Positions 1 to 33,024 of a stretch of DNA of 33,024 nucleotides are shown here, one piece after another; position 1 is the stretch's first letter, and the number at the start of each line of letters is the position of its first letter. Position numbers and translations under genes: made by a program. The notes below the pieces were generated by a model. It saw nothing but the letters and a program-made list of their open reading frames with translations. It was not told the origin of the DNA and did not search any database. The stretch spans positions 1 through 33,024 of the IMG/VR virus record IMGVR_UViG_3300014499_000019. The stretch is one strand, 5' to 3'. The DNA is from a virus.

Positions 1-529
1 CTGTCGCCGATGCCGCACCGCTGTAGCCCGTAGCCGATGCCGCACCGCTGTAGCCCGTAGCCGATGCCGCACCGCTGTAGCCCGTAGCCGATGCCGCACC
101 GCTGTTTCCCGTCGCCGATGCCGCACCGCTGTCGCCTGTCGCCGAGCATCCCTCTACTAATGTCGCTCGATCCCATACCCACTGGACAGCGCGGGCAACT
201 AAATCACCAATTGACAATTCAACGCCTATCGTGATTTTGGCGCTGGCAAGTATGTTATCTTTTCTGTCTGTCTCACCTTCTTGTGTGACGAGCGCAAATT
301 TTGAGCCCGCAAAAGGATAATATTCGATGATTGATAGTGGATGCTGATCTTCTGGAACCGCATGAAAGCCGTTATTGCGCGCCTTAATTTTTCCGTCGAC
401 GCTGTATGTTTTTCCATATTCGAATGTGAACCCGCGACATGTCCAATCTTGATTGAACCCCTTGATGGAGTGTACGACGACGGAAGACGTGGTAATCTCT
501 GGATGGTCAGGTTCTCGGATCGTGGTCAT
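1..529 (-). CDS. DUF7666-like phage protein with C-terminal 9-residue repeats, cut by window edge
   Basis: This minus-strand frame opens with ATG at 529-527 and is still open at base 1, so the C-terminus lies outside the window. An in-frame stop at 538-536 makes this the first possible start, and GAGAG lies upstream as a ribosome site. The N-terminal about 125 residues hold motifs such as FNQDWTCRGFTFEYGKTY, NGFHAV and ASAKITIG, which I recognise from the DUF7666 phage family (established knowledge, from memory). The last part, from about base 145 down, is a run of TGYSGAASA-like 9-residue repeats typical of those proteins. Function is unknown; a role in surface binding or assembly would be a guess. 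It is read away from the early operon together with the next three minus-strand genes. Confidence 0.82.
   Translation of the reverse strand, partial: MTTIREPDHPEITTSSVVVHSIKGFNQDWTCRGFTFEYGKTYSVDGKIKARNNGFHAVPEDQHPLSIIEYYPFAGSKFALVTQEGETDRKDNILASAKITIGVELSIGDLVARAVQWVWDRATLVEGCSATGDSGAASATGNSGAASATGYSGAASATGYSGAASATGYSGAASAT
6..140. repeat. 27-bp tandem repeat, five copies
   Basis: Five head-to-tail units start at 6, 33, 60, 87 and 114, each opening GCCGATGCCGCACCGCTG. The first three are identical; the last two vary in their final third. The period is exactly nine codons and the repeat is in frame with the minus-strand DUF7666-like gene, where it encodes TGYSGAASA-type units. The array may continue past the window edge. 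There are no spacers, so this is a protein-coding repeat and not a CRISPR array. Confidence 0.95.
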
Positions 530-623
530 TGATGCTTATCTCTCAAATGCGCGAGAACCGTCGCGCGCGGATTGTCGGATGCTCGCGAGGCGCGCGGAGA
601 TTGTCGTTGATCGGGGACATGGC

Positions 624-1016
624 CTACTCCGCTGCCAAGAGGGTTTTCGTCAGCGTCTCGGCGCGATGCTGGCCTATGGCGCGGACAATCGCGCCGGCTA
701 GCAGGGCGGTTTCGGGCGAGCGAGCGAGGCGTCCAGCAGCGCCTTCGACGATGGCGAGAGTGTCGGCGTGTTCTTTGATGCGCACCGGGTTGCCGACCTC
801 CTCGATGATCATGTCGGCCAATTCCAGCGCAGCGCCGAGCTTTGCGGCGGAGGCGTAGGCATGAGCCATGTTGACGCGGTCGATATTGCCGTGCGCCTCG
901 AATTCGCTGATCAGATATCGGAGCGTGTTGAGCGCTTCGCGAGCCGGGCCGCGATTGCGGAGGGACGGATCGCCCGCGAGGTCTAGGGCTTTGATGATGG
1001 CGGTTTCGATGGACAT
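624..1016 (-). CDS. Hypothetical helical phage protein (130 aa)
   Basis: I do not recognise a family. The product is Ala/Leu-rich and looks wholly helical (MSIETAIIKALDLAGD at the start, TLTKTLLAAE at the end), with no membrane segment, signal peptide or cysteines. The start at 1016 is supported by CGGAGAG about 8 bases upstream and by the spacing of only three bases from the stop of the gene before it, so the two are almost certainly co-transcribed. An overlapping longer Arg/His/Pro-rich frame in this region is a shadow. Role unknown; its position in the short leftward transcript suggests an accessory or control function. Confidence 0.7.
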   Translation of the reverse strand: MSIETAIIKALDLAGDPSLRNRGPAREALNTLRYLISEFEAHGNIDRVNMAHAYASAAKLGAALELADMIIEEVGNPVRIKEHADTLAIVEGAAGRLARSPETALLAGAIVRAIGQHRAETLTKTLLAAE

Positions 1017-1019
1017 GAG

Positions 1020-1346
1020 TCACTCTCCGAAATAGATCTGGCGGATGATGCGGGCGCGCTCGCGCTCGCGGGGCGAGTCCCAAGCGCCGAGCGGTTCGGG
1101 CGGCATGGCGTCGATTTCCGCGAGGCGCGCGACAAGCCCGTGAGGCGCGGCGGCGAGGCGCGCGGCCTTGTCCGCCTCGCGTTCGGCGAGCTTGGTCGCG
1201 AAGTCGGCGAAGAACATCGCGGGCTTTGGCTTGAGGCCGATGAAAACCGCGATGGAATTCGTTTCGACCGCGACCGTCTCGCAGATTTCCTTGGCGCGCG
1301 CGTCGATGGCGGCGCGGTCCATGGCGATGGTTTCAAGCTTGCCCAT
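1020..1346 (-). CDS. Hypothetical phage protein (108 aa)
   Basis: A 108-residue acidic-basic helical protein of no family I know. The start ATG at 1346 has a strong GGAGG six bases upstream. The central stretch (FATKLAEREADKAARLAAA) could form a coiled coil, and the C-terminus holds WDSPRERERARIIRQIYFGE. It sits in the leftward operon between a 63-residue protein and the 130-residue protein. The short gap of three bases to the downstream gene implies translational coupling. No catalytic motif is visible. Confidence 0.72.
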   Translation of the reverse strand: MGKLETIAMDRAAIDARAKEICETVAVETNSIAVFIGLKPKPAMFFADFATKLAEREADKAARLAAAPHGLVARLAEIDAMPPEPLGAWDSPRERERARIIRQIYFGE

Positions 1347-1360
1347 ATCAGCCTCCGAAG

Positions 1361-1386
1361 GGAAAAGGCGGGGCGCTAGGCCCCGC
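1361..1386 (-). terminator. Hairpin plus short T-run between leftward genes (attenuator-like)
   Basis: GCGGGGC (1368-1374) and GCCCCGC (1380-1386) form a perfect 7-bp stem with a 5-base loop. On the minus strand the stem is followed by CTTTTCCC. It lies just after the stop of the leftward 63-residue gene, so it could lower expression of the two downstream minus-strand genes. The T-run is short, so termination would be partial. Confidence 0.45.
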
Positions 1387-1391
1387 GGGGA

Positions 1392-1583
1392 TCAGGCCGC
1401 CGGCTCGAAGCAGCCGGTCCAGTCCATCGCGTCGGCGAGTTTGCCCATGGTGCGCAGAATCGCGTCTTGGCGGCGGCCGTTGAACTCTTCGAAAGCTTGA
1501 ACCGATCCAACCATGCCATATTCGATGGCGAGGTCGATCAGGTCGCGGCGGCTAAGATCCCAGAGGGTTGTGAACTTGGTCAT
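1392..1583 (-). CDS. Small hypothetical protein (63 aa), first leftward gene
   Basis: The frame is open further upstream, but the start MTKFTTLWDLSRRDL at 1583 has GAGG nine bases before it and fits the predicted leftward promoter, whose start site would fall near 1610. A second possible start lies at 1598. The protein is mixed helical and ends DWTGCFEPAA; I do not recognise the family. As the first gene behind the operator-bearing leftward promoter it could be a regulatory or lysogeny-side gene, but the sequence has no obvious helix-turn-helix, so this is only inferred from position. Confidence 0.6.
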   Translation of the reverse strand: MTKFTTLWDLSRRDLIDLAIEYGMVGSVQAFEEFNGRRQDAILRTMGKLADAMDWTGCFEPAA

Positions 1584-1616
1584 TAGCGTGGGCCTCATTG
1601 GCGTTTCAATGAACGC

Positions 1617-1646
1617 ACTATAGGCGCACCTATCGGGCCTTGTAAA
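1617..1646 (-). promoter_or_regulatory. Leftward sigma70-like promoter with embedded operator
   Basis: On the minus strand TTTACA (1646-1641) and TATAGT (1622-1617) are separated by 18 bases. The near-palindrome ATAGGCGCACCTAT (1620-1633) overlaps the -10 and spacer. The predicted start near 1610 leaves room for the GAGG ribosome site of the gene at 1583. The promoter elements are read from the bases; activity is inferred. Confidence 0.55.
1620..1633. promoter_or_regulatory. Candidate operator copy 1
   Basis: ATAGGCGCACCTAT is an imperfect palindrome (ATAGG on one side, CCTAT on the other). A related site, ATAGGCCAGACTAT, occurs at 1719-1732 inside the opposing promoter. Two like sites in divergent promoters, next to a Cro-like gene, suggest operators for a phage repressor. 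Confidence 0.5.
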
Positions 1647-1705
1647 GAGGCCCAAGCGAAAAAAACAGCAAAAGCTATAAATTTCTCTCGGCGCGCATTT
1701 TCCTA

Positions 1706-1735
1706 TTGACGACACGAGATAGGCCAGACTATTAT
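1706..1735 (+). promoter_or_regulatory. Rightward sigma70-like early promoter with embedded operator
   Basis: TTGACG (1706-1711) and TATTAT (1730-1735) are 18 bases apart. The candidate operator at 1719-1732 lies in the spacer and overlaps the -10. Transcription starting 6-7 bases past the -10 would begin at or next to the ATG at 1742, giving a leaderless message for the regulator gene. Confidence 0.6.
1719..1732. promoter_or_regulatory. Candidate operator copy 2
   Basis: ATAGGCCAGACTAT shares ATAGGC-N4-CTAT with the site at 1620-1633. It lies between the -35 and -10 of the rightward promoter, where a bound repressor would block RNA polymerase. Confidence 0.5.
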
Positions 1736-1741
1736 GCGGTT

Positions 1742-1981
1742 ATGAGCACAGACATTACATCACTCGTTGTAAGTGCGATCCAGGAATTCGGATCGGAACA
1801 GCGCGCCGCTGACGCGTTTGGGGTTTCGCAACCCGTTGTAAATCTGGCTAAAAAGACCGGGAAGGTCGGCCCTAAGCTGGCGATGGGTATTGATCGCGCG
1901 ACGCGGGGGCGAATTTCCAAAAGCGTCTTGAGGCCGGATTTGTGGGAAGCCCCTACGCATGCGCACGGGAGCGAAAAATGA
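1742..1981 (+). CDS. Cro/YdaS-like DNA-binding regulator (79 aa)
   Basis: The product (MSTDITSLVVSAIQEFG...) carries a helix-turn-helix of the YdaS/Cro type at about residues 12-45, with the pattern QRAADAFGVSQPVVNLAKKTGKVG followed by MGIDRATRGRISKSVLRPDLW. That RATxGxIxxxxLRPDLW tail is characteristic of the YdaS_antitoxin/Cro-like family. In phages these proteins bind operators at the early promoter and favour the lytic course. The start at 1742 is chosen because it lies just behind the promoter at 1706-1735; no Shine-Dalgarno is visible, in line with a leaderless message. The stop overlaps the next start (ATGA at 1978). Confidence 0.83.
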   Translation: MSTDITSLVVSAIQEFGSEQRAADAFGVSQPVVNLAKKTGKVGPKLAMGIDRATRGRISKSVLRPDLWEAPTHAHGSEK

Positions 1982-2217
1982 TTTCCGCCATTCCCGAATG
2001 GAAACAGCATGCGCTCGAACTATATCGAGCCGGCCAGACATACGCTGAGATCAGCCGAGAGTTTCGACGTTCGCCATCGACCGTCCGCCACAATCTAACG
2101 GCGTTGTCCTCGGCTGAAGATCGCCGAGAGTATCGAGAGCTTACTCTCAGCCATGACGAATTCGCCGCCGCGTCGCATGTTCGGAAACTGCTTGAAGTTG
2201 CGAGGATGTCGTCATGA
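1978..2217 (+). CDS. Small helix-turn-helix protein (79 aa)
   Basis: The N-terminal half reads WKQHALELYRAGQTYAEISREF, continuing through RRSPSTVRHNL. This is a resolvase/terminase-type helix-turn-helix at about residues 6-40. The C-terminal half is charged and helical without a known domain. It overlaps the previous stop by four bases (ATGA) and the next gene by four, so it is translationally coupled in the early operon. A role as a transcriptional regulator such as a CII-like or anti-repressor-type protein is possible but is inferred only from the HTH and the position. Confidence 0.72.
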   Translation: MISAIPEWKQHALELYRAGQTYAEISREFRRSPSTVRHNLTALSSAEDRREYRELTLSHDEFAAASHVRKLLEVARMSS

Positions 2218-2432
2218 GCGATACGCACGAGCTTCAACCGACATTTGATCGTTTGGCTGAATTCGTATTCGCCAACTGTTCGGACCCGGAAAAGGCCAAG
2301 GCGATCATCCGCATGGTTTTGCGCGCCATGGACCGATCTGAGCAAGGGTTATGGACTCCCCATGCCGTCATTGTTGCGTGCGGCCTGACGGCGCTCATAA
2401 CGGGTCTGATTTGCGTCGCGACTTTCATGTGA
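2214..2432 (+). CDS. Small protein with one C-terminal membrane helix (72 aa)
   Basis: The first about 45 residues are soluble and acidic (MSDTHELQPTFDRLAEFVF). Residues about 49-71 form one hydrophobic helix (HAVIVACGLTALITGLICVA) ending almost at the C-terminus, so a tail-anchored inner-membrane protein is likely. The start overlaps the preceding stop (ATGA). No family is recognised. The TnpB element begins about 20 bases after its stop, so the element did not break the gene. Confidence 0.68.
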   Translation: MSDTHELQPTFDRLAEFVFANCSDPEKAKAIIRMVLRAMDRSEQGLWTPHAVIVACGLTALITGLICVATFM

Positions 2433-2450
2433 GGTTTTCCTGTAACCTAT

Positions 2451-2470
2451 CCCCCGCCTAAAGACGGGGG
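2451..2470. repeat. Right-end hairpin of TnpB element 1
   Basis: CCCCCG (2451-2456) pairs with CGGGGG (2465-2470) around an 8-base loop, eight bases past the tnpB stop. This is where the scaffold of a guide RNA would end, with the guide taken from the bases just below 2451. Confidence 0.65.
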
Positions 2471-2477
2471 CTTTTCC

Positions 2478-3560
2478 CTAAGCTGTACAAGCCTGAGAAT
2501 TTTCGAGCATGGATACTATTGCTCTAGCGCGAATATTTCGCGCGGCGTTCAGGTCTGCAAGCTCAGTGTGGTTGCAGGCGATACAAGAGAAGGTAGCTTG
2601 GTTAGGTCTGTTCTTCGCGTCGACGCATCCGCAAGCCGAGCATCCTTTGCTCGTGTTGCGCGGATCGACCGCGACTATCTGGACGCCAGCGCGCTTGGCT
2701 TTGTATTCCAAGAATGCGCGGAGTTGCCCGAAAGACCAATTTCCCAAGCGAGCGCGTTGGGCGCGACGGGCCGTAACCTGGGTGCGAATCCCATTGAGTT
2801 CTTCAATGGCGATTCCGCGTCCAGTGCGTTCAGCATCCAACACGATAGCCTTCGATACGCAGTGGTTGGTGTGGGCTTGAAACCTCGCTTGTTTTCCAGA
2901 AAGCTTGCGGAGGCGACGCTTTGCGGCCTTCGTCCCGCACTTTTGCAGACCCTTGCGACGATTGGCGAGACGGGCGCGGACGCGCTCGACCGCCGCGCCG
3001 GTGTAGACCCTACCGTCGCTCGTGGCTGCGACGGCGACGATGCCCATGTCGACGCCGAGCCAGTCGGACGCCTTGAACTCGATTGTTTCGGGAATGTCGC
3101 AGGTGCAAGCGAGCAACCATTTCCCGCGCACGAAGCAGAGATCGGCCTCGCCTTTGCGGAATTTGAGCAATTCGAGTTGCTTCGGACCAGCGACAAACCC
3201 GAGCTTCATACGACCTTCGACTGTCCAAATAGAAAGAATGCTGTCGCTCTTGAAGCTGAGAATTCGGTCGTCGTAGGGCTGCGCGGCGTCGTCGCGGAAG
3301 ACTGGCGCGACTTTTTTGTTGATCTTGAAGGCGTCGGCGACCTTAGCGATGCTGCGTACGGCGGCTTGAGCCGTAAGACCAAATTCGCTTTTAAGCCAAG
3401 AATATCCCATTTTGTGAAGATCGAATTGTCGGAACGTGTCGGTCGCAAATCCCTTCGCCGCGAGCGCCGTACATGCGTCATTGCACCTTTTGAGCGTCGC
3501 CTTGAGAACGGCGGCTTGCTCACGTGTAGGCAACAATTTAATGGCGGCGACCAATTTCAT
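2478..3560 (-). CDS. tnpB: TnpB RNA-guided endonuclease (360 aa), apparently intact
   Basis: TnpB proteins are RuvC nucleases that use an RNA copied from the element's 3' end to cut DNA next to a target-adjacent motif, which keeps the IS in place after excision. All three RuvC acids are present: D171 in LGVDMGI, E253 in AIEELNG and D336 in ADLNAARN. The zinc ribbon has C307/C310 and C326/C329 (CSAC, CIAC). The length is normal for a compact TnpB. The start at 3560 sits directly behind a good promoter, and no stop or frameshift is seen. It differs strongly from the second TnpB at 19230, so the two are separate acquisitions. Its base composition matches the surrounding genes. Confidence 0.92.
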   Translation of the reverse strand: MKLVAAIKLLPTREQAAVLKATLKRCNDACTALAAKGFATDTFRQFDLHKMGYSWLKSEFGLTAQAAVRSIAKVADAFKINKKVAPVFRDDAAQPYDDRILSFKSDSILSIWTVEGRMKLGFVAGPKQLELLKFRKGEADLCFVRGKWLLACTCDIPETIEFKASDWLGVDMGIVAVAATSDGRVYTGAAVERVRARLANRRKGLQKCGTKAAKRRLRKLSGKQARFQAHTNHCVSKAIVLDAERTGRGIAIEELNGIRTQVTARRAQRARLGNWSFGQLRAFLEYKAKRAGVQIVAVDPRNTSKGCSACGCVDAKNRPNQATFSCIACNHTELADLNAARNIRARAIVSMLENSQACTA

Positions 3561-3565
3561 GCTTC

Positions 3566-3594
3566 ACATATAGACGTTTTGGTGTATATGTCAA
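3566..3594 (-). promoter_or_regulatory. tnpB promoter with 7-bp palindrome
   Basis: On the minus strand TTGACA (3594-3589) and TATATG (3572-3567) are 16 bases apart. The inverted repeat TATATGT/ACATATA (3585-3591 and 3566-3572) overlaps both boxes. The -10 ends six bases before the tnpB ATG, so the message would be leaderless or nearly so. Confidence 0.5.
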
Positions 3595-3623
3595 GAGCAT
3601 GCCTCCCGGCATCCGCTATCCCT

Positions 3624-3643
3624 CCCCGGCATGAATGCCGGGG
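3624..3643. repeat. Left-end hairpin of TnpB element 1
   Basis: CCCCGGCATGAATGCCGGGG is a perfect 9-bp stem with a two-base loop. A second small hairpin (ATGCC-TCCC-GGCAT) lies at about 3599-3612. Both lie between the tnpB promoter and the next gene, as expected for the left end of an IS200/IS605 element. Confidence 0.65.
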
Positions 3644-3661
3644 TTTCTCGCGGAGATTCAG

Positions 3662-3727
3662 ATGAAGCCCTGTCCAAAGATTACAACGTGCCAAACACAT
3701 AAAGCTTCTGAAGGGAACATCATATGA
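3662..3727 (+). CDS. Possible 21-residue peptide
   Basis: The short frame MKPCPKITTCQTHKASEGNII starts at an ATG with GGAG about six bases upstream, and its stop overlaps the next start (ATATGA). It may be a leader peptide, or the surviving 3' end of a gene displaced when the TnpB element inserted, since it begins 19 bases past the left-end hairpin. Too short to assign. Confidence 0.3.
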   Translation: MKPCPKITTCQTHKASEGNII

Positions 3728-3831
3728 TCTTTGTTTTGGATTGCATTGGCTTGTATCTTCTTGGCGCTATCCCAACCTCCTTGATTATCGGCGCTATAAT
3801 TGGACGCGGCAATCCAAATTCGGAGGATTAG
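3724..3831 (+). CDS. Small membrane protein (35 aa)
   Basis: The product MIFVLDCIGLYLLGAIPTSL-IIGAIIGRGNPNSED is a single hydrophobic helix with a short charged tail. AAGGGA lies about seven bases upstream of the ATG, and the stop is two bases before the next start, so it reads as a genuine operon member. Small single-helix phage proteins often act on the host membrane or as superinfection or lysis factors, but nothing here decides between them. Confidence 0.55.
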   Translation: MIFVLDCIGLYLLGAIPTSLIIGAIIGRGNPNSED

Positions 3832-3833
3832 CC

Positions 3834-4061
3834 ATGACGCCGGAATTCAGACTGCCGGCGAAATGTCCCGTCTGCCGCAGCGCGGCGTTCGATTTGGTTT
3901 GGATTGATCGCACGACGGGCGACCCTGCAAAGCGCGTCGAATGTCCGACATGCACAGTCCCGCCGACTGCCGACCCGTGGCCGGCACTCATGGGAGATCT
4001 ATCCGATGAAGAAGAAGATATAAAGGATATAGAGCCGTTTGATTGGATTGAAGACGATTAA
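3834..4061 (+). CDS. Small zinc-ribbon protein with acidic tail (75 aa)
   Basis: The start MTPEFRLPAKCPVC at 3834 has GGAGG eight bases upstream, so the longer open frame before it is not used. CPVC (residues 11-14) and CPTC (about 38-41) form a probable four-cysteine zinc ribbon. The last about 20 residues are almost all Asp/Glu (DEEEDIKDIEPFDWIEDD), which could mimic DNA or contact polymerase. It is the last gene before the terminator at 4136-4188. Function unknown. Confidence 0.72.
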   Translation: MTPEFRLPAKCPVCRSAAFDLVWIDRTTGDPAKRVECPTCTVPPTADPWPALMGDLSDEEEDIKDIEPFDWIEDD

Positions 4062-4096
4062 TACAGCGAGGAAATCGCGTGAACTCCCTTTCCATC

Positions 4097-4129
4097 CCCG
4101 CGTCATCAGCCCCCATCCCATGACGCGGG
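4097..4129 (+). ncRNA. Stable hairpin upstream of terminator, possible small RNA
   Basis: CCCGCGTCAT (4097-4106) and ATGACGCGGG (4120-4129) form a perfect 10-bp stem with a 13-base loop. It is followed seven bases later by the terminator stem. Two stacked hairpins ending in a T-run could be the 3' end of the early mRNA protected from decay, or a small RNA. The 206-base stretch 4062-4267 holds no gene, only these hairpins and a small 6-bp stem (GACTGC/GCAGTC, 4208-4222). Confidence 0.35.
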
Positions 4130-4135
4130 TTCCTT

Positions 4136-4188
4136 GGCCCGGCGCTTTGGCGTCAACCCCCTTCGCTGAGCGTCGGGCCATTTTTTTT
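4136..4188 (+). terminator. Strong intrinsic terminator of the first early transcript
   Basis: GGCCCGGCGCT (4136-4146) pairs with AGCGTCGGGCC (4169-4179) as an 11-bp stem with one G-T pair, followed one base later by eight T residues (4181-4188). It follows the zinc-ribbon gene. Genes from 4268 on would need read-through or antitermination, or their own promoter, which I could not pick out clearly. Confidence 0.85.
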
Positions 4189-4267
4189 GGGGATTTTGCG
4201 GGCTCGCGACTGCGCCGCAGTCAGCTTGCCGGAAATGCGGGAAAAAGTTGAGGGTCGGAAAATACTT

Positions 4268-4684
4268 ATGTCCAGCAAATGCCCGTTGATGAAAGCTCAC
4301 CTAACTCGACAGGAAGGCCGCGCGCTGTTTAATGGCCGCGCACCAAAGAAGACCAGTCGCTACACGGTGGCGCCGCGCGAACAGCGGACAATCGACGGGA
4401 TGACGTTCGCCAGTTTGGCGGAAGGCCGCCGCTACGGGGAATTAAAGCTGCGCGAGCGGATCGGTGAGATATTCGATCTTCGCTGCCAGCCCGCTTTCGA
4501 TTGCGTTGTCAACGGCGTCCACGTTCTGCGGTACACGGTCGATTTCGCCTATCGCGATGCGACAGGTCGTGAGGTCTACGAGGAAGTCAAATCAGGCCGC
4601 TCGGGTCGCGAGCGAGACTGGAAATTGCGGCGCGCGCTGGTCCAGGCGCTGCATGGCGTATCAATTGAAGTGGCGACATTGTGA
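4268..4684 (+). CDS. DUF1064-family protein (138 aa)
   Basis: The core DGMTFASLAEGRRYGELKL... CQPAFDCVVNGVHVLRYTVDF ... VYEEVKSGR matches the DUF1064 family of phage proteins, which has a restriction-nuclease-like fold (established knowledge, recalled). The Asp of VDFAYRD and the E-V-K of YEEVKSG look like the PD-(D/E)XK metal site, so a phage nuclease such as a Holliday-junction or recombination nuclease is likely. The start is chosen at MSSKCPLMKAHL; no clear ribosome site decides between this ATG and the one at 4289. The stop overlaps the next GTG (GTGA). Confidence 0.8.
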   Translation: MSSKCPLMKAHLTRQEGRALFNGRAPKKTSRYTVAPREQRTIDGMTFASLAEGRRYGELKLRERIGEIFDLRCQPAFDCVVNGVHVLRYTVDFAYRDATGREVYEEVKSGRSGRERDWKLRRALVQALHGVSIEVATL

Positions 4685-4863
4685 GCACCTACCGCGCCCA
4701 AGCCGAGGCCGTCGAGGCCGCGTACCGTATTCTGAACGGGTCCAGAAAGCCGCGCCCGTCAGAGTTGGTGATTATTCTTGAAAATCTCAACCGGGCCGCC
4801 GACACGCTGCGAAAAGTGGCTGAGAAGGACGCTGAGCGCAAGCGCGAGAGGGGGACGAAGTGA
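4681..4863 (+). CDS. Small helical protein (60 aa)
   Basis: Starts with GTG overlapping the preceding stop (GTGA) and ends overlapping the next GTG, so it is coupled on both sides. The sequence is highly helical and charged (ILENLNRAADTLRKVAEKDAERKRERGTK) and probably forms a coiled coil. No family is recognised and no motif suggests an enzymatic role. Confidence 0.65.
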   Translation: MSTYRAQAEAVEAAYRILNGSRKPRPSELVIILENLNRAADTLRKVAEKDAERKRERGTK

Positions 4864-5495
4864 CGCAGAACACTTCCCACGCTGTCATGGCGCAGCGGCA
4901 CGAGGCGGCGGATTCGGCAGATTTCTTCCCAACTCCCTGGTGGGCTACACGCGCGCTTTGCGAATGGCTGATCGGTCGCGGCGCGAATCTCCGAACGTGC
5001 TGGGAACCCGCGTGTGGGCAAGGCGATATGGTCAAGCCTCTCCGGGAATATTTTGGCGCAGTGTGCGCATCGGACGTCATAGATTATGGCTTCCCGGACG
5101 CGATCGTGCATGACTTCGTAAACAACGATCCGGCGACTGATGCTGACTTTATTATCACAAATCCGCCGTTTAATCTTGCTGCGGAATTTGCGCTCAAGGC
5201 GCTTTCGATAGCTGACGTTGGCGTGTGCTTGTTTGTTCGGACGGCTTTTCTAGAAGGCGCCAATAGGCACAGAACATTGTTTTCCGTAAGGCCACCTGCC
5301 TTCGTTCTACAATTCGTCGAGCGAGTGCCTTTGCAGAAGGGTAGGCTAAACCCGAAAGGGTCAACGGCCACGGCTTATTGCTGGATTGTATGGGCAAACC
5401 CTGAGCATGAAACAGAAACCAGATTTGAGTGGATCGCGCCCTGCCGTAAGCGCCTGGAGCGCACAAGCGATTATCCGCGCGAAGCAGCCGAATGA
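4860..5495 (+). CDS. DNA adenine/cytosine-N4 methyltransferase-like protein (211 aa)
   Basis: A SAM-dependent amino-methyltransferase fold is shown by EPACGQGDM (residues 49-57, the AdoMet-binding loop) and NPPF (101-104, the catalytic loop of N6-adenine/N4-cytosine enzymes). The N-terminal DFFPTPWWATRAL is the usual lead-in of phage orphan methylases. No partner restriction gene is in the window, so it probably protects phage DNA or marks it. At 211 residues it is compact, with no separate target-recognition domain visible. GTG start coupled to the gene before it; stop overlaps the next ATG. Confidence 0.87.
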   Translation: MTQNTSHAVMAQRHEAADSADFFPTPWWATRALCEWLIGRGANLRTCWEPACGQGDMVKPLREYFGAVCASDVIDYGFPDAIVHDFVNNDPATDADFIITNPPFNLAAEFALKALSIADVGVCLFVRTAFLEGANRHRTLFSVRPPAFVLQFVERVPLQKGRLNPKGSTATAYCWIVWANPEHETETRFEWIAPCRKRLERTSDYPREAAE

Positions 5496-5650
5496 CCCGC
5501 ACATATCGCTACTGCAGATGGTCAGAGATCGTAGCCGCTTTCCTAGCCGGCTGGCGGTGGGCAGGTTCAATGCCTGGGCATCATGATTATTGGTCGGCGT
5601 GTGTCGAGTGGCCCCACGATGACGAGCCGGTAGATTGGAGGATTCCATGA
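5492..5650 (+). CDS. Small Trp-rich protein (52 aa)
   Basis: The frame starts with an ATG overlapping the methylase stop (ATGA) and ends overlapping the ATG of the next gene, so it sits exactly in the coupled chain. The product (MTRTYRYCRWSEIVAAFLAG...VDWRIP) is rich in Trp and His with an amphipathic helix. I do not recognise a family; the perfect overlaps on both sides are the main support. Confidence 0.6.
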   Translation: MTRTYRYCRWSEIVAAFLAGWRWAGSMPGHHDYWSACVEWPHDDEPVDWRIP

Positions 5651-5886
5651 ATTCCAACGTCCGCATAGTCCTGGAAGTTGCCGCCAACTGCTCCGCGATG
5701 AAGCGCGCGGGCGGCGGCCTTTACAAGCCGTTTCGATCGAAACTGCGCGGCGCGAGTATCGGCCTGCCATCGCGCGCGATCTATCACTTGGTCGACGGCG
5801 GCATGATGGCATGGGTCAACAATTGCCATTCCGCTGCCGTCATCACTGAGGCCGGCCGCGCGGCGCTTGCGGCGGCCGCACAATGA
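5647..5886 (+). CDS. Small hypothetical protein (79 aa)
   Basis: Start MNSNVRIVLEVAANC at 5647 with GGAGG six bases upstream, overlapping the previous stop. The protein is basic in the middle and Ala-rich at the end (EAGRAALAAAAQ), with a pattern (residues about 40-72) that could be a winged-helix wing. No known family. The stop overlaps the next start (ATGA). Confidence 0.68.
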   Translation: MNSNVRIVLEVAANCSAMKRAGGGLYKPFRSKLRGASIGLPSRAIYHLVDGGMMAWVNNCHSAAVITEAGRAALAAAAQ

Positions 5887-6176
5887 GCGCCAATCCGCGC
5901 CCCGCATCTCGCCAAGTCTGGCGACGTAACCGCGACGGCCGGTTTGTGCTTATATCCCGAATAGTCGGCCCGAAAATGCAGGTGCTCGCGTCGGACGATG
6001 AAGGCCACCCGACAAACCCGCATTTATTCACACATACCCTTGAGCCGTTCACCCGCAGATTTACTTTCGTCAAAACCGTGGAGAAAGCGGATGGTCAACC
6101 TACGCGTCAGTGTGATCGCCCTCTGCGTCGCCCTCATAGGCCACGCGGGAAGCAGAGAGCCAGCGCGAGCGCATGA
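5883..6176 (+). CDS. Small basic hypothetical protein (97 aa)
   Basis: The start overlaps the preceding stop (ATGA). The first 65 residues (VWRRNRDGRFVLISRIVGPKM... PHLFTHTLEPFTRRFTFVKTV) look like a small beta-rich domain. The last about 30 residues are Arg/Pro-rich and overlap the signal peptide of the next gene by 86 bases in another frame. Such a long overlap is unusual, so the tail may be low-complexity read-through. Function unknown. Confidence 0.6.
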   Translation: MSANPRPASRQVWRRNRDGRFVLISRIVGPKMQVLASDDEGHPTNPHLFTHTLEPFTRRFTFVKTVEKADGQPTRQCDRPLRRPHRPRGKQRASASA

Positions 6177-6483
6177 CATCTACACCGGGGTTCGCGGTAA
6201 GACGGGCATGCTCTGTTGCGGCGGCTCGGACTGCGCGGCGACGACCTATCGGCTCGACAAGGGCCGCTATTCGTTCGCGACGCGCGAAGCCGAATGGGTG
6301 GAAATCCCCGAGGCGCGGATTCAATTTCTGCCTATCCCAGGCGATCAACCAAGCGACGCAGACGAGCACCGGGCGCATCTCTGCTATCGCAAGGCCACCG
6401 ACTACGACCGCCAAGCCAATGGCGAGAATGTGTTCGCGGATATTTACCTTTATTGCGCCTTCATTGTGCCAGGGAGTATCTGA
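6091..6483 (+). CDS. Secreted Cys-rich hypothetical protein (130 aa)
   Basis: GGAGA lies about seven bases before the ATG at 6091. The N-terminus MVNLRVSVIALCVALIGHAG is a Sec-type signal peptide with cleavage likely near the ARAHD segment. The mature part holds CCGGSDCAATTYR and two later cysteines, so disulphides are likely. I recall similar proteins with HDIYTG...CCGGSDC in rhizobial genomes and prophages, but without a known role. A periplasmic protein encoded in an early operon could act in superinfection exclusion; that is inference. Confidence 0.72.
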   Translation: MVNLRVSVIALCVALIGHAGSREPARAHDIYTGVRGKTGMLCCGGSDCAATTYRLDKGRYSFATREAEWVEIPEARIQFLPIPGDQPSDADEHRAHLCYRKATDYDRQANGENVFADIYLYCAFIVPGSI

Positions 6484-6485
6484 TT

Positions 6486-6701
6486 ATGCCCCTGGCCAAG
6501 CGGCGTCCACGCACCGAAATCACCCCCGGCCATGTCGACGCCATCGTGAGGTTGTCGACGCTGGGCCTTCTGCAATCTGAAATCGCGGCGCGGATCGGAA
6601 TCAGCCCGTCATCGGTCGCTCGCGTCCAAGCGCGGGCATTTGTCCCTCATGTCGGGCGAGGCGCGAAGTCCGGCGATCCGGTCCCTGGGGCTCGCGCATG
6701 A
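6486..6701 (+). CDS. Small HTH protein (71 aa)
   Basis: Start MPLAKRRPRTEITPGHVDAI at 6486, two bases past the previous stop. Residues about 18-50 (IVRLSTLGLLQSEIAARIGI then SPSSVARVQAR) form a clear helix-turn-helix of the sigma/LuxR-like type, so DNA binding is likely. It resembles in layout the HTH protein at 10515. The stop overlaps the next start (ATGA). Target unknown. Confidence 0.68.
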   Translation: MPLAKRRPRTEITPGHVDAIVRLSTLGLLQSEIAARIGISPSSVARVQARAFVPHVGRGAKSGDPVPGARA

Positions 6702-6919
6702 TTTGCGAACTCTGCGGCATGTCCGCGCCTCTTTCCTGGGCGCTTCTGAAGATCCCGTGGCCGGTCAGGCCCAGCCACGTCGATGAATATGCCCCAGACA
6801 TGCGGCGGCGAATGCCCGAACCACGCAAGCCTACGCATGTGCGCGTCAAGGTCTGCTCGCCTTGCGCCGCAAGGGCATGGCGGACGATCGAAGAAACCTT
6901 CATTCTGAGAACGCCTTGA
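6698..6919 (+). CDS. Small zinc-finger-like protein (73 aa)
   Basis: Two CxxC pairs, CELC at residues 3-6 and CSPC at about 53-56, would bind one zinc ion. The rest (PRKPTHVRVKVCSPCAARAWRTIEE) is basic. The family is not known to me; small zinc proteins of this sort are common in phage early operons. ATGA overlap with the preceding gene supports the start. Confidence 0.65.
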   Translation: MICELCGMSAPLSWALLKIPWPVRPSHVDEYAPDMRRRMPEPRKPTHVRVKVCSPCAARAWRTIEETFILRTP

Positions 6920-6921
6920 CG

Positions 6922-7104
6922 ATGCAGCGGGATTTGGCTTATGTTGGCCGGACGGTTCGGGGAGCGTTGACGCGCTCAACCCCGAACCTAAACCGTAACG
7001 GAAAAGGAAGTTCCGTGGCCTGTAACAACCATACAATTTCGCGCGTTCCGGCGCAAGATGCGGGTTATACGCATTCCGTGATTTTTTCGCGGGGGGTGGC
7101 ATGA
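6922..7104 (+). CDS. Possible small protein (60 aa) over a structured region
   Basis: The frame from ATG 6922 reads MQRDLAYVGRTVRGALTR and ends FSRGVA, overlapping the next ATG by four bases. No good ribosome site precedes it. The DNA below it contains two strong inverted repeats, so the region may work mainly as structured RNA. I could not place the peptide in a family. Confidence rests on the end overlap with the replication gene. Confidence 0.4.
   Translation: MQRDLAYVGRTVRGALTRSTPNLNRNGKGSSVACNNHTISRVPAQDAGYTHSVIFSRGVA
6954..7016 (+). ncRNA. Two tandem hairpins, candidate structured RNA
   Basis: GGTTCGGGG (6954-6962) pairs with CCCCGAACC (6980-6988), extended inside by AGCG/CGCT. Nine bases later ACGGAA (6998-7003) pairs with TTCCGT (7011-7016). 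There is no T-run, so it is not a simple terminator. It lies 85 bases before the replication-initiation gene and could be a leader element controlling it, or an origin-associated structure. Confidence 0.4.
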
Positions 7105-7616
7105 GCCGCATACGATCGATCAAGCCTGAGTTCTGGACGTCAGCACAGGTCATAGACTGCGCGCCAATCACCCGCCTGTTTTTTATCGGGCTCTGGAATT
7201 TCTGTGATGATCACGGCCATCACCCAGCAAACGAGAAACAGCTTAAGGCCTTAATTTTCCCTGGAGACGATATTGATCTGCCAGCCATAAGGAAAATGGT
7301 TGATGAACTTTTAAGAGCCGGACTTCTAACAAAATATGACGTCGATAACAAAGCTTATTTGTTTGTAACAGGTTGGCATCATCAGAAAATAGACAGGGTG
7401 CAGCCTTCTAAATTCCCGTATCCAGACGGTAGCATTCGACGTTCATTCGACGAATGCGCAGCGAATGGTATCGACGGAAGGGAGGGGAAGGGAAGGGATC
7501 TTACCAGCCAAGAGGAAGATAAGATAGATAGTTACAACCTAGCTATGGAGTTAGAGAGTAGTAGCGACGGAAACCACGCTAAAAATGTGTTGTATCTGAA
7601 CGGGGGGAAACGCTAA
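7101..7616 (+). CDS. Phage replication-initiation-type protein (171 aa)
   Basis: The N-terminus MSRIRSIKPEFWTSAQVIDC, followed by RLFFIGLWNFCDDHGHHP, is the hallmark of a family of phage proteins beside helicase/primase genes, usually annotated as replication initiators or DnaD/DnaT-like helicase loaders with a winged-helix fold. The C-terminal third (from about residue 115) is low-complexity and charged. The gene is clearly AT-richer than its neighbours, especially in its 3' part, which hints at separate origin. The start overlaps the preceding frame; the stop overlaps the next ATG by one base (TAATG). Confidence 0.78.
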   Translation: MSRIRSIKPEFWTSAQVIDCAPITRLFFIGLWNFCDDHGHHPANEKQLKALIFPGDDIDLPAIRKMVDELLRAGLLTKYDVDNKAYLFVTGWHHQKIDRVQPSKFPYPDGSIRRSFDECAANGIDGREGKGRDLTSQEEDKIDSYNLAMELESSSDGNHAKNVLYLNGGKR

Positions 7617-7789
7617 TGGCTGATTTGTTCCCCCTTCGCCCGTTTCCGCTGATGCCCGCTATCATGGCTAGGAGGCTCGCTGACGGCAATCGCGAGTTAT
7701 GGCTACCCATGCATATTGAATTACGGAACTGCCAGTCTACGAGCGTCCTAGGCCAATTAAAGGGCCTATTTGTCGGAGGTGTCCGCTGA
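7616..7789 (+). CDS. Small hypothetical protein (57 aa)
   Basis: ATG at 7616 shares a base with the preceding stop and follows a GGGGGGAAA ribosome site. The stop overlaps the helicase ATG (TGATG). The product (MADLFPLRPFPLMPAIMARR...LFVGGVR) has no known domain. Tight coupling on both sides is the main evidence that it is translated. Confidence 0.55.
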   Translation: MADLFPLRPFPLMPAIMARRLADGNRELWLPMHIELRNCQSTSVLGQLKGLFVGGVR

Positions 7790-9330
7790 TGGCTGAGAAA
7801 TCCCTTCGCCCTCACCAAGAAACCGCGATTGCAATGCTTCGCGCCTCGCTGGCGTCTGGCAAGCGTCGCCCGGTGTTGGCGCTCGCGACGGGCGGGGGAA
7901 AGACTCTGGTTGCAACTAGAATAATTCAAGGCGCTCGCGCCAAGGGCAAGCGCGTGACGTTCACGGTTCCGGTTCTCAGCCTTGTGACGCAGACATTCGA
8001 GAGTTTCGTTGAGAATGGCGTTGATCCTGGCGAGATTGGCGTGATCCAAGGCGATCACGGATGGCGAAGGCCACATGCTCCAATCCAGATAGCCAGCGTT
8101 CAGACACTCGCGCGCCGTGGATTTCCCGAGACGGACTTTGTCATTTGCGACGAAGCGCACCTCAATTTCGAGGTAATCCATAACTGGATTAAGGACAGCG
8201 AGAACAAGATTTTCATCGGCCTATCCGCCACGCCATGGTCCCGAGGCATGGGAGATATCTGGGACGATCTGATCATCCCGACGACGCTTTCGGAATTGAT
8301 CGAACTCGGCTGGCTGTGCAAGTTTCGCGTGTTTGCGGCGGCGACAAAGGCTGATTTAAGCGGCGTCAAAACCGTGGCTGGGGACTACCACGAAGGCCAG
8401 CTTTCTGACGTCATGTCGAACAAGGTTATCGTGGCGGATGTCGTGTCAACGTGGCTAGAAAAAGGGGAAAACCGGCAGACGATCTGCTTCGCCGTCGATC
8501 GAGCGCATGCCGCGACACTCCACGAGCAATTCGAGGCCGCTGGGGTCGGAAGCGCGTACATTGACGGCGAAACGCCATGCGAGGAACGGCAGGCGATCCT
8601 AGAGCGCTATAAACGCGGGGAAGTGAATGTGATCTGCTCAGTCGGGACGATGACAACCGGGGTCGATATACCCTGCCAATGCATCGTGGATGCTCAACCT
8701 ACACGCTCGGAAATAAGGCATTGTCAGAAAATCGGGCGAGGTTTGCGCAACGAGGAAGGAAAAACCGACCTTAAAGTTCTGGATCATGCCGGGAATTGCC
8801 AGCGCCTCGGAATGCCAACGAGCATAGGCCGGACCACGCTGCGCACGGCGGCGACGGATGCTAAGGAAGCCAAGGAAGGCGAGACGCTTTGCAAAGAGCC
8901 GTTGCCACGCGAATGCCGGTCCTGCAATGCGCTCGTGCCTGCCAAGACGCGCGTTTGCCCGTCGTGCGGCGCGGAAATGAAACGACATTCCAATGTCGAG
9001 ACAGTGGATGGCGAGCTTGTCGAATTTGGTTCCGCGCCCGTAAAGGGCGGAAAGAAATCCGCGATCGATCGGTTGCGCGACCAAGGCAAGCAGGCGATCT
9101 ATTCGCAACTCTGGGCCGAAGGCAAAGGCGAAAAATTCGTTCTGGCAAAATACAAGGCCATTTTTGAGACATGGCCGCGCAACCTAGTCCGCATGCCGCT
9201 CGAGCCGAGCGCGGAACTTCGCTCTTGGCTTCACAGCGAGAGGATCAAATGGGCCAAGAGCAAGCAGAACACCCGTAACTCTGGATCGGCTACGGCTGAG
9301 GATTCGCGAGGGCTGGCGAATGTCGATTAA
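7789..9330 (+). CDS. SF2 DEAD/DEAH-box helicase with C-terminal zinc ribbon (513 aa)
   Basis: ATP-dependent DNA helicase of the type III restriction/UvrB-like branch of superfamily 2, as used in phage replication. Motifs in order: Q-like LRPHQETAI, Walker A ATGGGKT (33-39), motif Ia VPVLSLVTQT, DEAH (121-124), SAT (146-148), motif IV-V region ICFAVDRAHA and GVDIPCQCIV, and motif VI QKIGRGLR. Residues about 380-401 add a zinc ribbon (CRSC...CPSC) that could bind DNA. GGAGG nine bases upstream fixes the start. The stop lies 11 bases inside the primase gene, so both are made together. All core motifs are intact. Confidence 0.93.
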   Translation: MAEKSLRPHQETAIAMLRASLASGKRRPVLALATGGGKTLVATRIIQGARAKGKRVTFTVPVLSLVTQTFESFVENGVDPGEIGVIQGDHGWRRPHAPIQIASVQTLARRGFPETDFVICDEAHLNFEVIHNWIKDSENKIFIGLSATPWSRGMGDIWDDLIIPTTLSELIELGWLCKFRVFAAATKADLSGVKTVAGDYHEGQLSDVMSNKVIVADVVSTWLEKGENRQTICFAVDRAHAATLHEQFEAAGVGSAYIDGETPCEERQAILERYKRGEVNVICSVGTMTTGVDIPCQCIVDAQPTRSEIRHCQKIGRGLRNEEGKTDLKVLDHAGNCQRLGMPTSIGRTTLRTAATDAKEAKEGETLCKEPLPRECRSCNALVPAKTRVCPSCGAEMKRHSNVETVDGELVEFGSAPVKGGKKSAIDRLRDQGKQAIYSQLWAEGKGEKFVLAKYKAIFETWPRNLVRMPLEPSAELRSWLHSERIKWAKSKQNTRNSGSATAEDSRGLANVD

Positions 9331-10297
9331 GCGCTTCGATGTAAAGGACGCTCAAGGGCGCTGGCGTGGAATTCTTTCCGCACTTGGAGTTTCACAGAAA
9401 GCGCTAAGTTCGAAACACACAGAGTGCCCGATTTGCCAAGGTGGCCCCAAATCCGACAGTTTCAGGTTTGACGACAAAGACGGTCGAGGGACGTGGATTT
9501 GCACGCACGATGGAGCTGGCGACGGCTTCGCGCTCGTCATGAAAATGCGTGGCGTCGATTTCAAGGGAGCATGCGAGATCGTGGCGCCGATTGTTGGTTC
9601 CGTCGCTTTCGAGCCGCCTAAAGCTAAGACAGACACGACGCCAGAGGCCAAGGAAGAAATGACGGCGCTGTGGCGGCGCGCGAGGCCGCTGGACGGGAAA
9701 GACCTAGCTTCGCGCTACCTACAAGGCCGTGGCATATCTCGCGAGGCATGGCCGGCCGCGATGCGCTTTATCGACGAACTGCCGTATTCCGAGGGGGATA
9801 TTAAACGGTTTTTCCCGGCAATGCTGGCGAAGTTTTCCGCACCGGATGGCAAATCAGCGTTGTTGCATCGGACATGGCTTGACGAACCCGGCCACAAGGC
9901 GAACGTTGACCCGTGCCGCAAGTTTTTCCGAGGCTCAATCCCGGCCGGCGGTGCGGTGCGGCTTTCCATGGTTGCCGAATGCATGGGTGTCGCTGAAGGA
10001 ATTGAGACTGCACTTAGTGCAACCGCCATCGCGCAGATTCCGGTATGGGCGGCATGTACAGCCGGCGAACTCGTCAAGTTCGTCCCCCCCGTCGAGTGCA
10101 GGCATTTGATCATTTTCGCCGATAGCGATCCGAGTTTCACCGGGCAATTGGCCGCCTATTCCTTGGCGAGAAAACTGGTCGCGGTCCCGGTCGCAGACCG
10201 CATTGGTGTGGAGGTCAGGTTCCCACAGTTTTATGATAATGGGGAAAAATGCGATTTTAACGACGTGCTCTTGCAAGAGTTGGAGGCTGCAAAATGA
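9320..10297 (+). CDS. Primase with zinc-binding and Toprim domains (325 aa)
   Basis: DNA primase of the kind found next to phage helicases. The N-terminal zinc site is CPICQGG (C36, C39) with WICTH (C61, H63). The segment DSFRFDDKDGRGTW is the conserved primase Zn-ribbon strand pattern. The C-terminal Toprim domain has E226 in VAEGIETALS and D268/D270 in IIFADSD, the metal-binding residues for primer synthesis. The fourth zinc ligand appears to be His. It overlaps the helicase by 11 bases and the next gene by four. Together with the helicase it gives the phage its own replication fork enzymes. Confidence 0.9.
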   Translation: MSIKRFDVKDAQGRWRGILSALGVSQKALSSKHTECPICQGGPKSDSFRFDDKDGRGTWICTHDGAGDGFALVMKMRGVDFKGACEIVAPIVGSVAFEPPKAKTDTTPEAKEEMTALWRRARPLDGKDLASRYLQGRGISREAWPAAMRFIDELPYSEGDIKRFFPAMLAKFSAPDGKSALLHRTWLDEPGHKANVDPCRKFFRGSIPAGGAVRLSMVAECMGVAEGIETALSATAIAQIPVWAACTAGELVKFVPPVECRHLIIFADSDPSFTGQLAAYSLARKLVAVPVADRIGVEVRFPQFYDNGEKCDFNDVLLQELEAAK

Positions 10298-10518
10298 CCG
10301 CTAAACTCGCCAAAGATTTCCCTCTGTCCCTAGCTGAATTATATGTCCTCGAATATGTGGCGTCAGATCAATTCGCGTGGCGAGGAATCCGATACGCAGC
10401 GCGAATACTGTTGGAATTACAGGACCGTGGCTTGGTCAAAGCTGGTCCAGTAAGTGATGGCGAAACGGCGTGGGTTTTAACGGAGGACGGGAGAAAAGCA
10501 CTGGATAGAACGCCATGA
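10294..10518 (+). CDS. Small winged-helix-like protein (74 aa)
   Basis: The product (LAELYVLEYVASDQFAWRGI then ARILLELQDRGLVKAGP then TAWVLTEDGRKALDR) follows the helix-helix-wing pattern of a small winged-helix protein. It is coupled to the primase by an ATGA overlap and to the next gene likewise. DNA binding is likely, but family and target are unknown. Confidence 0.65.
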   Translation: MTAKLAKDFPLSLAELYVLEYVASDQFAWRGIRYAARILLELQDRGLVKAGPVSDGETAWVLTEDGRKALDRTP

Positions 10519-10841
10519 CGCCGACCCTCGGATACCCCAGCCGTGGTGAAGCCGTCATGGCGCTGACCGCGCAAGGCATGGATCGCTTCGAAATCGCGGC
10601 CCGTATCGGCATCAAGCCGGGCACGGTTGCGGTGCATTGGCATTACGGCAAGCGCGGTAGGAGCGCCCGTGGCAATCCAAAATTTGCGCATGTCAGGATC
10701 ACGCGAAAAGCCTTGACGACCCTAGCCTCGCACGCAGCCAAGCGTGGAGTGGCTGTTGACAGCCTCGCCCGCCTCATCCTGCAAGCCGTGGTCGAGGGCA
10801 ATCTCATGGACGCGGTGCTGGACGATGGGGATGGGAAATGA
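10515..10841 (+). CDS. HTH protein with ribbon-helix-helix-like tail (108 aa)
   Basis: Residues about 10-42 (GEAVMALTAQGMDRFEIAAR then IGIKPGTVAVHWHYG) form a helix-turn-helix. The C-terminal half (VRITRKALTTLASHAAKRGV then AVDSLARLILQAVVEGN) looks like a ribbon-helix-helix dimerisation unit. A small regulator is likely. It is coupled by ATGA overlaps to its neighbours on both sides. Confidence 0.7.
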   Translation: MTPTLGYPSRGEAVMALTAQGMDRFEIAARIGIKPGTVAVHWHYGKRGRSARGNPKFAHVRITRKALTTLASHAAKRGVAVDSLARLILQAVVEGNLMDAVLDDGDGK

Positions 10842-11053
10842 CCGACCCTGACTCCGAACCGTCCCGCGTCGTTTTCGGCGGCTCCGAGGCCGGTCTGCGG
10901 CGAACTCTGCCAATGGACGAGCCGTCGTTCGAAGCCGCGCTTGAGACTGTTCGCGTCGCCGCTGAGCGCTCGTTCTCCCCAGATGAAATCCGCGCGATGG
11001 GGATCGTGGCGAGGCGGGCGATGGTGAATGCGGCGGCGCGGGGGCAGCGGTGA
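10838..11053 (+). CDS. Small acidic hypothetical protein (71 aa)
   Basis: Starts by ATGA overlap and ends overlapping a GTG start. The product (MTDPDSEPSRVVFGGSEAGL... then RSFSPDEIRAMGIVARRAMV) is mostly helical in its second half. No known family. Its place between the replication and packaging genes gives no clear role. Confidence 0.62.
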   Translation: MTDPDSEPSRVVFGGSEAGLRRTLPMDEPSFEAALETVRVAAERSFSPDEIRAMGIVARRAMVNAAARGQR

Positions 11054-11916
11054 GCGGTCTGTATTTCAACGAAATAGACCCATTCGCCTGCGCGGTGCTG
11101 CGCGAGGCGCACGGCGGATTCGTCGACCAGCGCTCGATCAAGGAAGTGAACCCTGATGATGTCCGAGGATATGAGCGAGCGCATTTCTTTGCCGGCGCAG
11201 GACTCTGGGAGATCGCCGCCGACATGGCCGGAAAGCCTCGCGAAGGTCGCCCCGTCATCGACTGGGAGGCCATTGAGCGAGAATTCCGCGCCGGGCAGCT
11301 TTCGGTCGTCGAGATCGGACGACAGCACGGGTTGAGCCACACCGCCATCAACAAGCGGGCCAAGCGTGACGGGTGGACCCGCAACCTCGCCGACAAGGTT
11401 CGAAAAGCGGTTTCAGCGAGACGCCCTGCGGGGAAGAAATCAGTGGACTGGAAGAGGATTGGGGCCCAATATCGCCCTCGGAAAACCCAGTGCGACGCGC
11501 GCGAATCTATCATCAATGATTATGCGGCAAAATTTGCAGGAACTGCGGCGCTCGCTGATGAGATGGGATGGCCGAAAGCTAGTAAGGTTATATCGCAAGT
11601 GAAAGTGGGAGGGGCAATCGTCGACGTGATGATTAAACATGTCGACGGGTCGATAACCATTATCGAGGTCAAACGTGCCGGTCTGGGTTTGAGAGACTAT
11701 TGCTGTGGAATTGGCCAACTTATGTATCAAGTGCAGGCCGCAACTCTCGAATTCCGGACGCTTAATGTCCGCGCAGTGCTGGCGTTGCCGGGAGCCCCTA
11801 GTTTCCACTTAATTCTGGCTGCGATGCGCGCCAACGTCGAAATCCTACCACTGCCAACCGCGCGCGAATGGAAATCTTCGATGGAGTATGCCTGTGGGGC
11901 GGCGAACGGATATTGA
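11050..11916 (+). CDS. Chimeric protein: C5-methylase N-terminus, TerS-like HTH, PD-(D/E)XK-like domain (288 aa)
   Basis: Three unrelated pieces are joined in one frame. Residues 1-62 (YFNEIDPFACAVLR ... HFFAGAGLWEIAADMAG) match the start of phage C5-cytosine methyltransferases including the AdoMet loop FAGAG, but the catalytic PC motif and everything after is missing. Residues 69-125 (IDWEAIEREFRAGQLSVVEI, continuing to WTRNLADKV) are a helix-turn-helix closely like the N-terminus of the small terminase encoded next at 11888. A further SVDWKRIGAQY starts at 132. Residues 150-270 hold D192 in AIVDVMI and E206/K208 in IIEVKRAG, a PD-(D/E)XK-type nuclease pattern. GTG start coupled to the gene before. 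Methylation activity is very unlikely; DNA binding and cleavage are possible. Confidence 0.78.
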   Translation: MSGLYFNEIDPFACAVLREAHGGFVDQRSIKEVNPDDVRGYERAHFFAGAGLWEIAADMAGKPREGRPVIDWEAIEREFRAGQLSVVEIGRQHGLSHTAINKRAKRDGWTRNLADKVRKAVSARRPAGKKSVDWKRIGAQYRPRKTQCDARESIINDYAAKFAGTAALADEMGWPKASKVISQVKVGGAIVDVMIKHVDGSITIIEVKRAGLGLRDYCCGIGQLMYQVQAATLEFRTLNVRAVLALPGAPSFHLILAAMRANVEILPLPTAREWKSSMEYACGAANGY

Positions 11917-12538
11917 CTGGCAGGCGATTGAACGAGACTTTCGACTAGGACAGTTCACTCTCCGTCAGATCGCCCATAAGCACAAAGTTAGCGCCGGCTC
12001 TATAAGCCGGAAGTCTGAAAAAGAAAGCTGGGTTCAAGACCTTAGCAGGGAGGTCAAGGAAAAAACCCAAGCAGCGTTGCTTTCTAATGCAACACAAAGC
12101 AACACAGAGGCGGTCGAAGTCGCGGTTCAGACCAATGTTGCTTTGGTGTTGGAACACCGGAGTGATATCCGCGAAAGCCGATCCATTACAAAAGCCATGT
12201 TAACCGAACTGCGCGAGGCAACCGAAAGCAGGGAAGATATCGTCGAGGCTATCGAACTCGAAACAGCCGATGACAAAAACACAAAGCGCCGAGCGATGAT
12301 GTTGAGGGCCGTCGCCCTCCCGTCGCGGTCCAGCATCATCGTAAACCTTTCGTCCGCGCTCAAGACGCTGGTCGGGTTAGAGCGCCAAGCGTTCAACCTC
12401 GACGCGCCGCCCGAGGCTCAAACCGTCCAGGTCAACAACACGACGAACATATTGCACGTCGGCGGAATGTCGGTTGAGGAACTTGAAGCGCTTGAGGGCG
12501 CGTTGGTTAAGACGATCGAGGGCGAGAAAGCGGAATAA
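11888..12538 (+). CDS. terS: Terminase small subunit-like protein (216 aa)
   Basis: The small terminase recognises the packaging site on phage DNA and regulates the large subunit. Residues about 8-58 (IDWQAIERDFRLGQFTLRQI, then AHKHKVSAGSISRKS) form the DNA-binding helix-turn-helix, and the middle is a long helical oligomerisation region (about 85-180). The C-terminus (VQVNNTTNILHVGGMSVEEL then EALEGALVK) resembles the part that contacts the large subunit. Its N-terminus is a near-duplicate of the HTH in the chimeric gene before it, with which it overlaps by 29 bases. Position just before the large terminase supports the call. Confidence 0.82.
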   Translation: MPVGRRTDIDWQAIERDFRLGQFTLRQIAHKHKVSAGSISRKSEKESWVQDLSREVKEKTQAALLSNATQSNTEAVEVAVQTNVALVLEHRSDIRESRSITKAMLTELREATESREDIVEAIELETADDKNTKRRAMMLRAVALPSRSSIIVNLSSALKTLVGLERQAFNLDAPPEAQTVQVNNTTNILHVGGMSVEELEALEGALVKTIEGEKAE

Positions 12539-12598
12539 TTTCGTCTCACGCCCGCTGCGGCCCTTGAGTTTTGTCCCAAGCCGAGATAGTTTAGTCTC

Positions 12599-12955
12599 AT
12601 GAGCGACAAAACCAAAGATCCATTCCCCGAGCTACCGCGTCGAAAACTGTTCAGTGCCGAATCTATAGAGACAATGTGGACACATACCACAAAAAATGGC
12701 GTGATTTTACAGCCGTCGGATAAGTCGGAAGAAGAAGCTGATGCAAGGTTTGCTAAGTCAGGGGGCTTGCGTGTATCTCCTATCCCATCGAACGGACCGA
12801 TAGGCGACGGGGTAGAGTTGACCTCGATGAGCCATCCGATAGCTCCCAAGCGTAAGGCCGGTCGGCCTAAGTCCGACAGCTCCTATCCTGGGCCGTCTTG
12901 CGGCATGTCTCGTGCTAAGTGGTATCGCGAACGGAAAAAAAAGCCCCATGATTAA
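12599..12955 (+). CDS. Hypothetical protein with AT-hook-like motif (118 aa)
   Basis: A charged, poorly ordered protein with no known family. KRKAGRPKSD (about residues 87-96) resembles an AT-hook and KWYRERKKK closes the C-terminus, so DNA or RNA contact is possible. It lies between the two terminase genes. No clear ribosome site precedes the ATG at 12599. Similar GRPK proteins between terS and terL are common in phages, but I cannot name this one. Confidence 0.65.
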   Translation: MSDKTKDPFPELPRRKLFSAESIETMWTHTTKNGVILQPSDKSEEEADARFAKSGGLRVSPIPSNGPIGDGVELTSMSHPIAPKRKAGRPKSDSSYPGPSCGMSRAKWYRERKKKPHD

Positions 12956-12972
12956 CTTCCCCAAAGCGTAAC

Positions 12973-15900
12973 TTGTCCACCATAAAGCTACCTCGCAAGA
13001 TCGATCTTCATGCTCAGCGCCGCGCAGTTGAAAAGGAACTGTGCGAGCGCAACCTTTCCGCGTTCATCCGCCGCGCGTGGCATGTGATAGAACCCGGGCA
13101 GCCTTACGTACACAACTGGCACATTGACCTGATATGCGCGCACCTCGAAGCCATTACGGATGGCGTCGTGCTTGAGGACGGCTCGCCTTATAACCGGCTG
13201 CTTATCAATGTGCCGCCTGGCCCGATGCGCCACGACTCGGTCGTCGAAACCGCTCGCGGCCAAGTTGCGCTCAGCGACGTTCGCATAGGCGACTTCGTAC
13301 TGACGCATATGGGGCGATACCGCGAGGTTTCGGCAGTCCACGACCAGGGCATTTTGCCTATCCTGCGCATCGTGACTAATTCGGGGCGCGTCACCCATGC
13401 CGCGCCATCGCATCCGTATCTTACGCCGTGCGGATGGGTAGACGCCAAAGACTTGAGTGTTGGCGACGTGCTAGCCGCAGTGAATCGCCATGAGGATAGA
13501 CCGGGCGTTCGAAGTATCCAGCCCGAAGAAGCACGCCTTCTTGGCTACCTCATAGGCGACGGCTCATTAACGCAAGCGACGGCTGGTTTTACGAATGCCG
13601 ATCGGGAAGTAATTGACGACTTCCGCGCTTGCGCCACTGCTCTCGGTTTTGAAACAGCCGAAAGTTGGCGCAATTCACATTGGCATGTTCGTTTGAATGG
13701 GCGAACGCGCGTCAAGGCGTGGCTTGCTGATCACGGACTTGTCGGCGCGAGTTCTTACACGAAACGGATTCCGGCCGCAGTTATGTCGGCATCCGTCGCA
13801 ACCTTGCGCGAATTTCTCGGCGCCTACTGGACTTGCGACGGGGGTTTCGACGTTAGGCCCATTGGATCGCGCGGATCAAAGTTCCGCGCCTATGCTACGA
13901 CGGTTAGCGAGGGGCTTGCGGATGACCTCGTTGCCGCGCTCGGCCTTGTCGGCATCGAGTCGCGCCTACGCCGTAAGGCGCGGCCGCTTGAAACTGCGTC
14001 GCAACCCGGCGGCGTCTATCGTTCATTCAGTATCGAAGTTCAGAACGAGGCCATGACCGCGCGTCTCGCTGACTTTGGCGGGTTGTGCTCGCGCAAGCGC
14101 GCGCTCGCGGAGCAATGCCGGCGCGGGTTCGATCGCCCGCTATGGAATGATGAAATCGTATCCATCGAGCAATCCGATCCATCTCATTGCCTTTGCCTGA
14201 CGGTCGAGGAGGACCATTCCTTCACATGTTCGGGCATTGCCGTAAAGAACTCGATGAAATCGCTAATATTGAATGTGTTTTGGCCTGCGTGGGAGTGGGG
14301 ACCGCGCAACATGCCGCATCTTCGGTATGTGTGCGCCGCGCATTCGCAAACCTTGGCGGTGCGCGATAGCACCAAAATGCGACGCCTCGTCCAGTCGGAC
14401 TGGTATCATGGATACTGGGGCGATCGCGTCAAACTCATGGGCGATCAAAACGCCAAAACGAAATTCGAGAACAGTGCGACGGGTTTCCGAGAGGCAATTG
14501 CGGCCGGTTCCATTACCGGCGCTCGCGGAGATCGGATTCTTTGTTTCCCGGCTGACGAACTTGTCCACTCCGAAGGAGGCTTATTTCCGATCGGCGCTCT
14601 TGTGCGCGATAGGTCAAAGGTGAAAGTCTGGTCTGCCGATCCGTTGACAGGGGAAACGACGCTAAAACGCATCGAAGGCTGGCATATAAACCCCGCCTCC
14701 GATCTTGTCGAAGTCACACTATCCGATGGCTCGACGTTTCAATGTACGCCAAATCATCGGATTTGGACGCGTTCAGGCTGGGTTGAGGCTGCGCTTTTGC
14801 AACCCGGTCACCGAGTTCCACGTTCGACCATCCCGGATCATGGCGATGGATTTCTTGTCAACGCCATATCTCCTAGCCAAAGCGCGTTGGCTTTCGGAAC
14901 TAGAAAATATCTCAAGGACTTGGGTATCGTTGAGCTTGCTATTTCGCACTTCCATTCCTTTGTGCATATAGCTAGTCTGCCTAATCCCTTCCGTTACGCT
15001 TTTCCAAGTTTTGCCACGCCTAATTTGTTCAATAGTTCCGCATTTCACACCGTATCTTTCCGCAAGTTCGTTGGCGTTGGCTCGGCTCGCGGCGATCGCG
15101 GCAGCATGCACGCGCGTAAGGATAGCGCCCGGACGCTTTTCAAGAAGCGGGAACGTTCCGTGTCGTTTGGCGTCCGCAATGTTCTGAGCGCGCGTTCCAT
15201 ATTCGAGGTTGTCAAGGCGCGCATTATCTCGTGTCCCGTCTCTGTGACAAACCTCTTGGCCTATTGGACACGGCCCTACAAAAGCGCGCAAAACCTCTTG
15301 ATGGACAAAGAGTTGCGTAGCGTGTCCAGCCCAACTGGCATTAAAACGCGGATATCCTTTAGTTTGGCTCAGTTTAAGGATTTTCTCGGGAATAGTAAGC
15401 GTTCCTCTCCCAGTTCGGTTAACGACGCGAGCATGGCTTTTGACGCGGCCAAGATCACTTACGCTGTAAAGCCCTTCAAAACCCTCGATAGGAATCCAGT
15501 TCTCGTTAGGAAGATCGGTCATCGTGCTGAAACCTTCTGCTTGACGGTACAGGACAACCATACATTCTTTGTGGGTAATGGGGAAGGTGTTCTTGTCGCC
15601 AATTGCGACGATCCCCATTCGGTCGAAGGCGCGGCGTCGGACGCCATGCGAAATACAACACTGGAATGGTTCACCGAGGCGGTCCCTACCCGTCTGAACA
15701 ACCCCGCGACGTCCGCTATTGTCGTCATCATGCAGCGGCTGCATGAGGAGGACGTGTCTGGCGTGATCCTGGAGCGCAAGGGCTATGCGGGGCTTTGGGA
15801 CGCCATCATTCTCCCGATGCGCTTCGAAGTGTGGCGGAAAAATCTCCCGACGAAACTCGGATATGTCGACCCGCGTGAAGTGGAAGGCGAGTTGCTATTC

Positions 15901-16707
15901 GAGGAGAGATTCAGCGAAAAGACCGTCACCGATCTTGAGAACTCGCTAGGCCCTTATGCTACTGCCGGCCAGCTTCAACAAACGCCAATGCCTCGTGGCG
16001 GCGGTATCATCAAGGATGAATGGTGGCGGAAATGGCCGGATAATCAGGAATACCCGCCATGTGATTATATTGTCGGTTCACTTGACACCGCATATACTGA
16101 AAAGCAGGAAAACGACTTTTCTGCGATGACGATATGGGGGGTTTTCACGACTTCGTCAAAGGCTACTCCAACGAAGGTTATCACGCGTGAGGGGCAAATC
16201 CTCTCATTCCAAGAGCGAGTTTATCAAGAAGGCGCACCGAATGTCGTCATGATATATGCTTGGCAAGAAAGGCTGGCATTTCCAAATCTAGTCGCTAAAG
16301 TTCTAAAAACATGTCGAGATTGTAGGGTCGACCATCTGCTTATAGAAAACAAAGCAGCTGGAATAAGTGTCGGGCAAGAGTTGCGCCAAGCCCTCGGATC
16401 GGGTTCATTCGGCATACAGCTTGTCGATCCACGCGGAGGCGATAAGGTCGCGCGTCTTTACAGCGTCCAGCATATTTTCTCGGAAATGATGGTTTGGGCT
16501 CCTGACAAAGAATGGGCGGAAATGGTAATAAGGCAAGTGTCGACGTTCCCGAAAGGAAAACACGACGACCTTGTCGACAGTTTATCACAAAGTTTACGTT
16601 ATTTAAGAGACACTGGCATGTTAACGCGTGCCGTCGAGCGCATGGACCAGATCGAACAGGACAGGATTTTCAAAGGGCGCACTCCTGCGCCGTTATATCC
16701 GGGGTAA
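12973..16707 (+). CDS. terL: Large terminase with two inteins (1244-aa precursor; 547-aa spliced ATPase-nuclease)
   Basis: The large terminase pumps DNA into the capsid with its ATPase and cuts it with an RNase H-like nuclease. With both inteins removed the protein would be 547 residues, the usual size. The joins rebuild the Walker A loop VPPG/SMKS (13221/14251) and the Walker B stretch DRIL/CDDPHSVEG (14541/15604). The nuclease acids are visible in GSLDTAY (about 16084), LLIENKAAG (about 16342) and KHDDLVDS (about 16561). It starts with TTG; no better start is available after the preceding stop. Unless both inteins splice, the ATPase motifs are broken and the phage cannot package, so splicing must be efficient or regulated. 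The 3' third is AT-richer than the inteins. Confidence 0.93.
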   Translation: MSTIKLPRKIDLHAQRRAVEKELCERNLSAFIRRAWHVIEPGQPYVHNWHIDLICAHLEAITDGVVLEDGSPYNRLLINVPPGPMRHDSVVETARGQVALSDVRIGDFVLTHMGRYREVSAVHDQGILPILRIVTNSGRVTHAAPSHPYLTPCGWVDAKDLSVGDVLAAVNRHEDRPGVRSIQPEEARLLGYLIGDGSLTQATAGFTNADREVIDDFRACATALGFETAESWRNSHWHVRLNGRTRVKAWLADHGLVGASSYTKRIPAAVMSASVATLREFLGAYWTCDGGFDVRPIGSRGSKFRAYATTVSEGLADDLVAALGLVGIESRLRRKARPLETASQPGGVYRSFSIEVQNEAMTARLADFGGLCSRKRALAEQCRRGFDRPLWNDEIVSIEQSDPSHCLCLTVEEDHSFTCSGIAVKNSMKSLILNVFWPAWEWGPRNMPHLRYVCAAHSQTLAVRDSTKMRRLVQSDWYHGYWGDRVKLMGDQNAKTKFENSATGFREAIAAGSITGARGDRILCFPADELVHSEGGLFPIGALVRDRSKVKVWSADPLTGETTLKRIEGWHINPASDLVEVTLSDGSTFQCTPNHRIWTRSGWVEAALLQPGHRVPRSTIPDHGDGFLVNAISPSQSALAFGTRKYLKDLGIVELAISHFHSFVHIASLPNPFRYAFPSFATPNLFNSSAFHTVSFRKFVGVGSARGDRGSMHARKDSARTLFKKRERSVSFGVRNVLSARSIFEVVKARIISCPVSVTNLLAYWTRPYKSAQNLLMDKELRSVSSPTGIKTRISFSLAQFKDFLGNSKRSSPSSVNDASMAFDAAKITYAVKPFKTLDRNPVLVRKIGHRAETFCLTVQDNHTFFVGNGEGVLVANCDDPHSVEGAASDAMRNTTLEWFTEAVPTRLNNPATSAIVVIMQRLHEEDVSGVILERKGYAGLWDAIILPMRFEVWRKNLPTKLGYVDPREVEGELLFEERFSEKTVTDLENSLGPYATAGQLQQTPMPRGGGIIKDEWWRKWPDNQEYPPCDYIVGSLDTAYTEKQENDFSAMTIWGVFTTSSKATPTKVITREGQILSFQERVYQEGAPNVVMIYAWQERLAFPNLVAKVLKTCRDCRVDHLLIENKAAGISVGQELRQALGSGSFGIQLVDPRGGDKVARLYSVQHIFSEMMVWAPDKEWAEMVIRQVSTFPKGKHDDLVDSLSQSLRYLRDTGMLTRAVERMDQIEQDRIFKGRTPAPLYPG
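13222..14250 (+). other. Intein 1 (343 aa) with LAGLIDADG endonuclease, at Walker A
   Basis: An in-frame protein intron of residues 84-426. Block A begins P-M-R-H-D-S-V-V with Pro where Cys/Ser is usual; block B is GRVTHAAPSHPYLT (His present, usual Thr replaced by Ala); LLGYLIGDG and LGAYWTCDGG are the two LAGLIDADG helices; block F is CLCLTVEEDHSF with Cys at the usual Asp position; block G ends AVKN before Ser. The endonuclease would cut intein-free terL at the Walker A codons. The ends are set by the restored PPG-SMKS motif. Confidence 0.9.
14542..15603 (+). other. Intein 2 (354 aa), splicing domain without in-frame endonuclease, at Walker B
   Basis: Residues 524-877 form the intein. Block A is CFPADELVHSEGG (Cys1), block B is GSTFQCTPNHRIWT with the TxxH pair intact, block F is TFCLTVQDNHTFF and block G ends VLVAN followed by Cys. 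The penultimate His is replaced by Ala. The about 250 residues between blocks B and F match no homing endonuclease in this frame and look like nonsense sequence; that DNA encodes an HNH endonuclease on the other strand. The ends restore DRIL-CDDPHSVEG. Confidence 0.9.
14773..15522 (-). CDS. NUMOD4-HNH homing endonuclease encoded antisense inside intein 2 (249 aa)
   Basis: On the minus strand, ATG at 15522 with AGAAGG about ten bases upstream opens a 249-residue protein. NENWIPIEGFEGLYSVSDLG (residues 6-25) is a NUMOD4 motif. VHQEVLRAFVG ... CHRDGTRDNARLDNLEYGT (about 73-110) is an HNH_3 domain with H93 and N105 in place. Two tandem helix-turn-helix repeats follow, ELAERYGVKCGTIEQIRRG and ALARRYGVDKKSIAMIRDG, each ending in a W-x-S-V-T segment typical of NUMOD-type DNA-binding repeats. 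The gene lies wholly inside the intein, in codon register with terL, so each strand must avoid TTA, CTA and TCA codons. It would be expressed as antisense RNA to terL. The frame stays open upstream to 15744, but the ribosome site and domain start favour 15522. Confidence 0.9.
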   Translation of the reverse strand: MTDLPNENWIPIEGFEGLYSVSDLGRVKSHARVVNRTGRGTLTIPEKILKLSQTKGYPRFNASWAGHATQLFVHQEVLRAFVGPCPIGQEVCHRDGTRDNARLDNLEYGTRAQNIADAKRHGTFPLLEKRPGAILTRVHAAAIAASRANANELAERYGVKCGTIEQIRRGKTWKSVTEGIRQTSYMHKGMEVRNSKLNDTQVLEIFSSSESQRALARRYGVDKKSIAMIRDGRTWNSVTGLQKRSLNPA

Positions 16708-16766
16708 GTGACAACGCGTGTATTTTCCGCTATTGAGATGCAGGATAGTGCCGCTAAGGGTTAGCA

Positions 16767-19094
16767 ATGGGCCTCGTTCCAGATCGGGTCGACACAATAC
16801 GGCAGGATGCGCCGCCGCAACAGGTCTTCAATGGCGGCGGCGTCGAGGTCACCCTTGGGGATATTCTAGGCATCGGTGACGGCGACACGCCAGAGACCAA
16901 TGAGCGCGGCGATGTCATCCGTATCCAGCATGGCGATGGATCGGTAACGGTCTCTCTTGACGGGAACCCCCTTCAAAAAGCCGCCAATGAAAATCAAAAC
17001 GGCTGGTTTGATAATCTGGTCGACAAGATCGATGATGCGGAACTGTCGCGCATCTGCGATGATCTGCTTCGCGGGATCGAAGAGGACCAGAATTCCCGCA
17101 ACGATTGGCTAGAGGAACGCGCACAAGGCATTCGCCTACTGGGCTTGAAAATCGAAATCCCAGGTATCCAAGGCGCAAGTGATGGCGCGCCGATCGAAGG
17201 CATGAGCAAGGTGCGCCATCCTCTTTTGCAGGAAGCTGTTCTACGTTTCCAAGCCAATGCGCGTTCTGAATTGCTTCCGACCGATGGCCCCGTAAAGGTT
17301 CGCAATGACGATAACAACGCCGATTTGAGCGAGGACACGTTAGCCGACGATCTCGAAAAGGACGCGAATCATTACCTAACGGTCACGGCTACAGAATATT
17401 ACCCGGATACGGACCGGATGCTTTTGATGCTCGGATTTGGGGGGACGAGCTTCAAGAAGGTGTTCTTCTGCCCTCTACGCAATCGGCCCGTCTCGGAGAG
17501 CGTCGACGCCGAGGACCTTATTGTCAACAATTCCGCAACTGATTTGGCTAATGCTCGCCGCATTACTCATCGCGTGTTCATGCGACCAAGCGTCGTCAAG
17601 CGACTGCAAATCCTGGGGGTTTATCGTGATATCGATCTTTCGACGCCATTAGCCCCAAAGCTGGACGTCGCGAGAGAAGAAAGGCAATCGCAGCAAGGCA
17701 TTACTCCGAGTGCAATGCGGCCTGACGATCGGGATCGCGAGATTTACGAGTGCTATTGTGAACTGGACGTAAAGGGACTTGAGCACAAACGACGTGGCAA
17801 GGAAACTGGCCTAGAAATCCCGTACCGGGTTACTATCGACCTGTCCAGTCGTCAGGTTCTATCGATTACACACAACTATGATGAGGATGATAAGGATCTC
17901 CCGACCGCAAAAACGGTATTCGTCAAATATACATTCGTTCCTGGCTTGGGTTTCTACGATATTGGTTTGCTTCATATATTGGGGAACACGACGAATGCTC
18001 TAACTGCCGTCTGGCGGGAATTGCTTGATGCTGGAATGTATGCGTGCTTTCCAGGATTCCTTTTCGCCAAGAGCGGCTTGAGGCAAAATACCAACATTTT
18101 TCGCGTTCCGCCCGGCGGCGGCGCTGAGGTGAATACAAACGGTATGCCGATCAGCGACGCTATCATGCCGTTGCCGTACAAAGAACCGTCGCCGGCTCTC
18201 ATGCAATTGTCCGAAAGCATGGCCGAAACCGGGATGCGCGTGGGAGGGACGGCAGAGGCGCAAGTCGGCGAAGGTCGCGCGGATGCGCCGGTAGGCACAA
18301 CGCTAGCCATGATCGATATGGCGACGAAGGTTTTGAACGCCGTCCACAAACGGATGCACGCTGCGCAAGCCGAAGAATTTCGTTTGCTGCTACAATGTTT
18401 TCGAGAAAATCCGTTGTCGTTCTGGCAGTCTAACAAGCGGCCAGCGCGAAAATGGGATGAAGCCACATTCTTAAAGGCGCTTGAGGATCACGAATTGACG
18501 CCGCAAGCCGATCCGAATACGGCTAGCCATACGCAGCGCGTGATGAAGATCATGGGATTGAAGCAACTTCAAGCGGCGAATCCGAATTTGTATGATCCCG
18601 TAGCTGTCGACAAAGCCGCGCTCGGCGCGCTCGGATGGAGCAACCCCGAGCAGTTTCTTGCCCCTCCGCAGGCATTGCAGCAGAAGCCGCCAGAGATGCA
18701 ACAGAAAGAGGCGGAACTGGCAATCAAGCAGCAAGATGCTAAATCGAAGCAGATGCTTGCTCAGGCCAAGGTCGACGAAGCTAAGGCGCGGGTTAAGACC
18801 ATGGAAACAAAGGCTCCCGAGGCGTCTGGTAAGGGGGAAGGTAAGGGCGGCTTGATGCCGGTCGACGTTCTAAACGCCCGCACGGATGCACAGAACGCGG
18901 ACACAAAGGCGCATGATGTCCAGATCAAGGGCGCTGACATGCTTCTGCGCGCGAAGAACGATGCCGAGGATCGCCGCAGCCGTGAACAGCTTGAACTCTT
19001 GCAACTCGCCAAAGAAATCGTGCTTCACCCGCAAGACCAAGAAGCGGTAAGCCCGATTGTAAAAAAAGCCGAAAAGGAAGGGGACAGCAAATGA
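16767..19094 (+). CDS. Portal protein (775 aa)
   Basis: Forms the dodecameric ring at one capsid vertex through which DNA enters. The order terminase-portal, the length (similar to podovirus P22-like portals) and segments such as VRHPLLQEAVLRFQANARSE, then LLPTDGPVK, and the helix region AEAQVGEGRADAPVGTTLAM then NAVHKRMHAAQAEEF support the call. The C-terminal about 130 residues are Gln/Lys/Ala-rich coiled coil (about 630-775), as in barrel-type portals. Start ATG 16767 follows AAGGG. The second TnpB element starts right after its stop and leaves it intact. Confidence 0.87.
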   Translation: MGLVPDRVDTIRQDAPPQQVFNGGGVEVTLGDILGIGDGDTPETNERGDVIRIQHGDGSVTVSLDGNPLQKAANENQNGWFDNLVDKIDDAELSRICDDLLRGIEEDQNSRNDWLEERAQGIRLLGLKIEIPGIQGASDGAPIEGMSKVRHPLLQEAVLRFQANARSELLPTDGPVKVRNDDNNADLSEDTLADDLEKDANHYLTVTATEYYPDTDRMLLMLGFGGTSFKKVFFCPLRNRPVSESVDAEDLIVNNSATDLANARRITHRVFMRPSVVKRLQILGVYRDIDLSTPLAPKLDVAREERQSQQGITPSAMRPDDRDREIYECYCELDVKGLEHKRRGKETGLEIPYRVTIDLSSRQVLSITHNYDEDDKDLPTAKTVFVKYTFVPGLGFYDIGLLHILGNTTNALTAVWRELLDAGMYACFPGFLFAKSGLRQNTNIFRVPPGGGAEVNTNGMPISDAIMPLPYKEPSPALMQLSESMAETGMRVGGTAEAQVGEGRADAPVGTTLAMIDMATKVLNAVHKRMHAAQAEEFRLLLQCFRENPLSFWQSNKRPARKWDEATFLKALEDHELTPQADPNTASHTQRVMKIMGLKQLQAANPNLYDPVAVDKAALGALGWSNPEQFLAPPQALQQKPPEMQQKEAELAIKQQDAKSKQMLAQAKVDEAKARVKTMETKAPEASGKGEGKGGLMPVDVLNARTDAQNADTKAHDVQIKGADMLLRAKNDAEDRRSREQLELLQLAKEIVLHPQDQEAVSPIVKKAEKEGDSK

Positions 19095-19229
19095 CCCTAA
19101 TAACAGCGAGCGCAAGCCCCGTCCTTCATGGCGGGGATAGCGAGCCTTGCAATGTTTGATGAAACCGTTTATATAGATCGGGCCGAAGCGGTGTTATCAG
19201 CACGCGCCCCGGCCCTATGCGAGAGCCCG

Positions 19230-20312
19230 ATGAAACCGGACAATGCGCCTGAGACGCATATACAGCGTCAGACCATTACTTTCAAGTTTCGTTTGCGAGA
19301 TAGGCACGCCGCCGAACTCAATCGGCAAGCGCGGGCTGTGAACTATGTCTGGAACTACGTCAACGAGACGCAGCAGAAAGCGGCCCGCGCGCATCGAAAA
19401 TGGCTAACCGCCTTCGATCTTCAGCGTCTCACCAACGGCGCGTCGAAGGAACTCGATATCCACGCGCACACAATCCAGAGGGTATGCCGCGCTTACGACG
19501 ACGCGAGGAAGACGCACAAAAAGGCGTGGCTGCGCTGGCGTGGCCGGAAGTCGCTCGGCTGGGTTCCTTTCAACACCGGGCACGTCAGCTTCGATGGTGC
19601 GGACTTCAAGTTTCGCGGCGTCGCCTACACGCCTATGCACTTGCGCGACCTTAAGCCGGGCGTGAAGATCGGGGCGGGGTCTTTCAACCAAGATGCGTGC
19701 GGCCACTGGTTTCTGAATATTCCGGTCGAAGTCGAATGCGCCCTGAGCGCTCCGTTGTCCAGCGTTGGCATAGACCTTGGCTTGCACACGATGGCGACGC
19801 TTTCGACCGGGGAGAAGATCGAAGCGCCGCGCTTGTATCGCGCGTCCGAAGAAAAGCTAGGAACAGCACAACGGGCTCGCAAAACGAAACGCGCGAGAGC
19901 TATCCACGCCAAGGTCGCCAACCGCCGCAAGGATTTCCTTCACAAGGCGTCGGCAAAAATAGCCAAACAATTCGGGCTCATCATAGTCGGTGATGTCAGT
20001 CCGTCGAAACTCGCGAAGACCAACATGGCAAAGAGCGTGCTCGATGCCGGATGGTCGGGTTTCAAAAACATGCTCTCGTACAAAGCGAATTATCGCGGCG
20101 GGGCCATGGTTGAAGTCTCTGAGCGATATAGTTCCCAAACCTGTTCGGCGTGCGGATCACTTCCGCCGTCGAGGCCGAAAGGTATCGCAGGGCTTGGAAT
20201 AAGGCGCTGGACTTGTGACGAATGCGGCGCGATTCATGATCGCGACGTAAACGCTGCAAGAAACATCGTCCGTGCGGGGCTGCGCACGCTCGTAGGAGGA
20301 GCCCATGTCTGA
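19230..20312 (+). CDS. tnpB: TnpB-like RNA-guided nuclease, second subfamily (360 aa)
   Basis: The start at 19230 (MKPDNAPETHIQRQ) has GAGAG five bases upstream; longer starts at 19128 and 19152 would lie in or just past the left-end hairpin and are unlikely. RuvC residues are D182 (VGIDLGL), D255 (IIVGDVSPSKL) and D339 (HDRDVNAARN); the middle acid is Asp instead of the common Glu. The zinc ribbon has CSAC (305-308) and CDEC (329-332), and MAKSVLDAGWSGFKNML is the typical core of this subfamily. The protein shares little sequence with the TnpB at 2478. Activity is likely but the Glu-to-Asp change leaves it open. Confidence 0.9.
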   Translation: MKPDNAPETHIQRQTITFKFRLRDRHAAELNRQARAVNYVWNYVNETQQKAARAHRKWLTAFDLQRLTNGASKELDIHAHTIQRVCRAYDDARKTHKKAWLRWRGRKSLGWVPFNTGHVSFDGADFKFRGVAYTPMHLRDLKPGVKIGAGSFNQDACGHWFLNIPVEVECALSAPLSSVGIDLGLHTMATLSTGEKIEAPRLYRASEEKLGTAQRARKTKRARAIHAKVANRRKDFLHKASAKIAKQFGLIIVGDVSPSKLAKTNMAKSVLDAGWSGFKNMLSYKANYRGGAMVEVSERYSSQTCSACGSLPPSRPKGIAGLGIRRWTCDECGAIHDRDVNAARNIVRAGLRTLVGGAHV

Positions 20313-20322
20313 ATCTGGGAAG

Positions 20323-20342
20323 CCCCGGACTTCAGGCCGGGG
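20323..20342. repeat. Right-end hairpin of TnpB element 2
   Basis: CCCCGG (20323-20328) and CCGGGG (20337-20342) flank the loop ACTTCAGG. A guide RNA would run through it into the bases after 20342. Downstream, CGGATA (20362-20367) and TATCCG (20384-20389) form another small inverted repeat of unknown role. No gene is seen in 20313-20420. Confidence 0.6.
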
Positions 20343-20420
20343 AGCAGTCACCCTCGTTCTTCGGATAGACAAACCTCTGCAAATATCCGATAATAAGCGC
20401 GGAAACCAAGGACTTGCGCC

Positions 20421-21233
20421 ATGAGCGAATACGCAGACGCACACCGATCTAAAGATGCCAAGGCCCGCGTCGCCAAGTACCTGGGAAAGCCGGCCGGAAA
20501 TATCGACGCCTCGGGATGGCGGGAGAAGACCGATATTGGGACCCCGCATCAGACCGGTAAGGCCCCTGAAAAGCGAGCCTTCAAGAAAGGCGGTAAAGTC
20601 GAAGGGAAAAACGTTCACCATCATGCTGGCCGAAAAGCTCGCGCAATGGGCGGCCCCGACGTTGAAGTTCCCGCGCCTCAGAATGCCGGTCCTCTTGGTG
20701 GCGGCCTTTATGGCATGAAGAGCGCCCCGGTTCGCAGTCCGGTGCTCAAGGATGGGGGCAAAGCTGAACGCAAAGGGCGTGCTGATGGTGGGGGCATGGA
20801 AGATGGCATGGCTCCAAAGGCACCGGCCACGCCTTCATCTGGCCCGTATCAGATTGTCCACCGAGAGACTGGTCGCGTTGTCGGCAAAGCAAACACGCTT
20901 AACGGAGCGAGGGCGTCTCGGGATAGAAATGACAACAAATACGGTTCTTATGCTCACAAGATTGTTGACCTTTCCGATGGCCGATCAAGGTTGAAAGACG
21001 GGGGAGACGCGGAACGCAAAAGCCGCGCATCAGGCGGAAAAGCGTCGAAGGGCAAGATGAACGTCAATATCATCATTGGCGGCCATGATGACAAACCGCC
21101 GATGCCCCCGATGATGCCTCCCCCCGGTCCTCCTCCTGGAATGCCGAGCGGATCTCCGCTTGTTCCCCCCGCGCCGGGCGGCATGCCTCCGCAAGCCCCG
21201 CAAGGGATGCCAATGCGTCCTCCGGGCCAGTAG
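20421..21233 (+). CDS. Basic Gly/Pro-rich phage structural-region protein (270 aa)
   Basis: A low-complexity protein with repeated short motifs: KKGGKVEGKNVHHHAGRKAR then AMGG, later KDGGKAERKGRADGG and KDGGDAERKSRASGG. The C-terminal 55 residues are Pro/Met/Gly-rich (PPMPPMMPPPGPPPGMP). A central segment (YQIVHRETGRVVGKANTLNG then ARASRDRNDNKYG) looks like a small folded domain. The same HHAGRKxRAxGG motif recurs in the protein at 25924. Similar proteins occur in head-gene clusters of rhizobial phages. The charge suggests DNA or capsid-interior contact; function unknown. Confidence 0.7.
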   Translation: MSEYADAHRSKDAKARVAKYLGKPAGNIDASGWREKTDIGTPHQTGKAPEKRAFKKGGKVEGKNVHHHAGRKARAMGGPDVEVPAPQNAGPLGGGLYGMKSAPVRSPVLKDGGKAERKGRADGGGMEDGMAPKAPATPSSGPYQIVHRETGRVVGKANTLNGARASRDRNDNKYGSYAHKIVDLSDGRSRLKDGGDAERKSRASGGKASKGKMNVNIIIGGHDDKPPMPPMMPPPGPPPGMPSGSPLVPPAPGGMPPQAPQGMPMRPPGQ

Positions 21234-21274
21234 CTCCGAATTCTATCGTTTGGTCAGCGATGGGATTTGTCGAG

Positions 21275-21312
21275 GCGCGCCGTCGTGGTTTCCCCTTCCT
21301 GCGACGGCGCGC
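21275..21312. repeat. Perfect 11-bp inverted repeat between genes
   Basis: GCGCGCCGTCG (21275-21285) and CGACGGCGCGC (21302-21312) flank a 16-base pyrimidine-rich loop. There is no T-run, and the next gene's ribosome site (GGGGAAGGGG) follows at about 21321. It may block 3' decay of the upstream mRNA or bind a protein. Confidence 0.55.
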
Positions 21313-21338
21313 GATTTATCGAGGGGAAGGGGAAATAA

Positions 21339-21566
21339 ATGAACACCCGCGATTTCATCGAATACCTGCACAAGAAGCTGAATTTGGCGATCCTAGACAA
21401 ATCGACAGATCTTGCAATGTTGAACGGGGCCATTAGCTTTGAAGATTACAAGCTGAAAGTGGGATTTATCGCTGGATTGAGGATGGCTGTAGACCTCATG
21501 GCAGAAGCCCAAGACGAAATTCGTAAGGGCGAACTGAACGAAGGAAAAGAAAGGGCGACGTTTTGA
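21339..21566 (+). CDS. Small helical protein (75 aa)
   Basis: The product (MNTRDFIEYLHKKLNLAILD... ISFEDYKLKVGFIAGLRMAV ... LMAEAQDEIRKGELNEG) is a helical phage protein of unknown family, common in size for a gene between portal and scaffold. A purine-rich ribosome site (AGGGGAAGGGGAAAT) lies upstream. Its stop overlaps the TTG start of the GroES-like gene. Confidence 0.68.
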   Translation: MNTRDFIEYLHKKLNLAILDKSTDLAMLNGAISFEDYKLKVGFIAGLRMAVDLMAEAQDEIRKGELNEGKERATF

Positions 21567-21982
21567 ACTACACGGTTGAGGAAGCTGCCAAAATGGCGGC
21601 AAATATCTTTGAGCATTTGGGCGACGTCCCAAATCATCGGTTATTCCGCAATCAAGTTCTGGTAGCTATCGGCGTCCGGTCAACTGAAAAGGTGCTTGCA
21701 GGCGGCCATAAGCTGTATCTGCCCGAAAAAACCGCCGATGAGGACAGATATCAAGCCAAACCGGGTTTGATCATCAAACTTGGGCGCACGGCTTTCGTGG
21801 ATCAGACCGGCGAGTGGTTCGATGGTGATGCGCCGCGCGTCGGAGAATGGGTTTTTTACCGCGCATCGGACGGTTGGAGCCTTGATCTCTACGGGAATGA
21901 CCGGAAAACGCGCATTGCATGCCGGATTTTGAACGATACCGACCTAAAGGGCGTCACAACCGATCCTGGAAGCATTTGGTAA
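21563..21982 (+). CDS. GroES-like co-chaperonin-fold protein (139 aa)
   Basis: Residues about 28-135 follow the GroES (Cpn10) plan: VLVAIGV, the mobile-loop region AGGHKLYLPEKTADEDRYQA, the KPGLIIKLGRTAF strand, VGEWVFYRASDGWSLDL, and CRILNDTDLKGV at the end. I recall phage homologues with the segment YLPEKTxDEDRYQ labelled GroES-like. Phage co-chaperonins (for example T4 gp31) help host GroEL fold the capsid protein, and this gene lies just before the scaffold and capsid genes. The N-terminal about 25 residues are an extra helix. TTG start coupled by a TTGA overlap. Confidence 0.72.
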   Translation: MNYTVEEAAKMAANIFEHLGDVPNHRLFRNQVLVAIGVRSTEKVLAGGHKLYLPEKTADEDRYQAKPGLIIKLGRTAFVDQTGEWFDGDAPRVGEWVFYRASDGWSLDLYGNDRKTRIACRILNDTDLKGVTTDPGSIW

Positions 21983-21994
21983 GGGCGTAAACCC

Positions 21995-22855
21995 ATGGCT
22001 GATGAGAAAAAAGACGATATTGAAGTTACCGACGCACCCGAAAAGGCCGAAATCCTTACGGCATCCGAGGGTATTGAGGACTTAAAGCGACAACTTGCCG
22101 CCGAAAAATCCCGCGCCGCAGAAGCCGAACGCCGCGCCAACGCTGCGGCACAGACCGCGCACGCCGCGACCGTCGACCAAGCCGACACGAACCTGAAATT
22201 GCTCGAAACGGCTATCGAGACGAGTAAAAACAATTCGGCCGCTCTTCGCGCCGCGTATGCGGATGCGGCCCGAGCCAACGATTTCGACAAGATCGCCGAA
22301 ATCCAGGAGAAGATGACAGCAAATCAGCTTCGGCTTCAACAACTGGAAGCTGGCGCTGAGCAGATGCGCAATGCGCCAAAGGCAAAGCCGCCAGCCCCTA
22401 TCGTGGTCGACCCTGTTGAGGCCATGGCCGTGCAATTGACGCCTAGATCCGCCGCTTGGATTAGGGCGCATCCCGAATATGCGCGAGATCAGCGACTTTT
22501 CAACAAAATGGTCGCAGCGCACAATCTCGTTATAGCTGATGAAATTCCTGTGGATAGTGACGAATATTTTTCGTCTGTCGAAAAGGCGCTTGGGTTTGAT
22601 CGCCGGCAAGAACCGGAGACCGAGCCTGAAGAAAGCCCATTCTCGGACGCTTCGGCTCCGACGCGCAAGACGACGCCTGTCGCCGCGCCGTCTGGACGAG
22701 GGAGTTCGGCGGGGCGATCTGGCGCGTCGTCGAATAACGGTCGCTCTGTCCGGCTTACGGAAGCCGAACGCGAGATTGCGCGCATGAATCAGATGACAGA
22801 CGAGCAATATGCACAGGCCAAGGTCGCGCTTAAGCGAGAAGGAAGGTTGAACTAA
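21995..22855 (+). CDS. Scaffolding-like protein (286 aa)
   Basis: Acidic N-terminus (MADEKKDDIEVTDAPEKAE), then a long coiled coil (about 28-130: LKRQLAAEKSRAAEAERRAN and so on), a small folded part (about 140-205: LTPRSAAWIRAHPEYARDQR), and a Ser/Gly/Arg-rich disordered tail ending in helix. This build and the position upstream of the capsid gene fit an internal scaffold that guides capsid assembly and is then lost. No protease gene or protease motif is visible. The stop overlaps the next ATG. Confidence 0.72.
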   Translation: MADEKKDDIEVTDAPEKAEILTASEGIEDLKRQLAAEKSRAAEAERRANAAAQTAHAATVDQADTNLKLLETAIETSKNNSAALRAAYADAARANDFDKIAEIQEKMTANQLRLQQLEAGAEQMRNAPKAKPPAPIVVDPVEAMAVQLTPRSAAWIRAHPEYARDQRLFNKMVAAHNLVIADEIPVDSDEYFSSVEKALGFDRRQEPETEPEESPFSDASAPTRKTTPVAAPSGRGSSAGRSGASSNNGRSVRLTEAEREIARMNQMTDEQYAQAKVALKREGRLN

Positions 22856-23373
22856 TGTCCAACATCTCAACCGATACCAAAGGCCCCGTTCGCCCTCCTA
22901 TCAAAACGGAAAACCCTCGCGAGCGCGCCGATCGCCGAAGCGCCGAGATTATGGAACACATTGGAAATGTCGACCTGGGAACCGACAAATTCCATATCCC
23001 GGAGGGAATGGTTCCGGAGGGCTGGGTCTATGAATGGAAGAGATATTCCATCCTGAACAAGGAAGACCCTCATTATCAGATTTCCCTCCGGCATATGGGT
23101 TGGGAATATGTCCAGGCCGAACAGGTTCCGGAGCTTGTCCCGATGGGAACGACGGGGCAAGTGTTCCGGGACGGGATGGTCCTGATGGAACGACCAAAAT
23201 CAATCAATGATCTGGCAAAAAAGCGCGATCTGAAAGAGGCTCGCGATCAGGTCAGAATGAAGGAAAACCAGCTTTCGACGCCGCCAAAGGAAGGGCAGTT
23301 CGAACGCGATAATAAGGGCGGCACTCTCGTAAAAGTAAAGAAATCCTGGGAACCGCTCAAAATCCCTGATTAA
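22855..23373 (+). CDS. Hypothetical head-region protein (172 aa)
   Basis: A soluble protein with a folded centre (MVPEGWVYEWKRYSILNKED through HYQISLRHMGWEYVQAEQVP) and a charged C-terminal tail. I recall similar phage proteins following the scaffold but know no function. The ATG shares one base with the scaffold stop (TAATG), so the two are coupled. A terminator-like hairpin follows at 23384. Confidence 0.68.
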   Translation: MSNISTDTKGPVRPPIKTENPRERADRRSAEIMEHIGNVDLGTDKFHIPEGMVPEGWVYEWKRYSILNKEDPHYQISLRHMGWEYVQAEQVPELVPMGTTGQVFRDGMVLMERPKSINDLAKKRDLKEARDQVRMKENQLSTPPKEGQFERDNKGGTLVKVKKSWEPLKIPD

Positions 23374-23383
23374 AACAAGCCTT

Positions 23384-23416
23384 GGCTGGGTATCGGTTAT
23401 TCCCAGCCTCTTTACT
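23384..23416 (+). terminator. Probable intrinsic terminator before the capsid block
   Basis: GGCTGGG (23384-23390) pairs with CCCAGCC (23402-23408) across an 11-base loop, followed by TCTTTACTT. The T-run is imperfect, so read-through is likely. The rest of 23417-23539 holds only the ribosome site of the next gene and no clear promoter. Confidence 0.55.
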
Positions 23417-23539
23417 TCAAGAGAATGTTATGTCATAAGCGTGCAACCTTTCGTCCCCGGCGGATGAAATTCAAGCATTTTCCGGCCCTAATTCGCCCCG
23501 GCGCGCGATGACGAGCCTCCCGCAAAGGGAGACGCCGTT

Positions 23540-24394
23540 ATGGCGAACACCAACGCGCCCACGGGTTTTAGCCAAAACAACGGCGTTGCTTCTCAGACCT
23601 ATGAGATGGTCCAAGTTGCGATTGCCTCGACGAATACCTCACCGATTTTTGCGGGCGACCCGGTAGCGCAGCTTTCGACCGGGTATATCGGCGCGCTTCC
23701 AGTTTCGGGAACCTCGATTACGGTCACGGGCGCATCCGGAACCGGCGCGGTTGCCACGCTGACTTACTCGTCTATCGCAGCGGCGAATGTTCCCCCGGTG
23801 GGTTCAACGGTCGTCGTTTCGGGATTGACGAGCACTGGTGTCGGATACAACGGCATTTGGACGGTCACTGCGTCTTCGCAGACATCGCTTTCCTACGCCT
23901 CGGCGGCGACGGGAACTTATGTCGCAGGCGGAACAATCGTTGGATATGTCCCGATTCTAGGCGTTTTTGTGTGCTGCGAATATCTTTCGACCTCGCAAAA
24001 GAAAAAGGTCTGGAACAACTATTGGCCCGGTGCGGATGCTGCGGCGGATGTAACGGCGTGGATCATTAGCGATCCGGACGCTGTCTATTCTGTCCAGACG
24101 GCGAATTCGAACACGACGGCGACGGCAGTTGGTCTCGCCAACATCGGCCAGAACATCAATTTCAGTTATGGGTCGGGCGGAAATACCGCGTCTGGCCTTT
24201 CTGGCGCATATGCCGATCAATATACAATCGCGACGTCGCCCTATCTGCCATTCCGCATCATTGGCCTTGCGAACTACACACCTGGGGGCGTCACGCCGTT
24301 CCTCTCGATCAGCGGTAACGACTACACGTCCGCTTATAACAAGATTTTGGTTCGCGCGAACTACGCCGTCCAAAATACCCTCTTTGGCATCTAA
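23540..24394 (+). CDS. Virion decoration-type protein with inserted Ig-like domain (284 aa)
   Basis: The N-terminus (MANTNAPTGFSQNNG...GDPVAQLSTGYIGAL) and the part from about residue 137 (VPILGVFVCCEYLSTSQKKK then VWNNYWPGAD... and STIATSPYLPFRIIG-like strands) resemble a phage structural protein encoded just before the capsid gene in many phages. Residues about 52-136, containing VSGLTSTGVGYNGIWTVTA, look like an Ig-like beta domain set into a loop. A surface decoration protein fits. GGGAG lies about eight bases upstream of the start. Confidence 0.65.
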   Translation: MANTNAPTGFSQNNGVASQTYEMVQVAIASTNTSPIFAGDPVAQLSTGYIGALPVSGTSITVTGASGTGAVATLTYSSIAAANVPPVGSTVVVSGLTSTGVGYNGIWTVTASSQTSLSYASAATGTYVAGGTIVGYVPILGVFVCCEYLSTSQKKKVWNNYWPGADAAADVTAWIISDPDAVYSVQTANSNTTATAVGLANIGQNINFSYGSGGNTASGLSGAYADQYTIATSPYLPFRIIGLANYTPGGVTPFLSISGNDYTSAYNKILVRANYAVQNTLFGI

Positions 24395-24417
24395 CTGAGA
24401 GTTTATGGAGAACACTA

Positions 24418-25332
24418 ATGGCCATTGCTCTCGGTGCCATCAAAGACCTTCTACTTCCTGGCCTCAGGGGTATCGAGGGCAAGTACGAGATGATCCCATC
24501 TCAGTACGACAAGATTTTCACCAAGCACAATTCAAACCTTGCTCTTGAACGCACTGCCGAATTGCGGTTCCTTGGCCTAGCGCAACTCAAAACGGAAGGC
24601 GGCCAAACCTCTTTCGACAACGGGGCCGGCGAGCGGTTTGTCTATAACCAAGAACATACCGAAATCGGCCTTGGGTACGCTATTACCCGCAAGGCGATCG
24701 ATGACAACGTATATAAGACGCAGTTTCATCCGTCCAACCTTGGCTTGCTCGAGAGTTTCCAGCAGACCAAGGAAATCTATGCCGCGAACACTCTGAACAC
24801 AGCGACGACCTATAACGCCGCAGTCGGCGGCGACGGCGTCGCGCTCTGTTCAACCGCGCATCCGATCGATACTGGCACCTATGCCAACACGCCGACGACG
24901 CAAGTGGACTTGAATGAGGCCACGCTTCTGAACGGCATGATCTCTATCCGAACCAACTTCAAGGATCAAGCCGGCCTCAAGGTCTTTGCCCGCGCTCGCA
25001 AACTCATTGTCCCGCCTGCGCTTGAACCGGTCGCTATTCGGCTCACCAAGACGGAACTTCGCCCCGGCACCGCGAACAACGACATCAACGCCATCCTGAC
25101 GACGGCGGGCGGCCTTTCCGAAGGCTACATGGTCAACGACTTCCTGACGTCATCCTATGCGTGGTTCCTGCTCACCAATATCGACGGGCTGGCCTACATG
25201 GAGCGCATAAAGTTCGAAACAGACATGCAAGTTGACTTTATCACCGATAATTTGCTGGTGAAAGGGTACGAGCGCTATAGCGTGTCCTATTACAACCCTA
25301 GAGCAATTTGGGGAAGTTTCCCGACCTCGTAA
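24418..25332 (+). CDS. Major capsid protein (304 aa)
   Basis: Main building block of the head. The segment ARKLIVPPALEPVAIRLTKT, then NDINAILTTAGGLSEGYMVN and SYAWFLLTNIDGLAYMERIK, is characteristic of the HK97-fold capsid family related to Mu gpT, as is the end YERYSVSYYNPRAIWGSFP. GGAG sits about eight bases before the ATG. At 304 residues the length is typical. No N-terminal delta domain is seen, in line with a separate scaffold gene at 21995. Confidence 0.88.
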   Translation: MAIALGAIKDLLLPGLRGIEGKYEMIPSQYDKIFTKHNSNLALERTAELRFLGLAQLKTEGGQTSFDNGAGERFVYNQEHTEIGLGYAITRKAIDDNVYKTQFHPSNLGLLESFQQTKEIYAANTLNTATTYNAAVGGDGVALCSTAHPIDTGTYANTPTTQVDLNEATLLNGMISIRTNFKDQAGLKVFARARKLIVPPALEPVAIRLTKTELRPGTANNDINAILTTAGGLSEGYMVNDFLTSSYAWFLLTNIDGLAYMERIKFETDMQVDFITDNLLVKGYERYSVSYYNPRAIWGSFPTS

Positions 25333-25363
25333 TGTTTCCGGTTCTCACAGCATCGGGTGAATA

Positions 25364-25912
25364 ATGGACATCAACGGCGGTCAATTCGTCAATCCCAACG
25401 GGAGCCCGATCGGCCCAGGAACCCATGTCGACGGCCCTTGGCTGGCTGGCGGCGTCATCCATAGCGATGGCTCGGGGACTCTTGCGGCGCTTGGCGGAAC
25501 GACTGGCACGGCCAATGTCGGCTATTGTGTCATGGCTCAAGCCAATGTCGTAACGCAGGCGAGCGGCGCGACGACTATCGTCATTCCCGCGCAGAGCCAA
25601 ATCCTCACCATTTCCATGATGGTGACGACGATTTGGTCTGGCGGCACGACGACTTTCAGCGTTGGAGCGACGGCGGGGATGACGAACGCGACGGCATTCT
25701 CGGCGACGGGTATTGCAGGCGGCACGGCGGGTCTAGTCTCGATTTCTCCGTCGACTGCGGCGCAATACGCGAACTGGGACAACATCTCGAACGCGACGTT
25801 CCAGACGGGAGGTCCTGTCGACGTGCAAATCCTAGTCACTTCTGCCAATACCGGGACCGGCGTTGGAACCCTCACCGTCACGTATATCCAGGGAATTAAC
25901 AATCTCTCGTAA
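25364..25912 (+). CDS. Beta-rich virion protein (182 aa)
   Basis: A Gly/Thr/Ala-rich protein of likely all-beta fold (AGGVIHSDGSGTLAALGGTT ... TTFSVGATAGMTNATAFSAT). It follows the capsid gene by 31 bases. Its style matches the next beta-rich genes, so a head-completion or surface protein is plausible, but there is no recognisable family. Confidence 0.65.
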   Translation: MDINGGQFVNPNGSPIGPGTHVDGPWLAGGVIHSDGSGTLAALGGTTGTANVGYCVMAQANVVTQASGATTIVIPAQSQILTISMMVTTIWSGGTTTFSVGATAGMTNATAFSATGIAGGTAGLVSISPSTAAQYANWDNISNATFQTGGPVDVQILVTSANTGTGVGTLTVTYIQGINNLS

Positions 25913-25923
25913 GGAGCGATCCC

Positions 25924-26337
25924 ATGAAAGGTCATAAGATTTCCGGCGAGACGCACAAGCGGATCGAGGCTCACATGCGCAAGCACCGGGCGAGCGGCGG
26001 CAAGACGGCGATGCACGGAAAGCCGGAAAGCGCTGAGAGTGGCGACGATGACGCCGAGAAGGACTTGAAAGACAAGCCGGATCGGTACGATAACGCTCCC
26101 AAGGTCGAAGATGAAAGCGAGCGCAAGGCCGTCAAGAAGGGCGGCCGGGCGAAACGCGCGTGTGGCGGCATGATGAAAAAGATGGTCGGAAAGGCTACCG
26201 GCGAGAATGCTCGTCATCATGCGGGGCGCAAGCATCGCGCGAGCGGCGGCGCGGCTGAGGATCATCCGTTCACGGGCGCGAACAAAGGGACCGGCGGTCA
26301 CAAGACGGAACGTGAGACGCACGGGCGAGATGCCTGA
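25924..26337 (+). CDS. Basic GRKxRAxGG-type protein (137 aa)
   Basis: Highly charged and probably disordered. It shares with the protein at 20421 the motif ENARHHAGRKHRASGG, and also has KHRASGGKTAMHGK near the N-terminus and KKGGRAKRACGGMMKKM in the middle. Two related basic proteins on either side of the capsid genes suggest a virion-internal role such as DNA contact; this is inference. The start follows AAGGAG and the stop overlaps the next ATG by one base. Confidence 0.68.
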   Translation: MKGHKISGETHKRIEAHMRKHRASGGKTAMHGKPESAESGDDDAEKDLKDKPDRYDNAPKVEDESERKAVKKGGRAKRACGGMMKKMVGKATGENARHHAGRKHRASGGAAEDHPFTGANKGTGGHKTERETHGRDA

Positions 26338-27320
26338 TGAGAAACATATCCGCCACGGTCGGGCCTCTCGTTTCGGGCGTGGCGACACTTGTTTCCGCGT
26401 CGCAAACCGTGGGAGCCGCACAGGGCGTCGCGTTCAATGGTTCCGGCGCGACGTTCGTCGCGGCTAATATCGCCGCTTCTCAGACTGTTGGAGCGGGGGG
26501 AGCGGTAACGCTTGTTTCGGGAATAGGGCCTTCGGCGACGCAGCTTGTCGGGGGCGGATTGCCGACGACGACAGTCGGTCTTGCTACGTTCAGTTCTCAG
26601 ATCGTGATTTCCGGGTCTGGAAATAGCAGCGGGACGCTGTTCACCATCGTCGGGGTTAATGATGCTCATAAGCTTGTTACTGACGTAATTCCTGGCCCGA
26701 ATAATGGCGTTTCAGCGACGGTGAACAGATTTCAATCGCTTGTGCGGATTGTGGCGAATGGCGCATCGTCCGGGGCAATCACGATCGGAACCGCAACCCC
26801 TGTTACGCTGGACACGACGCGGCAAATCGCTATCGCCTCGAATGGCAACGATAGCGGCATAACTTTCACTGTCACTGGTCTGGATTTGGTAGGGAACACT
26901 ATTACCGAAGTGATACAGGGGACCAATGCGGGAACCGCGGTATCCGCGCTCGATTTCTACGTCGTGGGGAGAATTTACACGTCCGGGGCGACCGCGTCGA
27001 CCGTGACGGTTGGGACCAATGGCGTCGCCCGTACCTCATGGATTTGCATGGATACGTGGGCTGGCGCACAGTCGACCGTGACTGCTGACGTAACGGGGAC
27101 TGTGAATTACACAATCCAAGCGACAAACGACGATCCTAATTCGCCGACAAACCCAATTACGGCTCCGAACATGACATGGCAAAGTGTCGGTGTTGTGGGT
27201 TCGACCACGCCGTCTCTCACCAATCTTCCGGCCATTCCGGCATATGTACGCGGGCTATTGAACAGCGGGTCGGGTTCGGTTACAATCGGCGTGATCCAAG
27301 CTCTTAATGCGCCGCTCTAA
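26337..27320 (+). CDS. Beta-rich structural protein with duplicated domain (327 aa)
   Basis: Residues 87-153 and 162-228 are two copies of one domain: QIVISGSGNSSGTLFTIVG and QIAIASNGNDSGITFTVTG, then LVTDVIPGPN and ITEVIQGTN, then VRIVANGASSGAITIG and GRIYTSGATASTVTVG. The N-terminus has shorter repeats (SASQTVGAAQG, AASQTVGAGG). After residue 228 comes a different module (SWICMDTWAG...TVNYTIQATNDDPNSP) that I recall from phage structural proteins. A tail or head-surface role is likely. Confidence 0.68.
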   Translation: MRNISATVGPLVSGVATLVSASQTVGAAQGVAFNGSGATFVAANIAASQTVGAGGAVTLVSGIGPSATQLVGGGLPTTTVGLATFSSQIVISGSGNSSGTLFTIVGVNDAHKLVTDVIPGPNNGVSATVNRFQSLVRIVANGASSGAITIGTATPVTLDTTRQIAIASNGNDSGITFTVTGLDLVGNTITEVIQGTNAGTAVSALDFYVVGRIYTSGATASTVTVGTNGVARTSWICMDTWAGAQSTVTADVTGTVNYTIQATNDDPNSPTNPITAPNMTWQSVGVVGSTTPSLTNLPAIPAYVRGLLNSGSGSVTIGVIQALNAPL

Positions 27321-27334
27321 ACCCGAGGTTGACG

Positions 27335-30300
27335 ATGCAACGTGCGCTCGTGATATTGCTGTTCGTGATCGGGTTGATTACGGCAGCTTATGGGCAGGGC
27401 GCGGCACCGCAGTTGGGTGTTCAAGATGGTGGAACGGGCGCAAAGACTGCTGCTGCGGCTCGCGCAAATCTTGGATCGGCTGCGTCTGGAGCAAATTCCG
27501 ACATTTTCACGCTACTAAGTCTGACCTCAATAAGCTTTGACGCGTTGACACAAGCCGCGCCTTCCGGGGTAATTATCGGTGTAGCGGGGGCTATAACGGC
27601 CAATTCTTCGTCTTTTACGGATGCCGGAACTACATTCACGAATGCCAATGTTGGGCAGACCATTGTCGTGGCCGGGGCCGATTCTAAATCTGGGTTGAAA
27701 TCAGTTGCGGTAAGCGCGGTTGGCGTTGGATATACGCCGCGTCAGATTATTACCGCAGCGGGTGGAACAAATACAACGCCATCGCTAATAAAAATCGACA
27801 CGACGACGTTGGTCGGGACGACAGCGACGCTGGGTGGAACTTTGACCGGATATACCAACGGACAGACCGTCACCCTTTACGAAGCATATCCAAAACAACT
27901 GCAATACTATGCGCCCGGAACCGAACCGCAAACCCTGACACCGCCGCAAATTCGAGTGATTGTCTCGGGCGGCATAGTTACGGGTTATACGATCCTCAAC
28001 GGCGGCGCGTTTATAATAAATCCAGTGAAATTGATCGACGTGGCTGGGGGTAATCTTACGCTTACAGGGACGTTGCCCTTAATGGGCGCGGCTTCGGCGC
28101 ATGTCTTAGACCCTGGCGTCTATTCCGCGACTGCGGGCTCGCTGACGCAGGCGACGGTGAACACCGGGAGTGGGACGGGAGCGACCTTCACGCCGACGTG
28201 GTTCCCTTATCCTTTAACGACGACGATTAGGGCCGTCGTTTCAGCAAATACCGTCACATTGGCGGCTACGGCATTAAATACAATTTCCGGAGGGTCTTGG
28301 TATGCTGGGCCAGACGCGACCAACGCACTTCAAGCTTGCATCAATGCAACGATATCGGCCCCGTTGACAGAATGCGCGCCCCCGTCACGTAGGGGCTACC
28401 TAATTAGTTCCACGTTGACATTATCGCAAAGTTTCCAGCGATTGAGCGCGGCACCGGGCGGCGCGGGTTTCCACGTCGTTTCCAGCGTTGTTAGCTTGTC
28501 GTCTAATATCGCGCTTTATTGGGCCGGAGCGCCTGACGGAACTATGGTTTCGGCTGCGCAGCCATCATCAGGAGGGGCCGCAATCGGTCTTTCGCTTTCA
28601 GGCGACGGCGTGCGCGGATGGACCTTCAATTGTAATGCTGGATCAAACGGATACGCCGGAATTGGCCTCTATGTCGCAGGCATTGTAGACGGATATTTCG
28701 AAGATATGGGCTTCAATGAATGCCAAATCGCCGGAATGTATGTATCTTCTGTTCCTACATCGACCGATGTTTCCGATACATTGCATACTATGTTTCGCTC
28801 CATCTCCACGGTCAACAATCTGACCTCAGGTTACGGGGTGGAGTTTGCGGGCTTGCCCACTGGTGCGGGCGATGTGACTTATGGTTTGATTGAAAACTTC
28901 ATTATGGCGTTTTGCAACGCTCCGGCGCTTTATGTCGGCAATGTCGATAATGTCGTTTTTGATGACATGCACTCTGTAGAAAGTACGGGCTGCACAAATC
29001 CCGTGGGATCGGAATTTGGCGGTAACGGCGGCCGTGACGCGCGGTCAATTTTGTTTTTACATCCGTCGCTTGCTGGATTTCCCATGATTGACGGAACGGC
29101 TGCAACTGGAGCCCCACACGCCGCATTCTCAATCCAGTTTGTCGGCAATGACACCGACAATCATGGCCCTAGAATGCCGTTGCTTGATAATGGTACGCAA
29201 GCTTCGGTCATCGACACGTCCGGTGCTCAATACGGCGCACAAAATATCCAAGGTTCGTTCGGCGAAAACGCGCTTGACGGCGTGCTGGGCTATAATTATC
29301 TTGCCAACGGCACGACTTCCATATTCGTTAACCAAGCGCAATTGCCTTTACAGCATTGGTGGGATGGTTCTTTTGATTGGTATTGGACTCTTACGGGGTC
29401 AAATACGTTGACACTCACAAATACCGAACCCGGTCACGGGGCAGGGATAACAATAGGTGCGGCCTCAATAGATTTCCCGCCCGGCACCGTGACGGCTCCA
29501 GGCATCACACTTGGTGATACGACAACCGGCCTATTTAGCTCCGTGGCTGGATGCTCGAATTTTGGTTCGGCTTCGGCGGTTGTTGCTTATTTTTGTGGAA
29601 CATCCGGAGTTAGCAGCATATTCGCTCTTAATGCGATACCGCTAAATGGCACAGATTTTGCCATTTTTAAGAACGACACTAATGCTACGCACAGTGTGAC
29701 GATTGAGGCGACAAGCACCGGGCCAGCCGTAGCAACAGCGCTTTATCTTGGCAACAGCGGAAATTCTTCCGAGTTTGGAATTACTGTCAACGGCGCAAAT
29801 AACACGACGGGCAACGGTGTAAATTCAACGACGCTAATAGCCGCAAACGGAATGTGGCTTACGGGGTCGACCACGGCAGGAACGGGGTTGAAAGTAGACG
29901 CGACCGGCACGACAACAGTGCTAGGCACCCTATCCATCGCAGCCGGAAGCGCGAGCGTGCCAGCCATCAACTTTGGTACAGCCAATACCGGCATATATGG
30001 CTCGTCGACTTATGTCGAGACGACGGTCGGCAACACGAATGTCCTCTACGCGGGGTTGAATTCTACTGTCCCGTTTGTCGGCATTGGGTCTGTCGGGGCG
30101 ATCAATAATGACGTCTTCGCGTCGGACTACAACGCCAACGGAGCCTGGGGGGCAACCCTCAAAAATACTTCCACAGGTACGAGCGCGCAGACCGTGTTCG
30201 ACTTTGGCAACGGTACTTCTTCCAACGAAGCCTACATTCTTCTCAACGGGATAAACGTCACAGCGCAGAACGGCGCAAATGCGATGGACATCGTTGGCAA

Positions 30301-30670
30301 AGCTGGGGTATGGATTAGCGGGTCGGCCACGGCAGGAACGGGGTTGAAAGTAGACGCGAACGGCACGACAACAGTGCTCAACGGATTAGTCGGGGGCGGA
30401 CCATCCCCAACGGGATCGACGGGATCATGCGTGGCGTCAGGTTTCACGGGCGGATCATTGGTCGGAACGTTTTCTGCCGCAGTATGCGTTGCAGGAACTT
30501 TCATTCTCTCTGGGATGCCAACTACTCCAAACGGCTATTCGTGCTCTGCCTATGATCGAATAACGCCTTCTGATACAGTTGTACAGACCGGTTCAACTGC
30601 GACAAGCGCCACATTCAAAGCGACAACAGTCGCTAGCGATGTTGTTCAATTCAACTGCCAAGGATATTGA
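27335..30670 (+). CDS. Tail fibre/spike-like protein with signal peptide (1111 aa)
   Basis: Starts at ATG 27335 behind GAGG. Residues 1-20 (MQRALVILLFVIGLITAAYG) are a Sec-type signal sequence, followed by the tail-fibre collar signature GVQDGGTGAKTAAAARANLG. The middle is a long beta-solenoid-like region with GDGVRGWTFNCNAGSN and similar turns, as in pectate-lyase-like spikes. The C-terminal part repeats TAGTGLKVDAxGTTTVL twice and ends with a domain containing NGYSCSAYDRITPSD, common in phage fibres. Host-surface binding, possibly polysaccharide cleavage, is inferred; no catalytic residues could be fixed. Confidence 0.78.
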   Translation: MQRALVILLFVIGLITAAYGQGAAPQLGVQDGGTGAKTAAAARANLGSAASGANSDIFTLLSLTSISFDALTQAAPSGVIIGVAGAITANSSSFTDAGTTFTNANVGQTIVVAGADSKSGLKSVAVSAVGVGYTPRQIITAAGGTNTTPSLIKIDTTTLVGTTATLGGTLTGYTNGQTVTLYEAYPKQLQYYAPGTEPQTLTPPQIRVIVSGGIVTGYTILNGGAFIINPVKLIDVAGGNLTLTGTLPLMGAASAHVLDPGVYSATAGSLTQATVNTGSGTGATFTPTWFPYPLTTTIRAVVSANTVTLAATALNTISGGSWYAGPDATNALQACINATISAPLTECAPPSRRGYLISSTLTLSQSFQRLSAAPGGAGFHVVSSVVSLSSNIALYWAGAPDGTMVSAAQPSSGGAAIGLSLSGDGVRGWTFNCNAGSNGYAGIGLYVAGIVDGYFEDMGFNECQIAGMYVSSVPTSTDVSDTLHTMFRSISTVNNLTSGYGVEFAGLPTGAGDVTYGLIENFIMAFCNAPALYVGNVDNVVFDDMHSVESTGCTNPVGSEFGGNGGRDARSILFLHPSLAGFPMIDGTAATGAPHAAFSIQFVGNDTDNHGPRMPLLDNGTQASVIDTSGAQYGAQNIQGSFGENALDGVLGYNYLANGTTSIFVNQAQLPLQHWWDGSFDWYWTLTGSNTLTLTNTEPGHGAGITIGAASIDFPPGTVTAPGITLGDTTTGLFSSVAGCSNFGSASAVVAYFCGTSGVSSIFALNAIPLNGTDFAIFKNDTNATHSVTIEATSTGPAVATALYLGNSGNSSEFGITVNGANNTTGNGVNSTTLIAANGMWLTGSTTAGTGLKVDATGTTTVLGTLSIAAGSASVPAINFGTANTGIYGSSTYVETTVGNTNVLYAGLNSTVPFVGIGSVGAINNDVFASDYNANGAWGATLKNTSTGTSAQTVFDFGNGTSSNEAYILLNGINVTAQNGANAMDIVGKAGVWISGSATAGTGLKVDANGTTTVLNGLVGGGPSPTGSTGSCVASGFTGGSLVGTFSAAVCVAGTFILSGMPTTPNGYSCSAYDRITPSDTVVQTGSTATSATFKATTVASDVVQFNCQGY
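29871..30378 (+). repeat. 52-bp direct repeat inside the fibre gene (29871-29922 and 30327-30378)
   Basis: The two 52-base copies differ at one base and are 456 bases apart in the same frame, encoding TAGTGLKVDAxGTTTVL. The near-identity at DNA level, beyond what protein similarity needs, points to a recent duplication or gene conversion in the fibre tip. Confidence 0.85.
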
Positions 30671-30679
30671 GGACATTAC

Positions 30680-30955
30680 ATGAAACTTGCAATTCTTTCG
30701 CTTGTTGCCATCTTGCCCGCATCGACCGCTTTTGCCCAATCGGTGCCGACGCCCGATCCTATCCAGTCGTTTGCGGCGCATTTTCAAGAATTCGCCACCT
30801 CTGCCAATGATGTCAATATCGACGCAAAAGCCATTGTCAAAGAGTTGACTGCCCTTCGTGCTGAAAATGATTGGCTCAAAGCGGAAAACACCAAGCTAAA
30901 AGCCGATGCGGCGAAGACCGCGCCGGCTCCCGCGTTGACGCCAAAGCCCAATTGA
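30680..30955 (+). CDS. Small exported coiled-coil protein (91 aa)
   Basis: MKLAILSLVAILPASTAFAQ is a clean signal peptide with AFA-Q cleavage. The mature part forms a helix (FAAHFQEFATSANDVNIDAK) and a heptad coiled coil (LTALRAENDWLKAENTKLKA). No lipobox is present, so it is not an outer-membrane lipoprotein spanin. GAGG precedes the ATG, and the gene starts nine bases after the fibre stop. Function unknown; a fibre partner or periplasmic factor is possible. Confidence 0.7.
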   Translation: MKLAILSLVAILPASTAFAQSVPTPDPIQSFAAHFQEFATSANDVNIDAKAIVKELTALRAENDWLKAENTKLKADAAKTAPAPALTPKPN

Positions 30956-30979
30956 TTTAGGACAAATAAGGAAACGGCC

Positions 30980-31405
30980 ATGTCCGACCACTGCCTGTCG
31001 CGCGGCGCTTTCGCTTGCCTCGCGCTGCTTGCGTCACCGGCCATCGCCGACACGTTCACTGATGCTGGCGGAACAATTTCGCCTGGAGGCGTAGATGTTT
31101 CGCGCACCGCGCACGCCCACGTGCAATGCACGCTGAACGTTACAGCTACGGCGACGCTGTTGACGTCGCTATGGTCTACAGCCTCATGCGCAAGCTTTCC
31201 GAACGCCCCGCAATTCGCCTTCGTCGAACCCACGGGCGGCGCGGTCTGGTATCGCACCGACGGAACCGCGCCGACATCCTCGACCGGCATGGAAATCTTT
31301 CAAAATCAGGCGTGGCCAATCGAGGGGCGATTGTCCGTCAATGCTCTGCAACTGATTTCCGGCACGGGCGGCGGCGTCGCGGTCAATGTTGAGCTGAGGT
31401 ATTGA
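30980..31405 (+). CDS. Exported beta-rich hypothetical protein (141 aa)
   Basis: The N-terminus MSDHCLSRGAFACLALLASP ending AIAD is a signal peptide, followed by a beta-rich domain (VECTL-type strands; VQCTLNVTATATLLTSLWST, GTAPTSSTGMEIFQNQAW, LSVNALQLISGTGGG). AAGGAAA lies upstream of the ATG. The codons are far richer in G/C at third positions than the fibre gene before it. It may be a virion or receptor-binding accessory protein; the family is not known to me. Confidence 0.66.
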   Translation: MSDHCLSRGAFACLALLASPAIADTFTDAGGTISPGGVDVSRTAHAHVQCTLNVTATATLLTSLWSTASCASFPNAPQFAFVEPTGGAVWYRTDGTAPTSSTGMEIFQNQAWPIEGRLSVNALQLISGTGGGVAVNVELRY

Positions 31406-31408
31406 GCC

Positions 31409-33024
31409 ATGAAGCGCCTCGCCTCGATCGTTCTCACGGCTTTCCTTTCGCTTTCGCTTGCGTCCGCGGCGCCGCTCATTCCTTCCGTCCCGACGACGGC
31501 TTCCACCACCATCGCGCCCAACGGCGCGTCAAACCCCTATACCCTCGGCGCGCTGAATTCAGCGACCAACTACCAGGTCCCTCGCACCCACATCGGCGTC
31601 TGGAAGCCCTATGGCGAGGCCCAGTCGATCGACACCGGCGGCTCGCTGAACGGCAAAACGAGCTACGGCCTCGTCGAAATTCCCGCCGACGCAACGCAGG
31701 TGCAGTTCGTATTCGGCAATGCCGGAAACAATGCCTACACGATCAGCGCCGCTTCCGCCTGGGGCACGTCGCAGGTCGCGCCGGCGGGCTCGTCGCTCGC
31801 CACGCCGGGCATTTCGCTCTACGACCAGAACGGCAATGCCCTGACCGGCATGGCGTTGCTGAGCTTCGGCAATGGCGGCGCGGATTCGTCGCCGGACTTC
31901 GGCTGGTCGCAGAGCGTCCCGGCCGTTTCGACTTCGCTGACGACGGCGTCTTCGTCGCCCTCCGGCGCCACTTCGATCAATTTCGCGACCAATTTCACCT
32001 GCCCGGCCAATGGCTCAAAAATCCTGATTATCGGGTCTACTGGGACGAACCCGGTTCTCTATGCCCAGGACTTCGTTTCGTCTTGCGTCAGCGCCACCGG
32101 CGTATTAACGGCGACCAAGAACAACAAACAGACCATTCCCTCGGGCACGACGGTCTATTTCGAGCCGCCGAACTTCACCGTTCCGGCCAATGCCGCCGCG
32201 CCGGAGACCGCGCTGTATTTCTCTGACTGGTCGCCGGTTCAGACCTATCCGCGCCTCGACGGCCCGATCCGAACCGGCGAGACGATCCTCGTCGGAGGTT
32301 CCCCGATCTCGGGCACGGTTTCGTCGCTCGGGGCGACCTCCGCGACCTTGAGCGCCAATCTGGCGGCGGACATTCCCGCCAAATCGACAATCCAGGCCTG
32401 CCAAGTCGGCGTCACCACGGCGACCGTCACGCCGAATACGCAGATCGTGTTCAACAGCAACACGGCGATCGTCTCTGGGATGATCTTTGCTCCCGTCGCG
32501 TTTTACAATCCGGCGAGCGGCGTCTCGGGGGCTTTCGATTGGCTGCCCAACACTGTCGCGTCCGTTTCGCAGAGCGCCCAGACCACCGTAACGGCGGCCA
32601 ATCCGATTTCGGCGGCCAATGCCGGAACGAATTGGACGTCCGGAACGACGTTCTATTTCTTTGTGCCCGGCGTCACAGTGGCCGCCAATGCGGCGGCTGG
32701 ACAGAACCAATTCACAGTCAATTCGACGACGGGCCTTTCCGTCGGCATGACCGCGTTTTCCTCAGCAAACAACAACACGCCGGGAACAATCTCCGCGATC
32801 AGCGGCAACACCATCACCATGTCGTCGAACCTGACGAACGGCAATGGCGTCAACGGGGTTTTGGCTGGAGCGCCGATCGTTTTTTACACCACGGCGACCG
32901 TCAACACGACGTCAGTCCAGAACATCAACCTGACGTTTTCCTCGACGCCGCCGAACACCCTCGTCGGAATGCAAATCGTCGGCGCGAACATTCCCGCCAA
33001 TGATACGGTCTACAGCGTTAACGC
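31409..33024 (+). CDS. Exported repeat-rich tail-type protein, cut by window edge (538+ aa)
   Basis: Starts at ATG 31409, four bases after the previous stop, and stays open to the last base, so it continues outside the window. MKRLASIVLTAFLSLSLASA is a signal peptide. The rest is beta-rich and built of modules such as VAANAAAGQNQFTVNSTTGL and ISGNTITMSSNLTNGNGVNG, which recur loosely (VGGSPISGTVSSLGATSATL, AIVSGMIFAPVAFYN), as in phage tail and fibre proteins. Third codon positions are almost all G or C, unlike the fibre gene at 27335. An overlapping His/Arg-rich frame on the same strand is a shadow. Confidence 0.78.
   Translation, partial: MKRLASIVLTAFLSLSLASAAPLIPSVPTTASTTIAPNGASNPYTLGALNSATNYQVPRTHIGVWKPYGEAQSIDTGGSLNGKTSYGLVEIPADATQVQFVFGNAGNNAYTISAASAWGTSQVAPAGSSLATPGISLYDQNGNALTGMALLSFGNGGADSSPDFGWSQSVPAVSTSLTTASSSPSGATSINFATNFTCPANGSKILIIGSTGTNPVLYAQDFVSSCVSATGVLTATKNNKQTIPSGTTVYFEPPNFTVPANAAAPETALYFSDWSPVQTYPRLDGPIRTGETILVGGSPISGTVSSLGATSATLSANLAADIPAKSTIQACQVGVTTATVTPNTQIVFNSNTAIVSGMIFAPVAFYNPASGVSGAFDWLPNTVASVSQSAQTTVTAANPISAANAGTNWTSGTTFYFFVPGVTVAANAAAGQNQFTVNSTTGLSVGMTAFSSANNNTPGTISAISGNTITMSSNLTNGNGVNGVLAGAPIVFYTTATVNTTSVQNINLTFSSTPPNTLVGMQIVGANIPANDTVYSVN

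Follow-up and report, generated by a model that had tools for sequence, protein, structure and literature searches.

A single open reading frame ahead of a phage terminase joins truncated methyltransferase and small-terminase starts to a predicted PD-(D/E)XK nuclease

The window, that is, the whole stretch of 33,024 bases analysed here, is a single virus record, in which one unbroken open reading frame (ORF) on the + strand extends from a GTG at 11050 to a stop at 11916 and encodes 288 aa. The GTG overlaps the stop of a small ORF (10838-11053, +; GC 68%, GC3 0.76) in the GC-rich block to the left, and this GTGA overlap, a usual sign of a translationally coupled phage gene start, suggests that the two are coupled. 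At its 3' end the ORF overlaps by 29 nt the start of the intact local small terminase gene (terS-B, 11888-12538, +; phrog_1206 E 3e-43, profile positions 5-189 of 207), to the right of which lies the large terminase gene (terL, 12973-16707, +; phrog_38 E 2e-71) with two in-frame inteins (LAGLIDADG_3, Intein_splicing, PT-HINT). A PHROGs search divided the 288-aa ORF into residues 3-61 (phrog_363) and residues 69-123 (phrog_1206), with nothing firm beyond, and a Pfam search gave no match above cut-off. Judged from the sequence, three homologies in the ORF, to a C5-methyltransferase start, to the helix-turn-helix (HTH) of a small terminase and to a PD-(D/E)XK domain, lie far above chance. The three-part chimera in one intact frame, which had been described in an earlier note on this DNA, is therefore real. 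The scans performed revealed no second example of a methyltransferase-HTH-nuclease fusion.

The first piece (11050-11237, +; residues 1 to ~62) preserves only the 5' end of a phage C5-cytosine methyltransferase (MTase) gene (phrog_363 E 1.9e-9). It is 65% identical to the intact MTase of contig L086 and 64-65% identical across L086 and L087; among the intact relatives in L086, L087 and L088, which carry PF00145, identity amounts to 60-65% up to HFFAGAGLW..AxxMAG. The SAM motif FxGxG is retained as HFFAGAGLW at residues 45-53, as in these three enzymes. Past AxxMAG, the intact MTases read W-P-D-x-R-P-L-W-T-A-S-C-P-C-Q-P-F-S, whereas the window turns into a terS start. Homology to the L086/L087 MTases stops at 11238/11256 in the protein and at 11231/11237 in the DNA, which places the methylase-terS joint between about 11231 and 11257. 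Thus, the likeness to phage C5-cytosine methyltransferases (phrog_363, PF00145) comprises the first ~62 residues and the start context, but the catalytic PC (PCQ) motif, the target-recognition region and the rest of the enzyme are absent, in agreement with the earlier description of a methyltransferase start that keeps FAGAG and lacks the PC motif (HFFAGAGLW...SCPCQPFS in the intact relatives). A search for the rest of the MTase elsewhere in the window gave nothing above chance. Because both the PC motif and the remainder of the enzyme are missing from the window, the methylase piece cannot be active. The earlier note suggested looking in related phages for the junction with an intact methylase beside terS. 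The neighbourhoods examined around relatives of the local terS contain no MTase, so that an ancestral arrangement of MTase and terS-A was not found. In a homologous C5-methyltransferase of EBPR siphovirus 2 (L084, 2992-5487), which is annotated simply as a methylase, the part past the PC motif resembles an intein (GSCPCFPAGALVLTKRGYVEI...).

The second piece (11248-11424, +; residues ~67-124) likewise preserves only the 5' end of its gene, a terS of foreign origin here called terS-A, and comprises the DNA-binding HTH only (phrog_1206 E 5e-23), confirming the small-terminase HTH that had been noticed inside the ORF. An ATG at 11224 (M59; MAGKPREGRPVIDW...) is a candidate for the old terS start, at which the fragment may begin. 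The fragment covers positions 6-60 of the 207 positions of the phrog_1206 profile, and its homology stops at ~11424, directly past the DNA-binding domain. It shares with the small terminases of phrog_1206 the N-terminal HTH but lacks their oligomerisation and C-terminal parts, and it cannot act as a terS. The earlier note had taken this HTH to be nearly a duplicate of the beginning of the terS at 11888; however, over 57 aa the two share only 35% identity (E about 1e-10), and no direct DNA repeat was found between them except one chance-level 14-mer elsewhere in terS. In contrast, identity of the fragment to the terS of L020 reaches 79% at the protein and 81% at the nucleotide level, and protein identity to the terS of L015 is 78%. 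A tree built from 57 HTHs separates the fragment from the local terS, placing them in different clades with supports of 0.92 and 0.99, the latter clade including L003, L004 and L019. Sequence and tree together indicate that the HTH piece is a remnant of another terS lineage, not copied from the local gene. The dN/dS of the fragment is 0.18 against L020 and 0.24 against L015, compared with 0.13 between those two intact genes; these values do not clearly show relaxed constraint and decide nothing. A third terS stub, which the earlier note had seen in DWKRIGAQY, was rejected, as the match of terS to 11428-11475 is at chance level (E 0.87). The free-standing nuclease of L110 has TDWERM at the same N-terminal place (...APTDWERMFPR...), and DWKRIGAQY is therefore the nuclease's own N-terminus.

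The third piece (11431-11916, +; residues ~131-288) appears, from its relatives, fold and active-site set, to be a complete small PD-(D/E)XK nuclease similar to the nuclease domain of EndoMS/NucS. A GTG at 11443, preceded by GGGGAAG, is a possible native start, from which the nuclease may also be translated alone. No close relatives of this part were found in the phage, plasmid and viral-contig collections, nor of the whole ORF among genome contigs; querying PDB sequences with this C-terminal part gave nothing either, nor did PADLOC, and 45 genomes of the phylum of one match yielded no relative in a search that had no positive control. Relatives were found only by hand-made DNA motif scans with the pattern EVK-x13-GQLxY, which misses other spacings. 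Most matches of these scans lay in head-protein genes or other frames and were discarded as chance. Two true relatives remained among the viral contigs. One is a free-standing gene of 152 aa in L110 (1021-1479), 50% identical over 112 aa to the window nuclease; the other, a distant one, is a free-standing gene of 151 aa in L101 (3474-3929), which a profile of the window and L110 proteins detected in its own record with E 1.4e-12. Between the window nuclease and that of L110, pS is 0.81, so that synonymous sites are near saturation, and pN is 0.40, which argues that the nuclease family is under purifying selection. A stable, long-standing family, which the earlier note regarded as evidence against its reading, is seen for the nuclease part alone and not for the chimera.

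Both viral relatives, and hence every true viral one from the motif scans, lie directly before terS-terL, each with a different terS and neither with an HTH. In L110 the nuclease is followed by a phrog_641/15261-type terS at 1524 and terL at 1792. In L101 a small ORF at 3939, which has no family match and is a putative terS by its position, and an apparent terL at 4303 follow. The adjacency of nuclease and terS therefore comprises three loci (the window, L110 and L101), with the link to L101 being distant. About 80 other terS neighbourhoods, including those of the relatives of the local terS, have no gene of this family, and none of these loci is close enough to serve as an empty site.

Residues D192, E206, K208, Q223 and Y226 (D, E-V-K, I-G-Q-L, Y) are invariant in seven relatives and contain the D-(X)n-E-x-K catalytic motif of the PD-(D/E)XK superfamily; the residue numbers previously given for D192, E206 and K208 are correct. 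An AlphaFold (AF2) model built from seven sequences reached a pLDDT of 76.8, with the core above 90, and its secondary structure assigned by DSSP (H17-34, E47-56, E59-67, E72-77, H84-105, E110-117) has the alpha-beta-beta-beta-alpha-beta core of the superfamily. A model from the single sequence (pLDDT 42) and its Foldseek list were dismissed as useless. With the seven-sequence model, Foldseek placed Pyrococcus NucS first (2vld, E 5e-6), then EndoMS, SfsA and Card1, and VIA-align gave a Z score of 12.2 to both 5gke and 2vld over 108-110 residues with an rmsd of 2.4-2.6 A. These matches to solved PD-(D/E)XK enzymes support the nuclease call of the earlier note and rule out one outcome that it had named as refuting, the lack of a predicted nuclease fold in the C-terminal part. 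The piece is thus a predicted PD-(D/E)XK domain of the EndoMS/NucS kind, with Pyrococcus abyssi NucS (2vld) and the EndoMS-DNA complex (5gke) as the best fold matches, sharing the core and the D-ExK-Q..Y set. It is not a NucS, because the NucS N-terminal dimerisation/DNA-binding domain is missing (the relatives have only 151-152 aa, and the window N-terminus consists of the MTase and terS pieces) and the NucS_C sequence cut-off is not reached; a role in mismatch repair is not implied. In detail, the C-terminal part of the window protein is unlisted in Pfam and has E 0.11 to NCBIfam NucS, L110 scores 13.3 bits to NucS_C against a curated cut-off of 24, and L101 matches YhcG_C (PF06250) with E 2e-5 and NucS_C with E 2e-4, both below the curated cut-offs. 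The likeness to the YhcG_C PDDEXK domain is through the distant L101 only, the window protein itself being below reach. No HNH motif of the HK97 gp74 type was found, the match to phrog_35854 (E 0.19) covering the HTH only and the fold being PD-(D/E)XK.

Base composition changes within the ORF. GC is 62-65% from 10500 to about 11400-11430; beyond about 11430-11450 and through terS it is mostly 48-57%, so that the step falls at the transition from the terS-A remnant to the nuclease. Left of the step lie two truncated gene starts, whereas the nuclease and the terS of the other lineage to the right of it are both complete. This is most simply read as the joining of two arms, the left one carrying MTase and terS-A and the right one carrying nuclease and terS-B.

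We consider that the ORF is a scar of mosaic exchange and not of a copy event, with a working nuclease in a putative homing-like role, and we give this reading a probability of about 0.55. The left arm of the ancestor would have ended in a C5-methyltransferase gene and terS-A, and illegitimate recombination would have cut both genes near their starts and joined the two truncated starts in frame to a complete small PD-(D/E)XK nuclease gene, which would have arrived with its own right-hand neighbour, terS-B. The nuclease would be the working part of the fusion. Its target would be the DNA of a co-infecting phage, cut in the terS region or close to it, and repair would copy in the nuclease together with the adjoining terminase genes, resulting in a homing-like exchange of modules. 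Because the position of the nuclease is precisely between the truncated old terS and the intact new one, we take such a role as the most likely one by analogy. The N-terminal methylase and HTH pieces are, in all likelihood, passive leftovers. What the data show is the anatomy of the ORF, the two terS lineages, the step in base composition, the predicted fold and conserved active site of the nuclease, and the nuclease-terS-terL order in two other phages. Unbroken junctions were found in no ancestral or sister genome, so that the sequence of events is inferred, as are expression, catalysis and the homing-like role. The proposal in the earlier note of a nuclease cassette that landed in a methylase-terS junction and copied part of terS comes close to this in its cassette part, but not in the copying.

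Nucleases beside phage terminases have been reported before. In a 2023 survey, homing-type nucleases were found at the boundaries of phage genetic exchange, with T5orf172 genes the ones most frequently close to terminases, and the DNA ahead of the terminase was argued to be a hot spot for nucleases resembling homing endonuclease genes (HEGs) (PMC10448857). The position of the present nuclease at an exchange boundary is consistent with a homing endonuclease gene. Like HK97 gp74, an HNH protein, and the HEG-like nucleases (PMC10448857), it is encoded directly upstream of terS-terL at such a boundary, but its fold is PD-(D/E)XK and not HNH or T5orf172, and its role, homing or packaging, is putative. 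A literature search of open-licence PMC papers found nothing relevant on a NucS-like nuclease with a terminase. HNH and T5orf172 nucleases at terminase-side exchange boundaries are thus already known, and the PD-(D/E)XK example and this chimeric ORF are new.

The main rival to a homing-like role is that of a packaging accessory, which we regard as possible though rather unlikely. By analogy with HK97 gp74, which is encoded directly upstream of the terminase and promotes cos cleavage (PMC9410871, PMC10448857), the nuclease could be a domesticated part of the packaging module that helps the terminase to cut the concatemer at cos/pac, with the N-terminal pieces irrelevant or mildly helpful. Its identical place directly before terS-terL in three divergent phages would fit such a function, as would the overlap of the nuclease stop with the terS start, which suggests translational coupling. 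However, the family is rare, being absent from the about 80 other terS neighbourhoods described above, and its terS and terL partners differ among the three loci.

Another explanation, offered by the earlier note in terms of a novel nuclease targeted by the terminase DNA-binding domain, is that the foreign terS-A HTH addresses the fused PD-(D/E)XK domain to the terminase recognition sites of rival phages or to the phage's own packaging site. Both joints are in frame over 288 codons without a stop, the HTH is undamaged relative to the terS consensus, and the N-terminal start is still translationally coupled to the upstream ORF. Nevertheless, three coding pieces joined at random stay in frame in ~1/9 of cases (two joints), so that an open fusion needs no selection, although this frequency leaves some room for selection on the fusion. 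Moreover, both viral relatives are free-standing without an HTH, the fusion is a single case in the scans made, and a useless methylase fragment stands at the N-terminus. This explanation is therefore not favoured and appears improbable; if true, it would reveal a previously unseen means by which a phage nuclease is directed to its target.

An artefact of assembly or binning, with sequences from two or three phages combined in one contig, is still less probable. The junction is known from one virus record, an independent copy of it was not found, and GC steps at about 11430. On the other hand, no exact repeat of at least 14 nt is shared between the joints and the rest of the window, the joints are in frame, the surrounding gene order is coherent, and the nuclease-terS order recurs in L110 and L101. 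The local duplication proposed in the earlier note, with the terS at 11888 as the source of the HTH, has the homology of the two HTHs in its favour but was rejected as virtually impossible, being contradicted by the tree, by the much higher identity to the terS of other phages and by the lack of a DNA-level repeat.

The locus adds the PD-(D/E)XK (EndoMS/NucS-like) class to the nucleases sitting directly before phage terminase genes. Under the preferred reading of a mosaic-exchange scar, it also keeps a readable trace of terminase exchange, in which remains of the former terS lie next to its replacement. Should the nuclease indeed drive exchange, the locus would offer a direct test of whether hot-spot nucleases move terminase genes or serve packaging, a question that is left open in the literature (PMC10448857).

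Further nuclease genes were observed around these terminases. In relatives of the local terS, genes for HNH_3 or RusA lie 1.4-2 kb before terS (L025, 3012-3623; L003, 3018-3539; L004, 2772-3227), as would be expected if the DNA ahead of terminases is rich in nuclease genes. In L110, a homing-type endonuclease with HNH_3 and AP2-like domains (3234-3788) follows terL, so that the terminase genes of this contig are bracketed by two nucleases. In the window, the two terL inteins lie, by eye, in the Walker A region (NVPPG/SMKS) and in the RGDRIL/CDDPH region. The first carries a LAGLIDADG_3 endonuclease, and the second (14542-15603, +) has HINT domains at both ends and no recognised endonuclease in its sense frame. 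Antisense over the second intein lies a homing-endonuclease ORF with NUMOD4 and HNH_3 (14773-15744, -; Pfam E 1e-14 and 2e-10), throughout which the sense intein frame stays open, an arrangement that looks unusual.

Follow-up and report, generated by a model that had tools for sequence, protein, structure and literature searches.

In the 33,024-nucleotide stretch of viral DNA analyzed here (the window), the large terminase gene (terL) contains an intein that has no nuclease of its own and carries, on the opposite strand of its spacer, a complete gene for an endonuclease of the homing type. Together, the nuclease-less class 1 intein and the antisense NUMOD4-HNH homing endonuclease gene very probably constitute a two-gene mobile element. 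The case for such an element is made from sequence comparisons, which display the nesting of the two genes and its conservation, the avoidance of stop codons in the terL frame, selection on the endonuclease, sporadic presence among phages, and relatives of the endonuclease gene that adjoin terL in opposite orientation.

In the mechanism envisaged, translation of terL would continue across the entire intein, whose spacer presumably forms a floppy loop, and splicing would restore TerL. The endonuclease would be translated from a minus-strand RNA, beginning at an ATG before block F and using a ribosome-binding site concealed among the codons of that block. Cleavage or nicking by the enzyme would follow at the Walker B codons of a terL allele that lacks the intein, and repair would copy the intein together with the endonuclease gene. 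Splicing of the intein would thus shield the host protein, and the endonuclease would spread the pair.

Organization of the terL Locus

The terL precursor is encoded by a single open frame of 1244 codons (12973-16707, + strand) and includes two inteins. Intein_splicing and PT-HINT matches were obtained from Pfam, and the C-extein is Terminase_6C-like by a match below the curated cut-off. Intein 2 (354 aa; 14542-15603, +) is inserted in the Walker B strand of TerL, between RIL and CDDPHS, and displays the features of a class 1 intein, namely a first residue Cys (C1), CTPNH in block B, ETFCLTV in block F, and a terminal Asn in block G (VAN) followed by C+1. Its Hint splicing domain, as delimited by model pLDDT, is divided into an N-terminal part with blocks A and B (intein residues 1-99; 14542-14838, +) and a C-terminal part with blocks F and G (15481-15603, +), between which lies a spacer (14839-15480, +) that is the in-frame reading of the antisense gene.

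The antisense gene (14773-15522, − strand), recognized from its ORF, Pfam matches, and a structural model, has an ATG start and a stop codon and encodes a 249-aa NUMOD4-HNH homing-type endonuclease with two C-terminal helix-turn-helix units. A preliminary description had placed this gene wholly within intein 2, with the terL frame open across it in codon register; the ORF and the intein boundaries bear out the placement, and the terL frame indeed runs through it without interruption. Splicing sequence left outside the antisense gene amounts to 231 nt on the N-terminal side and 81 nt on the C-terminal side. An upstream alternative start is possible for the mechanically called ORF (323 aa); homologues support the 249-aa start, as does a putative Shine-Dalgarno-like site, AGAAGGT (15532-15538, −), which is located ~9-10 nt upstream of the ATG and is complementary to the Thr-Phe codons of block F.

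The other intein of this TerL, intein 1 (13222-14250, +), is inserted at the P-loop, between VPPG and SMKS. It looks like a class 3 intein, given a first residue that is Pro rather than Cys or Ser and an end that reads VKN followed by S; it has in-frame LAGLIDADG matches (6.5e-13) and is absent from relatives L003-L005.

The Splicing Domain and the Spacer

Profile searches and modeling agree with the initial view that intein 2 retains splicing blocks A, B, F, and G and has no in-frame endonuclease. The modeled Hint part matches the Npu DnaE and Mtu RecA inteins, with pLDDT mostly >90 at N-terminal residues 1-90, 71 at residues 91-100, and ~90 or more at C-terminal residues 321-354. Intein 2 is best regarded as a class 1 intein whose Hint domain is intact and which is predicted to splice. 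Conversely, intein residues 100-313, a stretch inside the antisense gene, have an AlphaFold pLDDT of ~30, with values of ~24-38 over residues 101-310, and a Pfam search of 27 inteins in the intein frame returned no nuclease match and no match of any kind in the spacer. The sense spacer is thus predicted, from sequence and model alike, to be a disordered "shadow" of the endonuclease that is required only to stay open.

The Antisense Endonuclease

The minus-frame product had been described as a NUMOD4-HNH_3 endonuclease with two helix-turn-helix repeats, and Pfam matches to NUMOD4 (6.6e-15) and HNH_3 (1.1e-10) both exceed the gathering cut-off; the repeats appear in the model as helices 137-177 and 199-239, with weak Pfam support (HTH_3, 0.04). 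The model was built from 27 relatives and has a mean pLDDT of 89.8. Its best PDB match is I-HmuI (1u3e; 8e-20 by profile, 3e-7 by fold), which shares the NUMOD4-HNH-helix-turn-helix architecture, although identity to the window protein is ~23% over the structural alignment. The I-HmuI gene resides in a phage group I intron. NUMOD4 and HNH_3 were matched in 27 of 27 endonucleases, across which residues H93, N105, and N114 of the HNH region are invariant, and the antisense product is predicted to be an I-HmuI-like homing endonuclease of the NUMOD4-HNH type. The longest nested endonuclease (L128:3977-4960; 328 aa, in a 440-aa intein) has apparent extra C-terminal helix-turn-helix repeats.

A role other than homing has to be weighed for a protein of this kind, since HNH proteins are known components of packaging machines (Kala et al., 2014, as cited in PMC4422536) and may be encoded beside terminase genes. 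The constant association with terL, which the nearest free-standing relatives also adjoin, would suit a packaging cofactor working with TerL. Nevertheless, the NUMOD4 and helix-turn-helix architecture and the I-HmuI match are traits of homing endonucleases, the gene is linked to an intein at a single site, and it is missing from that site in most close terL relatives, such that packaging does not need it there; a cofactor is therefore considered highly improbable.

Distribution Among Phages

The preliminary description treated the antisense gene as a single oddity, a view that no longer holds: the gene is one of a widespread class, whose relatives include free-standing and degraded genes. A search of the terL inteins of related phages, which had been advised at the outset, recovered the same nested antisense gene as well as a mini-intein without an endonuclease. 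The nested arrangement is now represented by 38 sequences including the window (at least 37 others), comprising a first set of 33 and five more, among them L225 with a truncated endonuclease; two edge fragments (L015 and L105) are additional. Thirty-one endonucleases remain under ~90% identity, that is, 28 together with L222, L223/L224 (taken as one), and L226. In 38 of 38 sequences, the host intein interrupts TerL at the Walker B strand and the endonuclease gene is antisense and codon-aligned. The exact insertion point shifts by zero to three residues among members (CDDP, CVDDP, CLVDDP, CIIIDDP), and the GC content of the nested gene ranges from 31% to 65%.

Nearly all members derive from metagenome contigs; a few records are apparent prophages of isolate genomes, as judged from IMG identifiers, and one member is an isolate with a complete genome, Escherichia phage BUCT618 (L001, OM735461.1). 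The homologous terL intein of BUCT618 carries an antisense endonuclease 45% identical to that of the window. In the record of this genome (923-1891), the terminase is entered as a single 789-aa protein named only "terminase large subunit," and the intein and the antisense endonuclease both lack an annotation, the latter because the precursor, read straight through, passes for one large terminase; the omission is a warning for annotation more generally.

The window protein as a lone query found no match among viral contigs, and the viral-contig scan was run with an alignment of the window protein and its BUCT618 counterpart; the intein alignment offered no stretch conserved enough for use as a scan query. 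E. coli genomes held no near match to BUCT618 terL, and a scan of genome contigs gave three distant matches, antisense in none.

Codon Register and Avoided Codons

With the two genes codon-aligned, a terL-frame stop can arise only from a TTA, CTA, or TCA codon of the endonuclease. All three codons can be replaced synonymously, so that any such gene can be carried with its protein unchanged, and the codon alignment of the nested genes is attributed to this being the antisense register in which synonymous changes alone remove all sense stops. The early estimate that about 35 Leu and Ser codons of the window gene avoid the three triplets is exact (19 Leu and 16 Ser, with zero of the three), against 6.6-8.0 expected, the lower figure being derived from the codon usage of its own terL (log10 P ~ −4 by base composition). 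Across 33 nested genes, none of 1005 Leu and Ser codons is TTA, CTA, or TCA, compared with ~180 expected from the terL codon usage of each phage, whereas in 20 free-standing relatives recovered by the same scan they make up 105 of 447 such codons (110 expected by composition).

It had also been suggested that GC-rich DNA eased the capture of the gene by keeping in-register antisense frames open. This suggestion finds no support in the AT-rich members. Whereas the aligned register is free of stops in every nested gene, the other antisense registers hold 3-40 (5 and 20 in the window gene); in L108, L114, L106, L107, L099, and L128, with 31-40% GC, there are 4-40 stops per other register and 0 in the aligned one. 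A chance open frame in GC-rich DNA is ruled out by these members, which are open solely in the aligned register, and the frame is evidently kept open by avoidance of three codons and not by composition. Active maintenance of the open sense frame is supported by these sequence patterns.

That avoidance is a consequence of nesting is best seen in neighbors in the tree, where codon use tracks the nested or free state: the forbidden codons account for 14 of 28 in free L089 vs 0 of 19 in nested L087, 3 of 19 in free L115 vs 0 of 38 in nested L099, and 18 of 33 in free L094 vs 0 of 40 in nested L128. The chance expectations above, like the substitution tests below, treat sequences as unrelated; given the effect size and these paired comparisons, relatedness is unlikely to matter.

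Selection on the Two Frames

Substitution rates at codon positions 1, 2, and 3 of the endonuclease frame are 0.31, 0.22, and 0.55, respectively (31 pairs), and the terL extein and flanking splicing blocks have an identical position pattern in the terL frame. The window gene is likewise constrained in comparison with L003, L004, and L005. Identity of the endonuclease exceeds that of its shadow in 39 of 39 pairs (means of 63% vs 38%). As changes fall mainly at third positions and the endonuclease is the more conserved reading, selection is taken to act on the antisense protein, with the spacer held mainly to stay open, and the endonuclease is, on these comparisons, under purifying selection.

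The same data bear on two further explanations. Were the sense spacer a functional domain and the antisense ORF its by-product, a sense frame open in every member would be understandable, but sense identity falls far below antisense identity in every pair, the spacer has neither a Pfam match nor a predicted structure, and the antisense product comes from a large known family that also occurs free-standing; the probability of this explanation is negligible. Alternatively, the antisense frame could be a decayed endonuclease, a dead relic for which the open sense frame alone matters now. Single copies do decay: in L225, unlike L224, endonuclease position 87 is a nonsense codon, a change that amounts to Phe to Leu in the intein frame, which stays open, and part of the HNH region is missing from L114, so some copies are probably dead. 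For the class as a whole, however, the relic explanation is very unlikely in view of the accumulation of changes at endonuclease third positions (0.55 vs 0.22 at second positions), the conservation of the three HNH residues over deep divergence, and the constraint on the window gene. The L225 copy (L225:4001-4258) is prophage-like, and its C-extein diverges from that of L224 further downstream.

Mobility and Empty Sites

The intein is absent from 80 of the 80 closest terL relatives that were retrieved alongside the window group. Alleles in L262 and L263, which are 81-84% identical to members L091/L109/L112, have the exact site empty, and 70% identical alleles in L264-L266 have an empty site with a natural Cys at +1. 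At the Walker B site of L272 (L272:2596-3000), there is a 135-aa mini-intein for which an endonuclease was recognized in no frame. Such scattered occurrence, together with precisely empty sites in close relatives, is the apparent signature of a mobile (homing) element. The divergence of the endonucleases is correlated with that of TerL (Mantel r 0.74), and much of the spread may therefore be vertical; discordant pairs also exist, such as L001-L088 (0.69 endonuclease vs 0.41 TerL identity).

Free-Standing Relatives Beside terL

Free-standing relatives of the nested genes adjoin intein-free terL genes and are oriented opposite to them. Those in L089 (3995-4597), L094 (3837-4550), and L115/L116 (3995-4531 in L115) are 38-52% identical to their best nested match and are located 6-72 nt upstream of terL, and the gene in L111 (3995-4435) overlaps the terL 3′ end. 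An Rfam search around eight free-standing relatives found no group I introns. In a maximum-likelihood tree, the free-standing genes fall among the nested ones: L089 groups with L087 (support 89), L115 with L099/L103 (support 100), and L094 with L128/L100/L101/L104 (support 74), and L111 is placed beside the L093-L112 group. This interleaving indicates that the gene probably moved between nested and terL-adjacent states more than once, in one direction or the other.

A broader proposal, put forward tentatively and at distinctly lower confidence than the two-gene element itself, is that these elements are a distinct recurrent class formed more than once, each time from a nuclease-less TerL Walker B mini-intein and a free-standing, terL-targeting antisense endonuclease gene. 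Each capture would then have been followed by synonymous purging of TTA, CTA, and TCA and by placement of a ribosome-binding site in block F, and opposing transcription would temper terL expression.

The location of the free-standing genes beside terL, and not within it, could also be read to mean that the endonuclease targets a sequence other than the empty terL site, which here is only predicted as the target, and that the intein is a safe harbor rather than a homing partner. A harbor would not require the constant host gene and site observed despite TerL identity down to ~22%, and this reading is accordingly judged unlikely.

Start Signals and Expression

On the sense strand, the position of the endonuclease ATG corresponds to a conserved His codon immediately before block F. 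A Shine-Dalgarno-like stretch at the usual spacing precedes 25 of 33 predicted starts, whereas the figure for the remaining ATGs of these loci is 14%; the automatically assigned start is uncertain for L114 and L084. In most members, this stretch is complementary to the block F Thr/Ser-Phe/Tyr codons, and the Thr/Ser codon has C as its third base in 24 of 33 members, against 10.1 predicted from the individual terL genes. The bias suggests that a synonymous choice in the splicing block may serve translation of the opposite gene. A promoter scan of the minus strand found no convincing candidate; the one stronger promoter-like site would be useless for the endonuclease start because it lies inside the gene. 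The endonuclease gene may nonetheless have a promoter of its own, its placement may uncouple endonuclease dose from terminase dose, and its RNA may act on terL.

Comparison With Known Systems

As an intein-based homing element, the pair is of a known kind; the gene arrangement is new. So-called fractured inteins, in which a split host gene reportedly has an endonuclease gene between its halves, are similar in that the endonuclease is a separate gene tied to the intein, but here the host frame is continuous. TerL inteins of mycobacteriophages carry in-frame homing endonuclease domains, with TerL1-e at Walker B (PMC5050341). These inteins share with intein 2 the Hint domain, the conserved TerL motif as insertion site, the sporadic distribution, and an endonuclease between blocks B and F, whereas the window endonuclease is a separate antisense gene and its intein polypeptide has no nuclease. 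No published intein with an antisense endonuclease gene was found in the open-access literature searched, as had been supposed. For group I introns of nuclear rDNA, mentioned in the same context, homing endonuclease genes in antisense orientation are documented, and their antisense expression has been demonstrated (PMC9548176), whereas that of the window gene is a prediction. There too the endonuclease gene is opposite to the host gene strand and inside a self-splicing element, although that element is an RNA intron, has no overlapping protein frame, and encodes a His-Cys enzyme.

Two further near precedents have an HNH gene that is out of frame with a host gene whose own frame stays open. A terL intein of brucellaphages contains an out-of-frame HNH gene that is given in the forward direction and whose product is described as having a zinc-ribbon domain (PMC4422536). 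Both of its frames are open, but the text of that paper sets it apart from the antisense gene here: an R63L change at codon position 2 of the HNH gene is silent in terL (PMC4422536), so the gene cannot sit in the codon-aligned antisense register. Similarly, the ShiLan domain (PMC11855218) is an HNH gene hidden in another frame of a phage methylase insertion whose host frame is open; unlike the window gene, it is on the host strand, and no splicing domain was detected. Same-strand, shifted-frame placement of the ShiLan or brucellaphage type occurs in no member, all of which are opposite-strand and codon-aligned.

These comparisons indicate that an intein and its endonuclease need not share one polypeptide and may be separate genes on opposite strands, both constrained. 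The class also provides a natural case of dual-strand coding with a countable cost of three forbidden codons, for which the paired free-standing relatives act as controls. Likewise, the mini-inteins and the nested, decayed, and terL-adjacent free copies around one site bear on how inteins gain and lose endonucleases.

A second form of hidden endonuclease was observed at Walker B in the TerL inteins of L278 (1834-3000) and L291 (631-1683), in which HNH genes (L278:1937-2956; L291:812-1606) with zinc-finger-like cysteine pairs occupy a shifted frame of the intein's own strand. Given these same-strand, out-of-frame genes, hidden endonuclease genes in inteins take at least two forms.
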